From: Pedobacter lusitanus
Lineage (GTDB): Bacteria > Bacteroidota > Bacteroidia > Sphingobacteriales > Sphingobacteriaceae
DNA length: 64,000 nt
Direction: 5' to 3'
NCBI RefSeq assembly: GCF_040026395.1
Contig: NZ_CP157278.1
Coordinates: forward strand, 1,860,001-1,924,000
Positions 1 to 64,000 of this stretch are shown in pieces. Every line of letters starts with the position of its first letter. The stretch's first letter is position 1. A model generated the notes under the pieces. That model was not told where the DNA came from. It did no database searches and saw only the letters and a program-made list of their open reading frames with translations. A program made the position numbers and the translations under genes.

Positions 1-1352
1 TCAGGATGAATCTCTCCTGATACCCAGTCGTTTAATCCTAACCAGGCAGTTTTTATACCAGCTGCCTGCATTTCATCAAGCAGAGCCAGTGGTGCACCAC
101 CCCAATCCTGTACAGGCTGCAAACATCCGGTATAGGCGTTGTTCAATAATTGCTTATTCAATTGATATAATTCCGTAGCCCCATTACCGTCACCCGGCGT
201 ATTTCTTTTATCAAGCAATGCGATGGTTTGTTTATCAGCCACTATACCTTTCCAGGCAGTCACATTATAAAAATCCTTTTTACTGAGTGCTTCATTTAAA
301 GCTCTTAAAAAAAGATTTTTGTGATACCTGCTTATATAATTATTCCTGCTAAATTCATTAAACTGGGCCAGAAACTCTTTGCCAGCTTCAGCATCTTTCA
401 GACCAAACAATTTCAATATATGTTTTGTGGGGTTAATGGAGCCCGATGCTGATTCCTTAACTATTTTATCTTTTAACAGTTTCCAGTTTTTGACATCATC
501 AGCTACCAGAAACTGATTATTCCAGATATAAATATGAGGTGCTCCGTACAGTTTCCGGATATTAGGGTTATCTGCAGCTTTATCTTCAAGCGTTAAAACC
601 GGAGATCTCTCATCTACATACTTCTTATACGTTTTTGCTATAGCTACCGGGTCATTATCCACCAGATATATTCTGAATCCAAACTGTTTGTCTTTTACCG
701 TAGCCGGAAATTCATGCTTAAACTGCGCAGCCAGTATACCTTCGTGCGTGTAGAATTTCAGTTCATTGTTAAACATGTTTTTAATGACGTAGACCAGTGC
801 TTTTTCCGTAAAATTTACTGCAAAAAACTGCATGGACAGATCCTGTGAACCTGAAACCAGTGGATTTTTCACAAAATGAGCTTTCCATTTTTCATCCCCT
901 GCAGGAATATATTTTCCCTGATGCAGCGGAATGGTAAATGCACTGATGACACTCTCCACTTTTGGCCAGACTAAATGCGCTGTATCAGCCGATTTAATGT
1001 CCAGATCTACATAATCCTCCTGCAATTTCAGAAATACTGTTATTCCTTTCCCAAAGGTCCAGGAAAGATGGGTTTCATCCTGTTGAAGAAGATGTGCAGT
1101 TTGTCTGGCTGATGGTGAAGAGATCACATATTGCTTCCCTTTTTCATCTGTTGCTGTTATCCCCAGATTTTCCGGACTCACCTTAATTTTTATTTTTGAA
1201 TTGGACAAACTGATTATCTGACCAGACTGCTCCGCCAAATTAGCTGTTAGTTTTTTTTGAATTAGCTGCTGCGCAAAACATGGTTTTATAAACGCAAAAG
1301 ACAATAATAAACTATACCCTACCGGTAATTTTCTCCACCCTGCTAATCGCAT
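1..1352 (-). CDS. Putative secreted glycoside hydrolase, GH101/GH129-related (partial)
   Basis: An open frame runs from an ATG at 1352 off the left edge of the window, so the C-terminus and stop are missing; about 450 residues are visible. The first ~28 residues form a signal peptide (basic start, hydrophobic core, cleavage after CFA before QQ). The next part is a beta-rich region (VSPENLGITATDEKGK) of the kind that precedes the catalytic barrel in GH101/GH129-like proteins. Near the edge a segment reading GNGATELYQLNK, then GIKTAWLGLNDW, resembles the barrel strands of the PF11308 group. Family members remove alpha-linked GalNAc or related sugars; the substrate here cannot be read. It lies 42 bp downstream of the response regulator gene on the same strand and may be co-transcribed with it. 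The family call is from memory of motifs and is moderate. Confidence 0.6.
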   Translation of the reverse strand, partial: MRLAGWRKLPVGYSLLLSFAFIKPCFAQQLIQKKLTANLAEQSGQIISLSNSKIKIKVSPENLGITATDEKGKQYVISSPSARQTAHLLQQDETHLSWTFGKGITVFLKLQEDYVDLDIKSADTAHLVWPKVESVISAFTIPLHQGKYIPAGDEKWKAHFVKNPLVSGSQDLSMQFFAVNFTEKALVYVIKNMFNNELKFYTHEGILAAQFKHEFPATVKDKQFGFRIYLVDNDPVAIAKTYKKYVDERSPVLTLEDKAADNPNIRKLYGAPHIYIWNNQFLVADDVKNWKLLKDKIVKESASGSINPTKHILKLFGLKDAEAGKEFLAQFNEFSRNNYISRYHKNLFLRALNEALSKKDFYNVTAWKGIVADKQTIALLDKRNTPGDGNGATELYQLNKQLLNNAYTGCLQPVQDWGGAPLALLDEMQAAGIKTAWLGLNDWVSGEIHP

Positions 1353-1394
1353 CTTCTTTTTAAATTAAACTTCTTCTATTTCCCTTGCCGGATA

Positions 1395-2087
1395 CTACTC
1401 TGTAATTAATTTATAACCCAGTCCCCTGATATTTACAATCTGGAGAGCGGGATCATCTTTCAGATGTTTACGTAATTTGGTGATAAATACATCCATACTT
1501 CTGGCATTAAAGAAATTATCCGTTCCCCAGAGTAATTCCAGTGCTGTTTTCCTGGACAAAACCTCATTTTTATTTTCAATCAGTAATTTTAACAGACCAC
1601 ATTCACGGAAAGACAATTTAACCGCCTGGTTTCCTCTGATCAGATCCTGAGCAACAGAATTAAAATAATATTCTCCCAGCGCACACTTTAACTCTTCATT
1701 ATTCTGCTGATTTTTTCTTAGCGGTATTCTCAGCAAAGAATTAATACGAACGATCAGTTCTTCCATACTAAAAGGCTTTTTAAGATAATCATTACCTCCT
1801 ATTTCAAAACCGTTCACTACATCTTCAGTTAAGGATCTTGCTGTTAAAAAAATGATCGGGACATCCGAGTTCATTTTCCGGATGTCTTTAGTCAGAGAAA
1901 AACCGTCCATTTCGGGCATGGTTATATCAAACACACAGATATCCGGTATAAAATCAACAAATAAGGAAAGTGCTTTAGTACCATTATCCACATGTTTCAC
2001 TAAAAAACCTCTGGATTCCAGACTTTCTTTAACAATCCTGGCCAGAAATGGCTCATCCTCTGCAAGTAATATTTTAATCTTTTCCAT
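1395..2087 (-). CDS. OmpR/PhoB-family response regulator (RprY-like)
   Basis: This is a 230-residue two-domain regulator. The receiver domain (about 1-120) has the acidic pocket around D11, the likely phospho-acceptor D54 in VFDITMPEMDG, and the conserved lysine K104 in LKKPF. The C-terminal winged helix (about 135-230) ends with NIRGLGYKL, typical of OmpR-type DNA-binding domains. It starts 4 bp downstream of the histidine kinase gene on the same strand, so kinase and regulator are almost certainly one operon and cognate partners. The domain arrangement matches RprY of Bacteroidota. Its targets cannot be read from the sequence; the glycosidase gene just downstream is a candidate. Confidence 0.93.
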   Translation of the reverse strand: MEKIKILLAEDEPFLARIVKESLESRGFLVKHVDNGTKALSLFVDFIPDICVFDITMPEMDGFSLTKDIRKMNSDVPIIFLTARSLTEDVVNGFEIGGNDYLKKPFSMEELIVRINSLLRIPLRKNQQNNEELKCALGEYYFNSVAQDLIRGNQAVKLSFRECGLLKLLIENKNEVLSRKTALELLWGTDNFFNARSMDVFITKLRKHLKDDPALQIVNIRGLGYKLITE

Positions 2088-2091
2088 AAAT

Positions 2092-3543
2092 TCAGCGTAA
2101 AAGGTTTATTGTAAAAACACTGCCTTTTCCCAGCTTACTGTTTAACATTATATTTCCATTGTGCATTTTGATAATGTTGGCGACATAACTCAGACCAAGT
2201 CCAAAACCACTTACATTGGCCAGTTTACCACTTGGAACACGGAAAAACTTATCGAAAACCTTTTCCTGATAAATTCCGTCAATGCCAATTCCGTTATCCC
2301 TGATTTCTATAAAAACCATATTACCGTTATGGCTGCAATTAATTTCTATCAAAGGATCAGGTCCCGAGTATTTAATACTGTTATCAATCAGATTATAGAT
2401 TACACTATTCATATGAACTTTATCGGCTTTGATAAACAGCTCTTTTTCAGCGTGATTAAAAACGAGTCTCACATTTTTATTCTTCAGCTGCAACTGCATA
2501 TTGTCAATTACATCCTGAATCAGCGAAATCACATCCATTGGCATGATGGCCAGTTTCACCTCGCTCCGTTCAAAGGCCGAGATCTTAAGTACCTTTTCCA
2601 CCATTTCCCCTACTCTTTTAATCTCATGTTCGCAAATATCCAGATACTCCAATGCCCGGTCAGGTTTATGCAGCACTTCAAAATTCTTCATTGCTTCAAT
2701 CCCCAATGCTACTGTTGTTATCGGGGTTTTGAACTCATGGGTCATATTATTGATAAAATCATTCTTTATTTCGGCAACCCTTTTCTGCTGGTATATGGTA
2801 CGTAACATATAAACAAAAGCCCAGGCTGTGATTATCAGTATCAATAAAGTGGAGAGCAGTATCCATTGCATTCTCTTAAATACATAACCGATATTATTAT
2901 CAAAGGCTAAACGGACAATATAAGTATCCAGTAAACCCATTTTAACTGCCTTTGATTGCTCTCTGAACTGATTAAATTTTGCAGCATCAGAAACAAATGG
3001 CTTTCCTTTACCACTTACATTTGTCAGTTTTACGGCATACCCGGTATGTATATCTTTTTCTTTTAATAAGGAATCTATTTTTTTATGAAGAGGGATATAA
3101 AACCGCTCTAAATCTTTCTGATTATAAATTGTATCGGACTTTACATTATAAATTCTGTGTGCTGACTTTTTGTCTTTTTTATGCTCATTCTTTTTATCAC
3201 TACTATCAGAAGACAGGGTCAATATAATTTTAACCTCCACATCCTTTTTTCCGGGAGCAGAATTTCTCATGTCTTTCGCAGCATTTATAGTCGTCATCAT
3301 CCCACTGAACTTTGAGGCAAAAGTCCGGTCATGTTCTATAGTATCTTTCACAAAAAACTTCTCCCGCAAAACCTCATCAAGTGCGGTAATATAATTTACT
3401 CTTTGCATGACTTCGGCTACATCCCATTTAAATTGCGTCCTGGTAATACCGTAAGAAGTATATAACCAATACCCCTGAAACAGAGAAAGCCCGATCAGAG
3501 AAAGTCCCATGATGGCGATAATAAACCGCAACTTCTTTTTCAT
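2092..3543 (-). CDS. Membrane sensor histidine kinase (RprX-like)
   Basis: The 483-residue protein has a membrane helix at about 7-27, a ~200-residue periplasmic sensor region rich in lysine around 115-125, and a second helix at about 228-250. The dimerisation/phospho-acceptor motif NNMTHEFKTPI places the phosphorylated histidine at H269. The ATPase domain shows the N box (DNSIKYSG), G1 (RDNGIGI), F box (FDKFFRV) and G2 (GFGLGLSYV), so the kinase looks intact. It is the first gene of a kinase/regulator pair with a 4-bp gap. It diverges from the S9 peptidase gene at 3758, and a -7-like element lies about 95 bp upstream. The signal sensed is unknown. Confidence 0.93.
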   Translation of the reverse strand: MKKKLRFIIAIMGLSLIGLSLFQGYWLYTSYGITRTQFKWDVAEVMQRVNYITALDEVLREKFFVKDTIEHDRTFASKFSGMMTTINAAKDMRNSAPGKKDVEVKIILTLSSDSSDKKNEHKKDKKSAHRIYNVKSDTIYNQKDLERFYIPLHKKIDSLLKEKDIHTGYAVKLTNVSGKGKPFVSDAAKFNQFREQSKAVKMGLLDTYIVRLAFDNNIGYVFKRMQWILLSTLLILIITAWAFVYMLRTIYQQKRVAEIKNDFINNMTHEFKTPITTVALGIEAMKNFEVLHKPDRALEYLDICEHEIKRVGEMVEKVLKISAFERSEVKLAIMPMDVISLIQDVIDNMQLQLKNKNVRLVFNHAEKELFIKADKVHMNSVIYNLIDNSIKYSGPDPLIEINCSHNGNMVFIEIRDNGIGIDGIYQEKVFDKFFRVPSGKLANVSGFGLGLSYVANIIKMHNGNIMLNSKLGKGSVFTINLLR

Positions 3544-3637
3544 CAGAATATATTATTAATCGTATTAATTTATCATTTATATCCCTGATTTTATAGTTCA
3601 GGTTTATATTATATTAAGGATGATAATCTTATTTCAA

Positions 3638-3645
3638 CAAATCTA
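3638..3645 (-). promoter_or_regulatory. Possible -7 promoter element for the histidine kinase operon
   Basis: Read on the minus strand this is TAGATTTG, matching the Bacteroidota -7 consensus TAnnTTTG. It lies about 95 bp upstream of the kinase start codon in the divergent intergenic region. I do not see a good -33 TTTG at the expected spacing, so it is only a candidate. Confidence 0.35.
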
Positions 3646-3731
3646 GTATTATTTGAACCACAGGCCATAACCGTTAACACTGTTTAACACTAAATAACAG
3701 GCCGGTAACAAAACACTGATCATCAATCACA

Positions 3732-3739
3732 TAATTTTG
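3732..3739 (+). promoter_or_regulatory. Possible -7 promoter element for the S9 peptidase
   Basis: TAATTTTG fits the TAnnTTTG consensus and ends 18 bp before the ATG at 3758. This would give a very short leader. No convincing -33 box is visible. Confidence 0.4.
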
Positions 3740-3757
3740 TCTTAAATCAAAAATCTT

Positions 3758-5755
3758 ATGAAACCATTAATTAACTCTGCTCTGTTCTTCGGGATGATCT
3801 GTATTCAAACTGTACAGGGACAGGATAAACCAGCTAAGCTGCCTGGCGATACGACCCTGCCTTCTTCAAAAACTGAACTCAGTAATATTGCCAGTTACGA
3901 AAAGGACAAATTTGCTTACCATGTGGAAGATTATTTTTCAAAACCCAAGGTTGATGACTTTAAACTTTCTCCTGATGGCGAATCTATATCCTTCCGGCAA
4001 AAAGATGCACAGGGTAAACGTAACCTGTACGTCAAAAATATAAAAACAGGAACCACAGTCAAAGTTCTTACAGAAGGAAAAGAACTCATCCGTCTATATT
4101 TATGGGCTAACAATAACCGTATCATCTATCAGCAGGATAAAGGTGGAGATGAAAACTATCAGCTTTTTGCAATCAACAAAGATGGTACAGCGGGCAAAGC
4201 TTTAACCCCTTTCCCCAAAGTAAAAGTGACTACCATTCAACAGCTGGAAAATGATCCGAATTCACTGATTATAGAAATGAATCTGGATAATCCGGAAATA
4301 TTTGAGCCTTATAAACTCAATATTACTACAGGAAAAATACAGAATCTGTTTAGAAATACAGATAAGAAAAATCCGGCCAGTGGTTTTGACTTTGATAAAA
4401 ACGGAGTACTCCGGGCTTATACCATAAGATTTAATGGTACCCAAAACAAACTCATGTATAAAGCTCCAGGCGACAAGGTTTTCAAATTAGTGAATACCAG
4501 TACCTGGAAGGATGACTTTTCTATTCTTAATTTTGATTATACAGATCCAGCCGGCAACAGAGTTTATGTAAATTCAAATATTGACCGTGATAAAAGTGCA
4601 ATACTGCTTTATGATATGAAGCAAAAAAAAGTCATCAAAACACTGTTTGAAAACGATCATTTTGATGTAAGCGGTTTAAAAATCTCCAAAAAGAGAAAAA
4701 ACACAATTGACTACTTTTCTTATACCGGCGAACGCAGTGAAACCTTACCGGTAAGTGATTACTTCAAAGCCCTGTATCATAAATTCACGTCAAAATTTAA
4801 AGATAAAGATATCGAAATCGTCTCAGTAACTGATCAGGAAGACAAATACCTACTTTCTGTGAGCAGCGACCGTCTGTACCAAACCTACCAGTTATATGAT
4901 GCTGTAAAGGACAAATTCGAATTAGTTCAGGACGTGATGCCACAGCTCAAAGAAGCAGATATGGCAAAAATGCTTCCTGTTCATTTTCAAACCAGAGATG
5001 GAATGACCATTTATGGATATCTCACTTTACCCAATGGCGCTACTGCTGATAAACCAGTTCCGCTGATCGTTCATCCTCATGGTGGTCCATATGGAATAAG
5101 AGATGAATGGGGATTTAATTCCCAAGTTCAGCTTTTTGCCAGCCGCGGTTATGCGACATTACAGATCAATTATAGAGGATCCGGCGGATACGGCAAAGAT
5201 TATCTGCTTAAAGGAAGTAAACAAATAGGTCGTAATATGCTTAATGATTTAGAAGATGGTGTAGCATTTGTTCTTCAGCAGGGTCTGATTAATAAAGATA
5301 AAATCGCAATTTATGGTGCGAGCTATGGTGGTCTGGCTACCCTGGGCAGTTTAGTTAAAACTCCTGATCTGTACAAATGCGGCGTAGATTATGTTGGTGT
5401 GTCTAACCTGTTCACCTTTATCAATTCATTTCCTCCATATTGGAAACCACTATTAAAACAGTTTTATGAACAATGGTATAATCCTGAAAATGCAGAAGAG
5501 CATCAAATTATGACCGATGTTTCTCCTGCGCTGCACGTTGATAAAATTCAGACGCCATTATTCGTTATTCAGGGAGCTAATGACCCGCGCGTTAATATCA
5601 ATGAATCCGATCAAATGGTCAAAAATCTACGCGCCAAAGGTTTAGAAACGCCTTATTTGGTAAGCTATAATGAAGGTCATGGATTCTATCATGAAGAAAA
5701 CCGTATTACGCTATATCAGACTATGCTGGGTTTCTTCGCTAAACATCTTAAATAA
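3758..5755 (+). CDS. S9-family prolyl oligopeptidase/acylaminoacyl peptidase, secreted
   Basis: The 665-residue protein starts with a signal peptide (about 1-21, ending VQG before QD), so it probably acts in the periplasm. Residues about 45-400 are a beta-propeller-like region with TolB-type repeats (FKLSPDGESISF). The C-terminal ~230 residues are the alpha/beta-hydrolase catalytic domain. The nucleophile is S522 in YGASYGG, the acid is D609 in GANDPRVN, and the histidine is H641 in GHGFYHEEN; all three are present and in the right order. The length is normal for the family. Members cleave short peptides, often after proline or at blocked N-termini; the exact specificity cannot be told. The gene stands alone, with a strong hairpin terminator just downstream. 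Confidence 0.93.
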   Translation: MKPLINSALFFGMICIQTVQGQDKPAKLPGDTTLPSSKTELSNIASYEKDKFAYHVEDYFSKPKVDDFKLSPDGESISFRQKDAQGKRNLYVKNIKTGTTVKVLTEGKELIRLYLWANNNRIIYQQDKGGDENYQLFAINKDGTAGKALTPFPKVKVTTIQQLENDPNSLIIEMNLDNPEIFEPYKLNITTGKIQNLFRNTDKKNPASGFDFDKNGVLRAYTIRFNGTQNKLMYKAPGDKVFKLVNTSTWKDDFSILNFDYTDPAGNRVYVNSNIDRDKSAILLYDMKQKKVIKTLFENDHFDVSGLKISKKRKNTIDYFSYTGERSETLPVSDYFKALYHKFTSKFKDKDIEIVSVTDQEDKYLLSVSSDRLYQTYQLYDAVKDKFELVQDVMPQLKEADMAKMLPVHFQTRDGMTIYGYLTLPNGATADKPVPLIVHPHGGPYGIRDEWGFNSQVQLFASRGYATLQINYRGSGGYGKDYLLKGSKQIGRNMLNDLEDGVAFVLQQGLINKDKIAIYGASYGGLATLGSLVKTPDLYKCGVDYVGVSNLFTFINSFPPYWKPLLKQFYEQWYNPENAEEHQIMTDVSPALHVDKIQTPLFVIQGANDPRVNINESDQMVKNLRAKGLETPYLVSYNEGHGFYHEENRITLYQTMLGFFAKHLK

Positions 5756-5763
5756 TTTCCTTT

Positions 5764-5799
5764 AATTAAGCTGTTCTTTTTAAGAAGAACAGCTTAATT
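5764..5799 (+). terminator. Intrinsic terminator after the S9 peptidase gene
   Basis: A perfect 15-bp inverted repeat (arms 5764-5778 and 5785-5799, 6-nt loop) begins 9 bp after the stop codon and is followed by a T-rich run. The arms are A/T-flanked on both sides, so it may also serve the convergent gene ending at 5871. Confidence 0.85.
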
Positions 5800-5870
5800 T
5801 TCAATTCCAGTTGCAGCAATTTCTTTTTTCTCCATATTCCCCCTCCATAACCCGTAAGGTCTCCATCAGA

Positions 5871-6650
5871 CTAATGGTCAAATAAACTGTCAAAACTTTG
5901 CATCTCAACTATTTCTTTTGTTGATTTTTCCAGGTGCTCATAAGTATTACGATAGGCATAACCACCCATACTGATTCGTTTTACTCCCAGTCGCTGCAGG
6001 GTCTGAAAACCAGGCAACCCAGGCATACACATTACATGGAGAGGTAATCCCGTAAACCTGGTCAGTTCAGCAATCTCCTTCTCATTCAAAATAAAAGGCA
6101 AAAATATCCCGTGGACATTCGCTGTTTCATATAATCTGATTCTTCTTTTACTCTCTTGTAAAGGATCAGGCAAACCCAGGATATAAGCATCAGAGCGTAC
6201 ATTAATATAAATATCTGTGCCTTTATTTTTAAGTGCCTCAGTTATATTTTTCAGTTTTTCAGTGAATATTTCAGCATCCTGAATTTTACGTTCAGCCCCT
6301 CTTACCAGAGAGTCTTCTATATTAATCCCTGCAACGCCTAACTCTGTTAACCTTAAGATATTGGCCGTTACTTTTTCTGCTGTATCCCCATAACCTGCTT
6401 CCAGATCTACAGATACAGGCAGGCTGACAGACTTCATGATTCTTTTTATGACAAAAAGATATTCCTCAAAGGGCATTCCTTCCCCATCCTCATAGCCTAA
6501 GCTATGGGCAACAGCAGAGCTCGATAATGCGATAGCCTTAAATCCCAGCTGTTCATAAATTAATGCACTGGAAACATTCCAGACATTGCCTGTTAAAAGC
6601 AAATTCTCCTGGTGGTGGAGATCTCTAAATTTTTCAAATGATGAAGCCAT
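5871..6650 (-). CDS. Isocitrate lyase/phosphoenolpyruvate mutase superfamily protein
   Basis: I choose the ATG at 6650, which gives 259 residues starting MASSFEKFRDLHH. The frame stays open upstream to 6764, but that 38-residue extension looks like translated intergenic sequence and does not fit the family. The TIM-barrel signature is present: GNVWNVSSALIYEQLGFKA, a metal-site region SVDLEAGYGD, and NIEDS. In this superfamily the DxD/E and ED acids bind Mg2+ and the substrate 2-oxo acid. Members include PEP mutase, carboxy-PEP mutase, 2-methylisocitrate lyase and oxaloacetate hydrolase. This short subgroup is usually annotated only to superfamily level, and the substrate is unknown. The gene is divergent from the GyrI-like gene. 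Confidence 0.85.
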   Translation of the reverse strand: MASSFEKFRDLHHQENLLLTGNVWNVSSALIYEQLGFKAIALSSSAVAHSLGYEDGEGMPFEEYLFVIKRIMKSVSLPVSVDLEAGYGDTAEKVTANILRLTELGVAGINIEDSLVRGAERKIQDAEIFTEKLKNITEALKNKGTDIYINVRSDAYILGLPDPLQESKRRIRLYETANVHGIFLPFILNEKEIAELTRFTGLPLHVMCMPGLPGFQTLQRLGVKRISMGGYAYRNTYEHLEKSTKEIVEMQSFDSLFDH

Positions 6651-6812
6651 AATTCTAATTATTATCCGGGATAAAATTAGCATATAAACCGGGCTCATCA
6701 CAACCGGAAAACTGACAACTATTTTTTTTATTTCTACTAAATATTTTTGCAATCCTACTGACATAGGGTTGTCACTAATACTACGTTTCTTAGCAACTCA
6801 ATAAAACATAAA

Positions 6813-7397
6813 ATGGAAAAATTAGATCTGACAAAACTATTTAAAACTTATTATTCTGCCGGCAAGGCTCCGGCATTATTAGGTATGGAACGTGCTAAAT
6901 ACATAGCTATTTCCGGTGTAGGAGATCCAAATGAAAAAACATTTGCAGATAAAGTTCAGGCCTTATATGCCACTGCATTCACCATTAAATTCATACACAA
7001 GACCATCAATCAGGACTTTGTGGTTTCAAAACTCGAAGGTTTGTGGGAACTTGATGAATACACGCCACGTAACCAGTGGAAATACCGGTTGCTGATCCGT
7101 ATACCGGATTATATTCAACAGGCGTCATTGCTAACGGCAATTGAGCAGGTGGTTAAAAGAAAACAACTGATCCTGGCCAAAGAAATTGAGCTTTATATCA
7201 TGCAGGAGAAAGATGTCGTACAGGTTATGCATACCGGGCCCTTTAGTACCGAACGTGAAACCATCAGACAGCTTCATGATTTTATAGAAAGAAAAGGCTT
7301 ACAAAAAACCGGCCTGCACCATGAAATTTATCTGAGTGATTTTCGTACCACTCCGCCAGAAAAATTGAAGACCATATTACGCCAGCCGGTAGAATAA
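6813..7397 (+). CDS. GyrI-like small-molecule-binding domain protein
   Basis: This 194-residue soluble protein has the GyrI-like/BmrR effector-binding fold (PF06445-type). It opens with KLDLTK...YYSAGKAPALLGM and has the usual closing segment with MHTGPFSTERETIRQL and HHEIYLSDF. It has no DNA-binding domain and no signal peptide, so it is a stand-alone binding or hydrolase-like domain in the cytoplasm. Stand-alone members are thought to bind hydrophobic or planar cationic compounds; any ligand here is a guess. The gene diverges from the PEP-mutase-like gene and converges on the Gfo/Idh/MocA operon, with a hairpin between. Confidence 0.85.
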   Translation: MEKLDLTKLFKTYYSAGKAPALLGMERAKYIAISGVGDPNEKTFADKVQALYATAFTIKFIHKTINQDFVVSKLEGLWELDEYTPRNQWKYRLLIRIPDYIQQASLLTAIEQVVKRKQLILAKEIELYIMQEKDVVQVMHTGPFSTERETIRQLHDFIERKGLQKTGLHHEIYLSDFRTTPPEKLKTILRQPVE

Positions 7398-7446
7398 TTA
7401 AGGTAAGATCTTCCCATCTTTATTAGTCAATTGATTAAAACAAACG

Positions 7447-7489
7447 CAGGTTTGATTACAGAACTCTAAAACAGTTGTAATCAAACCTG
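7447..7489. terminator. Bidirectional terminator hairpin between convergent genes
   Basis: A perfect 14-bp inverted repeat (arms 7447-7460 and 7476-7489, 15-nt loop) sits between the GyrI-like gene (stop at 7397) and the Gfo/Idh/MocA operon (stop at 7512). It is suitably placed to end transcription from both sides. Confidence 0.75.
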
Positions 7490-7511
7490 TATTTCAAAAC
7501 TTCTTCCGGAA

Positions 7512-8603
7512 CTAATCCCGGGAGAGCAGAACTATCTTTCCTGTTTTAACTGACTCATCACAGGCAAATGCAATTTTCAGACTGTTTACAGCATCATTTG
7601 TAGGGTCAATCAAATCTATATCTTCCCTGATTGATTTTAAGAAATAACGTTGTTCCCGGTTACAAAGTTCCTGATGATCCGGTTCATCAACCAGATCAAT
7701 CCAGGTATCTGCTTTAGAGAAATGATCTTTCTCATCCAAATCTGCATAATGCACCTTAATTGATTCTGTTTTGGTATGTGCATCTATGGAAGCAGATTTA
7801 CCAGCACTGCCGGCATCCTTTGCAACAATTGATACTGAACCTTTTGGCCCGATCACATCCTTAATAAAAAAGGCAGTTTCACTGATCATTGGCCCCCAGC
7901 CCGATTCATACCAGCCTACAGAACCGTCTTCAAAACGAATCTGCAGCTGTCCGTAATTATAGGTATCCTCACTAATATCAGGGCTTAATCTTGCTCCTAT
8001 GGCACTTACCTGAACAGGCTTTGATCGTGTCATCTGACACATAACATCAATATAATGCACACCACAATCCACTATTGGGCTTAAACTCTTCAGCAAATTG
8101 CGATGGACAGTCCATTTAGCGCCCTGGCTTTGCTGGTTTAAATTCATCCGCATAACCAGCGGCCTGCCCATTTCTGAAGATAAACCAATAAATTTTTGCC
8201 ACGAAGGATGATAGCGTAAAATATAACCGACTAATAATTTCTTTCCATACTGCCGGGCTGCAGCAGCTACCCGCTCTGCTCCTTCAACAGAATCAGCCAG
8301 TGGTTTTTCTATAAATACATGACAACCATTTTCCATAGCTTTAACAGCAAAAGCTTCATGCGTATCAGGATAGGTAGAAATACAGACCGCATCAGGAGAA
8401 GTTAAACGTAAAGCTTCTTCATAATCACTAAAAAGCGGATAATTACCACCCAGTTTTTCATTTAAAACTTTTTTACTGTTTCCTGTTGAAACCAGCCCGC
8501 ATATTTCAAAACCGTCCAGCGTATGATATGCGGTAGCATGGGATGCTCCCATGTTACCGCAACCTACCACCAGTACCCGAAGATTCTTTTTTTTCAAAGA
8601 CAT
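7512..8603 (-). CDS. Gfo/Idh/MocA-family oxidoreductase (cytoplasmic)
   Basis: The 363-residue NAD(P)-dependent dehydrogenase begins with a Rossmann dinucleotide motif (VVGCGNMGASHA, about 12-23). It has the family's conserved EKPLA motif near residue 95-99, where the lysine takes part in catalysis or binding. The C-terminal half is the usual open beta-sheet substrate domain. Unlike the two other dehydrogenases of this operon it has no Tat signal, so it should act in the cytoplasm. It is the last gene of a four-gene operon, 10 bp after the preceding one. The context (DUF1080 protein, exported dehydrogenases) suggests a step in sugar or 3-keto-sugar metabolism; the substrate is not readable. 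Confidence 0.88.
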   Translation of the reverse strand: MSLKKKNLRVLVVGCGNMGASHATAYHTLDGFEICGLVSTGNSKKVLNEKLGGNYPLFSDYEEALRLTSPDAVCISTYPDTHEAFAVKAMENGCHVFIEKPLADSVEGAERVAAAARQYGKKLLVGYILRYHPSWQKFIGLSSEMGRPLVMRMNLNQQSQGAKWTVHRNLLKSLSPIVDCGVHYIDVMCQMTRSKPVQVSAIGARLSPDISEDTYNYGQLQIRFEDGSVGWYESGWGPMISETAFFIKDVIGPKGSVSIVAKDAGSAGKSASIDAHTKTESIKVHYADLDEKDHFSKADTWIDLVDEPDHQELCNREQRYFLKSIREDIDLIDPTNDAVNSLKIAFACDESVKTGKIVLLSRD

Positions 8604-8613
8604 TTTTATAATA

Positions 8614-10071
8614 TTATACGCCTAAACTCCATCCCTTACGATATTCCCTTTTTACATACTGGTTTACCTCATCAAAATTGGTAACTCTCAGATTTTGCTT
8701 ATCCCATAACAATTTGATATCTCTTCCAGGATAATCAAAACCTGTTCCGCTTGCTTTTGCTTTCTGTACTTCGGTACCTCTGATTGCCAGATTCGCGATC
8801 AGCAGCGTTTCAGTAAGTGGCCCTGCAATATCAAAAGGAGAGCTTAACTGTATTTTACCATAACCTGCAATAGCAGCTTCCACCCATTGCCAGTAATGAC
8901 CATCAACCCCTCCTTTTACACGCTCTGCACGCTGTTTGGTATGCACCTCATTATTTCTTGATAAAGGTAAAAGTCTGGGATTAGAACCATAAACATCACA
9001 CATCATCTTCCCTTTTGTACCTTCAAATAAAACTCCGTTGGTTCCAAAACTTTCATTTGCCCCCAGCTCTTCAGGACGGGCAGGTTTAATCCCGCCATCC
9101 ATCCAGTGTATCTGCAAATCACCTTTGGTTTTCTTCGTTTTCTCAAATGTCATGATTACATGGCTGGAAGGCGGGCAACTATCAGGAAAAATTCCGCGTT
9201 TAAATTCATCCACATAAATACTTCCCACACTGCATTGTACATCAGTTGGTGTACTCAGTCCCAATACACTGAACGGAGGTTCAACCAAATGGCACCCCAT
9301 ATCCCCGATAGCACCGGTTCCATAGTCCCACCAACCTCTCCAGTTAAAAGGAACCAGTTTTTCTATATAAGCTTTATTTGGTGCACTACCCAGCCACAGA
9401 TCCCAGTCCAGCTCTTTTGGCACTGCACCACCAGTAGAAGGCCAGGCAATCCCCTGAGGCCATATAGGGCGGTCTGTCCAGCAATACACAGTTTGTACTT
9501 TTCCAATAACCCCATCATCACACCAATCCCGCAATTGTCTTACTCCATCTCCAGATGCCCCCTGATTACCCATCTGCGTAACTACACGATAGCGATTGGC
9601 AGCTTCGGTTAACTGGCGCGCCTCATAGATATCATGCGCTAAAGGTTTCTCTACATAAACAGCTTTGCCCAATTGCATAGCAGCCATAGCAATCATTGCA
9701 TGGTTATGATCTGGTGTAGAAACCACTACCCCATCAATGTTTTTTGCTTCCTTATCCAGCATTTCACGATAATCCTTATAATATTTTGCTTTCGGGAAGT
9801 TCTTTACTGAAACAGCGGCTCTTCTATCATCCACATCACACAGAAAAGCAATATCAGCTTTTCCGCCTTTATATATATTATTTAAATTACTCTCTCCTTT
9901 TCCGCCAACACCTACTCCTGCGACCGTTAAACGATCACTTGGAGCCAAAAAGCCCTTTCCTCCCAAAACATATCTTGGGACAATCATAAACGCTGCCGCA
10001 GCAATAGCTGTGTTTTTAATAAACCCTCTTCTCGAGTTGTCAGCAGCAGAATCCTTTTTTTCCTCAATCAT
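8614..10071 (-). CDS. Tat-exported Gfo/Idh/MocA-family oxidoreductase
   Basis: This 485-residue protein starts with a twin-arginine signal: NSRRGFIKNTAIAAAAF at about 10-26, followed by a hydrophobic stretch. It should be folded with its cofactor and exported to the periplasm. The Rossmann motif GVGVGGKGESN follows at about 53-63, and EKPLAHD lies near residue 140. The C-terminal region (GWWDYGTGAIGDMGCH) is typical of the larger Bacteroidota members seen beside DUF1080 proteins. It lies 52 bp downstream of the HEAT/DUF1080 gene and 10 bp upstream of the third dehydrogenase. A role as sugar or glycoside dehydrogenase, perhaps oxidising or reducing at C3, is inferred from context. Confidence 0.88.
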   Translation of the reverse strand: MIEEKKDSAADNSRRGFIKNTAIAAAAFMIVPRYVLGGKGFLAPSDRLTVAGVGVGGKGESNLNNIYKGGKADIAFLCDVDDRRAAVSVKNFPKAKYYKDYREMLDKEAKNIDGVVVSTPDHNHAMIAMAAMQLGKAVYVEKPLAHDIYEARQLTEAANRYRVVTQMGNQGASGDGVRQLRDWCDDGVIGKVQTVYCWTDRPIWPQGIAWPSTGGAVPKELDWDLWLGSAPNKAYIEKLVPFNWRGWWDYGTGAIGDMGCHLVEPPFSVLGLSTPTDVQCSVGSIYVDEFKRGIFPDSCPPSSHVIMTFEKTKKTKGDLQIHWMDGGIKPARPEELGANESFGTNGVLFEGTKGKMMCDVYGSNPRLLPLSRNNEVHTKQRAERVKGGVDGHYWQWVEAAIAGYGKIQLSSPFDIAGPLTETLLIANLAIRGTEVQKAKASGTGFDYPGRDIKLLWDKQNLRVTNFDEVNQYVKREYRKGWSLGV

Positions 10072-10123
10072 AAAATATTCTTTTAAATATCTGTTTAAAA
10101 ACAGGCTGTAATTACACGATTAA

Positions 10124-13100
10124 TTATTTCGCCAGATCTTTGATTCTTATATTTCTGAACTGTACCGGAGAACCATGACCAAGAAAACCTATATGTCCGC
10201 TGTCACGCAGTAAACCAGGATGTTTCTGTCCGTCAGCTGCCCCATTTTTACGGGCATCGGTAATATCTGCATCCAGAATAGTTTTGCCATTCAGATTTAC
10301 TTTGATTTTAGGTCCTTTGACTATCACCTCTTCATAATTCCACTCTCCGACAGGTTTCAGAAAACCTCTTTTTGCAGGTATAGTACCATATATAGAACCA
10401 TGATACTGATACACATGTAAGTCCTTATAAATCGGCGCATCGTTATCCAGGATCTGTAATTCCATCCCTTCATAAGCTGCATCTCCTTCAAGCGGTGCTC
10501 TGATTCCCAGTCCATTGTTTGCCCCCGGGCTTAACTGAAATTCAAAACGGAATACAAAATCACTGTATTCTTTTTTAGTGAACAGATTACCACCGGAACC
10601 TTTTCCCGGTTTCGGACGGATTGCGATATTTCCATCTTCAATAGTATAATCAGTTGTGTTCCCCATCCAGTTATACATATTGGTTCCATCGAACAAAACT
10701 TTAAATCCTTCCTTTTGTTCAGCTGCACTCAGTTCAAATGGTTTTACACGCGGAATCTCACGGATATAAATATCACGGTAAACTACCGGAGATCCATGCG
10801 CCTGTAATTCAATCTGTTCTTCAGCAAATATGGGCTGATTTCTATCCCAGTAGTTTTCCAGGATCACATTATCAGTTACCAGTACTCCATTCAGATACAC
10901 AGTCACGCGGTCACCTTTCATTAAAATACGGAAGGTATTCCATTCGTCCAGTTTATTATCAGCAACTTTAAGTGGTTTACTCTCATTCACCTGGTTATTA
11001 TACAAACCACCTGAGCCTACCTGCGCACCATCTTTGATACGGGCATTGTCCCAGATCTGCACCTGAGGCGATCCGCGGAGATAAATCCCGGCATCACCTT
11101 TCTGCTTATGGTCATCAATGATTTTCCAGTCTACCAGCATTTCAAAATCACCATATTTTTTTATCGTTGCCAGGTTATTTCCATGACTCATAAAACGCAG
11201 TTCACCATCTATAACCTTCCAGCTATCCAGCATTTCAGCATTTGCCTTTTCCTGTGCTGCTGCTAAATCTTTAGGGTCCATTTTTGCCCTTTTTATCGGA
11301 TCTTCTACCAGTCCCTTCCAGCCTGTCAGATCTTTCTCATTAAACACAGCAACAAAACCCTCATCCTGAGACATTTCTGCCAGATATTTCTGAATAGCCT
11401 GTTTCTGGTATTCACTATCAGGTCCCTGCAATGCTGCAATAGTTTTATTCAGCAGGTTTCTAACTAAAATCCCTTGATAAGGAGCTGCCAGTGCGATATT
11501 CATCACCGTATTTGCTGCAGTTGCCTTCAGCGCGGGATCATCTAAATATTTCCCGGCAAAAATCAATGAGTTAATTGATTTAGCGTTTTTAACTTCTTTT
11601 AAAATCTGCTGCTGTTGCACAGATGTCTTAGCCAGAACCATTGCTTCACGCAGCAATAACAATCTCTGTTCAGCAGGATAATCAGTTTTTCTGATCAGCC
11701 CCAGATAACCCTGGATGGCCTGATCAACATAATCACTGTTTTTTGTTTGTCCTGCAATTGCGATCAGCTGACGGGCCGCCCCTGCATCCGCCCAGAAAGA
11801 CAGCGCTTCAAGAGCAGCTTTCTGATTCTGTTCATTTCCGGTATTAAATGCATTCTGAACAGCTTCCAAAGATTTATTTCCACCTAAACTGGCCAGCATT
11901 TTATAAAAAAGAGGCTTTTTATCTTCAGTAGCAGTACTCATCTGTTGTAATAACTGATCAACCTGCTGATCTCTGTTTGCTGTTCCTTTACCGGCAGCAA
12001 TAATTGCCTCTTGCACCTGAACCAAAGCCGCCTGATCGGAGGTTTCTTTTAATAAAACAAACAGTTGTGGCAGATCAGTACTGGTTACCAATTGCTTTAA
12101 TGAAACAAAAGCTGCCTGTCTGACCTCTGGATTATTACTTTTAAGCAATGCTGAAACCGTTCCCAACTGATCATTTGCAGCTCTTGAAGCCAGTAATCTG
12201 ATTAAAGCAATTTGAAGTGCAGGATTCGATTTTGGGATAAACTTTGATAAACCGGCCGGAATACCATCACCTTTCATTCTCTGAATCGCGTCAGCAATAA
12301 TCCCTGCCGTTGCAGCATCATTTTTGCCCATCACCTGCAAAAGATCATTTAAAACCTGGTTCTGACCAATATTGGCAGCTGCATTAATAGCTGCATATCT
12401 GATCACCTGATCTTTGCTGTTTACCAATTTAAGTATAGCAGGCAAAGCTCCTTTGGCCTGATTATCTCCAAGCATAGTTATAATCCCGGCCTTGATGGCA
12501 GGTTCAGCTTTCTCCATTTTATCTACCCAAAGCGCTGTAGAAGCAGGATTTAAATAAGGAGCAGCAAATTTTAAAGCCGCAGCACGATATTGAATATGCT
12601 GGTCGCCGGCAGCATTAATCAATATATTTGAACTTTCATTTTTACGGCTATCTGCCAGAATTTTCAAGGCAGCAGACCGAACAGCTACCTGATTATCAGC
12701 TGTCGCCTGTTTGAGCAGAAACTCTGCAATTTTAGCAGACAAAGTGTTATTTCCATCTTTCAGCAGCATTTCTGCATAAAGCAGTACAGCAGCAGTGGCA
12801 TTGGTATTTTCATATTGAAATCCACTTTTCTCAGCAGCTTCGGTCAGGATACTCTCAGAAGAAGGATCAGCAATTTTTGCCAGCGCATATAAAGAAACCT
12901 TTTTCAGGTTCTGATCTGCATTTGCCGAAATCGTCTGAAGCGGTCCTGCCGCTTCCTTAAAGCGGCTGTCCCCTAAAGCATTTGCAATAGCAAGCTGAGC
13001 AGGCCCGTTAGTTTTTGCCAAACCCGTTAACAAAGCATTTTTTGAAGCCGGAGAATTGATTTTCACCAATGCTCTTGCTGCAGGATCTGCAAGCCTGGCA

Positions 13101-13540
13101 TCAGTCAGTGCACCCTGTAAACACGGAATAGCGCTGTCATCCCCAACCAGTTCCAACTGACTGATAATAAATGCCTTATTTTTGGGATCAGTTAATGTAT
13201 TTAAAGCTTTACAATAAGCCCTGATACTCATCTTTTTTGAATTTTCCCGTCCCGCTTTGCTTACATAGGCAGAATAACCACCTACAGCATACTCCAGTAA
13301 AGCGTTATTGCCTTTTCCTTCGGCGGCCATTCCACCAATCATCGTTGCAAGTCCATCTTCTCCCATATTGGAGATTTCCTGCATTCCGGCATTTAAAAGT
13401 GTTGAATTCTGGGCAGGTAACTGAGCATATAAATCAGCTATCCGGGTAGTAGTTGTACGCTGGTCGGTCTTTTCCTGAGCAAATGAATTCTGCTGTAAAA
13501 GCGCAACAGCCAGCAATATAAAAAATATCTTCTTTATCAT
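10124..13540 (-). CDS. Secreted HEAT-repeat protein with two C-terminal DUF1080 (3-keto-glycoside hydrolase-like) domains
   Basis: The 1138-residue protein has a signal peptide (about 1-21, cleavage after SFA before QE). Residues about 30-700 are alpha-helical HEAT/armadillo-like repeats rich in Ala, Leu and Gln. Two DUF1080 (PF06439, concanavalin-like) domains follow at about 728-935 (start VAVFNEKDLTGWKG) and 942-1137 (start KVLFDGTNMYNWMG). DUF1080 proteins are linked to hydrolysis or beta-elimination of 3-keto-glycosides. Both copies keep the GIYLRG/GIRAP and hydrophobic C-terminal strands, but they differ enough that one may bind rather than cleave. It lies between two Tat-exported Gfo/Idh/MocA genes with 51-52 bp gaps. 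The long HEAT superhelix may be a scaffold for partners or glycan. Confidence 0.88.
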   Translation of the reverse strand: MIKKIFFILLAVALLQQNSFAQEKTDQRTTTTRIADLYAQLPAQNSTLLNAGMQEISNMGEDGLATMIGGMAAEGKGNNALLEYAVGGYSAYVSKAGRENSKKMSIRAYCKALNTLTDPKNKAFIISQLELVGDDSAIPCLQGALTDARLADPAARALVKINSPASKNALLTGLAKTNGPAQLAIANALGDSRFKEAAGPLQTISANADQNLKKVSLYALAKIADPSSESILTEAAEKSGFQYENTNATAAVLLYAEMLLKDGNNTLSAKIAEFLLKQATADNQVAVRSAALKILADSRKNESSNILINAAGDQHIQYRAAALKFAAPYLNPASTALWVDKMEKAEPAIKAGIITMLGDNQAKGALPAILKLVNSKDQVIRYAAINAAANIGQNQVLNDLLQVMGKNDAATAGIIADAIQRMKGDGIPAGLSKFIPKSNPALQIALIRLLASRAANDQLGTVSALLKSNNPEVRQAAFVSLKQLVTSTDLPQLFVLLKETSDQAALVQVQEAIIAAGKGTANRDQQVDQLLQQMSTATEDKKPLFYKMLASLGGNKSLEAVQNAFNTGNEQNQKAALEALSFWADAGAARQLIAIAGQTKNSDYVDQAIQGYLGLIRKTDYPAEQRLLLLREAMVLAKTSVQQQQILKEVKNAKSINSLIFAGKYLDDPALKATAANTVMNIALAAPYQGILVRNLLNKTIAALQGPDSEYQKQAIQKYLAEMSQDEGFVAVFNEKDLTGWKGLVEDPIKRAKMDPKDLAAAQEKANAEMLDSWKVIDGELRFMSHGNNLATIKKYGDFEMLVDWKIIDDHKQKGDAGIYLRGSPQVQIWDNARIKDGAQVGSGGLYNNQVNESKPLKVADNKLDEWNTFRILMKGDRVTVYLNGVLVTDNVILENYWDRNQPIFAEEQIELQAHGSPVVYRDIYIREIPRVKPFELSAAEQKEGFKVLFDGTNMYNWMGNTTDYTIEDGNIAIRPKPGKGSGGNLFTKKEYSDFVFRFEFQLSPGANNGLGIRAPLEGDAAYEGMELQILDNDAPIYKDLHVYQYHGSIYGTIPAKRGFLKPVGEWNYEEVIVKGPKIKVNLNGKTILDADITDARKNGAADGQKHPGLLRDSGHIGFLGHGSPVQFRNIRIKDLAK

Positions 13541-13591
13541 GAGATGAAATAATTAGCAGGTTTTATTTTAAGAACAGAGAGAATAATTGAT

Positions 13592-14863
13592 TTAGATAGT
13601 CCATGGTGCCCGTAATACCGGGTTAAGCAATCTGTTTGCAGCATCATCGTCTTTGAACTCCTGTTTAACCGGATCGAACTTTAAAGAACGTCCCAACCGC
13701 AAAGCAATCAGTCCCATATTAATGATATTGCAGGACCGGTGCCCATTCTGTTCATTTAAAGCAAATTGCTGTCTGGTCTTCACTGCTTCTGAAAAATCAG
13801 TCATCTGTGATGCAGGCTCGGGGAAACCGGCCAGCTTTCTTTCCAGATCAGGAATATCCGATTTAAATCCGGGATATAATTTACCTTTTGGCCCTTCTAT
13901 ATAAGGCACATCAGTATCCTTTCCTTCTCCGTCTAAAATAATCTGGCATCCGTCAGCATAGGTATAGGTAATTCTCCGCCATGTACCAACTGCATCGGTA
14001 TGTTGCTCTGGTGCATCTATCTCAACTGATACAGGATTGGTATCATCCTTGCCTAAAAAATACTGGATCGGGTCAATATAATGTTGTCCCATATCACTTA
14101 GTCCGCCCCCGTCATAATCCCAGTAACCACGAAAAGTCTGATGTACGCGGTGCGTACTGTATGGTTTATACTGTGCAGGGCCAAGCCATGCCTCATAATC
14201 CAATTCTGCAGGTACGGGTTCTACAGGCAGGTTATCTTTTCCTACCCAGTAAAACTTCCAGTCAAACCCCGTGTGTTTACCCACTGTTACTTTTAAAGGC
14301 CAGCCTAATAAACCACTATCAACCAGTTTTTTAATTGGTTTTACCGGAGTACCCATTCCATAAAAATCGTCCTTAAACCTGAACCAGGTATTGAGCCTGA
14401 ATATACGTCCATGTTGCTGAACCGCTTCCATTACTCTTTTCCCTTCACCTATACTATGAGTCATAGGTTTTTCACACCAGACATCCTTACCGGCATTTGC
14501 CGCATCAACAGACATAATACCATGCCAGTGTGGCGGCGTAGCAATATGTACAATATCAACTTCAGAAAGCTTTAATAACTCCCTGTAATCACTAAAAGTT
14601 TTTACACCTTTATCCAGCATGGGCAAAGCCATCGCAAGATGTCTTTTATCAACATCACAAATTGCAACTACCTGTGTGCCATCATAAGGAAAATGGTTCC
14701 TGCCCATTCCCCCAACACCAATAACAGCTTTGGTTAATCTGTCACTTGGAGCAATAAATCCGTTTCCACCGAGCACATATCTCGGGACAATTGAGAATAC
14801 GGCGAGCCCCACAGCCGTTTTTTTAATGAAGTTTCTTCTTGAATTTGGTTCTTCAGGTTGCAT
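13592..14863 (-). CDS. Tat-exported Gfo/Idh/MocA-family oxidoreductase, first gene of operon
   Basis: The 423-residue protein starts with a twin-arginine signal (NSRRNFIKKTAVGLAVF at about 7-23) and then SIVPRYVLGG, very like that of the 485-residue paralogue downstream. The Rossmann motif is GVGGMGRNHF, and EKPMTHS is the family's EKP motif. It belongs to a different subfamily from the paralogue in its C-terminal half (FRGYWDYDGGGLSDMGQHY). As the promoter-proximal gene of the operon it probably sets expression of the block. In the 3-keto-glycoside route one such enzyme oxidises the C3 hydroxyl and another reduces the product after cleavage; which does which here is unknown. Confidence 0.88.
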   Translation of the reverse strand: MQPEEPNSRRNFIKKTAVGLAVFSIVPRYVLGGNGFIAPSDRLTKAVIGVGGMGRNHFPYDGTQVVAICDVDKRHLAMALPMLDKGVKTFSDYRELLKLSEVDIVHIATPPHWHGIMSVDAANAGKDVWCEKPMTHSIGEGKRVMEAVQQHGRIFRLNTWFRFKDDFYGMGTPVKPIKKLVDSGLLGWPLKVTVGKHTGFDWKFYWVGKDNLPVEPVPAELDYEAWLGPAQYKPYSTHRVHQTFRGYWDYDGGGLSDMGQHYIDPIQYFLGKDDTNPVSVEIDAPEQHTDAVGTWRRITYTYADGCQIILDGEGKDTDVPYIEGPKGKLYPGFKSDIPDLERKLAGFPEPASQMTDFSEAVKTRQQFALNEQNGHRSCNIINMGLIALRLGRSLKFDPVKQEFKDDDAANRLLNPVLRAPWTI

Positions 14864-14975
14864 ATATATAGTATTTGGTTAGGTTTCATATATGTTATTG
14901 TTCGGGTATTAATTTTCAGTTTTTTTATTTTAATATGTTTCCCACCAACCTTCTAAACAGCATCTTACACTATTC

Positions 14976-14983
14976 CAAATATA
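14976..14983 (-). promoter_or_regulatory. Possible -7 promoter element for the Gfo/DUF1080 operon
   Basis: On the minus strand this reads TATATTTG, a match to TAnnTTTG, about 113 bp upstream of the first gene of the operon. The -33 position is not a clear match. It lies in the 228-bp A/T-rich gap 14864-15091, where I see nothing else. Confidence 0.35.
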
Positions 14984-15091
14984 ATATTATTGTTGAAATG
15001 CAGATGTATTATTATTGATAAACAACCGGATTATTAACATAAAGTTAAACACAGACTTAAATACACGGTTATTCAAAAGCACAAAACTGTG

Positions 15092-16171
15092 CTAAATTCC
15101 AAGAGCGGGTTCTTTTAACTTCATTTCCAGAAAATCACTGTATTTGGAAATTTCAGCGTGGATCAGCTGTCTGGCAATTTCATCCGGAGGGCTCACCGGT
15201 ATAACTTCCAGTTGGAATTCTTTTTTGACAATAGTGCGTTTCCAGGTACCGGATATCTGCCCGTCGGTAATGATTAGCGGACTAAAAATACCATTTTTTG
15301 TCTGGTTTACCAGATGATGATGAATCAGCGCCGTCCTGTTTTTATAGGCAACGGCCAGTTCATCAAATGAGGGTAGTAAATAAACGGATGTGTGCTTTTC
15401 TGCAGGCCTTATGTCAGTTGCAAACCAATAAGTATGTTCTTCAATTACTATATTACTTAAAACGGCTCCGTTAATTTCAATACCTCTTTTGGCCTCCGTC
15501 TGATTCAGTCCGCTCCACCAACAAAAATCGGCCAGAGTAGCAGGTCCGTGACTAAAAAAATATCGTCTGACCAATTCTGCAAGAGCAGCATCTTTATCAA
15601 AATTTTCACTGGCAGGAACACGTTCTTCAAATAAGGCATAAGTAAAATGTTTTCCTTCTCTTTTGCCACTGCATATCACCCCATCCATTTCAGCTTCCAT
15701 TAATAAATGGCTCATACGGTTTTCATCCGTGTTAAGCTGATTATTTCTGAATAGCTCTGCCAGCGCAATACGGTTCAACTGCCGGTTTCCTTGTAATGCA
15801 CTAATCAAAAGCCGCTGACTCTTTTTAATGACCGCTTCATCAATACCCAGCTTACGGTTGTGAGACTTATTCATTCTCTTCACTGCTGGCCCTGTAAGTT
15901 TCAGCATCCAGCCAATATCAGCCGGCGAGACAAAATGCCAGGTCGCACGGAGTACATGAGTTCTTAAGATTTTACCCGAATTAAAGTCTGCTTCAACTGT
16001 ATGATCAGTACTCCCTTTTATCCTGTTTCCTATAGCCCATTTAGCTGCGGAATAATCCTGTGCCTGCATACAGCCCATCCACCTGACTACCTCTTCAGGA
16101 CTTGAAAATTCTGTCCTGTTAATATGCTGATTGCCCAAACGCAGCTTTGCAATATTCAAATCTGTTACCAT
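15092..16171 (-). CDS. Winged-helix AlkZ-like (HTH_42/PF06224) protein, possible DNA glycosylase
   Basis: The 359-residue soluble protein matches the winged-helix family that includes the DNA glycosylases AlkZ and YcaQ. Near the N-terminus WMGCMQAQDY gives a Q-x-Q pair (Q36 and Q38), the catalytic signature of AlkZ-type enzymes, which unhook bulky alkyl or crosslinked purines. Later segments (RATWHFVSPADIGWML; FCWWSGL; LLPSFDELAVAY) are typical of this family in Bacteroidota. No partner repair genes are nearby. The glycosylase function is inferred from the family; a non-catalytic DNA-binding role remains possible. The gene stands alone. Confidence 0.8.
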   Translation of the reverse strand: MVTDLNIAKLRLGNQHINRTEFSSPEEVVRWMGCMQAQDYSAAKWAIGNRIKGSTDHTVEADFNSGKILRTHVLRATWHFVSPADIGWMLKLTGPAVKRMNKSHNRKLGIDEAVIKKSQRLLISALQGNRQLNRIALAELFRNNQLNTDENRMSHLLMEAEMDGVICSGKREGKHFTYALFEERVPASENFDKDAALAELVRRYFFSHGPATLADFCWWSGLNQTEAKRGIEINGAVLSNIVIEEHTYWFATDIRPAEKHTSVYLLPSFDELAVAYKNRTALIHHHLVNQTKNGIFSPLIITDGQISGTWKRTIVKKEFQLEVIPVSPPDEIARQLIHAEISKYSDFLEMKLKEPALGI

Positions 16172-16306
16172 TGGTTATTTATCATTTATAGGGTTCTGAT
16201 ATAAAACTCCTGAATCAATAATCTTTTTTCGCTAACATTGCATCCTGTTTATGCAAAAGCATAAAATCCCATTAAATATACTAACGAAATAAATAATCTT
16301 AAAGAC

Positions 16307-16753
16307 ATGAAGAAAATCATCCTCTTATTCTCTCTGATACTGTTCACTACCTTTGCCTCATTTAGTCAGAACAAACCCACCTACAGAGAAAGTTTCAAAC
16401 AACTGATGATTCTAAATGGTTCTGAAAACACTTTTAAAGCTGTAATCAGTCAAATGATAACTTCACTAAAAGCACAAAGACCAGAGGTTAAAGAAGAGAC
16501 CTGGAACCAGTTTAACGAAACCTTTCAAAAGGTTGGAATTGAAGACCTTTTAGATTTGCTTTTACCCGTTTACCAAAAACATCTGTCACAGGAAGATATT
16601 ATCAATATGATAGCTTTTTATCAGACTCCCTCAGGAAAGAAGTTTGCAGAAAAAACTCCTTTAATTACTCAGGAATCAATGCAGGCAGGCCAGATATGGG
16701 GGCAGAAGATCGGGGAAGATTTTGCAAAGAAGCTAAAAGAACAGGGAAACTAA
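16307..16753 (+). CDS. DUF2059 domain protein, secreted
   Basis: This 148-residue protein has a signal peptide (about 1-20, cleavage near SFS before QN) and a compact helical body. The segment LVPVYQKHLSQEDIINMIAFYQTPSGKKFAEKTP-like region at about 80-115 is the DUF2059 signature: two helices with the FY-x-TP-x-G-x-K turn. Function is unknown; family members are periplasmic. It overlaps the convergent membrane-protein gene by 4 bp at the stop codons (16750-16753). Confidence 0.85.
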   Translation: MKKIILLFSLILFTTFASFSQNKPTYRESFKQLMILNGSENTFKAVISQMITSLKAQRPEVKEETWNQFNETFQKVGIEDLLDLLLPVYQKHLSQEDIINMIAFYQTPSGKKFAEKTPLITQESMQAGQIWGQKIGEDFAKKLKEQGN

Positions 16754-17310
16754 TTTGCACAGATTCTGGTTCTGTTAAAATCAAAACCCACTTTATTCAA
16801 GTATAAAAGACTTAACATATAACTTATCATCTCTGCCTGTTCGATACGTACAGGCAGAGAAAATTCATAGACATTTTCAGGTACATTGGTTACATCACAG
16901 GCCTCAAAAACTACATTCACCATTTTGGCTTTACCCTGTCCGTATAATTCATAGGGAATCACAGTCAGCTTTTTACAGATTCTTTTGGTTTGTAAATGCG
17001 TTTTAAAAAAAAGACAGCTGTTATTATAGGTGATCAGTCTTTTATTGATGGTCAGATATTCTCTGCCATATAATTTCCACAAGGTATAGCTTAAAAAAAA
17101 CAATAAAAGTATAGCAGTTGCCAGAGCAAGTACCGGCATCATCAAAACTGCTGTAAATATGGTCAGTATAAGCAAGGCTGAATTGCAGCTGATTAAAAGG
17201 ACCCGAAAGATTAAACTCACCTTACTTTTAATGGTAATACACACGTTATTCCCATCATAATCTAAACTTAAATCATTTAGGCCCATCTTTTTACTGTTTT
17301 TTTCAGACAT
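16750..17310 (-). CDS. Hypothetical membrane protein with two transmembrane helices
   Basis: The 186-residue protein has a short N-terminal cytoplasmic part and two adjacent hydrophobic helices at about 30-50 and 54-75. A soluble C-terminal domain of ~110 residues follows (YLTINKRLITYNNSCLFF), resembling the membrane-anchored PH-like or bPH domains. I do not recognise a named family. It shares its last 4 bp with the convergent DUF2059 gene. It is 58 bp downstream of the VIT-domain gene on the same strand... the order is VIT gene lower in coordinate, so this gene is transcribed toward 16750 from its own start at 17310 and lies downstream of the VIT gene. Confidence 0.65.
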   Translation of the reverse strand: MSEKNSKKMGLNDLSLDYDGNNVCITIKSKVSLIFRVLLISCNSALLILTIFTAVLMMPVLALATAILLLFFLSYTLWKLYGREYLTINKRLITYNNSCLFFKTHLQTKRICKKLTVIPYELYGQGKAKMVNVVFEACDVTNVPENVYEFSLPVRIEQAEMISYMLSLLYLNKVGFDFNRTRICAN

Positions 17311-17368
17311 TCTAAATTACTTATTTGTCTGTCCTGAAACATCAATACTATGTAAAAAACACGAAACC

Positions 17369-20317
17369 CTAAAAAGTAAATTCTCCGATAAATACACCTC
17401 CCCGCTGCTCCCCGGAAAGTTGCAAGGTGATTATTTTACGTTGCTGGTCTGCGCTTCCGTAATGCGTATATATTTCGGCCATTACAGTTGTGGGTCCACT
17501 AATGCTCAACTGATTATCCCCATAATAATTTACTTCAATTCTATATTTTCCTTTGATAGCTTTTTTAATCATAAACTGTTCAGGACCATAACCACTGGTA
17601 AAATCATTACTTATTCTGCCACCGGCACTGGTCCGGTTATGACTGTAAAAACATTTTACTCCATTTGGATCTGTTACCCAAAGATCTATATCAGTATCTT
17701 TTTTATTCCAGTTCATGACCACCCTTACATCAACAGGAAGATTAAAAATCACCTTTTTATCAATTTTACCAGTATTTAATTTTCCGCGATGAAGACTGAT
17801 CAGGTTATTGATTTCTGACAAAATAATCTCTTCTATACCATGATCCCGGTCTGCATTGTCCATACTGTAACTTTGATTCAGTACAGCATACAAAGTATCC
17901 AAAGCCTGCTGATACTGACCACAATCTGCAAGAGCCAGTGCATAGTCCCGGTAACTTTGTGCATCCATCGGTCTCCATTCCAGAACTTTACCACTGGTAA
18001 ACAGTTCAGTTTTTATCTGCCCTGTTTCTCTTAATTTATAAGTTAACGTTTTATAGATTTCTGCATTTTCTAATTCCAGCTCAGTCAGGTTACTTAGGAT
18101 CATTAAAGCTTTATCAGCCTCTTTATGCTGCTGAAACCAGTTCGAAACATCCAAATAAAATGAAGGTGTTGTAAGATATTCTTTTCTGACAGCAAGATAT
18201 TGCTGATAAGCATTCTCTGCAGTGCCATTTATCTTATTCATATATGCTTTGTCACTTTTAAATTCAGGGACGATGATAACCGGTTGTTCAGCTCTCGTTT
18301 TCCCTGGTGCAGAATCAGCCACCCGTCCGCTTATTTTACTCATCGCGGCAGAAGAAACCACTACGGATTCATATAATGCCTGACCTGGTTCTGCTCTTTC
18401 TCTTCGGATGTTCGTATTTTCAGATCGAACCACGATGTCTGCAGCTGCATTCTGATCATATCCAACTGTAGCCGGAACAGTATATGGAACAACTTTCTTT
18501 TCTGGTTTGGGAAAGAGCTTTTCCGGTTTAAAAACCTTGTTCCACCAGGTTTTTAATTCTGCTGCCATTGCAATGGCTTCTTTCATTAAACCATTTTTCC
18601 GTTCTTCTTTATGCTGTATTTGTCCTTTTCTTACTTGATGATAAGCATCTCTTAACTCTTCCGGAGGCTCAATACCATAACGGATGTAATCTTCAACAGA
18701 TTCCAGTACCAGCAGACTGGTATTACGGGTAACCAGTCCAAACTGTTTACCCAGCGCACTGATTTTATCTTTGTTCTGCTCATAATTCAAATCCATATCC
18801 GCCAGTTTCTTCTGCGCCCAGATCTTACTTACATCTATCACACCTGCACTTTGAGCGGCCGCATTCAGATTAACCCTCCGTTCCAGTATAACTTCTTTAC
18901 CATATCCAAACTGCAGTACCAGGTTTTCAGTTCCCGAAGCTGCCAGGCCAGCCACAGACAGATAACCACCTACGCGCACTGGCAGAGCCGGATAAAGCTC
19001 ACTGATTCCAGGATTATTTTTGACACCTAAAAACTGTATTTCATCTCTGGACATTTGCTGAAAAGCATTTTCTGCAGACAACTCATTCAGGTTAATAAAC
19101 TGACCTCCTGTTCTGGCACTTATATTTTTAAGCTGGTTAAAGTCAGCACGGAGTGAAGAATTGATCGTATAAACAGGTTTATTCAATGCGACAGAAGATT
19201 TACCAAAACCAGAAAAACCATCAGTAAAGAATAAATACTCATCGGCTTTAAACAAGGCTGAACTGACATTGCTATAATCAGTACCACCATCATAAACCAG
19301 ATTAGCTAATTTCTCTCTCAATGCCTTCCAGTCCCCTCCCCTGATGATAAAAGTTCCTCCTTTTTTGAAAGTATTATTCAATAGGCCCAGCTCTATTGTC
19401 AGATTTTTTTTCTCTCTGATCAATGCATCGAGCAAAGCCAGTTCTTTTGAGGTATCTCTTTGTAAACCACTCAAAGACACATCCCAGATCAGCCCTATCT
19501 GATTACCCCATGTGTGTGTTCGTGATGACGCATTAACGGGTACATTGGTCAGAAAGTAATAGCTGGAACCGGCTTTCTGCATTAGAGCAGCTATTTTTTC
19601 GCCCGAAACAGCTGGCAGATTAATGATAAGGCCATGTTTTGGAACAAAATCTTTCCGCTGCATTTCAGCAATAAAGGCAGTCCCTTTGCGGCTAAAACTA
19701 AAACTGCCATCAGGCTGTTCCACCAGTTCAGGCTGCTCATTACTTTCCAGTACACTTACCTTCAAAGAAAATTCGGGAACAGGTTGTTTATAATCCAGGG
19801 GTAAACGATAACTAAGCAGCTGCTTAGAAAAGTGAAGCTCCTGCTCATAACTGATTTTCACTGTCCTTGTACCATGAGCAGGAAAAGGATAAATACGGGT
19901 ACGGAAATTATTTCCTTCTACCTTCTCCAGTAATCCCGGATCTACCCTGCGGTGTTCTATACTCTCAAAAACCTCAGTTGCCCTTGCTTTTTCTACCGGA
20001 ACGGCATCTCTCATTTTACCATTGATATCCAGTGCATAACCACTGATACTTACCCCATCAGGCATTGGAAAAGTAAGTTCTCCTTCTAATATTCTGGAGC
20101 TGGTATTTACAAAAGACATCGTCATTACTGTAGTTGCAATATTACCATAAACCTGTACTTCAGTGTGCAGTGATTTAAGACTGACAGCTTTTTGCTCAGC
20201 GGGTACAGTTGTGTTTAATACTTTGATTTGCGGAGTCTGCGCAATACAGGCTGAATATGGAGCTATAAATAGGAATACAGATAAGGTCAGCAGCGGAGAT
20301 ACAGGTATAAGTTTCAT
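17369..20317 (-). CDS. VIT/VWA domain protein with TPR-like region and C-terminal DUF2135
   Basis: The 982-residue secreted protein has a signal peptide (to about residue 27). The VIT domain (about 30-160) contains LEGELTFPMPDGVSISGYAL. The von Willebrand A domain (about 275-420) keeps an intact metal-ion-dependent adhesion site: DVSLS, the threonine of GGTDY and the aspartate of FTDG. A helical TPR-like stretch covers about 710-850. DUF2135 (about 863-975) begins VVMNWNKKDTDIDLWVTDPNG. This architecture is common in Bacteroidota and is thought to mediate protein-protein contacts at the cell surface or periplasm; the ligand is unknown. The intact metal site suggests real ligand binding. Confidence 0.88.
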   Translation of the reverse strand: MKLIPVSPLLTLSVFLFIAPYSACIAQTPQIKVLNTTVPAEQKAVSLKSLHTEVQVYGNIATTVMTMSFVNTSSRILEGELTFPMPDGVSISGYALDINGKMRDAVPVEKARATEVFESIEHRRVDPGLLEKVEGNNFRTRIYPFPAHGTRTVKISYEQELHFSKQLLSYRLPLDYKQPVPEFSLKVSVLESNEQPELVEQPDGSFSFSRKGTAFIAEMQRKDFVPKHGLIINLPAVSGEKIAALMQKAGSSYYFLTNVPVNASSRTHTWGNQIGLIWDVSLSGLQRDTSKELALLDALIREKKNLTIELGLLNNTFKKGGTFIIRGGDWKALREKLANLVYDGGTDYSNVSSALFKADEYLFFTDGFSGFGKSSVALNKPVYTINSSLRADFNQLKNISARTGGQFINLNELSAENAFQQMSRDEIQFLGVKNNPGISELYPALPVRVGGYLSVAGLAASGTENLVLQFGYGKEVILERRVNLNAAAQSAGVIDVSKIWAQKKLADMDLNYEQNKDKISALGKQFGLVTRNTSLLVLESVEDYIRYGIEPPEELRDAYHQVRKGQIQHKEERKNGLMKEAIAMAAELKTWWNKVFKPEKLFPKPEKKVVPYTVPATVGYDQNAAADIVVRSENTNIRRERAEPGQALYESVVVSSAAMSKISGRVADSAPGKTRAEQPVIIVPEFKSDKAYMNKINGTAENAYQQYLAVRKEYLTTPSFYLDVSNWFQQHKEADKALMILSNLTELELENAEIYKTLTYKLRETGQIKTELFTSGKVLEWRPMDAQSYRDYALALADCGQYQQALDTLYAVLNQSYSMDNADRDHGIEEIILSEINNLISLHRGKLNTGKIDKKVIFNLPVDVRVVMNWNKKDTDIDLWVTDPNGVKCFYSHNRTSAGGRISNDFTSGYGPEQFMIKKAIKGKYRIEVNYYGDNQLSISGPTTVMAEIYTHYGSADQQRKIITLQLSGEQRGGVFIGEFTF

Positions 20318-20454
20318 AAGACTTTTTATTCCAGATGCAGTCCGGGCTGTTATTCCATAAAGGTTTTTTGATCACCATAAAAAAAACAGCTCATTTTTCT
20401 CTAAACATTTCCGGTATTCTACTGTTACTTAGATATATCAACAAATAAAAAGGA

Positions 20455-20661
20455 ATGGGACTATTAAAAACAGCATTAATTGGGGCCGCAGTTTACGGAG
20501 CAATTAAATACATCACAAAAAAAGACGTGAACGGCAGATCAATAGTTGATGATTTGCAGGATAAAGCCCCGGAATGGGTAGATAAGGCGAAACGTTTTAA
20601 AAATGATATTGAGCAGAAATACAATGCAGAATTTGATCCGTATACGGAAGTCAAACCATAA
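20455..20661 (+). CDS. Small YtxH-like protein
   Basis: This 68-residue protein has one weak hydrophobic segment at the N-terminus (LLKTALIGAAVYGAIKYI) followed by a charged helix (DLQDKAPEWVDKAKRFKNDIEQKY). This is the layout of small YtxH/gas-vesicle-like stress proteins. It ends immediately before a strong terminator hairpin. The clear terminator and codon pattern support a real gene; the function is unknown. Confidence 0.7.
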   Translation: MGLLKTALIGAAVYGAIKYITKKDVNGRSIVDDLQDKAPEWVDKAKRFKNDIEQKYNAEFDPYTEVKP

Positions 20662-20698
20662 ATGAAAAAGGTGTCTCCATGAAGACACCTTTTTCATT
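20661..20698. terminator. Strong bidirectional terminator
   Basis: A perfect 16-bp inverted repeat (arms 20661-20676 and 20683-20698, 6-nt loop) has a G/C core flanked by an A run on the left and a T run on the right. It therefore works in both directions between the YtxH-like gene and the convergent lipoprotein gene ending at 20718. Confidence 0.92.
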
Positions 20699-20717
20699 TA
20701 TAATAATTCAGCCGTTA

Positions 20718-21449
20718 TTATTGATAATTTTCTGTTTCAAAAGCCTTCCACTTTTCAATCATAAAGACCTTAAAGCGTTCGGGTATACCAACTTCATACT
20801 TCATCGTTCCAGGGATCTTTTCTCCCATATTCACTGTAGTAGTTCCTCTGATCACGTATTTTTTTTTATTCTCGAGCATGATTAGTTTCATTACTTTATT
20901 ATCAACCCCACCTGTACAGGTTAAACGATAAGCAAAAGTGCATTCTGCTATTCCATTACCATCAAGATCAGTAATAAAAAAAGCGCCCGGAATAAAACTC
21001 GTTACAATATCTACCGGGCAAGAACTGATCTGATCATTTACACTGACAATCTCCTGCCAGCTATTACCACTTTTGGTATAGTGATAAACATGCAGCTCAG
21101 CATCCCTGTTATCCGGATATTCCTGCACGTCTTTTGAAGGAAACTCGCCGGTTTCTGTAAGCAGCAAAATATTGTCTCCGGATTTGTCCTTCCATCCCAC
21201 AATCTTTACTGGTTTTCCCTGATAAGTTATCGCCGCAGGCAAATCAGCAATTTTTAAAGTGTCGCTATTGATACCATTTGCCGCAGCTTCAGCAGAAACA
21301 GTTTTCTGCTCAACAGCAGTTCTTTTTTTAGCATCAGCTGAATTTTGTGTCTGCCCGGAGTCGCTATGCTGAGCACAGGAAAAAAGAAATACAGTAACCA
21401 TTAAAACCAGAGCAGATTTTAAATAAGCTGAAGAAAGTAATTTGTTCAT
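20718..21449 (-). CDS. Lipoprotein of the M949_RS01915-like family
   Basis: I place the start at the ATG 21449 (243 residues), which gives a clean lipoprotein signal MNKLLSSAYLK...VFLFSC with the lipid cysteine in LFSC. An in-frame ATG at 21467 would add 6 residues. The body contains ITYQGKPVKIVGWKDKSGD, CPVDIVTSFIPGAFFITDLD and ECTFAYRLTCTGGVD. This pattern resembles the family annotated after the Riemerella protein M949_RS01915, which has been linked to surface polysaccharide. The DLDGNGIAE segment resembles an EF-hand-like or VCBS-type loop. The exact function is unknown and the family name is from memory. Confidence 0.7.
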   Translation of the reverse strand: MNKLLSSAYLKSALVLMVTVFLFSCAQHSDSGQTQNSADAKKRTAVEQKTVSAEAAANGINSDTLKIADLPAAITYQGKPVKIVGWKDKSGDNILLLTETGEFPSKDVQEYPDNRDAELHVYHYTKSGNSWQEIVSVNDQISSCPVDIVTSFIPGAFFITDLDGNGIAECTFAYRLTCTGGVDNKVMKLIMLENKKKYVIRGTTTVNMGEKIPGTMKYEVGIPERFKVFMIEKWKAFETENYQ

Positions 21450-21560
21450 AACGCGTAAAGCTATCATTTATTCTGTGTTTCAGAAAACCACAAAAAGGGC
21501 TTTAACAGCACATTTTCCAGCAGGAGGAAGGATTTTTAGTAATCAGCAGCTATAAGAGGC

Positions 21561-21812
21561 TTACATCACTTTAAGAAAGCAGTCTGCACTGGCATTACAG
21601 GAGTCCATTTTTACACTGTCTTTTTTAATCCGGAGAAATCTGAAGTTTTTTTCTTTTTTAAGCTTAAGACGGGTAGAATCAGGAAAATCTGTACTGGTCA
21701 GATTTGAATAAGCTAAACTAACTATCCTGTCAAATTCATTAGGATCTCCGGGGTGTTTACACCCGAAAGCAGTTAAGATAATTAAGCAAACCAGCATCAG
21801 TAAGATTCTCAT
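21561..21812 (-). CDS. Small putative lipoprotein
   Basis: This 83-residue protein has a short hydrophobic signal with a lipobox (LTAFGC, cysteine at 18) and a basic, cysteine-containing C-terminal part. No family is recognised. The start codon is directly abutted on its 5' side by a 21-bp perfect hairpin (21813-21860), which could control its translation. Support is the lipobox and the open frame; it could still be non-coding. Confidence 0.5.
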   Translation of the reverse strand: MRILLMLVCLIILTAFGCKHPGDPNEFDRIVSLAYSNLTSTDFPDSTRLKLKKEKNFRFLRIKKDSVKMDSCNASADCFLKVM

Positions 21813-21860
21813 GTTTATTATGTAAATATTTATTATCCGATAAATATTTACATAATAAAC
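21813..21860. promoter_or_regulatory. Perfect 21-bp inverted repeat abutting a start codon
   Basis: Arms 21813-21833 and 21840-21860 are perfect complements around a 6-nt loop, and both are A/T-rich. The lower arm ends at the base next to the ATG (21812) of the small lipoprotein, so in its mRNA the hairpin would occupy the ribosome-binding region. It could be an operator, a translational attenuator or a mobile-repeat remnant. Confidence 0.75.
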
Positions 21861-21939
21861 AGTAATAAGAAATTTACTACGTCAACGACCATTTAACTTA
21901 CATCAACATCGTATTCCTATGAGCAAATATGATTTGCTA

Positions 21940-22950
21940 TTACGGCTTAACGGGCGTCATTTTCAGCACATCAATTGCAAATTTTGAGGTTTCACGCTCT
22001 ACAGCTGCAACATCTTTACTCAATAAAGGAGAACCTATAACATGGTTTCCTGCATTCGGAACAGCCTGTTTTACCTTCAGGGCAGCAGGGGTTCCCAGTT
22101 CCTCAAACATCTTTAGCATGGCATCTACCTTTACTGTCTGATCCTGATGCTGGGCGTCCTTATAATAATAAAGCATTAATACCGGTTGTTTTACTTTTTC
22201 ATAACTTTCTTTAGTATTGGAAGTCTCCATAAATTCCTGCAGCTGAGGCACAGCTTCCAGACGATACTGACTATACCAGTACTGCAGCACTTTCGGGTCG
22301 GTGTCTGCACTTTTCTTCGAATACATTCCGCCCATTACTTTTCTTACCAGCTGCAGTCCCCATGGTTTATTGGTTAGCCAGGCAGAGCCGTTATTGATTT
22401 CAATATTTGGAGAGTAAAGAATTATACTGTTAATTTCAGGGAAGTTTGCCGCTAATTTAACCGCCAGTGCCCCACCGGTTGAAGTGCCCATGATAATTAC
22501 CTTTTTACCCAGTTTTTTACCAATTGCATAAGCTTCAAGCGCCGAAGCCCATAAGTTTTCCGGCGTAAACTCCAGCATAGCATCTTTTCCCTGCAAGCCA
22601 TGACCGGCAAGACGGGCAAGATACAGATTACAGCCAAAGGCTTTGGCAAAATTACGATGCACAGGCTCTCCTTCTCCCTGGGAAGCAGTAAAGCCATGAA
22701 GATATACTACAGCATATTCTGTCTGCTCTTTATGCGTACTGTCAGCCCATATTATCCTTGCCTGGTTGTCGGTTTTTAAAGAAAGTTTCGATTCTCTGTC
22801 ATTAATAAAGGTATCCAGCTGGGCTGGTTTATCCGGAACAGCGGGTAAGGCTGTTACATAAACAGGAGTAGCGGGCTTAGGCCCTGAAAAATAAACAACG
22901 ACCAATAGAAGTATCAGCACTCCCAAACCTATTAAAATCTTCATAATCAT
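21940..22950 (-). CDS. Membrane-anchored alpha/beta hydrolase
   Basis: The 336-residue protein starts with a single hydrophobic helix (about 3-22; either M1 or M3 may be the start) and faces the periplasm. The hydrolase fold shows the oxyanion region VVYLHGFTAS (82-91), the nucleophile elbow IMGTSTGGA with S157, a late aspartate (YYKDAQHQD) and a histidine in AGNHVIGSP. This completes a Ser-Asp-His triad. It resembles serine aminopeptidase S33/monoacylglycerol-lipase-like hydrolases. The substrate is unknown. The gene stands alone. Confidence 0.87.
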   Translation of the reverse strand: MIMKILIGLGVLILLLVVVYFSGPKPATPVYVTALPAVPDKPAQLDTFINDRESKLSLKTDNQARIIWADSTHKEQTEYAVVYLHGFTASQGEGEPVHRNFAKAFGCNLYLARLAGHGLQGKDAMLEFTPENLWASALEAYAIGKKLGKKVIIMGTSTGGALAVKLAANFPEINSIILYSPNIEINNGSAWLTNKPWGLQLVRKVMGGMYSKKSADTDPKVLQYWYSQYRLEAVPQLQEFMETSNTKESYEKVKQPVLMLYYYKDAQHQDQTVKVDAMLKMFEELGTPAALKVKQAVPNAGNHVIGSPLLSKDVAAVERETSKFAIDVLKMTPVKP

Positions 22951-23022
22951 CTATTAAATGGAGAAAGCAATTAATTAAAAATCTAAGTATAAAATATTTA
23001 AAACATACATTTCATACCCTAT

Positions 23023-23030
23023 CAAAATTA
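23023..23030 (-). promoter_or_regulatory. Possible -7 promoter element for the alpha/beta hydrolase gene
   Basis: On the minus strand this reads TAATTTTG, matching TAnnTTTG, about 73 bp upstream of the start codon. No matching -33 box at normal spacing is visible. Confidence 0.3.
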
Positions 23031-23199
23031 ACATTTTAATTCAAAACGAGTATGAGAGACTGCCGGAATGATGATTTAATCTTCCTGATGTAAAATTAAG
23101 TTTTAATTATTGAAATGAAACTTAGCAGATATCAGAGACATTTAGTTATACTTGTCTTAACTAATTAATCAGTATCAACCAATAACTATCCCAAAATCA

Positions 23200-23619
23200 A
23201 TGAACCAAAAACCATCAAGTGCATTTATAGGGGCTTCCTGGGTAGCCTTAATGGCAGGATTTGCAGCTTATAACATCGGGCTTTTCAATGCTACAATGCA
23301 ATTAAATGAGAAAGGATATTATTTCACCATCCTTATTTTCGGTGTATTTGCAGCCATTTCTGTACAAAAATGTGTTCGTGACCGCCTGGAAGGAATTCCG
23401 GTAACGAATATTTATTACGGTATAGCCTGGTTTTGTACCATTTTATCCCTTGTACTATTAACTGTAGGATTATGGAATGCTACACTTGCTTTAAGTGAAA
23501 AAGGATTTTATGCAATGTCTTTTGTACTCACAATTTTCGCTTCCATTGCGGTACAGAAAAACACCAGAGACAGTATTGGTACTGAACCTAAAGCACCAAA
23601 CGATCAGAATAACCTGTAA
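23200..23619 (+). CDS. YiaA/YiaB-family inner membrane protein
   Basis: The 139-residue protein consists of two tandem copies of the two-helix YiaA/B domain. The repeats are visible as ASWVALMAGFAAYNIGLFNATMQLNEKG and IAWFCTILSLVLLTVGLWNATLALSEKG-type segments, each followed by a second helix ending in IAVQK/ISVQK. Four membrane helices are expected. The function of the family is not known. A strong hairpin terminator follows immediately. Confidence 0.9.
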   Translation: MNQKPSSAFIGASWVALMAGFAAYNIGLFNATMQLNEKGYYFTILIFGVFAAISVQKCVRDRLEGIPVTNIYYGIAWFCTILSLVLLTVGLWNATLALSEKGFYAMSFVLTIFASIAVQKNTRDSIGTEPKAPNDQNNL

Positions 23620-23622
23620 TTT

Positions 23623-23678
23623 AAAAAACCTGAATCCCGAAAACATGCACAAGCATGTAACAGGATTCAGGTTTTTTT
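23623..23678. terminator. Terminator hairpin after yiaA-like gene
   Basis: Arms 23623-23637 and 23663-23678 pair (A-run/CCTGAATCC with GGATTCAGG/T-run), and a second inner hairpin occupies the loop. A T run follows, and the A run before it would serve the convergent DinB gene ending at 23694. Confidence 0.88.
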
Positions 23679-23693
23679 TATATTAACAGCTTA

Positions 23694-24158
23694 TCAGACA
23701 GATCTGTTTGCTGTCACATAACGCCTGTGATAATTAATCTGTCCGGTATGATAAGACAGGTGAGCAAAAAGATGAATCAGTACATATTCAACAGACTGTT
23801 CGTCTTTAACCACCTTAATCTCTGCGGGGTAGTCACTTTCCAGTTCAGCACTGGTTAATCCGGAAACCGCATCAGCGATAATTTCTGACAGCCGGTTAAA
23901 TTCCTCAATCAGTTCTTCTCTGGTAAACAACCTCGCATTAAACTCCGCATCCCTGTTTCTTTCATAACCGATATGTCCGAAAGGATTACCTACAAAAGTC
24001 TTTAAATTACCTATCAGGTGCTGCAGCAAATGACCACCGGAATTGGTTGTTCCAGGTAAAACTTCCCATAGCGAGCTATCATCAGGGTACATTTTCAGTT
24101 CTTCAGTGACTTTGCTCAGGTCACGTTGATATAATTGCGTATAGTATTCAGTTTTCAT
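23694..24158 (-). CDS. DinB-family (DUF1572) metal-binding protein
   Basis: This 154-residue protein has the four-helix DinB fold. The three metal-ligand histidines typical of the family are present: H47 in HLLQHLIGN, and H133 and H137 in HLFAHLSYHTGQI. Members of this superfamily include thiol-dependent transferases such as BstA/YfiT-like proteins; no substrate can be assigned. It is 8 bp downstream of the GNAT gene on the same strand, and these two with pirin form a likely operon. Confidence 0.88.
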   Translation of the reverse strand: MKTEYYTQLYQRDLSKVTEELKMYPDDSSLWEVLPGTTNSGGHLLQHLIGNLKTFVGNPFGHIGYERNRDAEFNARLFTREELIEEFNRLSEIIADAVSGLTSAELESDYPAEIKVVKDEQSVEYVLIHLFAHLSYHTGQINYHRRYVTANRSV

Positions 24159-24166
24159 TTGTTATT

Positions 24167-24448
24167 TTAAAAAAGTACATCCTGCAAATCAGGATTTTTA
24201 TCAAATACACTTTTAGCAAACGGACATAACGGAAGGATTTTCACCTTGTTATCCCTTGCATATTTTACTGCTTCCAGTACCAGTTTTTTTCCAACACCTT
24301 TTCCTGAAAAATCAGGGTTTACCTCTGTATGGTCGATAATGATTTTACCTGGTCCTGCCCAGACATAAGTCATTTCTCCGGCTACCTTATCATTTTCTAT
24401 GGCCTTAAAACTGCCTTTTTTCTCGTCATTGAACTGTTCAATATTCAT
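24167..24448 (-). CDS. GNAT-family N-acetyltransferase (YjdJ-like, short)
   Basis: The 93-residue protein is a minimal GNAT domain. The acetyl-CoA pyrophosphate loop is visible as DFSGKGVGKKLV, followed by the helix EAVKYARDNKVKILPLCPFAKSVFDK. These short proteins (YjdJ/Gtt1-like) are about 90-100 residues, so the length is normal. The acceptor is unknown. It sits between the pirin and DinB genes, co-oriented with short gaps. Confidence 0.87.
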   Translation of the reverse strand: MNIEQFNDEKKGSFKAIENDKVAGEMTYVWAGPGKIIIDHTEVNPDFSGKGVGKKLVLEAVKYARDNKVKILPLCPFAKSVFDKNPDLQDVLF

Positions 24449-24487
24449 AGCTAATATTTCCTTAAATGTATTTGTATCTGCTTATAA

Positions 24488-25375
24488 TTATCTGATCTGT
24501 TTACCCTGTTCCGGAAGCGGAACAAACTCGGTTTCTCCCGGCACCCGCGGAAATGACTGTTCAAGCCATTTAGTTTTAGCATTCTCGATCAGCTCCCTGC
24601 TTGAAGCTACAAAATTCCAGTAAATAAAACGTTCTTCGGGGAACGGCTCTCCGCCAAATATATAAACTGTGGTATGCTCCTGCATTTCAAATTCACAAAG
24701 CTGACTGTCTTTGGCAATCAGTATATGTTTAGGCTCGTAAATATTCCCTTCACTTTCAATAGCTCCCTCCAGAATATATAAAGCACTTTCGCCATACAGG
24801 TGCTCCCCGATTTTCACTTTCTGACGGCTGGTAGTTTTTAATTCCAGAAAATAAAGCGGACTAAAAACAGGAACAGGAGATTTTTTACCAAATGCTTCTC
24901 CCGCAATCAGTTTGAACGAAGTACCTTCAGCTTCCCAGACAGGCATTTCATTTTCCTCCACATGATAAAATTCAGGAGACATTTCTTCTTTGTCTTTTGG
25001 TAAGGCTACCCAGATCTGAAGTCCATGCAGCATTTTATCCGAATGACGCAAATATTCGGGAGTCCGTTCAGAATGAACAATCCCACTTCCTGCAGTCATC
25101 CAATTTACCTGACCCGGCTTAATTTCTACTTCATTGCCCAAACTATCTTTATGCATAATGCTGCCCTTAAAAAGATAGGTCAGCGTAGAAAGACCAATAT
25201 GTGGATGCGGAGCTACGTCCAGATTTTCGTGATCACTCAGCACAACCGGGCCCATGTGATCAATAAAGGCAAACGGGCCTACCATTCTTTTTTCACGGAA
25301 TGGCAATAACCGCCCGACTATGAAATTGCCAATATTGCTTGCTCTTTCTTCTATAATCAATTTAATATTTGACAT
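24488..25375 (-). CDS. Pirin family protein
   Basis: This 295-residue bicupin shows the N-terminal pirin signature: FIDHMGPVVL, then DVAPHPHIGLSTLTYLFKGSI and SERTP. The histidines of HPHIG and the later histidine and glutamate are the usual metal ligands. The C-terminal cupin (SPLYFLELKTT...) has the conserved GEPFPEERFIYWNFV. Pirins are Fe-binding proteins; some are quercetinases, others are regulatory. The gene leads a pirin-GNAT-DinB group downstream of the Crp/Fnr regulator gene. Confidence 0.92.
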   Translation of the reverse strand: MSNIKLIIEERASNIGNFIVGRLLPFREKRMVGPFAFIDHMGPVVLSDHENLDVAPHPHIGLSTLTYLFKGSIMHKDSLGNEVEIKPGQVNWMTAGSGIVHSERTPEYLRHSDKMLHGLQIWVALPKDKEEMSPEFYHVEENEMPVWEAEGTSFKLIAGEAFGKKSPVPVFSPLYFLELKTTSRQKVKIGEHLYGESALYILEGAIESEGNIYEPKHILIAKDSQLCEFEMQEHTTVYIFGGEPFPEERFIYWNFVASSRELIENAKTKWLEQSFPRVPGETEFVPLPEQGKQIR

Positions 25376-25488
25376 CGCAAATTGTGGTTTTATATATAAA
25401 ATATGATGCTTTCAGACAGCTTGATGAAACCTCTTTAAATTTAGATGTTTAAACAGTTACTAATATAAGATTAATTATTTCTCCTAAA

Positions 25489-26064
25489 TCACAAAAACAA
25501 TTCTTTCCGGATCCGGCTAAGCTGGGTTGGAGTGATCCCCAGATAAGAAGCTATATGATGTTGTTTAAGTCTGTCATTCAGCTCAGGATAGGTGAGCAGA
25601 AAGCTCTGATAACGTTGTGTCGCATTTTGATATTTTGCCGTAATCTCCAGAACCTCCTTGTCTTCGATCCAGTGTTTCTCCATATATTTAATATGGAACA
25701 TAGCCAGATCAGGGAACCGCTCCAGTAACTGCCGGAAAGCAAATGAATCATATTCAAGCACATCGGTATCTTCAAGCGCACAGATATTAAAAAGACCAGG
25801 TTCTCTTTTAAGCATTGCAGAAGTAGAAGCGACAAAAGAATTTTCAGCGAAAAATTTCTTGATTACAATATTTCCTTCTTCCGTAGTGTAATAATAAGAC
25901 AGAAGCCCCTTGCTGACAAAGGCAATTGTCCTGGGGATACTCCCTTCTCTGAGTAGAAAATCGTGTCTGGCAATTGTTTTTGGCCGCACAATCTTTAAGA
26001 TTTCATCGATACACGCTGTAGATAACGGTGCGTATCTGTTTAATGCCTTAATAAATGAATCCAT
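25489..26064 (-). CDS. Crp/Fnr-family transcriptional regulator
   Basis: The 191-residue protein has a cyclic-nucleotide-binding-like domain (about 20-130; GSIPRTIAFVSKGLLSYYY) and a short C-terminal helix-turn-helix ending HHIASYLGITPTQLSRIRKEL. The cAMP-binding arginine motif is not conserved, as is usual for this Bacteroidota subgroup. A good Shine-Dalgarno (AGGAGGGG, 6-8 bp before the ATG) supports the start at 26064, which is unusual in this window. It is 113 bp upstream of the pirin operon on the same strand and may regulate it. Confidence 0.9.
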   Translation of the reverse strand: MDSFIKALNRYAPLSTACIDEILKIVRPKTIARHDFLLREGSIPRTIAFVSKGLLSYYYTTEEGNIVIKKFFAENSFVASTSAMLKREPGLFNICALEDTDVLEYDSFAFRQLLERFPDLAMFHIKYMEKHWIEDKEVLEITAKYQNATQRYQSFLLTYPELNDRLKQHHIASYLGITPTQLSRIRKELFL

Positions 26065-26116
26065 CTTTATCCCCTCCTTTTGTTGGGAATAAAGATCGGA
26101 TTATTTTTATTTTATA

Positions 26117-26605
26117 TTAGCCCCGATTAGCTTGTTTAATAACCTCACCGGCTGCTGTTGCATCAATTTCAATTAACATTCCGTCTAAAGCCAGTCCTGA
26201 TACAGGAATCAGTGTATTTACCGGAAATTTCTCATCCGGCCAGAACTTCTTTCCTTCTTCAATCAGTATTTTGTGTTTTTCAGCATTGTAATTGACTACA
26301 AGCGTAGTTAGTTTAGCAATATGATGCAGTTCCAGGCCTTTACTTTTCAATGCCGTTGCCAGATTTTTAAAAGTAAAACTTACCTGTGTTCTGAAATCTT
26401 TACTAAGCTGACCTTCGCTATCAGTCCCCGCCTGTCCGGCCACAAAAACAAGTATACTGTTAGCAGGTACTGTTGCCACATGCGAATACCCATGTACCCG
26501 GGGGTCGTATAAACCTTTAGGATTAGTGATTTCCTGTGCACTTACCTTTTGAGTTAAAGACCCCAGTACTGAGATCATTAACAGACATTTAACAATGTTC
26601 ATCAT
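26117..26605 (-). CDS. Secreted RidA-family protein lacking the catalytic arginine
   Basis: This 162-residue protein has an N-terminal signal peptide (about 1-23, cleavage near VSA before QE), so it is exported, unlike classical RidA. The RidA (YjgF/YER057c) fold shows VFVAGQAGTDSEGQL and DFRTQVSFTFKNLATALK. RidA enamine deaminases need an arginine in the PxR segment near the C-terminus; here the equivalent is FPVNTLIPV with N130. It is therefore probably not an imine deaminase and belongs to another Rid subgroup. It follows the esterase gene by 11 bp on the same strand. Confidence 0.87.
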   Translation of the reverse strand: MMNIVKCLLMISVLGSLTQKVSAQEITNPKGLYDPRVHGYSHVATVPANSILVFVAGQAGTDSEGQLSKDFRTQVSFTFKNLATALKSKGLELHHIAKLTTLVVNYNAEKHKILIEEGKKFWPDEKFPVNTLIPVSGLALDGMLIEIDATAAGEVIKQANRG

Positions 26606-26616
26606 GATATTATAAT

Positions 26617-27432
26617 TTAGGATTGGGTGAAATAATTATGAATAAACAGCAACTGAAAAGCAGATGCTTTGGACCAGTAGGCATCATTATGTGCCCCCGG
26701 ACGTTCTATATAATCATGTTCGATTTTAAGCTCAGTCAATTTCCGGTGCAATGATCTGTTGATTTCCAGTAAAGGATCATCAAGACCACAGTCAATAATC
26801 AGTTTCAGTTCCTTATTTTTTAAGGAGGAAATAGTATAGTTCACCGTATGCATCTCCCAACTCTTTTCATGACCAGGGAAATCACCCAGACTTTTCTCTA
26901 TCCCATAAGCATGGACAAAGGGTCTGAAATCAACTGCGCCGCATATGCTGCCAGCTGCGCCATACAGATCTTTATGACGGATAGCCAGAAAAAGGGCTCC
27001 ATGACCACCCATACTCCATCCGTAAACAGCTCTTTTCTCTCTGACAGGGATAGAGGGATAATTTTTATCCGTATAGCTGATCAGTTCTTTAGTGATAAAA
27101 CTTTCATAACGGATCTGCGCATTTACAGGACTGTCAAAATACCAGCTGTCAAACCCGCCATCAGCAAGAACAAAAATCATCTGATAGGCATCGGCCTCTG
27201 CGGCAAGATCCGGAATGTCCTGTTTGATCGTTCTGACAGCACTTCCGCTATAACCGTGCAGCACATAAACAACAGGAAATCGCCCGCCATCTTTTTTCTG
27301 ATCAGGACTTATAAAAACACAGCGAACTTCTTTTTTCATGCCTTTACTATATACCGCGGCGGTATCAACTTTCGCTGCAAAAGAAGAACCCGCAAAAAAC
27401 ATAGCCACTAAAAGGCTGGATAATCGTTTCAT
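26617..27432 (-). CDS. Secreted esterase (S-formylglutathione hydrolase/tributyrin esterase-like)
   Basis: I place the start at ATG 27432 (271 residues) because it is followed by a clean signal peptide (MKRLSSLLVAMFFAG...FAA). The upstream in-frame extension to 27534 would overlap the divergent L,D-transpeptidase gene. The alpha/beta-hydrolase fold of the esterase-D type is visible: VVYVLHGYSGS, the nucleophile elbow YGWSMGGHGALF with S140, D in DCGLDDPLLE and H in ERPGAHNDAYW. The substrate could be an acyl or feruloyl ester; it is not readable. It forms a two-gene operon with the RidA-like gene. Confidence 0.88.
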   Translation of the reverse strand: MKRLSSLLVAMFFAGSSFAAKVDTAAVYSKGMKKEVRCVFISPDQKKDGGRFPVVYVLHGYSGSAVRTIKQDIPDLAAEADAYQMIFVLADGGFDSWYFDSPVNAQIRYESFITKELISYTDKNYPSIPVREKRAVYGWSMGGHGALFLAIRHKDLYGAAGSICGAVDFRPFVHAYGIEKSLGDFPGHEKSWEMHTVNYTISSLKNKELKLIIDCGLDDPLLEINRSLHRKLTELKIEHDYIERPGAHNDAYWSKASAFQLLFIHNYFTQS

Positions 27433-27487
27433 ATTTATTAATTTGTACAGCAAAGTACTGCCTAATTTATCTGCTAAACATTTACAT

Positions 27488-28162
27488 ATGTTGAGGAAAC
27501 CAGAAAATTCTCTATCCGGTGAAGATGATTTCAAAAATCAGCAGCTCAATTTTGAAAGTGTAAAAACTGCCTATGCTGAAAAATGGCCCGGATTAAGGGA
27601 CGAGCTTTTCAGGAAAGACTTTGAAGATAATTTTGACCTGTTTATCGCGGCTTATAAAAGCGAAGGTAAGCTGGAAATCTGGCTTAGAGACAGTAGTCAG
27701 CCCCGGTATGCACTGTTTAAAACCTATGATTTCAGTGCGCATTCCGGTGTTTTAGGTCCGAAGACTAAAAAAGATGATCTGCAAACACCAGAAGGTGTCT
27801 ATTATATTGACCGTTTCAATCCTCTGAGCCGTTTTTATCTATCTCTGGGTATTAATTATCCAAATGCTGTTGATTTACTCAGAAGTGGTCATCATGACCC
27901 CGGTTCAGATATTTACATCCATGGAAACTGTCTTACTGTGGGTTGTATTCCACTCACAGATGATAAAATAAAGGAAGTATACATACTTGCTATTGAAGCG
28001 AGAAACAATAGACAGACACAAATTCCTGTACATATCTTCCCATTTAGAATGACACAGGAAAACATGAACAGGAATCTGGTGGATTTTCCGCAGCATAAAG
28101 CATTCTGGAAAACGTTACAACTCACTTATAACTATTTTGAGAAATTCAGAAATCCAGCCTGA
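27488..28162 (+). CDS. YkuD-type L,D-transpeptidase (YafK-like)
   Basis: From the ATG at 27488 the protein has 224 residues. The frame is open from 27338, but that extension covers the divergent esterase start. The YkuD catalytic motif is present: IYIHGNCLTVGCIPL, with H145 and nucleophile C153. YafK-type enzymes cleave or form links between peptidoglycan and lipoproteins or crosslink murein peptides. There is no obvious signal peptide from this start; a short N-terminus could be missing. The motif at 97-110 (GPKTKKDDLQTPEGVY) is the typical substrate-groove segment. Confidence 0.88.
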   Translation: MLRKPENSLSGEDDFKNQQLNFESVKTAYAEKWPGLRDELFRKDFEDNFDLFIAAYKSEGKLEIWLRDSSQPRYALFKTYDFSAHSGVLGPKTKKDDLQTPEGVYYIDRFNPLSRFYLSLGINYPNAVDLLRSGHHDPGSDIYIHGNCLTVGCIPLTDDKIKEVYILAIEARNNRQTQIPVHIFPFRMTQENMNRNLVDFPQHKAFWKTLQLTYNYFEKFRNPA

Positions 28163-28186
28163 ATTTCTTAAACTTGATAACCGGAC

Positions 28187-28363
28187 CTATCGTTCAGTAA
28201 TCTCATGCCTGTTTTCCTGCAAATAATGCCATTTCAACTGCCCTTCTTCTCCCCTGACAAATAAGGCACTTACTACCTTTTTATTGATTTCTTCTATCGT
28301 ACCTTTTGGACTATCGTAAAAACTATACGATTTTATTTCAAAGACAGTAAGGGTAAAAGCAAA
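28187..28363 (-). pseudogene. Coding-like remnant without a start codon
   Basis: A 58-codon open frame on the minus strand lies between two stops (TGA at 28364-28366 and TAG at 28187-28189). It has protein-like composition (SYSFYDSPKGTIEEINKK; FVRGEEGQLKWHYLQE). It contains no ATG, GTG or TTG, so it cannot be a normal gene. It may be the decayed end of a lost gene. No family is recognised. It accounts for about half of the 28163-28491 gap. Confidence 0.3.
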
Positions 28364-28491
28364 TCAGGTTGTCACAAGATAAAGAAAATATAAAATGAAG
28401 ATCAACCCAAACAAGCTATTCGTCAATGCACGTTCTCAGGTGGTCAATTGTTTTATCGTAACCTCTATTCACAACCTAAATTAGTAGTCTT
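28364..28491. other. Rest of 28163-28491 intergenic gap
   Basis: Apart from the remnant at 28187-28363 this 329-bp gap is A/T-rich and holds no gene I can support. It probably carries the promoter of the micro-ORF/acyltransferase unit that follows, but no TAnnTTTG match is clear. Confidence 0.4.
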
Positions 28492-28614
28492 ATGACAGGT
28501 CAAACTCATTCTCTATGTTTTATGTTCAGTGGCTTTTTATCAGTAGCCCTGGTCCTGGCGATTATCGTAGTTATTTATCTATTAAAACTTGTTCATGAAT
28601 CCTGTGAGGAATAA
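28492..28614 (+). CDS. Putative 40-residue single-span membrane micro-protein
   Basis: An ATG at 28492 opens a 40-codon frame that is mostly one hydrophobic helix (FLSVALVLAIIVVIYLLKL) with a short tail ending HESCEE. Its last 20 bases overlap the ATG of the acyltransferase gene at 28595. This suggests translational coupling or an upstream leader ORF. No family is recognised. The support is hydrophobic character and position, so it is tentative. Confidence 0.4.
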   Translation: MTGQTHSLCFMFSGFLSVALVLAIIVVIYLLKLVHESCEE

Positions 28615-29473
28615 ACTTTTCAATCAGCTGTATCATCTTATTTTTTTTCCAGTTTACCTGATCAGCCTGCTGCCTTATTCCGTAGCCGATGCAACTCTTG
28701 GAAAAATGCTCTACTTCATGTCTTACAGAGTCTTCAGGTATCGTTACAACGTAGTCCTGCAAAATCTTTCCAGATCCCTGCCGGCCAAATCTTATCCGGA
28801 GATTCAGCAGATTGCAAAAGAGTATTATAAACATCTGGTCTGTATGGTCATTGAAACAGTCAAACTTTTTTCTGTAAGCAAACAGTCTCTGGATCAGAAA
28901 GTACAGCTGGTTAACACAGAATTATTGCTGCATTACCATCAGCAGAACAGGAATATCATTGCTGTTTTAGGCCATTATGGCAACTGGGAATACCTGAATA
29001 TTTTACCCGCCAGACTCCCCTTTAAAACAAATGCGATCTATAAACCGCTTTCCAGCCCGGTTATGAATAAACTGGTTCACTATGTAAGAGGACGTTTCGG
29101 CATGCAGCTGATTCCCGCAAACCAGGCATTAAGGCATCTGCTTAAACAAAAAGATCAGCCGCAATTGTCCATTTTTATCGCCGATCAGTTTCCCGGAACC
29201 AGCGACCAGAATAAATTTGACTTCATGCATCAGTCAACCAATATGTTCAATGGTGCTGAAAAATTAGCCATAGCTACTAATGCTGTAGTGGTTTATCTGG
29301 AGATCAACCGGAAACCGGACAACAGCTGGGAAATAGATTTTTCCCTGATTACAGAAAGCCCGAAGGAAACCTGTAACCAGGAAATCACCAGATCTTTTGC
29401 ACAAAAACTTCAGCACACGATCAGTGTTGCCCCATCTTACTGGTTATGGTCACACAAAAGATGGAAAGACTAA
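28595..29473 (+). CDS. LpxL/HtrB-like lipid A acyltransferase
   Basis: From ATG 28595 the protein has 292 residues; a TTG two codons earlier is a less likely start. It has an N-terminal membrane-anchoring region (LIFFPVYLISLLPYSVADA) and the acyltransferase catalytic motif HYGNWE, with H127 and E132. Then come FKTNAIYKPLSSPVMNK and FIADQFPG. The family (PF03279) adds the secondary acyl chains to lipid A in the inner membrane. Bacteroidota carry such enzymes; the acyl donor is unknown. It is preceded by an overlapping micro-ORF and converges on the efflux operon with only 3 bp between the stops. Confidence 0.9.
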   Translation: MNPVRNKLFNQLYHLIFFPVYLISLLPYSVADATLGKMLYFMSYRVFRYRYNVVLQNLSRSLPAKSYPEIQQIAKEYYKHLVCMVIETVKLFSVSKQSLDQKVQLVNTELLLHYHQQNRNIIAVLGHYGNWEYLNILPARLPFKTNAIYKPLSSPVMNKLVHYVRGRFGMQLIPANQALRHLLKQKDQPQLSIFIADQFPGTSDQNKFDFMHQSTNMFNGAEKLAIATNAVVVYLEINRKPDNSWEIDFSLITESPKETCNQEITRSFAQKLQHTISVAPSYWLWSHKRWKD

Positions 29474-29476
29474 ATT

Positions 29477-30859
29477 TTATTTCCAACCCCCACCCAGAGC
29501 CCGGTACAATGACACTGTTGCCTGTAATTGCTGCAGCTGATCATTTACCTGGCTAAGTTGTGCAGCCAGAAAACTTTGCTGCGCGGTCAGTACTTCTGTA
29601 TAATTTGCAGAACCATATCTGACCAGCGCCTGTGTATACTGAACTGATTTTTCCAGATTTTCCAGCTGACTTGTTCTCGTAATTTTCTTTTCAGAAGCTC
29701 TCTGATAAGAATACATCGCATTGGAAACTTCCTGTCCGGCAGTAAGTATAGTAGTCTGAAAGCTCAGAACCGCTTGTTGCTGTTGCTCCAGCGCCACTTT
29801 CAACCTGGTCTTGTTTGCACCTTTGTTAAATATCGGCTGCGTTAACCCGCCAGTCAGGCTGCTGATCCAGGAGCCCGGCCCAAAAAAGCTGCTGAAACTT
29901 GAATATCCACCCGATGCGGAAATAGTCAGTGAAGGATAGAAATAAGTTCTGGCCACATTACTCAATTCAAAAGCATTTTTAAAATTGTATTCTGCTGCCT
30001 GCACATCAGGCCGGTTAGCTAACAGTTGTACCGGAACACCTGTTTTCAACAGGGCAATAGCATGAATCTGATCGAACTTACTTCTTTCTATGGGCCCCGG
30101 AACCCTGCCCAGTAACAGGTTCAGTCCGTTTTCCGTTTCTCTGACAGACTGCATAAGATCCGGAATCGTAACCGCAACGGCATATTTACTCGATTCACTC
30201 TGTACTACTGCTGCACCCGTCACCACATCAGCAGTCTTTAGTTTTTTCATAATATCTACTGTAGTCTGCCAGTTTTTAACACTTTGCTGTGTAATCAGTA
30301 ACTGATCATCCAGCGCAAGCAGCCGGTAATAATTCGTAGCGATACTGGCTACCAGCTCTGTCTGAACAGCTCTTGCATTAGCTTCAGCCTGTAACAGTGA
30401 AGCTAAATTTGCGCGTTTTGCGCTACTCAGTTTTCCCCATAAATCGGCCTCCCAACTTGTAGTCAGTTCTGCCTGATACTGATAGGGCGTTACACTTTTC
30501 AGCTCACTCTGATTGGAAGATCCCGCAGCAGTTGCACTGCCATCTCCACTTAAAGAAGGTAAAAATGCCAACCTGCTCTGTTCTAAATAAGCCTTAGACT
30601 GACGGATACGGGAATAGGCAGCTTTCAGATTTAAATTCTGGCGGATCCCTTCACCGATTAACTTTTGCAGTAAGGTATCTGTAAACATTTCTTTCCAGTG
30701 TAAACTGGCAATGCTCAGAGTATCGGCAGTTACATTATCCCTGTACAGCCCTTCCATATCCACTGCTGGCTTTTGATAAGGCTGAGTTATTTTGCACGAT
30801 GCGGATAACAATATGATCAGCCCGGTAACGGGCAGATAAACTTTCAAATATCGTTTCAT
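29477..30859 (-). CDS. RND efflux outer membrane channel (OprM/CusC-type lipoprotein)
   Basis: The 460-residue protein begins with a lipoprotein signal (LLSASC, lipid cysteine at 22) and has two OEP (PF02321) repeats. Segments such as RANLASLLQAEANARAVQTELVASIATNYYRL and TQPIFNKGANKTRL-type stretches are typical of NodT-family outer membrane factors. It forms the outer membrane/periplasmic tunnel of the tripartite pump. It is the last gene of the operon, 27 bp after the permease gene. Confidence 0.93.
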   Translation of the reverse strand: MKRYLKVYLPVTGLIILLSASCKITQPYQKPAVDMEGLYRDNVTADTLSIASLHWKEMFTDTLLQKLIGEGIRQNLNLKAAYSRIRQSKAYLEQSRLAFLPSLSGDGSATAAGSSNQSELKSVTPYQYQAELTTSWEADLWGKLSSAKRANLASLLQAEANARAVQTELVASIATNYYRLLALDDQLLITQQSVKNWQTTVDIMKKLKTADVVTGAAVVQSESSKYAVAVTIPDLMQSVRETENGLNLLLGRVPGPIERSKFDQIHAIALLKTGVPVQLLANRPDVQAAEYNFKNAFELSNVARTYFYPSLTISASGGYSSFSSFFGPGSWISSLTGGLTQPIFNKGANKTRLKVALEQQQQAVLSFQTTILTAGQEVSNAMYSYQRASEKKITRTSQLENLEKSVQYTQALVRYGSANYTEVLTAQQSFLAAQLSQVNDQLQQLQATVSLYRALGGGWK

Positions 30860-30886
30860 AATTACTGATTGCTGTAATTAAATTAT

Positions 30887-33800
30887 TTATAATTTGTGAT
30901 TGGGTTTCTTCTTCATCCTCTCCTGAAGAGTCTGAAACACAATAAATAAAGTTGGGGTAATAAAAAGGCCAAAGACCGTTCCGATAAACATCCCTCCTAC
31001 AGCCCCGACACCAATAGAACGGTTACCATTTGCACCGGCACCGGTAGCCAGCATCAGTGGTACCAGACCCAGGATAAATGCAAATGAAGTCATGAGTATA
31101 GGTCTGAGCCTTGCCTGTGCTCCTTTTACAGCAGCTTCCACGATCTCCATACCTGAACGTCTTCTTTCTACAGCAAATTCAACTATCAGAATGGCATTTT
31201 TAGCCAGTAATCCGATTAACATAACCAGGGTAATCTGTACGTAAATATTATTACTGATGCCAAACAAATGTGCAAACATGAAGGCACCTGCAGTACCAAC
31301 AGGTATAGTCAGTAAAATAGATAATGGCAGCAGATAACTCTCATACTGTGCACTAAGCAATAAATACACAAAGACCAGGCAAAGCAAAAAGATGAAAATT
31401 GTCTGGCTGTTTCCTGCCAGCTCTTCTCTGGTAATTCCAGAAAATTCATAGCTGTATCCTGCAGGAAGAGTTTTTGCAGCAACCTCCTGTATCGCACTGA
31501 TCGCCTGACCAGAACTATAAGCTGGATTAGGTGTACCGTTAATACTGATTGAATTATATAAATTAAAACGGGTGATCGCCTGTGGTCCGTAAGTTTGGGT
31601 CAGGGTAAAAAACTCCGTTATCGGAACCATTTGTCCATCCGGGGTACGGACAAAAACACCATTCAGACTTTCCGGGGTCATCCTGTATTCGGGTGAAGAT
31701 TGTACCATTACCCTGAACTGCTGTCCGAACTGATTAAAATTCGAAGCATAAACACCACCGAAATAACCCTGCATCGCCGAAGTAATATCCACCACATTAA
31801 GACCTGCATCCTTAATTTTAGGCACATTCATATTCATCAGGTACTGCGGAAAATTCGGATTAAACGAGGTAGTGGCAAACTGGATTTCCGGTCGTTCTGA
31901 CAAAGCCGACAGGAAGTCTTTACTGGCCTTATAAAACTGTGGAATTTCTCCGCCTGTTCTATCCTGAAGCTGAAAGGCAAAACCATTGGTTGTTCCAAAG
32001 CCCTGTATAGTAGCCGGAGCAAAAAACTTAACTTCAGCCTCTGTGATATCAGCCGATTTTTTGATCAGTTCACTGATAATAGCCTGAACATCTCTTTTTC
32101 TCTTATCCCATGGGATGAGCCGCATGACTACCGTTGCATAATTACTCCCGGTTCCGGAAAGCTGTCCCCGGCCGGTAATAGCCAGTACATTATTAATTTC
32201 CGGTATCGTATGCGCCAGTTTTTCTATTTTACGGGTTACCTCATCAGTCCTTTCCAGAGAAGCATCCGGAGGCAGGGTTATATTACAGTTAACTGCTCCA
32301 AGATCCTCATTAGGGACAAATCCGGTAGCTGTATTTTTAGCCAGGAAAAACAGTGCAATCATAAAAGTGCCAAGTATGGTCAGTGGAATCCACTTTCTGT
32401 TACTGAAAAAGGCAATGGTATTGGCATATTTATTACTCATCCGCTCAAAAGAAGTATTAAAAGCAGTATAGAATTTCTCCATAAAACTCATTTTGGCTTT
32501 TCCTTTTTCATGATGACTTTTTAAGAATAAAGCACAAAGTGCAGGACTGAGTGTCAGTGCATTAATTGCCGAAAGGATAATTGCTATAGCCAATGTAAGT
32601 CCAAACTGTTTATAAAAGACTCCTGAAGACCCGCCAATGAAACTGACGGGAATAAATACGGCAGACATAACCAGCGTAATAGACACAATAGCACTGGATA
32701 TTTCTCCAAGAGCGTCAATACTGGCTTCCCTGGCAGAAGTATAACCACTATCCAGTTTGGCATGGACGGCCTCCACAACTACAATGGCATCATCGACGAC
32801 AATACCAATTGCCAGAATGAGTGCAAAAAGGGTAAGCAGATTAATCGTAAAACCAAATAGTTTCAAAAAGAAAAATGTCCCTATAATTGCCACCGGAACA
32901 GAGATGGCCGGAATAAGTGTTGACCTGAAATCCTGGAGAAAAATAAAGACAACGACAAATACCAGAATGAAGGCTTCAAATAAGGTATGCAACACCTTGT
33001 CAATGGAAGCCGTCAGAAAATCATCCACACTCTGCAGCACCACATAATGTATGCCTTTAGGAAATGTTTTAGAAGCTTTATCCATGACTTTGAGTGTTTG
33101 CTGGATCACATCTCTTGCATTGGAACCAGCTACCTGAGCCACATTAATGGATACCGCAGGATGTCCGTTGGTTCTGGTACTGTTAAAATAACTCAGGGCA
33201 CCGAGCTGGATACGGGCAATATCCTTAAGTCTCAGCAACCGGCTGCGATCATTAGAACGGATCACTATATTGCCAAACTGGGCAGTATCAACCAGTGTAC
33301 CGGGATACTTGATCACATACTGGAATGCCTGTCCACCACGTTCACCAAACTGCCCCGGGGCTGCCTGTATATTCTGATCAGACAGTGCAGCTGTAACATC
33401 AGCCGGTACCAGTCCATAAGAGGCCATAGCCTGCGGATTAAGCCAGATACGCATAGAATAATCCATCTGACCTGAAGCAGAAGCATCCCCAACTCCCTGA
33501 ATCCTTTTAACTTCGGGAACAATATTAATGTCTACGTAGTTCTGTAAAAAGGTCTGATCATATTGTGGATTATCACTGTAAACCGAGAAAATCAGTAGTG
33601 TACTTGTTTGTTTTTTCTGTACGGTTACCCCGGCTTTGGTTACTTCCTGCGGTAATAAAGGGGTAGCTCTTGAAACTGCGTTCTGTACATTGACCGCAGC
33701 CATATTCGGATCACTGCCAATTTTAAAACTGACTGTAATATTTCCTGATCCGTCATTGCCGGCAGTAGAGGTAATATAATCCATATTTTCTACCCCGTTG

Positions 33801-34006
33801 ATTTGCTGTTCCAGCGGGACTATCACACTTTTGAGCACTACGTCTGCACTGGCGCCGCTATAGTTGGCAGAGACCTGGACAGTTGGCGGCGCAATATCAG
33901 GGTATTGGGAAATGGGAAGGGAAACCAGGCCCAGTACACCCAGGGTAACTATAATAATAGAGACCACGGTTGATAACACCGGACGTTCAATAAATAGCTT
34001 TAACAT
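30887..34006 (-). CDS. HAE1-type RND efflux permease (AcrB-like)
   Basis: This 1039-residue protein is a full-length hydrophobe/amphiphile RND pump with 12 predicted membrane helices and two large periplasmic loops. The start MLKLFIERPVLSTVVS and the proton-relay residues are visible: the DD pair in GIVVDDAIVVVEAVH and the lysine in GLLAKNAILIVEFA. It exports drugs, detergents, bile salts or similar compounds by proton antiport; the spectrum is not readable. It is the middle gene, 33 bp after the adaptor gene. Confidence 0.96.
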   Translation of the reverse strand: MLKLFIERPVLSTVVSIIIVTLGVLGLVSLPISQYPDIAPPTVQVSANYSGASADVVLKSVIVPLEQQINGVENMDYITSTAGNDGSGNITVSFKIGSDPNMAAVNVQNAVSRATPLLPQEVTKAGVTVQKKQTSTLLIFSVYSDNPQYDQTFLQNYVDINIVPEVKRIQGVGDASASGQMDYSMRIWLNPQAMASYGLVPADVTAALSDQNIQAAPGQFGERGGQAFQYVIKYPGTLVDTAQFGNIVIRSNDRSRLLRLKDIARIQLGALSYFNSTRTNGHPAVSINVAQVAGSNARDVIQQTLKVMDKASKTFPKGIHYVVLQSVDDFLTASIDKVLHTLFEAFILVFVVVFIFLQDFRSTLIPAISVPVAIIGTFFFLKLFGFTINLLTLFALILAIGIVVDDAIVVVEAVHAKLDSGYTSAREASIDALGEISSAIVSITLVMSAVFIPVSFIGGSSGVFYKQFGLTLAIAIILSAINALTLSPALCALFLKSHHEKGKAKMSFMEKFYTAFNTSFERMSNKYANTIAFFSNRKWIPLTILGTFMIALFFLAKNTATGFVPNEDLGAVNCNITLPPDASLERTDEVTRKIEKLAHTIPEINNVLAITGRGQLSGTGSNYATVVMRLIPWDKRKRDVQAIISELIKKSADITEAEVKFFAPATIQGFGTTNGFAFQLQDRTGGEIPQFYKASKDFLSALSERPEIQFATTSFNPNFPQYLMNMNVPKIKDAGLNVVDITSAMQGYFGGVYASNFNQFGQQFRVMVQSSPEYRMTPESLNGVFVRTPDGQMVPITEFFTLTQTYGPQAITRFNLYNSISINGTPNPAYSSGQAISAIQEVAAKTLPAGYSYEFSGITREELAGNSQTIFIFLLCLVFVYLLLSAQYESYLLPLSILLTIPVGTAGAFMFAHLFGISNNIYVQITLVMLIGLLAKNAILIVEFAVERRRSGMEIVEAAVKGAQARLRPILMTSFAFILGLVPLMLATGAGANGNRSIGVGAVGGMFIGTVFGLFITPTLFIVFQTLQERMKKKPNHKL

Positions 34007-34039
34007 ATGCTGAGATTTCTTAAATTAATGGGTGAGCCG

Positions 34040-35188
34040 TTAAGGACGATGATTAACACTGTCAGCATTTATCTGAGTGGGTATGATGGTTAAACCTTCT
34101 CTCAGATTTGAAATTCCATCCGCTACTATTTTATCACCGGCTTTCAATCCTTTTTGAACTACATAAGAATCATCAGCATTTGCAGTTGTGGTAATTTCTA
34201 CAGACTTTACTTTGTTCGTTTGATCCAGGACATATACAAATAGCTTTCCCTGTATCTGATAAGTTGCCTTCTGCGGAACAAGCAAAGCAGAATTAATCGT
34301 TCTGGGAATACGCACTACGGCACTGCTGCCACTTCTTACCAGGCCATCATGATTAGGAAAAGTTGCCCTCATATTAATAGACCCTGTCTGAGCATTAATT
34401 AAACCGCTGGCTGTTTCTACTTTTCCTTCAGCTGGCAGGATATTTCCATTAGCCAGCACCAGGTTGACCGGTGGTAATGTGGTCAGCTTCTGCTGCATGG
34501 TTACCCCTTTGGCATTAAGAAAAAAGTCAAGTCCCTGTCTTTCGTTAATCGAGAAATAAGCATATATTTTTTCAATATTGGAGACAGTAGTAAGCGGACT
34601 GGTCGTTGTACTGCTTACCAGACTCCCGATTTTATAAGGAAGAATACCAATTACCCCGTCTACCGGACTGTAGATCTGTGTATAACTCAGATTTGTTTTA
34701 GCATTATTTAATGCGGCAATAGCCTGCGCCAGTGCACCCTGTTTTGATTCCAGGGTATATTTAGCAGATTTAAGCTGATAAGGGCTGACAATATCATCGT
34801 CCACCAATGGTTTTACTTTATCAACGTTCATTCTTGCAGCATCCACATCGGCCTGCGCAATTTTTATATTTGCTTCTGTAGTTTTTACATTCTGTTCATA
34901 TTGCGGCGCATTAATGCGAAAAAGTAATTGTCCTTTTTTGACTGATGCACCTTCATCCACATAAATATCTGAGACATATCCATCAATTTTCGGACGTATC
35001 TCAATATTCTGTATCCCCTGTATAGTAGCCGGATAATCAGAATAGATATTGGCTGTTGCCGGCGAAAGGGTAATTACAGGATAGGGTTTAGCCTGATCGG
35101 TAGTTTTATCTTTCCCCTTTTTACTGTTGCAGGAGGAAAGCATGATAAGGGAAGCCAGAATGGCTAACGGAGTTTTAAATGTGTTCAT
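34040..35188 (-). CDS. RND efflux periplasmic adaptor (AcrA/MexA-like lipoprotein)
   Basis: The 382-residue protein has a lipoprotein signal (IMLSSC, cysteine at 20). It has the lipoyl/hairpin region (SDIYVDEGASVKKGQLLFRI), a long alpha-helical hairpin, and the second lipoyl half (YSPVDGVIGILPYKIGSLV). Adaptors of this type link the RND permease to the outer membrane channel. It leads the three core pump genes and is preceded on the same strand by a small secreted protein gene. Confidence 0.94.
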   Translation of the reverse strand: MNTFKTPLAILASLIMLSSCNSKKGKDKTTDQAKPYPVITLSPATANIYSDYPATIQGIQNIEIRPKIDGYVSDIYVDEGASVKKGQLLFRINAPQYEQNVKTTEANIKIAQADVDAARMNVDKVKPLVDDDIVSPYQLKSAKYTLESKQGALAQAIAALNNAKTNLSYTQIYSPVDGVIGILPYKIGSLVSSTTTSPLTTVSNIEKIYAYFSINERQGLDFFLNAKGVTMQQKLTTLPPVNLVLANGNILPAEGKVETASGLINAQTGSINMRATFPNHDGLVRSGSSAVVRIPRTINSALLVPQKATYQIQGKLFVYVLDQTNKVKSVEITTTANADDSYVVQKGLKAGDKIVADGISNLREGLTIIPTQINADSVNHRP

Positions 35189-35315
35189 TGTTCTTCAGAC
35201 TAGAATCATTTCCAATTAAAAATTGGTCATATACAAAATACACTGTATTAACACTTTAACATATTAATATAGCTATAAAAAGGGAGGAAAAGAAGAAGAT
35301 ATCTTCTGGAACGGA

Positions 35316-35669
35316 TTAACAGTAAGGTGGTGCCCGCAGCGGAAGCAGCCGGAGTTCATGACCGCTGAGACTTTTGGTAGTATACAATACCTGATAGGCC
35401 TGTACAACAACCAGGGATGGAGGTGTTAGTATAGTTGTAAGAGCTACAGGCGGTTCTGTAAGCAGAAAATCCTGCTCAAAACAAAGTAATCTGAGATGCA
35501 TAACCTTGGCTCTGCACATAGGGGTTTTTAAGGTCCCTATTTCTGTTGACGCACCTTTATGAAAAAATGCATCAGCATACCTGGCAATTACCCTTCCCTG
35601 CAAACCCAAAACGATGGCCAGGATAAGGTTAAATTTAATTAAGGTATTTACCAGTTTTTGCATCTTCAT
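35316..35669 (-). CDS. Small secreted protein encoded upstream of RND operon, C-terminal RAPPYC
   Basis: From ATG 35669 (117 residues; other in-frame starts are 35663 and 35705) the protein has a hydrophobic signal-like N-terminus (KFNLILAIVLGLQGRVIA) and a proline- and leucine-rich middle. It ends RLLPLRAPPYC. I recall small Bacteroidota proteins with similar RGPP-like ends next to TonB or efflux genes, but cannot verify this. It lies 127 bp upstream of the adaptor gene on the same strand and could be a leader or accessory of the pump. Confidence 0.5.
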   Translation of the reverse strand: MKMQKLVNTLIKFNLILAIVLGLQGRVIARYADAFFHKGASTEIGTLKTPMCRAKVMHLRLLCFEQDFLLTEPPVALTTILTPPSLVVVQAYQVLYTTKSLSGHELRLLPLRAPPYC

Positions 35670-35842
35670 TATAACAGTAGACTGCGTTAGTCCAGAAAGG
35701 TTCAAATGTATTCATAAATTCTGTTTGAATACTGAAGATTACAACAGCAAACAAATTATTTTGTTTGAGCAGCAACATCATCATTATTGTCGCAAATCAC
35801 CCCCCTATTTAACTTTAACACCTGCTTAACAATAAAAAATGA

Positions 35843-36127
35843 ATGGCACTTCAGGGTACACAGCACCTGGGTTTACCATACTGGTTTCATGTAGAAGCAG
35901 GTATTGGCTCTTTCATCGGCGGTCTGATTCTGATCATCCCCAAATTACCATCACGTCTAAAAGAGTGGGCTTATGTAGCATTGGGTATTACCTACATTTC
36001 TGCCTTAATTGCCCATCTCTATGTTGATGGAGTTGTTCCGATGTCCTTTATGCCAATTGTAGTTTTTGCTGTACTGCTAATTTCTTATCTGTGTTATCAT
36101 AAACTCTTAAAATACGCGAATCCTTAA
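35843..36127 (+). pseudogene. DoxX-like membrane protein, N-terminally truncated
   Basis: The 94-residue frame has three hydrophobic segments and matches the last two thirds of DoxX-like proteins of ~130 residues (TQHLGLPYWFHVEAGIG; LPSRLKEWAYVALGITYISALIAHL; the final LLISYLCYHKLLKYA). The first transmembrane helix and its preceding basic N-terminus, about 35-40 residues, are absent. The upstream 35706-35842 DNA does not encode them in any frame I can see. It may be a pseudogene or a shortened functional protein. Its 3' end overlaps the convergent PorP gene by 21 bp. Confidence 0.6.
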
Positions 36128-37000
36128 ACTCAGTTCAAAATTACCATCAACATAACCTTTTAAGGCTGCAGTGCCTGAAGTATAAGAAGCATTCAGATTC
36201 AATGCCTGGTACTGCAGTCCCATACCCACAGTAAAACTTTGCGTAGAATGATACAGACCGAATACATTGACTTTTTTATTGGCAAAAACAAGATTTGCAC
36301 CTGCGTCAAATATATCACTGTATCCTTTCACACCTCTTAAAGCCACTTTTGGCTCCACATCTACACCATCTTCTCCTTTACTCAGTTCCAGTCTGTAGCT
36401 GGCTGCCCCGTAGAATGTGGCCTGATCAACCCCATTATTCAAATCTGTTTTGTGAAATACGCTTTTCAGATTGGGTAACGCTCCCTGTATAGTTAATCTG
36501 TCAGCCGTGTAAGCAGCACCAAAATCTCCGTCAACATAAGTTGACCGCTGGTTATACTGACTGATCCCAGGATCATTCGGATCTCCGTTAACCAGATTTT
36601 CATTCAGTCTTTCATTTGAAAAACCAAACGACACCCCAAAATGTAACTGGTGTCCGTTGTCATTCAGTGGCAAATGATAAGCGTAGGTTCCTACAACTCT
36701 GGTCCAGCGTTGTAAGCCTATTTTATCATTGCTGACATTAATCCCTAATCCGACTCTTTTGGTAACCCCATAATTACCGGTTACCGATTGGGTAACAGGC
36801 GCTCCGGGCGCACCATTCCATTGCGCCCGGTAAGCCAGGTTAAATTCAAGTCCCTGATCAATTCCTACCATTGCAGGATTACCCAGATATTGGTTCTGAT
36901 AATACATTGCTGACAATGGATTCAACTGGGCGGATGATTGTTTTGAAGTCAATAAAAACAGCCCCGTTATTAATCCCCATATTGCTAGATTCCTTTTCAT
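36107..37000 (-). CDS. PorP/SprF-family type IX secretion-associated outer membrane protein
   Basis: The 297-residue protein has a signal peptide (about 1-25, ending SSA before QLNPLSAMYYQNQYLGNPA, the typical PorP/SprF start). The remainder has amphipathic beta-strand alternation consistent with a small outer membrane barrel. SprF-like proteins are found next to the giant surface protein they help secrete or anchor. Here the gene is 11 bp downstream of the 2263-residue protein gene, so the pairing is very likely. It is the last gene of the six-gene operon. Confidence 0.93.
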   Translation of the reverse strand: MKRNLAIWGLITGLFLLTSKQSSAQLNPLSAMYYQNQYLGNPAMVGIDQGLEFNLAYRAQWNGAPGAPVTQSVTGNYGVTKRVGLGINVSNDKIGLQRWTRVVGTYAYHLPLNDNGHQLHFGVSFGFSNERLNENLVNGDPNDPGISQYNQRSTYVDGDFGAAYTADRLTIQGALPNLKSVFHKTDLNNGVDQATFYGAASYRLELSKGEDGVDVEPKVALRGVKGYSDIFDAGANLVFANKKVNVFGLYHSTQSFTVGMGLQYQALNLNASYTSGTAALKGYVDGNFELSLRIRVF

Positions 37001-37011
37001 AATTTTAATTA

Positions 37012-40000
37012 TTATTTGTTTCTTACCAGCGTAATAAAGCCTTTGATCTTGCTTCTGCCATTACCAAAATCCAATACGTAGAAATAAGTACCTTCACTCA
37101 ATGGATTACCGCTTATTGTTCCATCCCAACTGTTATCGTATGATTTTTTACTGTAAATCAATCTTCCGGCGCGGTCAAATATTTTCACCTCATTATTCGG
37201 ATACATATCAATATTCCGGATAACAAAAAGATCATTTATTCCATCACCGTTAGGTGTTAAAATATTGGTCGCATCAATAGTTTTGTAATCCTCATCGACA
37301 CTAATAGTAATCTGCTGACTACTGCTGCAGCCAGTTGCATTAACAGCAGTGACAGTATAAGTTGCAGTCTGAGCCGGTCTGATGGTTAGTACAGCAGTAT
37401 TCTGACCACTGATTATACCTGATGCATTTGCCCAGACATAAGTACTTCCACCACTTGCCGTAAGTTTTGTCGTTATACCTTTCGAGATTTCTGTTCCTGC
37501 CGAAGAAACAATACTGATCACCGGAAGCGGATTAATCGTCATCACAATGGTTCTGCTATAAGTATCAGCTCCGCCGTTTGCAGTTCCACCGTTATCTTTT
37601 ACAGTAACAGTGACATTTACTGTTCCCGAAACACCACTGTTAGCCAAACGGTAAGTAAGTGTACCGTTTCCACCTGTTTCCTGGCTTACTTTCAGGTCGC
37701 TGAACATCGCTGGTTTATCTGAACTGACAGTTAGCACAGTAGTTTGAGCAGGCTCAGGTCCCGGACTAATTCCTGTCAGTGCAATAGTTTGTTTAGCCGT
37801 CGTATTACATTGGGTAACACCCGCTATTGAATTCAAAGTAGGTACTTCGTTAACATCAATCAGTGTAATATTAAACTGTTTGTCTAAGGTTAAACCATAT
37901 TGAGTAGTACTTCTTACCCTGATACTGTAATTTGATTTTTGCACAAAACTCAGACTTGTTTTAGTTTTCACCTGATCGCCTGTGATACTGAATAAAGAGT
38001 TATCCGTATCTCCGCTGCCACCAACCAGCGTATAAGTGAAAGTAGCATTCGGATCTAAAGAGGTACTGCTTAATGTTCCGGCCAATGCTCCTGCAGGTCT
38101 GTTTTCAAATAAAGGTACTGCCGCAAGACTAATACTTGTCGGTACCCCTGGTTTTACTGTAAGTACGCCGTTGACAAAAGTGACAGCATAGTTTGCCGCA
38201 GCTGTCGCACTCACTGTCACCGGATAATTACCAGCCAGCGAACTGCTGCTTGCAGTAGTACTTATAGTAGTGGCAGTAGTAAACACATTTGTAGTTTCTC
38301 CATTTACAAATCCGTTATAGGTTACTGTTAAAGGAGGTACAGCAGTTCCTTGTATCATCTCCTTATTATCGGCTGTAACTGTTAAAACCTGTGGAGTAAT
38401 GACCCCGTTAGAACTGCTCAGATTTGTTACTGCCAGTACATAGTTCCCTGCATCAGCCCCTGTTAAGATGATTCCGCTAACGGTCACGAGTTTACCGGTT
38501 GCCACATTTTTATTATCGTATGTTCCGTTGACCGGATTATTCAATGCGACATCTTCAGCAGCTACATTCCCTGTAAAGCTATAGTTAGCAGCTGTTAAAG
38601 CTGCAGTAGTATTGCCATCATAAACTTTGGTAATCGTACCTGCCAGCACAGGTGTAATGGTTCTGGCTGTGATTGTACCAGGTGCTGTCAGACTTGTAGC
38701 AGACAAAGTATAATTGGCTGCATCTGCTCCGGTAAGTGTAATGCCGCTCACAGCTACAGTTCTGTTACCCACATCTTTACTACTATAAACACCGGTTACC
38801 GGATTATTCAGATTGACAATCTCCGATCCTACTTTACCTGTAAAACTATAGTTAGCAGCAGTCAGCGTAGCTATAGTATTACCATTATAAACTTTGGTAA
38901 TTGTTCCTGCAAGCATAGGAATAATAGTTGCCGTAGTAATAGTACCCGGAGCTGATAAACTGGTTGTAGAAAGCACATAATTGGCTGCATCAGTACCTGT
39001 CAGTGCAACTCCTGTCACACTCACTGTACGGCTGCCAATATTTTTATTGCTGTATGCACCCGTAAGCGGATTATTCAGATCTACATTGTCAGCACCTATC
39101 TTTCCTGTAAAACTATAATTTGCAGCAGACAGTTCAGCTGTGGTATTACCATCGTAAACTTTAGTGATTGTACCAGCCAGGACAGGAACAATTGTCGCAG
39201 AGGTAATTGTACCCGGAGCTGTTAAGCTGGTTACTGAAAGTGTGTAGTTAGCCGCATTGGTTCCCGTTAATGTTATTCCATTAACCGTTACAGTTCTGCT
39301 TCCTGCATTTTTCACATCATATGTTCCTGACGAAGGATTATTTAAGCCCACATTATCAGCACCTATATTTCCTGTAAAACTGTAATTTGCAGCAGTCAGT
39401 GCAGCTGCGGTATTACCATCGTAAACTTTGGTAATCGTACCGGCCAGAACAGGGATGATAGTAGCTGATGTGATCGTACCTGGCGCTGTTAAGCTGGTCG
39501 TAGAAAGCACATAGTTAGCCGCATCAGTACCTGTCAGACTCACTCCGCTCACACTCACTGTTCTGTTGCCTGCATCTTTAAGATCATAACTTCCGGTTGC
39601 CGGATTATTCAGCGCTACATTATCCGTACCTACATTACCTGTAAAGCTATAATTGGCACCAGTTAAAGTGGCGGTTGTATTACCATCATAAACTTTGGTA
39701 ATCGTGCCTGCAAGAGCAGGTATCAGGGTTGCCGTAGTGATTGTACCCGGCGCTGTTAAGCTGGTAGTTGAAAGCGCATAATTAGCTGCATCAGTTCCCG
39801 TCAGAGCGACTCCGCTGACACTCACTGTTCTGTTACCAGCAACTTTCAGATCATAAGTACCCGCTGCAGGGTTATTGATAGCTACATCGTCTGCCCCTAT
39901 ATTTCCTGTGAAACTGTAATTCGCAGCAGTTAACGCTGCAATAGTATTACCGTCATAAACTTTAGTAATTGTTCCGGCAAGCACAGGTGTAATGGCGGCG

Positions 40001-43000
40001 GCTGTGATCGTACCCGGTGCTGTCAGACTGGTTGCCGAAAGCGTATAATTACCTGCATTAGTTCCGGTTAGTGCAATACCACTAACCGACACAGTTCTGC
40101 TTCCCGCGTTTTTCAGATCATATGTTCCTGACGAAGGATTATTTAGGGCTACGATATCTGCACCTATATTTCCAGTAAAACTGTAATTCGCAGCAGTTAA
40201 AGCTGCAGCAGTATTACCATCATAAACTTTGGTTATAGTTCCGGCAAGGACAGGTGTAATTGTAGCTGACGTGATCGTACCCGGTGCGGTTATACTGGTT
40301 GTAATAAGCGTATAATTACCCGCATCAGTTCCGGTTAGTGTGAGCCCGCTTACAGTTACCGTTCTGTTACCTGCATCTTTCAGGTTATAACTTCCGGTGG
40401 GAGGATTATTTAAGGCTACATCATCTGCACCTATCCGGCCTGCAAGATTATAATTAGCAGCAGTTAGTGTGGCTATTGTATTACCGTCATAAACTTTAGT
40501 GATTGTTCCAACAAGAGAAGGAATGACAATTGCGCTGGTAATTACTCCCGGTGCAGTTAAACTGGTTGTAGAAAGTGTATAGTTTGCAGCATCGGTTCCG
40601 GTTAAAGCGATTCCGCTAACACTTACCAAACGGTTTCCTACATCTTTAAGTGCATAATTTCCGCTGGCAGGATTATTTAAAGCTACGTTTTCGGTTCCTA
40701 TTTTACCAGTGAAACTGTAATTACTGCCTGTTAATGTTGCACCAATATTTCCATCATAAATTTTAGTAATTGTTCCTGCAAGTGCCGGAACAATAGTCGC
40801 TGTAGTAATAGTGCCCGGAGCTGTTAAGCTGGTTGTGGAAAGGGTGTAGTTTGCCGCATCAGTTCCTGTTAAGGTCAGACCTGTGACAGTTACCGTCCTG
40901 CTACCTACATCTTTCAGGCTGTAACTTCCGGCGGCAGGGTTATTCAATGCCACATTTTCTGTGCCTATCTTACCCGTAAAACTATAGTTAGCCCCAGTTA
41001 TTGCTGCAGCTGTATTTCCATCGTAAACCTTGGTAATCGTTCCGGCAAGTGTCGGAACTATAGTCGCTGAGGTAATTGTACCCGGAGCTGTTAAACTGAT
41101 TGCCGAAAGCGTGTAGTTACCTGCATCAGTTCCGGTTAAGGCCAAACCACTTACAGTTACCGTTCTGTTACCTATATCTTTCAGGCTATAACTACCCGCC
41201 AAAGGATTATTTAAAGCTACATTCTCTGTACCTACTTTACCTGTAAAACTATAGTTAGCCCCAGTTAATGCTGCTGTTGTATTCCCATCATAAACTTTGG
41301 TAATCGTTCCGGCAAGTGTCGGAACAATAATCACAGAGGTGATTGTACCCGGAGCTGTTAAACTGATTGCCGAAAGCGTGTAGTTACCTGCATCAGTTCC
41401 GGTTAAGGCCAAACCACTTACAGTTACCGTTCTGCTACCTATATCTTTCAGGCTATAACTACCCACCAAAGGATTATTTAAAGCTACATTCTCTGTACCT
41501 ACCTTACCTGTAAAACTATAATTTGCAGCAGTCAGTGCGGCAGTCGTATTACCATCATAGACTTTGGTAATCGTTCCGGCAAGTGTCGGAACAATAATCA
41601 CAGAGGTGATTGTACCCGGAGCTGTTAAGCTGGTTGTGGAAAGGGTATAGTTCGCCGCATCAGTTCCTGTTAAGGTCAGACCTGTGACAGTTACCGTCCT
41701 GCCACCTACATCTTTCAGGTTGTAACTTCCGGCGGCGGGATTGTTCAATGCCACATTTTCTGTGCCTATCTTACCTGTAAAACTATAGTTAGCCCCAGTT
41801 AATGCAGCAGCTGTATTCCCATCATAGACCTTGGTAATCGTTCCGGCAAGTGTCGGAACTATAGTCGCTGAGGTAATTGTGCCCGGAGCTGTTACGCTGG
41901 TTGTAGAAAGGGTATAATTTCCGGCATCAGTTCCGGTTAAGGTCAGACCAGTTACTGTTACTGTACGGTTGCCAATATCTTTAAGCGCATAAGTTCCGCT
42001 GGCAGGGTTATTTAAAGCTACGTTCTCTGTACCTACTTTACCTGTAAAACTATAGTTTGCTCCTGTTAATGCTGCAGTTGTATTCCCATCGTAAACCTTG
42101 GTAATTGTTCCGGCAAGTGTCGGAACAATAGTCGCGGTAGTAATAGTACCGGTAACTACAACAGGATTCAGGGTATAAGAAGCACTTGAAGCACCCGTTA
42201 AAGCCAAACCTGTAATCGTAATTGGTTTAGCACTTCCAACAGCTGCAGTATTATAAGCAGCCGAAGTATAAGTCACGCTGACTACATCCGGAGCTACCAC
42301 CCCACTTGCTGCGTTAAGCGGATCAAAAACCACATTGGCTACCACATCACCATTATAGGCTTTGGTAACCGCGGCAAACGTTGCTGTCAGGGCTTTCGGA
42401 GCAATTATCAATGTAAAGTTTTGCGAACCTGAACTTACGCATGCCCCGGTAACATTAACACTAAAATTATAAGTACCTGTCGCTGTTGGAGTTCCTGATA
42501 TAACCCCACTTCCAGATAGTGACAAACCAGGAGGCAGTGTTCCGGGAGTCACCAATGTATAAACAAATGGCGCACCCCCACCCGAAGCTACAGTGACTGG
42601 CTGGCTATAAGCAGTTTTGTAGGTTCCCGCAGCCAGTGTCGGGCTTAAATTGATAACCTGGCTGGATAATGTTAATAATGCATTGTTTGAGCTGACTGAA
42701 CCAGCAGCACCGGTGGCATTGAGCCTGTAACGGTTATTATTTAGGCCAGTAACATTTGAAATGGTTAATGTAGCACTGGTAGAACCGGAATAGACAGCGT
42801 TATCAGTGATATCTGCAAAAGATCCGCCTCCGTCTGTACTTAACTGCCATTTTAAAGCACAAAAATTAATAGCAGTAGCCGTGAAAGTGGTTCCGCTCCC
42901 GGCACATTGATTCAATTTATCTGCTGGCTGAACAGAAAACGATGCCCCTAATACAATAAATGTTTCGCCTGTAAGAAAAGGTGAATAATGATTTCCATTA

Positions 43001-43803
43001 TCATCCACTTCCCAGTTCAGTCTTGTGTTAACAGTATTTAAAATTGTACTTGCTGCTCCTGCGGTAACACCACCGGCCGTTTTTTTGTAACGACCTGTAT
43101 ATCCGGTATTGAAAGCCGGATCACCAGGATCTCCGTGGGAGATAACAGACATATTCTGTGCACCAGCCGACAGTACAGCTGGTAACATCGAACGATCAGC
43201 AGCAAAAGTCAATGGTGTTAAAGCAGCATCCCATCCACTGGTACCACTTCCATTATCATGATTCATACTGATACCGGCAAGAAGCGTGGGTACTCCCACA
43301 CTGCCTGTAAAAGCAAAAATCTGATCACCGGAGAATATTCCCAGACTCATATACTGATGGTCCGGACCAGGCGGATTTGCTCTGGTCGCTACCGTTTCTA
43401 CTACTCCGGTAACCGTACCTGCCGGTGCATTCAGTTTGTCAAATGCCTTCAGCTGATACTTACAGAAAACATAAATCTCGGTACCTGCCGGATAGATTTT
43501 ATCTGAAGTCCACTTGATAACACCATCAGTTGTCGCCTGGATATCTGCCTGAAAAGCATTGGCGGAAGTCCAGCCAAAATCTGTAAAATAGATATCTGTA
43601 CCTGCGGGTATTTCACGCAATAACAAAAATGAGAACTGATCATCCAGACCAGCCGGCGTGCCTCCGTCCTGAAGATCATAGCCAGTAATGACTACATCTC
43701 CTTTTCCGAGCGTGCATTGTGCTGAGGCATTAAAATTAATGCCAGTAAGGAGGATAAAAGACAGGATTATGCCTTTGATCAACCTTTGAATAAAGATTTC
43801 CAT
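37012..43803 (-). CDS. Giant YDG-repeat surface protein with CHU_C-type C-terminal sorting domain
   Basis: The 2263-residue protein has a signal peptide to about residue 28 (ASA before QC). An N-terminal domain (about 28-290; ITGYDLQDGGTPAG) is followed by an Ig-like region (290-385), a putative-Ig He_PIG domain (385-470; GTLPPGLSLSGSGVISG), and a divergent YDG domain (470-552). Fourteen YDG units follow at exactly 89 residues each (552-1803), then an MBG domain (to about 1885), a cadherin-like domain (1886-1990), further Ig/PKD-like modules (to about 2175) and the gliding-motility C-terminal domain (2180-2263; ILTPNGDGINDLFV). The last domain directs type IX secretion and surface attachment. 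It is a probable adhesin or stalk protein. Its partner PorP/SprF is 11 bp downstream. Confidence 0.93.
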   Translation of the reverse strand: MEIFIQRLIKGIILSFILLTGINFNASAQCTLGKGDVVITGYDLQDGGTPAGLDDQFSFLLLREIPAGTDIYFTDFGWTSANAFQADIQATTDGVIKWTSDKIYPAGTEIYVFCKYQLKAFDKLNAPAGTVTGVVETVATRANPPGPDHQYMSLGIFSGDQIFAFTGSVGVPTLLAGISMNHDNGSGTSGWDAALTPLTFAADRSMLPAVLSAGAQNMSVISHGDPGDPAFNTGYTGRYKKTAGGVTAGAASTILNTVNTRLNWEVDDNGNHYSPFLTGETFIVLGASFSVQPADKLNQCAGSGTTFTATAINFCALKWQLSTDGGGSFADITDNAVYSGSTSATLTISNVTGLNNNRYRLNATGAAGSVSSNNALLTLSSQVINLSPTLAAGTYKTAYSQPVTVASGGGAPFVYTLVTPGTLPPGLSLSGSGVISGTPTATGTYNFSVNVTGACVSSGSQNFTLIIAPKALTATFAAVTKAYNGDVVANVVFDPLNAASGVVAPDVVSVTYTSAAYNTAAVGSAKPITITGLALTGASSASYTLNPVVVTGTITTATIVPTLAGTITKVYDGNTTAALTGANYSFTGKVGTENVALNNPASGTYALKDIGNRTVTVTGLTLTGTDAGNYTLSTTSVTAPGTITSATIVPTLAGTITKVYDGNTAAALTGANYSFTGKIGTENVALNNPAAGSYNLKDVGGRTVTVTGLTLTGTDAANYTLSTTSLTAPGTITSVIIVPTLAGTITKVYDGNTTAALTAANYSFTGKVGTENVALNNPLVGSYSLKDIGSRTVTVSGLALTGTDAGNYTLSAISLTAPGTITSVIIVPTLAGTITKVYDGNTTAALTGANYSFTGKVGTENVALNNPLAGSYSLKDIGNRTVTVSGLALTGTDAGNYTLSAISLTAPGTITSATIVPTLAGTITKVYDGNTAAAITGANYSFTGKIGTENVALNNPAAGSYSLKDVGSRTVTVTGLTLTGTDAANYTLSTTSLTAPGTITTATIVPALAGTITKIYDGNIGATLTGSNYSFTGKIGTENVALNNPASGNYALKDVGNRLVSVSGIALTGTDAANYTLSTTSLTAPGVITSAIVIPSLVGTITKVYDGNTIATLTAANYNLAGRIGADDVALNNPPTGSYNLKDAGNRTVTVSGLTLTGTDAGNYTLITTSITAPGTITSATITPVLAGTITKVYDGNTAAALTAANYSFTGNIGADIVALNNPSSGTYDLKNAGSRTVSVSGIALTGTNAGNYTLSATSLTAPGTITAAAITPVLAGTITKVYDGNTIAALTAANYSFTGNIGADDVAINNPAAGTYDLKVAGNRTVSVSGVALTGTDAANYALSTTSLTAPGTITTATLIPALAGTITKVYDGNTTATLTGANYSFTGNVGTDNVALNNPATGSYDLKDAGNRTVSVSGVSLTGTDAANYVLSTTSLTAPGTITSATIIPVLAGTITKVYDGNTAAALTAANYSFTGNIGADNVGLNNPSSGTYDVKNAGSRTVTVNGITLTGTNAANYTLSVTSLTAPGTITSATIVPVLAGTITKVYDGNTTAELSAANYSFTGKIGADNVDLNNPLTGAYSNKNIGSRTVSVTGVALTGTDAANYVLSTTSLSAPGTITTATIIPMLAGTITKVYNGNTIATLTAANYSFTGKVGSEIVNLNNPVTGVYSSKDVGNRTVAVSGITLTGADAANYTLSATSLTAPGTITARTITPVLAGTITKVYDGNTTAALTAANYSFTGNVAAEDVALNNPVNGTYDNKNVATGKLVTVSGIILTGADAGNYVLAVTNLSSSNGVITPQVLTVTADNKEMIQGTAVPPLTVTYNGFVNGETTNVFTTATTISTTASSSSLAGNYPVTVSATAAANYAVTFVNGVLTVKPGVPTSISLAAVPLFENRPAGALAGTLSSTSLDPNATFTYTLVGGSGDTDNSLFSITGDQVKTKTSLSFVQKSNYSIRVRSTTQYGLTLDKQFNITLIDVNEVPTLNSIAGVTQCNTTAKQTIALTGISPGPEPAQTTVLTVSSDKPAMFSDLKVSQETGGNGTLTYRLANSGVSGTVNVTVTVKDNGGTANGGADTYSRTIVMTINPLPVISIVSSAGTEISKGITTKLTASGGSTYVWANASGIISGQNTAVLTIRPAQTATYTVTAVNATGCSSSQQITISVDEDYKTIDATNILTPNGDGINDLFVIRNIDMYPNNEVKIFDRAGRLIYSKKSYDNSWDGTISGNPLSEGTYFYVLDFGNGRSKIKGFITLVRNK
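38395..42150 (-). repeat. Fourteen tandem 267-bp YDG units inside the giant surface protein
   Basis: The conserved codons for TKVYDGNT recur at exactly 267-bp steps from about 42092 down to 38621 (13 steps, 14 copies), with no indel between copies. The unit consensus runs PTLAGTITKVYDGNT, then NYSFTG, NVALNNP, SRTVTVSGLTLTG, NYTLS, TAPGTIT. N-terminal copies 1-6 share GTENVALNNP; copies 7-12 mostly have GAD-type. Copies 3 and 4 are nearly identical at DNA level, pointing to recent duplication. Confidence 0.93.
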
Positions 43804-43851
43804 GGTATGATGGATTAATGAGCGTTAATATATTTAGGTCTTTATAGTATT

Positions 43852-45000
43852 CTAAGAGCACATATATGTATTAATCCATCCTGACACGTATCCCTGAGGC
43901 GGATCATTACATATTTCATCCCACTCCTGCAGAACCTCATTCAGAGATACTGTGTCCTGTACGATCACGTGATTTCCTGCGTCAAGTTTTACCTGGTACG
44001 CCGGAGAAAACACCTGATGTGTTTTATTATCTATATATAGGGTTCCTTTAGCTCCGCCGATATCAGCATCCATCATTTCATTCAGGATCTGTTTTGTGCT
44101 GAACTGAGCATGTTCTAAAGCAATCATTATATATTTAAGTATTAATGCACCTGTATCCCATCCCAATGCGCCAATGGCATCCGGTATACGGCCAGTCTTA
44201 CTTTTAAAAGTCTCACAAAAAGCGATATTCTCTCCTGAAGTTAACAGGATTGTCCAGGGCACATAAGAGCTTACGGACATTTCTTTATTTATACCATATT
44301 CCGGCAGATGAAGCTCTTCGAGCATTGCCGGATTCACAAAAATATTTAAAGGTGTTACCGGAATTTCTACAGCAAGTTTTTCATAAAATACCGGGCTCAG
44401 ATCACTATAAATTGCCAGGATATGGCGAACATCAGTATTTGAGTTCAAAAAACCGGTTAGCGGTTCCATGTCAAACTCCTCAGCTTTGAATTTACTGACA
44501 AAATTAAACTCCACTGAACTCCCGCTATCTGCATAACCCTTACTCATAGCATGACACAAACTATAACCGCCATCATAATAGGAAGTGGCAAAAGCAGCTT
44601 TACGGCTTACTTTAGCCGCCTGTTTTCCAATAAGCCTGCAATGCAGTGCATAATTAAGTGTATGATAAATTACAAAAGGCTGTTTGTGAACCGGAGGATA
44701 TTTAGCCCCGCTATTGACTATAATCAATATTTTTTTCAGTGCATTGATCAGTGAAAAAAGGCATTCTACTACCGGATGATCCGCAAAGACAATTAACAAA
44801 TCTGCTTTTTTATCCAGCAGCATAATCTCCGCCTCTTTAAGCATCAGGTTTGCGTCTGTACCAAAACCAATACTTGCTGTAAGCAAATCAGGAGATAAAG
44901 GAGCAGCCAGCCCGGCCAGGTTCCCCTTTAATCCAGTCATAAAATTATGAGCGATCAAAGGATAAGTAGTAGAACCGGGAAGCAGAATACCTATAGTCAT
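43852..45000 (-). CDS. Periplasmic-binding-protein-fold (type 1) protein lacking a signal peptide
   Basis: The 382-residue protein has the fold of ABC-transporter leucine/amide-binding proteins: MTIGILLPGSTTYPL, ADLLIVFADHPVVE, FATSYYDGGY and the domain-2 strand AIGALGWDTGALI. It has no N-terminal signal peptide or lipobox, so it should be cytoplasmic unless its start lies elsewhere. No ABC permease or ATPase is present. It is 6 bp downstream of a tail-collar gene and 48 bp upstream of the giant surface-protein gene on the same strand. A role in this operon, for example ligand sensing or chaperoning, is speculative. Confidence 0.75.
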   Translation of the reverse strand: MTIGILLPGSTTYPLIAHNFMTGLKGNLAGLAAPLSPDLLTASIGFGTDANLMLKEAEIMLLDKKADLLIVFADHPVVECLFSLINALKKILIIVNSGAKYPPVHKQPFVIYHTLNYALHCRLIGKQAAKVSRKAAFATSYYDGGYSLCHAMSKGYADSGSSVEFNFVSKFKAEEFDMEPLTGFLNSNTDVRHILAIYSDLSPVFYEKLAVEIPVTPLNIFVNPAMLEELHLPEYGINKEMSVSSYVPWTILLTSGENIAFCETFKSKTGRIPDAIGALGWDTGALILKYIMIALEHAQFSTKQILNEMMDADIGGAKGTLYIDNKTHQVFSPAYQVKLDAGNHVIVQDTVSLNEVLQEWDEICNDPPQGYVSGWINTYMCS

Positions 45001-45006
45001 GTCTTT

Positions 45007-45567
45007 TTAAGTTTGTGATGGAAAAACACCAAATAGAGAAATGATAAAATTGAGTGCAACATAAGGCTGCATATTGTTGTGCGGTTGCGTATTACCTGCA
45101 CTGCTTAATACGATATTGGTATCAAGCGGCATCATACCTGATGCCGTAGGGGTACGGCTGAAATAACGTTTTCCTACAGCAATAGCAATTCCATTATTCA
45201 CAGGGCTGAGCTGATTATCAGGATCATTCGCTCTGACTTTCATATTCAGTTCTCCGGTTACAGTATGCGCGTGCGGAGGCATCTGCGTCGGGAGTACAGT
45301 TACATTTTCTACTCCACCGACCTGGCCAATGATGTAATTCGAGCCGTTCTGCGAATTTTGCCCCATATGAACCGGTACACGGCCACGCAAATCAGGTAAA
45401 GCAAATGTACTCTGACCATCACCACCATAAGTGGTCCCGATTAAATTAAATAAGACCTCATTTTCAGAGATTGGCAATAGGCTGCCATCACAATAGGCCC
45501 AGCCTAATGGAGGAAAATTACCTCCGAATATTGTGATTTCACCTACATAAGGTTGAGATGCTGACAT
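45007..45567 (-). CDS. Tail-collar domain protein (MdpB-like), third copy
   Basis: The 186-residue protein has the phage tail-collar N-terminal module: PYVGEITIFGGNFPPLGWAY, then CDGSLLPISEN, YGGDGQSTFALPDLRGRVP. The C-terminal half has a His-rich MPPHAHTV and ends with the beta-strand ALNFIISLFGVFPS. No signal peptide is visible. The family was named after microcystin-related protein MdpB but functions are unclear; in phages the domain helps fibres attach. It is 11 bp after its neighbour and 6 bp before the binding-protein-fold gene. Confidence 0.9.
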   Translation of the reverse strand: MSASQPYVGEITIFGGNFPPLGWAYCDGSLLPISENEVLFNLIGTTYGGDGQSTFALPDLRGRVPVHMGQNSQNGSNYIIGQVGGVENVTVLPTQMPPHAHTVTGELNMKVRANDPDNQLSPVNNGIAIAVGKRYFSRTPTASGMMPLDTNIVLSSAGNTQPHNNMQPYVALNFIISLFGVFPSQT

Positions 45568-45578
45568 AGTTTTATGAT

Positions 45579-46139
45579 TTAAGATCTTTGTGGGAACACT
45601 CCCCTTAATGCGATAACAAAATTGACAACCAGGTAGGGCTGCATATTATTATGTGGTAAATTCCCACCTGACACACTTGTCTGAGGATTAAGATTAACCG
45701 CTAAAGGTGCCATATAATCTGTAGCACTGGCTGTATTCGCATAAAGGTTATCCGTATTTGTCGCTGCTGCCGGTAAGCTGGCTACTGCATTTGCCGTATT
45801 TGGCGCGGTACCAGTTTTAAGTCCAGCCCCTAAAGCATGTGTATGCATTGGCATTTCCTGAAACGAAAGTGTTTCATTAGGCGTACCGGAAACTTCGCCT
45901 AAAACACGATCACTCAGTCCGGGTCCCTGGCCTATGCCTATCGGAACAGACCCTTTAAGATTTGGAAGTGCGAAAGTAGATCTTCCATCCCCTCCATAAT
46001 AAGTCCCCAGTAAAGAAAAGAGTGCCGTATTTTGAGATATTGGCATTAATTGTCCATCACAGGTGGCCCAGCCATTCGGTGGAAAATTAAAACCAACCAT
46101 AGCAATTTCACCTACAAAAGGTTGAGTACTTGCTGCCAT
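45579..46139 (-). CDS. Tail-collar domain protein (MdpB-like), second copy
   Basis: This 186-residue paralogue shows FVGEIAMVGFNFPPNGWAT, CDGQLMPISQNTALFSLLG and YYGGDGRSTFALPNLKGSVP. It then has MPMHTHALGAG and an Ala/Thr/Asn-rich variable stretch before the closing VNFVIALRGVFPQRS. The hypervariable mid region is where the three copies differ most, as in fibre-tip proteins that contact different ligands. It is co-oriented with the other collar genes, with 22-bp and 11-bp gaps. Confidence 0.9.
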   Translation of the reverse strand: MAASTQPFVGEIAMVGFNFPPNGWATCDGQLMPISQNTALFSLLGTYYGGDGRSTFALPNLKGSVPIGIGQGPGLSDRVLGEVSGTPNETLSFQEMPMHTHALGAGLKTGTAPNTANAVASLPAAATNTDNLYANTASATDYMAPLAVNLNPQTSVSGGNLPHNNMQPYLVVNFVIALRGVFPQRS

Positions 46140-46161
46140 AATAATAAATTTAATGGTGTAA

Positions 46162-46692
46162 TTAATTTCTTGAAGGAAAAACCCCTGACAGTGCGATACA
46201 AAAATTCAGGGTCAGGAAAGGCATTCTGTTTTCATGCGCTTGTCCTGAACCAACAACCTGCGTATCGAAAGGTGCATTATTGTACATTCCCGTATCGGTC
46301 TGATTGCTGAAGCGACCGGTTAAAGCTGGATTTGCAGCATAGTAATTACCTTCGGGAGTAGTTTGATTTGCAGCTGTCCCTCCGGCTTTTGCTTTAACAT
46401 ATCCCGAGCCCAGTGTATGATTATGCTGTGGCATTTCAGTCATCAGGAGTGTATGAGACTCTTCACCGGATTTTTGTCCCTGGTTAAAGTCATTATCAAT
46501 ATGTACCGGAACCCTGCCCCTGAGGTCAGGTAAAGCAAAAGTGGTTTGCCCGTTACCTCCGTACATCGTACCGAGCAGGGAAAACAGAGCCTGATTTTGA
46601 CCTATAGGTAATAATTGGCCATTACATTGCGCATAGTTTTTAGGTGCATATCCAAAAGAGAATATGATCAGTGTGCCGAGAAATTCATCCAT
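46162..46692 (-). CDS. Tail-collar domain protein (MdpB-like), first copy, head of operon
   Basis: The 176-residue protein starts DEFLGTLIIFSFGYAPKNYAQ and continues CNGQLLPIGQNQALFSLLG, YGGNGQTTFALPDLRGRVP, then MPQHNHTLG and the end LTLNFCIALSGVFPSRN. It is the promoter-proximal member of three tandem copies and of the six-gene block reaching to 36107. Upstream is a 205-bp divergent region shared with the Tat-targeted nucleotidase-fold gene. No phage structural genes are present, so it is not a prophage tail. Confidence 0.9.
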   Translation of the reverse strand: MDEFLGTLIIFSFGYAPKNYAQCNGQLLPIGQNQALFSLLGTMYGGNGQTTFALPDLRGRVPVHIDNDFNQGQKSGEESHTLLMTEMPQHNHTLGSGYVKAKAGGTAANQTTPEGNYYAANPALTGRFSNQTDTGMYNNAPFDTQVVGSGQAHENRMPFLTLNFCIALSGVFPSRN

Positions 46693-46866
46693 TTTGAGAG
46701 CGGATTTAAAGAATTATTTTAAGCTTTTTTTATATACAGCAGCTTGTTCAGGTAATAATATTTTTATTATTTTGTTAATTGCATCATAAAATTAGCTTTT
46801 TTTTTGAAAAATGCAACATTTATTCTTTTTTTTCGTTCACTCTTGGAAATGACTGTATAAATTTCT

Positions 46867-46893
46867 TTAAGTTTATGGTGCTCTTAAACTTAA
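46867..46893. promoter_or_regulatory. 9-bp inverted repeat just upstream of the nucleotidase-fold gene
   Basis: Arms 46867-46875 (TTAAGTTTA) and 46885-46893 (TAAACTTAA) are perfect complements 9 bp apart. The second arm ends 4 bp before the ATG at 46898. It could be an operator or an RNA hairpin that limits ribosome access. Confidence 0.5.
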
Positions 46894-46897
46894 CGCT

Positions 46898-47791
46898 ATG
46901 TCAAACCGCAGGTCGTTTCTCAAAAACAGTACCCTTGTAGCCGCCGCTACACTCTTTAGTAAACCAATCACCTCTCTTGCTCATATCAGTAAAACTGCTA
47001 CTACTTTGCAGCAGTCAGCTAAGCAGGTAATTATCTATCATAGCAGCCAGCTCAACGGACATTTGCCTGATCAGCAGATGAAACACGGTGGAATAAATAA
47101 CATCAAAAAACTGCTGAACAATCAGGATACAGGAGGATTGATTCTGGATGCAGGGAATTTTCTGGGAAATGGCCGCGATAATGCTCAGCATCATGCAGTC
47201 ATTGTGGCTATGAACGCTGCCGGTTATCATGCCAGTACACCTTCTGTACAGGATCTTAGTCAGGGAGAAGCCTACCTGGCCGCATTAACTAACCAGATGA
47301 ATTTTTGTCTGGTGAACTGTAATTATAGATTTAAAAATCCCAGGTTAGCCGCAGTGGTCAAACCATGGCAAATTATTAATTTTGGTAAATTCAAAATTGG
47401 CGTTACAGGAGTAGGGCCCGAAATTAATGGTATAGGCTATCAGGATCCTGTAAAAAAAGCCAGTGAGATAGCCAAACAGCTCATAAACGAACTGAATTGT
47501 GATCTTGTCATTTGTCTGTCCGGTCTTGATTACCTGCAAAAAAACAATGTGGCTGACAATACCACACTGGCACAGCAATCAGAACTTATTGATTTCATTA
47601 TCAGCGCGAATACTCATCAGAAAAAAACACATACCATGGTTTTAAAAAATGCAACCGGACACGATGTCTTTATTGGTCATTCTCAAGCCAATGGCTTAAA
47701 CATGGGAAAAATGAGTTTTCAGTTTCAGGAGAAACAAAAGTTTTATGCAGAGAACAGCCAGCTGATTAACAGTAATGAATTTGTCGCTTAG
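46898..47791 (+). CDS. Tat-targeted 5'-nucleotidase-fold protein with degenerate metal sites (probable pseudoenzyme)
   Basis: The 297-residue protein starts with a twin-arginine signal (SNRRSFLKNSTLVAAATLF). The rest aligns by eye with the calcineurin-like domain of 5'-nucleotidases, but the metal motifs are changed. The usual TNDxH reads HSSQLNGH (48-55); DAGD reads LDAGN (83-87); GNHxFD reads PSVQDL (115-120); SHLGY reads SGLDY (208-212); GGHTH reads SANTH (236-240). Structural segments such as GGINNIKKLL, NFGKFKIGVTGVG and DLVICL are kept. The fold is probably intact but the two-metal centre is not. It is divergent from the collar/giant-protein operon. Confidence 0.8.
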   Translation: MSNRRSFLKNSTLVAAATLFSKPITSLAHISKTATTLQQSAKQVIIYHSSQLNGHLPDQQMKHGGINNIKKLLNNQDTGGLILDAGNFLGNGRDNAQHHAVIVAMNAAGYHASTPSVQDLSQGEAYLAALTNQMNFCLVNCNYRFKNPRLAAVVKPWQIINFGKFKIGVTGVGPEINGIGYQDPVKKASEIAKQLINELNCDLVICLSGLDYLQKNNVADNTTLAQQSELIDFIISANTHQKKTHTMVLKNATGHDVFIGHSQANGLNMGKMSFQFQEKQKFYAENSQLINSNEFVA

Positions 47792-47817
47792 GCAACCCAA
47801 ATACCCGCCTTACAGGG

Positions 47818-47845
47818 AACGCATAATTATAACAGGTTATGCGTT
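47818..47845. terminator. Terminator hairpin between convergent genes
   Basis: Arms 47818-47826 and 47837-47845 are perfect 9-bp complements, followed by a T-rich run on the plus strand. The right arm lies inside the 3' end of the Lrp gene. Confidence 0.6.
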
Positions 47846-48318
47846 TCTTTAACTGCAGCCATTACAAAAATACTTTTGGTCTGCCCAATTCCTTTAACCT
47901 CACCTAGTTTATTCACAAAGAAATTGTGATAATCCTCCATGCTCTGTGCAACAATCTTGACCATAAAATCAAAATCACCGGAAATATTATAGCATTCTAC
48001 AATTTCCTTAAACTCCAGCATCGCCTTAATAAAAACTTCACCTGCTTTCTTATTATGTTCTCTTAAAGTGATCATACAAAGAACAATCATCCCCTTCCCT
48101 ACCAGCTGTCTGTTCAGGATAGCAGCATACTGTTTAATTACACCGCTCTTCTCCATCCGTTTAATCCGCTCATGTGTTGGTGTCGGGCTTAAGTGGATCA
48201 TGGCAGCTATTTCTCTGACGGTAAGCTTCGCATTTTCTTCCAGTAACCTGAGAATTTCGTAATCCTTGGCGTCTAAAGTTATAACTGGTTTTTCGGACTG
48301 TTCTGTATTTGTCATCAT
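47827..48318 (-). CDS. Lrp/AsnC-family transcriptional regulator
   Basis: I choose an ATG at 48318 or 48315 (163 or 162 residues) rather than 48357, because the extra 13 residues do not fit the family. The N-terminal helix-turn-helix reads LDAKDYEILRLLEENAKLTVREIAAMIHLSPTPTHERIKRM-type (about 15-60). The C-terminal RAM/AsnC domain has EVKGIGQTKSIFVMAAVK near the end. Lrp-type regulators form dimers or octamers and respond to amino acids. It diverges from the MFS gene at 48443 with a short A/T-rich gap, so it may control that gene. Confidence 0.92.
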   Translation of the reverse strand: MMTNTEQSEKPVITLDAKDYEILRLLEENAKLTVREIAAMIHLSPTPTHERIKRMEKSGVIKQYAAILNRQLVGKGMIVLCMITLREHNKKAGEVFIKAMLEFKEIVECYNISGDFDFMVKIVAQSMEDYHNFFVNKLGEVKGIGQTKSIFVMAAVKETHNLL

Positions 48319-48416
48319 AAAAGCATTCTTATAGCACTTTTGTTCTTTTAAAATCAATCAAATATATTATTTGTTCTAAATAATTATTATAATTTCTATA
48401 GTCTATTCTATATAAA

Positions 48417-48424
48417 TACCTTTG
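48417..48424 (+). promoter_or_regulatory. Possible -7 promoter element for the first MFS gene
   Basis: TACCTTTG matches TAnnTTTG. It covers the TTG at 48422 that could otherwise be read as a start, which favours the ATG at 48443 as the true start. No -33 match is at the normal spacing. Confidence 0.35.
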
Positions 48425-48442
48425 ACAGAACAAAATCAACAT

Positions 48443-49831
48443 ATGATCTCAAAAAAAAACCTTATTCTCACCATTGCTTCGATGGGTATTTTCGTAGAAG
48501 CACTGGATATTGCCATTATTAATTTAACTATTCCCTCTATACAGTCACAGTTCAATATCAGTAATGACCAGGTACAATGGTTACAAACGCTTTATGTATT
48601 ACTTTATGGCGGTTTCCTGATTATAGGCGGAAAATTATCTGATATAATTGGCAGAAAGACCATCTTTATGATTGGTGCAGCTTTATTTCTGTTAACCTCA
48701 CTGGGTGCCGGACTTTCAGGTTCATTTGGGATATTAGCTTTTTACCGTGCCGTACAGGGACTGGCCGCTGCACTGATTATGCCATCAGCATTATCAATAG
48801 TTACCCATACTTTTACTGAAAAACATGAACGCAGCAAAGCAATAGGTATTTTCAGTTCTTTTGCCGCTATCGGATCAGGAAGTGGTTTATCCATCGGTGG
48901 AATAATCAGTACTTACTGGGGCTGGCACTGGGTCTTCCTGATCAATGTACCTGTTTTAGCTGCAGTAATTATACTTTCATGGTATTATCTTGATACTGAT
49001 CCCGCCAGAGAATCAAAAAAATCACCGGATCTTATCTCTGGTTTTTTACTGGTTGCTGCGCTGCTGATGTTAAGTTACGGAGTTCATGAACTGGGTAATT
49101 TTCAGCGGCATTATCTGCTGTTGTCTGGCCTCGCCGCTGGTATTATTATCTCTATGAAGCTTTTATTTACCAGACTTACCACCTTAAAGGAGCCGCTGAT
49201 AGATTTATCAATCTTTCGCTCGTCAAAAGTTGTTACTGCCAATGGTGTTTTCTTTTTGCTGGGTTCTTTTTTTACAGGTTATCTGTTCATTATCTCCCTG
49301 CTGCTTCAAAAAGACATGAGTTTCAGTGCTGCCAAATCTGGTTTGCTACTGGTTCCCTTCAGCATCTTATCGGCTGTAGTTGCCAAATTTGCCTTGCCGG
49401 GAATCATGAGAAGATATAATATTGGTCAAACTGGTTTTATAGGGATGACCATGATGCTCATCGGAGCAATTCTGCTGATCAGTTCTATCTTTATGGGGCA
49501 TTCCCTATGGCTTATTTTATTATCAGCTGCATTTGTTTCCGGACTGGGAATGACCATCAGTTATACCAGTCTGTCTGTACTTTCCATACAGGATATCCCA
49601 AGTCAGCATTATGGCCTGGCCTCCAGTCTCGCAACCACCTCTTATTTTCTTGGTGCCGGAATAGGATTATCCATACTGACACTTTTTATGACCACCAAAA
49701 ATGCAGATGCTGCAGTTACTCCACTCTCTGTTGCCATCCTTGGTCTGTATGCTTTTATTGCTTTAAGCTGGCTGGTTGTATTTATCAGAAAACAAAATAC
49801 TGTGCATAGCAGAACAGCAACTGCCAGATAA
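48443..49831 (+). CDS. DHA2-type MFS multidrug transporter (EmrB/QacA-like)
   Basis: From ATG 48443 the protein has 462 residues, and about 14 membrane helices are expected. It starts ISKKNLILTIASMGIFVEALDIAIINLTIP and carries the MFS motif GGKLSDIIGRKTIF between helices 2 and 3. The motif-C-type segment GSGSGLSIGGII follows. Length and topology fit DHA2 exporters that use proton motive force. Substrate unknown; the later DAPG-hydrolase gene suggests phenolic or antibiotic compounds. It is followed, 109 bp on, by a second MFS gene. Confidence 0.92.
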   Translation: MISKKNLILTIASMGIFVEALDIAIINLTIPSIQSQFNISNDQVQWLQTLYVLLYGGFLIIGGKLSDIIGRKTIFMIGAALFLLTSLGAGLSGSFGILAFYRAVQGLAAALIMPSALSIVTHTFTEKHERSKAIGIFSSFAAIGSGSGLSIGGIISTYWGWHWVFLINVPVLAAVIILSWYYLDTDPARESKKSPDLISGFLLVAALLMLSYGVHELGNFQRHYLLLSGLAAGIIISMKLLFTRLTTLKEPLIDLSIFRSSKVVTANGVFFLLGSFFTGYLFIISLLLQKDMSFSAAKSGLLLVPFSILSAVVAKFALPGIMRRYNIGQTGFIGMTMMLIGAILLISSIFMGHSLWLILLSAAFVSGLGMTISYTSLSVLSIQDIPSQHYGLASSLATTSYFLGAGIGLSILTLFMTTKNADAAVTPLSVAILGLYAFIALSWLVVFIRKQNTVHSRTATAR

Positions 49832-49888
49832 ATTTCCAGATAGTGCAACAACATTAGGAAATAATACACGAAAGCCTCTGATACTGCA

Positions 49889-49942
49889 ATGATCTTTGTA
49901 GTGCTGATCTGATAAAAAAATGATCAGCCCCACAAAGATCAT
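49889..49942. promoter_or_regulatory. Imperfect 21-bp inverted repeat over the start of the second MFS gene
   Basis: Arms 49889-49909 and 49922-49942 match at 19 of 21 positions around a 12-nt A-rich loop. The right arm covers the ATG at 49920-49922 and ends at the ATG 49941. It may fold in the mRNA and gate translation, or be an operator. Confidence 0.7.
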
Positions 49943-51107
49943 GAAAACACTATCAAAAACGGGCATTTTCGTTCTTCTGCTGACAAGCAGTCTTACCATT
50001 ATGGTAGGAACCGTCATTGCTCCTTCTTTAACAGAAACAGCTGCACATCTCGGATTTACCGATAATCCCGGCTGGCTGATCACCTTACCCGCACTCGGCG
50101 TTGTACTATTTGCCCCGCTGATGGGCAAATTATCTGACCATAAAGGTCCATTTTCCCTGATGGTCTGGAGTTTAATTCCCTATGCCATATTTGGCGTAAC
50201 CGGTGCAGTGCTGAACAATCCCTATATCGTCATTGCAGACCGCATTTTACTGGGTGCTGCAACTGCTGCAATCCAGACAGCGGGAACAGGATTAATAGCC
50301 GACTTTTTTGAAGGTGAAGCCCGTATGAAAATGATTGCCTGGCAGGGCATGGCAATCGAAATAGGCGGCGTGGTTTTTCTGAGCTTAGGAGGTTTAATGG
50401 GAGAATCAGGATGGCGGTTTCCTTTTCTGATCTACCTGACTGCTTTGATCTGCTTACCACTGCTGCTCATCAGCGTTCCCAGACTTTCCAGAACCCCTGT
50501 ACATTTACCCGGGCACCGCTCTGATGAAGTTCCTAAGGATCTGCTGAAAATCATCATCAGTACAGCCATAGCTATGATCCTCTTTTTCATAGTCTTTTCA
50601 GGGCTTCCACAGTATTTACCCGGATCATTTCACTTTTCAACTTCCCAGACAGGTTATTTCATGGCCTTTATCTCATTAATTGCGGCCATAGCGGCCAGTT
50701 TAATGCCACGGGTAGTCAAAAAACTCAGCGCAAACTATACTGTACCTTTAGGTTTCATCTCTTTCCTGTCAGGACAGCTCTTATTTGCATGCTCAGCCGG
50801 TACAGCCGGACTGCTGATTGCAGCAGTATTTACAGGAATTGGTTTTGGTTTTACTATCCCGCTGCTCAATCATGTGACCATAGAAATAAGTAATCCTCAA
50901 AACCGGGGCAGAAATCTCAGCTATTATTCCATGGCGGTATTTGGCGGACAGTTTCTCTCTTCCTTTATCGGCGGCCTGCCATTCGACCTCAAAACTATAT
51001 TTATGATTGCCGCCTTTATAGCGCTTATCACTGCTGTTATCCTGGTGATCCATGCCAGATACACGATCAAAATCTTTAAAACAAATCATCAGTTTTTAAA
51101 CAAATAA
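49920..51107 (+). CDS. MFS transporter (12-helix, DHA1-like)
   Basis: The protein has 395 residues from ATG 49920, or 388 from ATG 49941, which lies at the end of the inverted repeat and is equally likely. About 12 membrane helices are present, with motif A as PLMGKLSDHKGPFSLMV. It begins KTLSKTGIFVLLLTSSLTIMVGTVIAPSL. It looks like a drug/sugar-efflux-type exporter. Start of the DAPG-hydrolase gene is 12 bp downstream, so these two are probably one transcript and may share a substrate. Confidence 0.92.
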   Translation: MISPTKIMKTLSKTGIFVLLLTSSLTIMVGTVIAPSLTETAAHLGFTDNPGWLITLPALGVVLFAPLMGKLSDHKGPFSLMVWSLIPYAIFGVTGAVLNNPYIVIADRILLGAATAAIQTAGTGLIADFFEGEARMKMIAWQGMAIEIGGVVFLSLGGLMGESGWRFPFLIYLTALICLPLLLISVPRLSRTPVHLPGHRSDEVPKDLLKIIISTAIAMILFFIVFSGLPQYLPGSFHFSTSQTGYFMAFISLIAAIAASLMPRVVKKLSANYTVPLGFISFLSGQLLFACSAGTAGLLIAAVFTGIGFGFTIPLLNHVTIEISNPQNRGRNLSYYSMAVFGGQFLSSFIGGLPFDLKTIFMIAAFIALITAVILVIHARYTIKIFKTNHQFLNK

Positions 51108-51118
51108 ATACTAATATC

Positions 51119-51784
51119 ATGAGAATAGAAGAAGTAAATGACTTATTAAACCCTGGTTACCTGCCTTTTGAAGCTGGTTACAAACGTTATGAAGATGGAC
51201 TGCTGGTTGTTGCAGCAAGATCAAGTCTGATGAATATCACAGGAAAAATGATTGAATGGTGGGTAGGTTATGTACATAACTCAGAACAGTATTCCTGGTG
51301 GCATAAACAAGACCATGTATTTAGCGACTGGATTGGTGAACGTGGCACAGGAAAGTACATTGGCGGTACCCATATTGCTCACGAGCGTCTTGGCGGTGAA
51401 GAAATCCATAAACTAAGAATTACATTCCTTGACCCCGCTACTGTAATGGATACGTCCCGTTTTGCAGAATTAGGTGTAACTTTGGTACATGCCCGTCTGG
51501 CACTGGAAGGACAGCCTGGTTATGTGGCTAAACTCATGCACTTTGTCAGAGATACTCCTTATGGCTGTGAAATGCGCAGCAGATTCTGGTTAGGATATTT
51601 TGAAGAAAATGAGCTGAAAAACGACTTTGAAACCCGCTCAGCAATTTATCCTGATGCAGCCGGTGCCGGATTACTGAAGCACTGCCATGAAGAAATGAGT
51701 AACCTGGGAATTTTCCTTCCTGAACTTTATGAAAGAGAAACGGGAGAAAAAGTTAAAATCGGATCTCTTGCCGACGTTATTTAA
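51119..51784 (+). CDS. 2,4-diacetylphloroglucinol hydrolase (PhlG)-like protein
   Basis: The 221-residue soluble protein resembles the DAPG hydrolase PhlG domain (PF18089-type). It opens NPGYLPFEAGYKRYEDGLLVVAARSSL and has IEWWVGYVHNSEQYSWWHKQDHVFSDW. His and Glu clusters in THIAHERLGGEEIH, LMHFVRDTP and LLKHCHEEM could supply zinc ligands of the Bet-v1-like cavity. PhlG cleaves a C-C bond in 2,4-DAPG to give monoacetylphloroglucinol and acetate. Here the substrate may be related phenolic ketones. It is co-transcribed with an MFS gene and followed by an AraC regulator. Confidence 0.78.
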   Translation: MRIEEVNDLLNPGYLPFEAGYKRYEDGLLVVAARSSLMNITGKMIEWWVGYVHNSEQYSWWHKQDHVFSDWIGERGTGKYIGGTHIAHERLGGEEIHKLRITFLDPATVMDTSRFAELGVTLVHARLALEGQPGYVAKLMHFVRDTPYGCEMRSRFWLGYFEENELKNDFETRSAIYPDAAGAGLLKHCHEEMSNLGIFLPELYERETGEKVKIGSLADVI

Positions 51785-51819
51785 TTTTGTCTTTCAGGCA
51801 GCTGATTAAAAGCAATTCA

Positions 51820-51850
51820 GGGTATCCTCTTATCTTTACCGGGGTATCCT
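51820..51850. promoter_or_regulatory. Direct repeats upstream of the AraC-type gene
   Basis: GGGTATCCT occurs at 51820-51828 and again at 51842-51850, 22 bp apart and close to two helical turns. The pair lies about 53-83 bp before the AraC gene start. This is the usual geometry for AraC/XylS half-sites. Confidence 0.45.
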
Positions 51851-51902
51851 GATAGCTGCTTGAGCAATCAGAACGTTTACGCACCGGCCAGTCAATTGTG
51901 AT

Positions 51903-52745
51903 ATGAAGTTTGTACACCAGATAGACCCTTCAAAGTTTCTTGTTTTTCCATTGTGTGATTGCCCCAAAAACTACATGCAAAGTACTGTCAGACAGGAATA
52001 CTTTGAAATGATCTGGTTCAGCTACAAGAATAATGATACAGCAGCAGACGAAAACCCTGCAGCAGAACAGTTTGTCTGTTTAATCCCGCCGTTTCGTTCG
52101 GTTATGATTTCAACAGAAGACAAAAAAGGTCATCTGATAGCTTTTAAACGGGATTACCTGGAGGAAGATGATAAAGAATATGCAATGGATATCTTTAACT
52201 TATTTAACAGACAGGGGCAGTTTTCCATGCTGTCTATAGATCCTGAAACAGCTCATCGTTTTACTCATCTTCATGCCTTAATTACGGAAGAATACCAAAA
52301 CCCATACGGCACCTATCTTGTGCTGAAATCACTACTTAAAGTCTTTTTATTAAACCTGGTCCGGCTTAATCAGCATGCTTTTCTGAATCAGGACATCAAC
52401 CAGAAAAGAGTTTATGAATTTATCATGCTTATGGACCGGTATTATCACAAAGAACGCAAAGCATCGTTCTACGCCGAAAAAATTGGGATAAGCGAAAAAA
52501 GACTGAATCAGATACTGAAAGAAAAGATGAATAAAACCTTAACCCAGCTCTTACATATCCGTCTGATAGTTGAGGCTAAACGAAAACTCATCAGCAGTGA
52601 AAGGACGATAAAAGAAATTGCTTACGAACTTAATTTCGAAGACAGGGCCTATTTCAGCAGATTCTTTAAAAAACAAACCGGCCTGACAGCTGAACAGTTC
52701 AGGCTCTCAACTACTGATACCGCTACAGACCTGAATAAAGATTAA
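51903..52745 (+). CDS. AraC-family transcriptional regulator
   Basis: This 280-residue protein has an N-terminal cupin-like sensor domain (about 1-150) and a C-terminal HTH_18 double helix-turn-helix (about 175-275). The latter reads SFYAEKIGISEKRLNQILKEK and then TIKEIAYELNFEDRAYFSRFFKKQTGLTAEQFR-type, the standard AraC signature. It lies 118 bp downstream of the DAPG-hydrolase gene on the same strand. It may control that unit through the 9-bp direct repeats. It is convergent with the next gene, with 3 bp between the stops. Confidence 0.92.
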   Translation: MKFVHQIDPSKFLVFPLCDCPKNYMQSTVRQEYFEMIWFSYKNNDTAADENPAAEQFVCLIPPFRSVMISTEDKKGHLIAFKRDYLEEDDKEYAMDIFNLFNRQGQFSMLSIDPETAHRFTHLHALITEEYQNPYGTYLVLKSLLKVFLLNLVRLNQHAFLNQDINQKRVYEFIMLMDRYYHKERKASFYAEKIGISEKRLNQILKEKMNKTLTQLLHIRLIVEAKRKLISSERTIKEIAYELNFEDRAYFSRFFKKQTGLTAEQFRLSTTDTATDLNKD

Positions 52746-52748
52746 AAT

Positions 52749-53345
52749 TTAGAAATCATCATTCAGACTGGATTTCATCAGATCAAACCTGTCAGAAAAG
52801 TCCTGATCAATAAACTGAGCAAGTCTTAACGCTGATTTCCCTGTTTTAAGCTGGCTGCGTCTGTTTTGCGTGATATGCTCACTTAAGGTAACATCTCTGA
52901 ACTCTCCTTTAGTTGCTGATTCTATATCCTTAAAGGTAATATCTGCAATCGTGACTCTGTATTTATAGTCTTTAATATTAATGACTACCGATGCGGTAAC
53001 AGGATAACTCAATATAGCTGGTGTCGCGAAAACAGTTCCTCCATATTTTCTGGCATCTACCATATAATAAGTTAGTTTCCCAATAAACTCTGTTTCTGTT
53101 GGAGAAACCCGTCTGTCTAATCTGAATTTCTTCATGGTAGATAAAAGCGTAAAAAGCTTTTCGGCCAGATCATCACCCGTAAGTTTTGAGGTATAAACTT
53201 TCTGAAAAATTACTTCGTGATTTTTTAAAATGACTGAAGTCCCTGCAATACTATCTTTAGTACTGACCTGTAATGAATTAAGATTCGTACCTGCATGGGC
53301 AAAACAAAAAAGAGGGAGAAGAAAAGTCAGTATGATTAATTTCAT
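52749..53345 (-). CDS. Secreted hypothetical protein (DUF4468-like)
   Basis: The 198-residue protein has a signal peptide (MKLIILTFLLPLFCFAHA). The remaining part has beta-strand-rich segments (TSVILKNHEVIFQKVYTSK; KDYKYRVTIADITFKD) resembling the TBP-like DUF4468 domain of Bacteroidota periplasmic proteins. The function is unknown. It is 90 bp downstream of the M57 protease gene on the same strand. Confidence 0.65.
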   Translation of the reverse strand: MKLIILTFLLPLFCFAHAGTNLNSLQVSTKDSIAGTSVILKNHEVIFQKVYTSKLTGDDLAEKLFTLLSTMKKFRLDRRVSPTETEFIGKLTYYMVDARKYGGTVFATPAILSYPVTASVVINIKDYKYRVTIADITFKDIESATKGEFRDVTLSEHITQNRRSQLKTGKSALRLAQFIDQDFSDRFDLMKSSLNDDF

Positions 53346-53435
53346 AGGTTAAATTACTTAAACAGGACAGATGCCCTTTGATTAGAGCTGTCTGTCCCGG
53401 CTAAGTTACGATCCTTGGTTATAATTTTTTAATTA

Positions 53436-54191
53436 TTATGGATATAATGCAACAGTAGCTTGTTTGTCCTTGGTAGACAATACAGTAGCTCCAGAGTTAC
53501 ATTGACCGCCATTCATTAATGAAGCAGCATCTGTTCCTCCAACTCCCGGTACAGGTGTGGCAGAACTCTCACCGATAGAAGACCAGTTAGTGTGTCTTAA
53601 TGAAATATTGTGTCCCAGCTCATGCGTAATTGTTCTTTGACGTTGTGCAAAGCTATTCGCAGCAATGTAAGCCTTGTTAATTTTAATTAAGTTACCTGCA
53701 GCACCACCAGAAGGGAATGTTCCCTGACCGCAAACACCATTACCAAGATTTTCATCTTTGATCAGGATGTCATAAGCACCGCTTGTAACGATTGAAAAAC
53801 GTACTGTAGAACCGGTAATACCGTTCCATTGATTTACAGCAGAGGTTACTTCTGCATTCATACTTGTCATTGACGCATCAACTTTAACACGTATGTTTTT
53901 TTTATTGGCCGCATTAACCAGACTTCCGGTATAGAACTGCTCAGTTTTTGGCTGACCTGAAGGAATAACCATGTCTTTAGGGAAGATAATATCTTCTTCT
54001 ACAACATAATGATCACCGTTGTCAACAATAGCTGAAGCAGGAAATCCCAGACTCTGAATATAAGACATCACCTTATCAGATTTCTGGGTTTGCGGATCAG
54101 GGTTTACAGGTGTTTCTTTGGTTTTAGAACACGATGCGATCACTATTGCGACCAGCGCAATAAAAGTGAAATTTTTCAAATTTTTGTTCAT
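53436..54191 (-). CDS. M57-family (HEIGH-type) metalloprotease lipoprotein
   Basis: The 251-residue protein has a lipobox (VIASC, cysteine at 21) and a metzincin-type zinc site. HELGHNISLRH at 190-200 gives H190, E191, H194 and H200. The family (dual-action HEIGH metallopeptidase) is usually ~250-280 residues, which fits. It ends with SLMNGGQCNSGATVLSTKD, the Met-turn region. It is probably surface- or periplasm-anchored and cleaves unknown proteins. Confidence 0.9.
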   Translation of the reverse strand: MNKNLKNFTFIALVAIVIASCSKTKETPVNPDPQTQKSDKVMSYIQSLGFPASAIVDNGDHYVVEEDIIFPKDMVIPSGQPKTEQFYTGSLVNAANKKNIRVKVDASMTSMNAEVTSAVNQWNGITGSTVRFSIVTSGAYDILIKDENLGNGVCGQGTFPSGGAAGNLIKINKAYIAANSFAQRQRTITHELGHNISLRHTNWSSIGESSATPVPGVGGTDAASLMNGGQCNSGATVLSTKDKQATVALYP

Positions 54192-54302
54192 AGGGTTGAG
54201 TGTTTAGGTAGATCGTAACACTCTAATATACAGAACAATCGTTAACTAGTGTAACTTTTTTGAAGTTATTTTAAACAAGTGTTAAAAATACACTCATTTA
54301 GA

Positions 54303-54342
54303 TATGCTATATTAAAGCACAAAGCCACTTTAATATAGCATA
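54303..54342 (-). terminator. Hairpin downstream of the 179-residue lipoprotein gene
   Basis: A perfect 15-bp inverted repeat (arms 54303-54317 and 54328-54342, 10-nt loop) begins 12 bp after the stop of the gene ending at 54354. There is no long T run on that strand, so termination strength is uncertain. Confidence 0.55.
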
Positions 54343-54353
54343 ACAAAAATATA

Positions 54354-54893
54354 TTACTTAATAACTTTTCCGTTGATTTTAATACTATCCCAGCCATCAT
54401 CCAGCCCGATACCCTTGATATAACTGACTTTATGTGTACTTCCCTTTAAATTAGGATGATAAACCATATCGAATTCAAAAGTCCTTCTTTCCGGAGTTTT
54501 CTCTACAAGCTTTACCTGATAATCATTTGTACTCTTATCATTTAAGGTGAAAAACACATCATTCAGATTTGCATTGAATTTTGCATGCACATAGGTTACC
54601 CCCGGCTGATCAGGATAAGACTCTACCAACTGATTATTTTCATCAATTCTCAGATACTTTGTAGACGTTGCATCTCCGCCCACCAGAGAATAGAATTTAA
54701 AATAAAGCTGTTTACCAATTCTGACAGTATCCTGGATTTCTGTATAAGAATGTGCTCCATGGGACCATTTATTTCCAATTTGCATAGGCATAAAGGAATC
54801 GGCAGCTGCAACCGGATGGATAGCTGTTTTTTTCATTTTACAGGATGGTATTATGAATACGGTTAATAAACACAATAAATAAGATGTTTTCAT
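54354..54893 (-). CDS. Hypothetical lipoprotein
   Basis: This 179-residue protein has a lipoprotein signal (FIIPSCKMKK, cysteine at 18). The body contains MPMQIGNKWSHGAHSYTEIQD and a final segment SYIKGIGLDDGWDSIKINGK that look like a small beta-barrel of the kind found in Bacteroidota lipoproteins. No named family is recognised. It lies between the M57 protease gene and the HxlR regulator gene, all on the minus strand. Confidence 0.65.
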   Translation of the reverse strand: MKTSYLLCLLTVFIIPSCKMKKTAIHPVAAADSFMPMQIGNKWSHGAHSYTEIQDTVRIGKQLYFKFYSLVGGDATSTKYLRIDENNQLVESYPDQPGVTYVHAKFNANLNDVFFTLNDKSTNDYQVKLVEKTPERRTFEFDMVYHPNLKGSTHKVSYIKGIGLDDGWDSIKINGKVIK

Positions 54894-54955
54894 AGGGTTA
54901 TATTTTCTAACTAATTTATGAATTTAATCGTTAAAAAATGTTTTCTCAGCCCTGT

Positions 54956-55306
54956 TTAAATCATTCCTTCTTTAGCCATCTGTGTTTCGCCCCATTCCCG
55001 CAGATAATTAATAAAAGGAATCAGTTCTTTACCAGCCTCCTCAAGTGAATATTCCACCTTTGGCGGTACTTCCAGATAGACTTTGCGGTGAATAAGCCCA
55101 TCGCTTTCCAGTTCTCTCAGCGTCTGGGTAAGCATCTTTGGTGTAATATCCCACAGGATTTTCCGGAGTTCACCATATCTAAGCACATTTTCTTCACTCA
55201 AATGCCAGATAATACGTCCCTTATACTTACCTCCCACCCGCTGAAAAGCATAATCCAGACTGCAAACATAGCCTGATTGTTTTATTTTCGTCATAACAGA
55301 ATTCAT
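54956..55306 (-). CDS. HxlR-family transcriptional regulator
   Basis: The 116-residue protein is a compact HxlR/YodB winged helix: FQRVGGKYKGRIIWHLSEENV, RYGELRKILWDITPKMLTQTLRELESDGLIHRK-type core, and VEYSLEEAGKEL. Cysteine C15 lies just before the first helix (YVCSLDYAF), where YodB/HypR-type members carry the redox-sensing cysteine. It is divergent from a quinone-oxidoreductase-like gene (55466), the classic regulator-target pair of this family. A palindrome at 55327-55352 may be its operator. Confidence 0.9.
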   Translation of the reverse strand: MNSVMTKIKQSGYVCSLDYAFQRVGGKYKGRIIWHLSEENVLRYGELRKILWDITPKMLTQTLRELESDGLIHRKVYLEVPPKVEYSLEEAGKELIPFINYLREWGETQMAKEGMI

Positions 55307-55326
55307 GAATAACTGTATATCAGATT

Positions 55327-55352
55327 AGTATCCTTTTGGTATGTAGGATACT
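55327..55352. promoter_or_regulatory. Candidate HxlR operator palindrome
   Basis: Arms AGTATCC (55327-55333) and GGATACT (55346-55352) are perfect complements 12 bp apart, between the divergent HxlR and oxidoreductase genes. A second 10-bp inverted repeat lies at 55388-55397/55438-55447. HxlR-type regulators favour TACT/AGTA-like palindromes. Confidence 0.5.
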
Positions 55353-55465
55353 TAAAAGTACATACTTGCCACAAATATACCAATCAGATAGCTTTGTTCT
55401 ATAGCACAATTAATAATCAGGATGAATCTGAATTATGACAAAGCTATACTAGAAAAAAAACATAC

Positions 55466-56434
55466 ATGAAGACTTATATCTTAAACGAACCCGGCGACAT
55501 CAACAACATGATACTTACAGAATTACCGGTACCTGTACCGGCAGATGATGAAGTATTGATTCAAGTCAAAGCGATCAGTATCAATCCGGTAGACGTAAAA
55601 ACAAGAGCTGGCAAAGCGCTTTACACCACATTGCAACATTTAAAACCTCTGATACTGGGCTGGGATATTTCAGGGACAGTAATCGCTGCCGGTAAAAATG
55701 TAACCGGTTTCAAAGTGAACGACGATGTTTTCGGAATGGTCAATTTTATAGGACATGGCCAGGCTTATGCAGAATATGTCACTGCCCCGGCACATCAGCT
55801 GGCCTTAAAACCAGCAAATATATCTTTCACAGCCGCAGCTGCAGCTACACTGGCAGCACTTACAGCATGGCAGGCCTTAACCAGACAGGTTCAGATTAAA
55901 CAGCATGATCAGGTACTGATACATGCAGCAGCTGGTGGAGTCGGACATTATGCCGTGCAGATAGCCCGTTATCTGGGGGCAAGAGTCACCGGCACTTCTT
56001 CTGCAGCAAACAAAGACTTTGTGCTGGAACTGGGAGCGGAAACTCATATCGATTATCAGCAGCAGCAATATGAAAAATCAGGTATTAATTTCGATGTGAT
56101 TCTGGAAACCCTTGGCGGGGAAAACTTTGTCAGGTCACTCGATGTACTGAGCAAAAACGGTACGATCATTAACCTGATTCCTGATCAGGAGTCTGAGCCT
56201 GGTACATTAGCCACCCGGAAATCTACCCTGGAAATTGCTAAGGAAAGAGGGCTGAATGCCCTTTATTTTCCTGTGACTTCCAGCGGCACTGATATGCAGC
56301 AAATAGCCATATTGCTTGAAAAAGGAGTACTGAAATCACATATTTCCAAAGTTTACGGCTTTGATCAGTTACCTGAATCACATTTGCAGATAGAAAGCGG
56401 AAAAACCAGAGGTAAAATAGTTATTGAATTGTAA
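55466..56434 (+). CDS. NADP-dependent zinc-free medium-chain alcohol dehydrogenase/quinone oxidoreductase
   Basis: The 322-residue protein has the GroES-like domain (ILGWDISGTVIAAGKNV) and the Rossmann motif HAAAGGVGHYAVQIAR. It lacks the zinc-binding cysteines of classical alcohol dehydrogenase, as is normal for the quinone/enal reductase branch. Members reduce quinones or enones using NAD(P)H. Divergent from an HxlR regulator gene, so likely induced by electrophile or quinone stress. It ends before a palindromic terminator. Confidence 0.92.
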   Translation: MKTYILNEPGDINNMILTELPVPVPADDEVLIQVKAISINPVDVKTRAGKALYTTLQHLKPLILGWDISGTVIAAGKNVTGFKVNDDVFGMVNFIGHGQAYAEYVTAPAHQLALKPANISFTAAAAATLAALTAWQALTRQVQIKQHDQVLIHAAAGGVGHYAVQIARYLGARVTGTSSAANKDFVLELGAETHIDYQQQQYEKSGINFDVILETLGGENFVRSLDVLSKNGTIINLIPDQESEPGTLATRKSTLEIAKERGLNALYFPVTSSGTDMQQIAILLEKGVLKSHISKVYGFDQLPESHLQIESGKTRGKIVIEL

Positions 56435-56438
56435 TTTC

Positions 56439-56458
56439 AGGAAATAAGCTTATTTCCT
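56439..56458. terminator. Palindromic terminator between convergent genes
   Basis: A 20-bp perfect palindrome (8-bp stem with AGCT loop) lies 5 bp after the oxidoreductase stop and before the potassium-channel gene's stop at 56463, followed by T residues. Confidence 0.65.
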
Positions 56459-56462
56459 TTTC

Positions 56463-57404
56463 TTAATCCAGGTGCTCTATGTCTCCTATTCTTGAAAGAT
56501 CCAGGGTGAGCTGACCGTTGCTATCCCTGGAGAAAATCGTAGCAAACTTCGCATCATGGACAATATTTTCGTCCTTATAGGAAGTACGGCTGTGGACCGT
56601 CTGAGAAAAAGTATCATCAAAAGCTTTGAGTAACACCAGTATTTCGACTTCTGCTTCTGCAAGCTCTGCTGGTGTTTTCTCATATATCGGACTATTTTCA
56701 TCAATCGGGTGCACTACAGTCCAGCTCATAGTGAGCAGGCCAACTTTTGTGCGTTCCAGATCCAAAGGGTAAAAACGTCTCTTTTTTTGTCCTTCTACCA
56801 GCTCATTATAGGATAATACGACCTGCACTTCTATTTCAATCAGCTGATTATTTCTTAAATTGGCTAATCTGAACATCAGCCCTTTGATTTGCTTATAGGG
56901 TGCAATGACCATGTTTTCACTATAAACAACCTTGGCTGTCGGTCTGGAAAACCGGCCATACAGCAGACCCGTTGCCAATGCAAATGCAAGTAAGCCTAAC
57001 ATAGATTCAAATGCGGCCAGACAACTGGTTAAAAACCCATCCGGACTGATATGCCCGTATCCGACAGTAGAAATTGTCTGTGCAGAAAAGAAAAATGCGT
57101 CAAAAAAATGATCTCTTGCAGTGATACCACCAGCACCTTTGAGATGTTCGATCCCAATCACGACATATAAACAGGCAAAGAGTGTATTAACCAGCAGATA
57201 GGCAATCAGCAAGATGAACAGGAATTTCTTCCAGGTCATAGAGATCAGCCAATTATAGGTGTCAGATGACCTGATCAAAGGCAGGCCGATGCGTCTGATA
57301 TTTGAAGACCCATCTGTATTCATCATTCGCTGATCTCCGGTTATGGGTTGGGTACCAAAGCCAAGATCATCGTCAATTTGTGATTTACGTTTAAATAGCG
57401 CCAT
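56463..57404 (-). CDS. Inward-rectifier-type (KirBac-like) potassium channel
   Basis: The 313-residue protein has two membrane helices (about 58-84 and 125-150) flanking a pore loop with the selectivity filter TVGYG at 113-117. The C-terminal ~160 residues form the cytoplasmic IRK domain (GLMFRLANLRNNQLIEIEV; RRFYPLDLERTKV). The architecture matches bacterial Kir channels. It should conduct K+, gated by lipid or cytoplasmic signals. A tiny hydrophobic ORF lies 60 bp upstream on the same strand. Confidence 0.93.
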   Translation of the reverse strand: MALFKRKSQIDDDLGFGTQPITGDQRMMNTDGSSNIRRIGLPLIRSSDTYNWLISMTWKKFLFILLIAYLLVNTLFACLYVVIGIEHLKGAGGITARDHFFDAFFFSAQTISTVGYGHISPDGFLTSCLAAFESMLGLLAFALATGLLYGRFSRPTAKVVYSENMVIAPYKQIKGLMFRLANLRNNQLIEIEVQVVLSYNELVEGQKKRRFYPLDLERTKVGLLTMSWTVVHPIDENSPIYEKTPAELAEAEVEILVLLKAFDDTFSQTVHSRTSYKDENIVHDAKFATIFSRDSNGQLTLDLSRIGDIEHLD

Positions 57405-57463
57405 AATTTCCTGTTAATTTTACTGAAAATTATGCGCAATAAAAAACCTTTTAATCCTGTGGT

Positions 57464-57550
57464 CTAACCACCAATTAAAATGACCATTGATGCAATGATT
57501 ACTCCTGCAATAATGATTACCAGTGCGTTTTTACCTGATTCTGCTATCAT
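57464..57550 (-). CDS. Putative 28-residue membrane micro-protein upstream of the Kir channel
   Basis: An ATG at 57550 opens a 28-codon frame ending at 57464, almost all hydrophobic after a short AESGKN head (VIIIAGVIIASMVILIGG). It is one predicted membrane span and lies 59 bp before the channel start on the same strand. Only hydrophobicity and position support it. Confidence 0.35.
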   Translation of the reverse strand: MIAESGKNALVIIIAGVIIASMVILIGG

Positions 57551-57667
57551 GATATTATATTTTATCGTTTGTTCCCTAAAGACGCACAGATAATTAATAC
57601 CCCTATTCCCTCTCAAAAATTTATACGAAACATTTTTAGTAGCCCGGAATATTGATCAATCTGTTTA

Positions 57668-58111
57668 TCAACGCTGGTTTATGCTAACAGACCGGTATGT
57701 TTTTCCAAGCTTATTTATCTGCCCGATCAAATACTCTATATCAAAAGGTTTGGCTATAAATGCATCACATCCATAATCCCCTAATGACAGTAATACCTTT
57801 GGAAAAGCTGAATAAATAATTACAGGCAGATTACCGGTACATGGATTTTTCTTGATCTGGCAACAAAGTTCTCCTCCGTTTATCATGGGCAGCAGGTAAT
57901 CAATTAATACCAGATCAGGATTGAATTCTTTGACAATTGGTATAATATCACTTGTTTGCTGATAAATTCTGTAATCAAAACCAGTTTGTATGAACAGATC
58001 TGCCAATAGTTCACAAAGGTCTTTATCATTTTCGATCACAAGAACTTTTAAAGGTTGTTGTGACAAATCAATACACTGATTGTTTATCACTTTTTGACCA
58101 TATGTTTTCAT
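57668..58111 (-). CDS. Single-domain response regulator
   Basis: The 147-residue protein is a stand-alone receiver domain with acidic residues in VIENDKD, phospho-acceptor aspartate in LVLIDYLLP and the lysine of FIAKPFD. There is no output domain. CheY-like proteins of this kind act on a protein partner or serve as phosphate sinks. It is 41 bp downstream of the NarL-type regulator gene on the same strand. No kinase is near. Confidence 0.9.
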   Translation of the reverse strand: MKTYGQKVINNQCIDLSQQPLKVLVIENDKDLCELLADLFIQTGFDYRIYQQTSDIIPIVKEFNPDLVLIDYLLPMINGGELCCQIKKNPCTGNLPVIIYSAFPKVLLSLGDYGCDAFIAKPFDIEYLIGQINKLGKTYRSVSINQR

Positions 58112-58152
58112 TTGTAAAATTTTATTTCATAATAATTCATATTATCTGGTGC

Positions 58153-58806
58153 TTAAATAAGACCAATTGAAATAGCGTATCGAATCAAAACAGCAGTATT
58201 GCGCACTCCCGTTTTTTCTATCAGATTCTTCCGGTGACCTTCAACTGTCCTTTTGCTCAGAAACAAGCGATCAGATATTTCACAATTAGTAAGACCTTCA
58301 GCAATTAAACCAAGTACTTCCAGTTCTCTATCTGAAAAACCGATCTGTTCCTGTCCTGGAAAATTCAGAATTCTGGTTCTCATAATTACCCTGTCAAAAT
58401 ATTTTAGTGATAACTCTCCGCACAGGTATCTCTTGCCCTCACCTACTTTCCTAAGTGCAAAAATCAGCTCATCTTTATCTATATTTTTTAACAGATAACT
58501 TGATGCTCCTTCTGTAAACGATCTTAAAATAACCTCTTCCTGATCAAACATAGAAAGGATAACCATTTTCACATCCGGCATCCGCTCTTTAACTGCTCTG
58601 ATTAATGAAACTCCACTCATTTCGGGTGTCTTATTAATATCTGTCAGAATAATATCGATTTCAACAGTACCCAGTATTTTCATTACTTCATTACCATCAT
58701 TTACTCCAGCCACGACATTTATATTTTCATCCTGCTGCAGTAACATTCTGAGACCTTCTCTGACAAGATTATGATCTTCAGCCAGTAACACATTTAATTT
58801 CTTCAT
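58153..58806 (-). CDS. NarL/FixJ-family response regulator with LuxR-type HTH
   Basis: I choose ATG 58806 (217 residues, MKKLNVLLAEDHNLVREG) because a good Shine-Dalgarno (GGAGGAG) lies 6 bp before it; the frame's upstream extension to 58884 is not supported. The receiver domain has AEDHN, the phospho-aspartate in IILTDINKT and the lysine in YLLKNID. The C-terminal LuxR HTH reads LTNCEISDRLFLSKRTVEGH. It is an orphan regulator with no adjacent kinase and may be co-transcribed with the single-domain receiver downstream. Confidence 0.92.
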   Translation of the reverse strand: MKKLNVLLAEDHNLVREGLRMLLQQDENINVVAGVNDGNEVMKILGTVEIDIILTDINKTPEMSGVSLIRAVKERMPDVKMVILSMFDQEEVILRSFTEGASSYLLKNIDKDELIFALRKVGEGKRYLCGELSLKYFDRVIMRTRILNFPGQEQIGFSDRELEVLGLIAEGLTNCEISDRLFLSKRTVEGHRKNLIEKTGVRNTAVLIRYAISIGLI

Positions 58807-59269
58807 TATTTCTCCTCCAAACTTACTATAACAGCGAGTTACATTGTCAGTTCTTTTCTTTTCATTAATCCTTAAGATTTTCAATTTTTTCAGAAAATCT
58901 AATCTGGTTCACTATTAAAAGGGAAATAATTGTATTCTGAATTTACTTCACGACAAGAATAATCCATTAAGACTGTCAATTCTGTGATTATGTATTTCAT
59001 GATCATATCAGATTTATACTTTTAATATTTAACCATATAATTCAATTGCATTAATTAACAGATTTAACAATTGAGCTGTTGCTGAACCTACAGTATCATA
59101 ATTAGTTTTAAAAATTTTGCAATACAGGTATATCGCGCATTTAAACAAGTGTTAATACGCTGTATATCTCAATCATACCTGATTTTAAATTCGACAAATC
59201 AAAATACAAAACAGCATGTTTAGAGATTAATAAATCAATTAAGATTAGTCAATTTGTTAATCCTACATT
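58807..59269. other. 463-bp A/T-rich intergenic region
   Basis: No ORF or RNA gene is supported here. The stretch is strongly A/T-rich. A weak hairpin is visible (GATTTTC at 58876-58882 with GAAAATC at 58893-58899). It must contain the promoters of the divergent response-regulator gene and the carbamoyltransferase gene, but no TAnnTTTG box stands out. Confidence 0.5.
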
Positions 59270-61045
59270 ATGTATACACTAGGTTTAAATGCTGTTTTTC
59301 ATGATTCTTCAGCATGTATTTTCAAAGATGGAATTCTGCTTGCAGCTGCAGAAGATGAACGCTTTACAGAAATAAAACATGGCAAAAGGCCTGTTCCGTT
59401 TTCAACTTATGAACTTCCGTTTCATGCTATTTTTTACTGCCTTGAAGTTGCTGGAATTCATTTAAGAGAAGTTGATCATATTGCATATTCCTTTAATCCC
59501 TATCTGCTGATTCCCGAAAGCCAGCTAAGCAGTGCCCAGGCGGAAATCCCGTTTAATCCGGAGTGTTATACTTACGGAGAAAATAAAAATCCATGGCATA
59601 ATCTTTTTCTTTCTTATCTGCTGAATGCTCCTTTACAATTAATTGATGGTTATCCCAATCATTTGCAAAAAAGGTTTGCAGGAAGTAAAGAAACGGACTG
59701 GACCTGGCACTACGTAGATCATCATCTTGCACATGCTGCAAGTGCTTATCTTCCATCTCCATATCAGGAGGCAGCAGTTTTAACTATAGATGGCAGAGGT
59801 GAAATTGCAACCACCACTTACAATACTGCAAAAGACAATGAGATTAAAAGAATTAATGCAGTAAATATGCCCAATTCCCTTGGCCTGCTCTATGAAAAGA
59901 TTACCAGTCATCTCGGGTTTCTTCATTCTTCTGATGAATATCGCATCATGGCACTTGCAGCATATGGAAAACCCGAATTTGAAAAGGATTTTCAGCAAAT
60001 GATTGAAATGGAAAACAACGGGCTATATACTATAAAGGAGAAAAATTTCACAGAACTTTTTGGAATACCCAGAATGAAAGATGAACCATTAACAAAGCGT
60101 CATCTCAACATTGCCTGCTCCTTACAAAAAGTACTTGAAGAACAAGTGCTCAAAATGACAGCCTGGCTTTATGAGTCTGCAAAGCAGGAAAACTTATGTC
60201 TGGCAGGAGGTGTGGCATTAAACTGTGTCCTCAATTCGAGAATTTGTCAATCCGGTCCGTTTAAAAGAGTCTGGGTACAGCCCGCTTCAGGCGATTCAGG
60301 TACTGCCCTGGGCGCAGCTATGCACATAGACAATCAGGTCAGAAAAAATAAAACCAAAACTTTTATTATGGATCATACTTACTGGGGACCTGAATATAGT
60401 GATGCAGAGATTGAAAAATTTCTGAATCATGCTAAAATCCCCTATTATAAAATGAATGATATTGCTGATGAAACAGCAATTTTGCTAGCTGAAAATAAAA
60501 TCATAGGCTGGTTCCAGGGAAAAATGGAATTCGGTCCAAGATCACTTGGAAGCCGTTCAATTCTTGCTTCCCCGATCAATCCTGAAATGCAGCAGCGGTT
60601 AAATGAATTAAAAGACAGAGAAGACTTCCGTCCTGTTGCTCCTGTGGTGCTGGAAGAAGAGGCTCCGGAATGGTTTAAAGAGATAACTGCCTCGCCTTTT
60701 ATGTTATTTGTTTATAAGATTGCAGCAAATAAAGAAGATCTTATTCCAGCTGTCAAACACGTAGATGGAACAGCCAGGGTGCAGACTATAAATGAAAGAC
60801 AGCATCCGCTTTATTACCAACTACTTAAGTCCTTTAAAGAAAAAACAGGAATACCTGTACTAATCAATACTTCTTTCAATACGCTTGGAAAACCAATTGT
60901 CTGTAGTCCGCGGGATGCCATAGCCTGTTTCTGGACATCTGCATTTGATGCGTTGGTTATAGGTTCATTTTTAATCAGGAAAGAACATGGAAATAAAAGT
61001 ATCAGTAGTTATACCTACTTACAGGCGGCCGAAGCTCTTGATTGA
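59270..61045 (+). CDS. Carbamoyltransferase (NodU/CmcH family)
   Basis: The 591-residue protein has the N-terminal Kae1-like ATPase domain (NAVFHDSSACIFKDGILLAAAEDERF). The histidines of DHHLAHAASAYL (H151, H152, H155) are the typical metal ligands. A C-terminal YrdC-like/carbamoyl-transfer domain includes FGPRSLGSRSILASP. The family transfers carbamoyl from carbamoyl phosphate to hydroxyls of sugars or antibiotics. Next to three glycosyltransferase genes a role in decorating a surface glycan is likely. The 3' end overlaps the GT2 gene by 59 bp. Confidence 0.93.
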   Translation: MYTLGLNAVFHDSSACIFKDGILLAAAEDERFTEIKHGKRPVPFSTYELPFHAIFYCLEVAGIHLREVDHIAYSFNPYLLIPESQLSSAQAEIPFNPECYTYGENKNPWHNLFLSYLLNAPLQLIDGYPNHLQKRFAGSKETDWTWHYVDHHLAHAASAYLPSPYQEAAVLTIDGRGEIATTTYNTAKDNEIKRINAVNMPNSLGLLYEKITSHLGFLHSSDEYRIMALAAYGKPEFEKDFQQMIEMENNGLYTIKEKNFTELFGIPRMKDEPLTKRHLNIACSLQKVLEEQVLKMTAWLYESAKQENLCLAGGVALNCVLNSRICQSGPFKRVWVQPASGDSGTALGAAMHIDNQVRKNKTKTFIMDHTYWGPEYSDAEIEKFLNHAKIPYYKMNDIADETAILLAENKIIGWFQGKMEFGPRSLGSRSILASPINPEMQQRLNELKDREDFRPVAPVVLEEEAPEWFKEITASPFMLFVYKIAANKEDLIPAVKHVDGTARVQTINERQHPLYYQLLKSFKEKTGIPVLINTSFNTLGKPIVCSPRDAIACFWTSAFDALVIGSFLIRKEHGNKSISSYTYLQAAEALD

Positions 61046-61958
61046 TTGCCTGAGGGCACTACTGATGCAAAGCATTAGTAAAACAGATTTCGAAGTTATT
61101 ATAGTCAGTGATGGTCCCGATCACCAGACACTTTTAACCTTGCTCCCCTGGTTAAAGAAGAAAGAACTCCAGCTTTCTTATTTGCAGTTACCTGTGAAAA
61201 AAGGACCTGCTGCCGCGAGAAATATTGGCTGGACAAACGCCAGATCAACAGTGATAGCCTTTACAGATGATGATTGTCTGCCAGACAGGAATTGGCTATC
61301 GGCAATACTTGAATATTTCACTTCAGAAACTGATCTGGCCGTAAGTGGAAAAACCTATGTTCCGGTCTCAGATACTCCAACTGACTTTGAATGGAATATG
61401 GCCCGGCTTGAAAACTCGGAATTTATTACTGCAAACTGTGCCTGTACAAAAAATGCACTGAGAAAAGCCGGGGGATTTGATGAAAGATTCAAACTTGCCT
61501 GGCGCGAGGATTCTGATCTGCATTTTAAGCTCCTGAAATTAAAAATCCCGGTTATCAGCGCTCCCGGAGCGGTTGTAATTCACCCGATAAGAGATGCCCC
61601 CTGGGGAATTAGTCTTAAAGAACAAAAAAAAGGAATTTACGATGCGCTGTTATTCAAAAAATTCCCGGTTTCATATAGAGAAAGAATAAATAAAAAACCA
61701 CTATGGAATTATTACCTGATCAATCTGTTATGGATTATTTTACTGATCTCGATTATAGAAAACAATAAATGGCTAGCAGCTTTATCCATTGCTGCCTTAA
61801 CAATTTTGATCTCTGACATTATCCATAAACGGCTTTATGATAAAAAGAAAACTATAAGTCATATTATAGAAATGGTTTCCACCTCTTTTATTATCCCTAC
61901 ACTTTCAGTTTTCTGGCGCATATACGGGGCCATAAAATATAGAGTCTTCTTCATTTAG
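60987..61958 (+). CDS. Family 2 glycosyltransferase with C-terminal membrane segment
   Basis: The 323-residue protein has a GT-A fold: VSVVIPTYRRPKLLIDCLRALL, then AARNIGWTNA, the nucleotide-sugar metal motif FTDDDCLPD (D94-D96) and AGGFDERFKLAWREDSDLHFK. The C-terminus has two hydrophobic helices (WIILLISIIE; LAALSIAALTILISDI), probably anchoring it to the inner membrane. It starts 59 bp inside the carbamoyltransferase gene in another frame, so translation is likely coupled. The gene after it follows by 6 bp. Confidence 0.93.
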   Translation: MEIKVSVVIPTYRRPKLLIDCLRALLMQSISKTDFEVIIVSDGPDHQTLLTLLPWLKKKELQLSYLQLPVKKGPAAARNIGWTNARSTVIAFTDDDCLPDRNWLSAILEYFTSETDLAVSGKTYVPVSDTPTDFEWNMARLENSEFITANCACTKNALRKAGGFDERFKLAWREDSDLHFKLLKLKIPVISAPGAVVIHPIRDAPWGISLKEQKKGIYDALLFKKFPVSYRERINKKPLWNYYLINLLWIILLISIIENNKWLAALSIAALTILISDIIHKRLYDKKKTISHIIEMVSTSFIIPTLSVFWRIYGAIKYRVFFI

Positions 61959-61964
61959 ATAAAC

Positions 61965-63002
61965 ATGAAACTACCCGAAAAAAAAATTACAAAAATAGCC
62001 ATATTCAGAGCACTTCAATTGGGCGACTTACTCTGTTCTATCCCTGCAATCAGGTCTGTCAGATTTACATTCCCGGAAGCAAAAGTTATTTTAATAGGCT
62101 TGCCTGGCGCAGTACCGTTCAGTAAACGGTTTTCTCATTACTTTGATGATATTATGATTTTCCCAGGTTATCCAGGCTTACCGGAACAAAGTTTTGACTC
62201 CTGTAAATTTGAAGAATTCCTCCTGAAAATCAGACAGGAAAATTTTGACCTGATCCTGCAAATGCAGGGTAATGGCTCAATCGTGAATAATCTTATTCAA
62301 AGCTTTAATGCAAAATGTACAGCCGGTTTCTGTCAGGATATCAGGCAGGAAAATGAACTATTTAAACTTTACCCTGATTACGGTCATGAACTAAGCCGTC
62401 ATCTTTCGCTGATGGAATATATTGGCATCCCCCCGGCAGGAAATGAAATGGAATTCCCTGTAAATGATCAAGATGAAGAATCCTTAAAAAAATTGAAGTT
62501 AAAAATAAAACCGGAAAAATATATCTGTATACATCCCGGATCAAGAGGAGTATGGCGACAATGGCCAACCGTTTATTTTGCTGCAATGGCCGACTATTGT
62601 ATTGATAACGGTTATGAAATTGTAATTACCGGCACAAAGGAAGAATTAAAACTGGCAAAGGAGGTTGCGTCCTATATGAAATACAAACCAATTATATCTT
62701 CTGGAAAAACCGATCTCGGAAGCCTGGGCCTGTTAATCAAACAATCATTTGCACTGATTGCAAATTGTACAGGCGTGTCACATATTGCAGCAGCACTGCA
62801 AACTCCCAGTATAATCATCAGCATGGATGGTGAACCGGAAAGATGGGCACCGGTAAACAAAGAATTACATCATACAATTGACTGGACTGTCATAACCGAT
62901 TACGATTTTGTACTGGAAAAATTGAAGTTATTATTGAGTAACAATAAATCGCGTACTGCCTCTACAATCTGCCAGGTTTCGGGCAATGGTAATTCTTTAT
63001 GA
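61965..63002 (+). CDS. Family 9 glycosyltransferase (heptosyltransferase-like)
   Basis: The 345-residue protein has the GT9 GT-B pattern: FRALQLGDLLCSIPAIRSVR at the start, CIHPGSRGVWRQWP in the middle (glycosyl-donor region) and NCTGVSHIAAALQTPSII near the end. GT9 enzymes transfer heptose or similar to lipopolysaccharide core; here the sugar is unknown. Its 3' end overlaps the convergent second GT9 gene by 103 bp. Confidence 0.92.
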   Translation: MKLPEKKITKIAIFRALQLGDLLCSIPAIRSVRFTFPEAKVILIGLPGAVPFSKRFSHYFDDIMIFPGYPGLPEQSFDSCKFEEFLLKIRQENFDLILQMQGNGSIVNNLIQSFNAKCTAGFCQDIRQENELFKLYPDYGHELSRHLSLMEYIGIPPAGNEMEFPVNDQDEESLKKLKLKIKPEKYICIHPGSRGVWRQWPTVYFAAMADYCIDNGYEIVITGTKEELKLAKEVASYMKYKPIISSGKTDLGSLGLLIKQSFALIANCTGVSHIAAALQTPSIIISMDGEPERWAPVNKELHHTIDWTVITDYDFVLEKLKLLLSNNKSRTASTICQVSGNGNSL

Positions 63003-64000
63003 TATAACCGTCCATTCACATATTCAATAACCTTATTTTTGCTTCTGTATGCTACCGGAATACTATATTCCAGCAATTGATGAGGTACCATCCACGGAGT
63101 GTGTTGTGGATTTGACTGTGCATATAATACAACAACCGGAGTATTAAAGGCAGCAGCAAGATGAACCGTACCTGTATTTACAGAAACAACCGCCAGCGCA
63201 TTTTTTATCAGACAGGAAAACTCTTCGATGTCGAGCAGACCACAAAGATTAAATGAATTTTTTCCGATAGCCTTACATAAATTATCAGCAACAGCCCATT
63301 CTTCTGCTATACCGGTAATCAGCAAAGGAAGGCCAAATGCACTTAGCAACTGTTTTCCGCAGTTAATCCACCCGGTATTTGAAAACTCTCTTTTCGCTTC
63401 CGATACCCCCGGATGCAGAATCAGGTAAGGCATATTTAAATCAATACCCTTTTTCAGGAGTTTTTCCTTAATGGTACTCCAGGTACCGGAACTTACTATC
63501 AGATTTATTTTTTTATTCAATGCCAAGGCGCCTATATTGGCTACCAGGTCAAGATCCCGCTGAACTTGGTGTCTGATGAACTCCAGTGGTTCAGGGTCAG
63601 GTACCCAGGAAGTCAGTAATGCATATGGATTTTCACGGCAATAAGCCAGCCTTTTCGGAATTCCTGCCATATATGCCACCATAACTGCTGGCAGCGGATT
63701 CTGGCTATAAACAGTAAAAATAACACAGGCATCAAAATTGCGCGATTTTAACATCTCCAGCAATTGATCTATTGAAGCAGGAGAATCCTGGTCTTCAGAT
63801 TTTATCCATGGAAGATCAAATTGTATAACCTCATCAATATCAGGACTCATCCGGGCAACTGCACTTGCTTTTTTAGAAGTAAGTACAGTAATTTTTGCGC
63901 CCAGATGTTCCCGCAGTGCATGTATTGCAGGTGAAGACATCAGTAAATCACCCATATTATCGGCACGAATACAGAGTACATTCTTACAATCTGTCCAGCT
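62900..64000 (-). CDS. Second family 9 glycosyltransferase (partial at right edge)
   Basis: The frame continues past the first in-frame Met at 63955 (MGDLLMSSPAIHALR) with codons reading CKNVLCIRADN up to the window edge, so the true start lies to the right and the N-terminus is missing. Over 350 residues are visible. It has GT9 features: a RADNMGDLLMSSPA start, YLILHPGVSEAKREF, and SVNTGTVHLAAAFNTPVVVLY. The C-terminal ~34 residues lie in the 103-bp antisense overlap with the other GT9 gene. The two GT9 genes are convergent, not tandem, so they are probably in separate transcripts. Confidence 0.9.
   Translation of the reverse strand, partial: SWTDCKNVLCIRADNMGDLLMSSPAIHALREHLGAKITVLTSKKASAVARMSPDIDEVIQFDLPWIKSEDQDSPASIDQLLEMLKSRNFDACVIFTVYSQNPLPAVMVAYMAGIPKRLAYCRENPYALLTSWVPDPEPLEFIRHQVQRDLDLVANIGALALNKKINLIVSSGTWSTIKEKLLKKGIDLNMPYLILHPGVSEAKREFSNTGWINCGKQLLSAFGLPLLITGIAEEWAVADNLCKAIGKNSFNLCGLLDIEEFSCLIKNALAVVSVNTGTVHLAAAFNTPVVVLYAQSNPQHTPWMVPHQLLEYSIPVAYRSKNKVIEYVNGRLYHKELPLPETWQIVEAVRDLLLLNNNFNFSSTKS

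Follow-up and report, generated by a model that had tools for sequence, protein, structure and literature searches.

Predicted phage-tail-type collar proteins are encoded beside giant repeat proteins in Pedobacter lusitanus and other bacteria

Introduction

The collar fold is best understood from bacteriophage T4, in which it forms an external receptor-binding knob and in which the histidines of an HxH motif in the short tail fibre protein gp12 presumably bind zinc. Cellular relatives of this fold carry the COG name 'microcystin-dependent protein' (COG4675), which we take to be the same collar family. One of them belongs to the rhiABC genes of rhizobia, a set with a single collar gene whose function is not established. 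Its product, RhiB, is listed as COG4675 (PMC6969944) and is the nearest named relative of the proteins described here; the table passage of that source mentions no giant protein. Passages from a soil metaproteome study record COG4675 proteins and in two of four table passages assign them to Pedobacter (PMC5579227), so that the collar family appears to be expressed in nature. Candidatus Solibacter usitatus has a paralog group of phage tail collar proteins with signs of positive selection, and the passage that describes this group makes no mention of its gene neighbors (PMC3174227).

Giant surface proteins of the Bacteroidota form a second point of comparison. Two papers report that PorP-like proteins bind proteins with type-B C-terminal domains (PMC9143113), that cognate PorP/SprF shuttles are found next to type-B substrates, and that substrates of the type IX secretion system (T9SS) pass the inner membrane through Sec (PMC12618676); the words 'collar' and 'tail' are absent from the latter paper. 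Here we analyze a gene set from Pedobacter lusitanus in which three collar genes, a gene for a binding-protein fold and such a type-B pair lie together. The first-pass annotation of this DNA knew of no description of the combination, and among the top literature matches we likewise found no description of collar genes with a binding protein and a giant; since most subscription journals lay outside the scope of that search, this is weak evidence of absence.

Results

The window, by which we mean the whole 64,000-nucleotide stretch of P. lusitanus DNA analyzed, contains six ORFs that all lie on the minus strand over 36107..46692 in the ORF map, with intergenic gaps of 22, 11, 6, 48, and 11 bp, which reproduces the co-oriented and tightly spaced arrangement first reported for them. 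In the direction of the strand, three collar genes come first, encoding collar 1 (46162..46692, minus strand; 176 aa; Pfam Collar PF07484, E 1.4e-25), collar 2 (45579..46139, minus strand; 186 aa; E 6.6e-27), and collar 3 (45007..45567, minus strand; 186 aa; E 2.9e-27), which the tree described below assigns to lineages that we call alpha, gamma, and beta, respectively. They are followed by a leaderless 382-aa binding-protein-fold protein (43852..45000, minus strand; Peripla_BP_6, E 1.3e-9), a giant T9SS surface protein of 2263 aa (37012..43803, minus strand), and a 297-aa PorP/SprF outer-membrane partner (36107..37000, minus strand; PF11751, E 2.9e-48; TIGR03519, 159 bits against a cut-off of 90.55). 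Terminators between the genes, which the first-pass annotation had named as evidence against a single operon, were not seen: none of the five gaps holds a terminator-like match, and over the whole region both terminator-like matches (14 against 9.4 ± 2.7 in shuffles) and promoter-like matches (34 against 28.4 ± 5.9) are near chance. The gene order and spacing of the set are retained in relatives, and the order of collars, binding protein, and giant is identical in four relatives from the same genus.

Comparison with T4 suggests what the collar chains may form. Collar 3 matches the T4 short tail fibre structure 1ocy (E 8e-4), and an HxH motif is present in all 164 collar rows examined, in 149 of them as PxHxH. 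In 14 aligned rows, including those of the window's three collars, this motif falls on residues 445-447 of gp12; the C-terminal LNYII strand also aligns. Both the Collar domain and the HxH metal motif looked for in a knob of this class are present in each of the three. Unlike gp12, the proteins described here have neither fibre shaft nor phage; they are separate chains of ~180 aa, often encoded as three paralogues, with an extra C-terminal segment of the G.FPSR type. A tree was built from 36 triplets (108 collars), a subset picked for legibility. It places window collars 1, 3, and 2 with collars 1, 2, and 3, respectively, of Deinococcus, Comamonas, Aminobacter, and two Bacteroidota loci (L075 and L082), forming three parallel lineages; the order is permuted in locus L072, the position of the Paenibacillus collars is less secure, and a number of important forks lack full support. 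A three-way split recurs in several other groups of the tree, the collars of the L022, L074, and L081 triplets cluster within their own locus, and over the whole tree the position labels do not form three clean clades (25 changes against a minimum of 2). One genome has a natural fusion in which three collars, each with PxHxH, form a single chain of 547 aa, and 759 bp beyond it the same strand encodes a 607-aa protein with a type-A T9SS domain. The parallel triplet lineages and this fusion point to a trimeric knob, heteromeric where there are three genes, and we consider it probable from the sequences that the collar chains form such a knob.

The binding-protein-fold protein has a confident AlphaFold model (mean pLDDT 91.4) in which strand 1 already begins at residue 2, leaving no room for a leader. 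Its fold is that of the type-I binding proteins, and AmiC, which we take to be a cytoplasmic amide receptor, is among the fold matches (12% identity to 1qo0). The type-I fold is also that of ABC substrate-binding proteins, including the Peripla_BP_6 transport proteins, but the window protein is leaderless and there is no ABC component among the six genes, so it does not fit as a transporter subunit. Pfam detected neither a transporter gene nor one for an AmiR-like antiterminator among the window genes scanned, and a tail of the W..N.Y type sets the protein apart from AmiC and the transport proteins. This C-terminal tail (SGWINTYMCS, 43855..43884, minus strand) is kept among collar-linked relatives: the pattern W..(x)Y/F is found in 71 of 72 of them, the single failure being L100, which ends WQNPLFCV, as against neither of two transporter proteins. 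In the model, the last two blocks have pLDDT values of 56 and 35. Searching a plasmid collection with the binding protein returned 12 records, three of which were opened; the Deinococcus one is collar-linked, and those from Thermus and Sulfitobacter encode transporter proteins, accompanied by permease genes and by no annotated collar. In D. gobiensis, an annotated methionine ABC operon begins ~0.35 kb after the GNAT gene described below. The description of this protein as signal-less applies to Bacteroidota, where it is leaderless, but does not extend to three Deinococcus loci, in which it has twin-arginine-like (RR) leaders. On sequence grounds, then, a binding-protein-fold protein with this type of tail adjoins the collar genes in many Bacteroidota and some Deinococcus.

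The giant has a leader-like N-terminus, as judged by eye, and its Pfam matches comprise 15 YDG stretches, MBG_2, and a CHU_C domain. The YDG array spans approximately 38419..42396 (minus strand, limits drawn by eye), and the type-B sorting domain lies at 37027..37275 (minus strand; CHU_C in Pfam, TIGR04131). SprB was not matched by the window giant in Pfam (E <= 0.01), and two SprB stretches are present in one relative (L019). Profile searches of the genome returned nine PorP/SprF and ten CHU_C matches, and SprA is present; by coordinates, all nine PorP/SprF genes adjoin a CHU_C domain, in agreement with the expectation that PorP/SprF proteins pair with giant CHU_C proteins. Together with the passages from PMC9143113 and PMC12618676, this identifies the giant and PorP as a standard T9SS type-B cassette, resembling the SprB-SprF pair, which accounts for two of the six genes (a CHU_C C-terminal domain followed by PorP/SprF, with SprA in the genome). 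PorP had initially been counted among the core parts of the unit; it occurs in only 4 of the 41 collar loci described below and is the usual partner of type-B C-terminal domains, so that this part of the proposal does not stand. In contrast to the SprB-SprF pair, many collar-linked giants of relatives have type-A tails. Of the Bacteroidota giants checked, most carry a T9SS tail.

The N-terminal domain of the giant, ND (43000..43719, minus strand), is without a Pfam match and is common to 22 collar-locus proteins. It has ~240 residues and is predicted with moderate confidence to be beta-rich (pLDDT 77.6). Among 198 genomes searched, ND was found in 23 and lies beside collars in 7, including the five best matches; in the remaining genomes it lies elsewhere, so ND is not collar-specific and its use as a marker of collar loci is only partly valid. 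As the C-terminal domain directs export and anchoring in T9SS proteins, ND would be distal, and contact between ND and the knob is speculation. Both this conserved domain and a divergent gene at 46898-47791 (plus strand) are points beyond the first-pass annotation.

The co-occurrence that the first-pass annotation proposed to look for in other Bacteroidota is strong. The binding protein had a match in 11 of 59 relatives and at 34 loci in a species-level collection; a set of 41 loci was assembled from the window, 10 loci, and 30 of the 34 species-level loci (L023, L024, L035, and L052 were dropped as repeats). Collar genes lie near the binding protein in 41/41 loci and one is immediately upstream in 40. 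A surface protein of two main families is encoded in the next three genes at 32/41 loci, and where at least 1.5 kb of downstream sequence was available, these three genes include one of 380 aa or more on the same strand at 35/38 loci, the exceptions being L022, L040, and L055. The 2-kb stretch L012 was not counted; it encodes a binding protein, a formyltransferase-like gene, and an RR-leader protein but lacks the collar side. In Flavobacterium, 61 of 299 genomes have a relative of the binding protein, and we opened 20 of these loci, namely that of F. johnsoniae (G386, assigned to this species through 100% identity to a protein bearing its name) and, of the 20 loci with the weakest matches, 19 (G338 was left out). 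All 20 have one or more collars directly upstream of the binding protein, and in all 20 an ORF of at least 700 aa is next or next but one downstream, compared with 11 of 119 control genes drawn from the same stretches. The collar triplet, by contrast, is usual but not universal: exactly three collars are present in 36/41 loci and a single one in 3/41, while the 20 Flavobacterium loci have one (15 loci), two (four), or three (one). Since single-collar loci exist, the triplet is not essential. The F. johnsoniae set comprises three collars, the binding protein, a formyltransferase-like gene, and a 2262-aa type-A T9SS protein; as this T9SS and gliding model has a complete copy, the system is directly testable.

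A fairer test starts from the collars themselves, and it gives a weaker link to large ORFs than the search that starts from the binding protein. The Collar domain occurs in 47 of 198 genomes of the phylum Bacteroidota, and from 36 of these we took 40 stretches, clusters first, 38 of which have a collar ORF in the map (L080 and L093 do not). Only 15 of these 38 loci encode the binding protein, a formyltransferase-like protein, or a GNAT; among the collar ORFs selected in this way, the long ones may belong to phages. At the 32 loci with enough room downstream, an ORF of 500 aa or more on the same strand starts within 4 kb for 21 collars, compared with 45 of 120 control genes (p = 0.004); p-values in this work overstate the strength of such links because each control was drawn from a stretch under test and loci of one genus are not independent.

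Beyond the Bacteroidota, collar 3 matched 72 records of the plasmid collection at up to 55% identity. Thirteen of these were opened, and a protein of at least 900 aa is encoded near the collars in 12, the exception being Azospirillum (L065); in L066 a single collar is accompanied by a divergent large gene. Pfam scans of six of these large proteins revealed an export or anchoring route in three: the Comamonas giant is a TPS-domain protein with 24 YDG repeats encoded beside ShlB, the Paenibacillus protein is an Ig protein with three SLH stretches, and the Rhizobium protein is an Ig protein with an autotransporter barrel. The Deinococcus proteins (L057 and L064) have no Pfam match and the Aminobacter protein only a sub-threshold beta-helix; a seventh protein, from Pseudoalteromonas, has Ig-like domains, and those of the remaining opened records are known from record names alone. 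The Comamonas YDG giant is thus itself a two-partner secretion exoprotein, whereas the window giant uses the T9SS; the element common to both is the collar triplet. Where recognizable, the module by which the giant is exported or anchored varies by lineage (T9SS type A, type B with PorP, TPS, autotransporter, or S-layer anchor).

The unit often includes a transferase gene. In many Bacteroidota this gene is formyltransferase-like, whereas other phyla, like some of the Bacteroidota, have a particular GNAT. A formyltransferase-like gene is found within three genes at 26/41 loci and is missing from the other 15, and the same GNAT subfamily occurs in 9 of the 13 opened plasmid records; as seven of these nine genes were used to build the GNAT profile, only L067 and L110 are independent matches. 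Some loci additionally have sulfotransferase-like (below the Pfam cut-off), APS kinase, Asp/Asn hydroxylase, or PhyH genes. No acyltransferase gene is present in the six-gene set of the window.

Discussion

These comparisons make it highly probable that the gene set is a conserved functional unit. Judging from sequence, it places the gene for a cellular collar protein, often in three paralogous copies, next to that of a giant. The parts of the set are known; taken together, they match no established kind of system against which they were tested (a prophage, an ABC transporter, and the type-B cassette, which covers two of the six genes). The reading with the best support is that of a surface system made of knob and stalk and served by dedicated helpers in the cytoplasm. 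The collar chains would fold as a metal-bound trimer like the gp12 knob, heteromeric with three genes and homomeric with one; the binding-protein-fold protein would act as an assembly or ligand-sensing partner and not in transport, with its conserved tail docking on the knob; the transferase would modify amines on one of the system's parts; and the knob, together with the giant, would serve outside the cell as a tip for adhesion or ligand binding. We put a little short of even the prospect that the locus belongs to a widespread bacterial system in which a knob of the phage-tail-fibre type is coupled to a giant repeat protein, and that the knob is displayed together with the giant is plausible though rather short of even. 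As the collars and the Bacteroidota binding protein are without export signals, display would need a further export route. The most far-reaching version is less likely than not: a composite, previously undescribed appendage in at least four phyla, in which a metal-centered heterotrimeric phage-type knob is assembled in the cytoplasm and matured by dedicated partners (the binding-protein-fold protein, an N-acyltransferase, or both), then leaves the cell and is set on a stalk formed by the giant repeat protein, which the lineage's own secretion system delivers. Of the dedicated surface system initially proposed for this locus, the conserved unit tied to a giant is retained, but PorP is not part of its core and the export route varies by lineage; the assisting or tipping role suggested for the collar and binding proteins is a proposal.

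Two other accounts keep the collars inside the cell. The collar trimer and the binding protein might together be an AmiC-like sensor or regulator that controls production of the giant in a ligand-dependent manner, as would suit an AmiC-like fold and the missing leaders of the window collars and the Bacteroidota binding proteins; the RR leaders of three Deinococcus binding proteins and the external, receptor-binding role of the collar fold in T4 argue against this, and we regard it as improbable. Alternatively, collar and transferase might form a cytoplasmic complex that modifies the giant or its glycan before export by formylation, acetylation, and sometimes sulfation or hydroxylation. The frequency of formyltransferase-like genes (26/41) and of the GNAT (9/13, seven of them in the profile), together with the occasional sulfotransferase-like, APS kinase, hydroxylase, and PhyH genes, is in favor of such a complex, but the window set and 15 of the 41 loci have no formyltransferase, and a phage receptor-binding knob would be an odd scaffold. 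Moreover, T9SS substrates use Sec, and Sec passage takes place before folding. We consider this account, too, to have little likelihood.

The remaining accounts give the collars no part in a surface system. If the collar set and the giant were merely co-inherited without functional contact, the absence of a giant near some collar genes (L065 and several collar-first stretches) would be expected; the large ORF at 20/20 Flavobacterium loci against 11/119 controls, and the persistence of the link at 21-26% binding-protein identity and across different export routes, make this very improbable. One might also suspect a prophage or tailocin, domesticated or in decay, that came to lie next to a surface-protein cassette, because the Collar family is best known from phage tails and the collars have PHROG tail matches. 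None of the 10 flanking proteins falls in a structural PHROG category, which bears out the earlier statement that no phage structural genes are present; several of them match PHROG families without known function, and one matches a family of transcription regulation. At E <= 0.001 no further Collar domain was seen in the 6.05-Mb, single-contig genome. Among the phage matches listed for collar 3, the best has ~36% identity, compared with up to 55% in plasmid records, and the same non-phage partners recur in other phyla. A prophage or tailocin was rejected on these grounds and is, in our judgment, exceedingly improbable. In a separate comparison at the DNA level, collar 1 had no match in E. coli genomes.

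If the knob-and-stalk reading is correct, many 'tail fiber protein' genes outside prophages, perhaps including that of the rhizosphere protein RhiB, would have a shared role, and a single knob module would be seen joined to different routes of export or anchoring. The set suggests that bacteria turned a viral gripping knob into their own surface machinery.

Leaders of the RR type also occur near collar loci. With a looser pattern chosen afterwards, they were found in 16 of 468 near genes and 9 of 557 far genes (p = 0.048), and with a stricter pattern there was no enrichment (12/515 near, 12/510 far); the window collars themselves have no leader. Hitchhiking of collars on the Tat pathway was thus rejected and remains a lead only. 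The divergent gene upstream of the window set (46898..47791, plus strand) encodes a UshA-like protein with an RR (Tat-like) leader, a possible accessory whose NF041198 score of 63.3 bits lies under the cut-off of 275. Homologs of this gene are found in 8/41 loci, and in two of them the homolog is on the same strand and upstream of a collar, at a distance of 4 bp in L025 and 50 bp in L020.

Giant surface proteins of the Pedobacter genome

Elsewhere in the genome that carries the window, two giant proteins with CHU_C sorting domains and their PorP partners are encoded at genome positions 4445069-4464421, the giants in open frames of 4685 and 4744 aa. The two giant/PorP pairs have identical scores and lie ~18 kb apart, which suggests a recent duplication. 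Within the YDG repeats of the window's own giant protein (window 37012-43803, minus strand), Pfam and NCBIfam return Ribosomal_S19 matches, which are probably spurious.

Genes and arrangements around the collar sets

The UshA-like protein encoded divergently from the window operon (window 46898-47791, plus strand) carries a twin-arginine-like (RR) leader and recurs near collars. In an alignment, the metal-binding residues usual for the UshA-like family appear to be substituted in the Pedobacter members, and because of this the protein may be a pseudo-enzyme. In four Niastella loci (L026, L027, L028 and L029) the surface protein is followed by a small protein of ~160 aa with an RR leader; these proteins belong to a single family, the L026 member of which has no Pfam or NCBIfam match. 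L028, a single contig of a Niastella MAG, holds a tandem pair of collar and surface-protein sets (L028:2430-10892). A natural fusion of three collar domains occurs as a single 547-aa ORF at another locus (L103:9175-10818).

In four further loci (L017, L020, L021 and L022) the collar set is adjoined by sulfotransferase-like, APS kinase, Asp/Asn hydroxylase and PhyH genes, identified by Pfam in L017 and L020 and by clustering in L021 and L022, with the sulfotransferase-like assignment falling below the Pfam cut-off. It is as if the collar system had a sulfation or hydroxylation branch, at which these neighboring genes hint. The collar triplets of Azospirillum oryzae (L065) and Deinococcus sp. 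QL22 (L111) adjoin genes annotated as lasso peptide biosynthesis B2 and PqqD.
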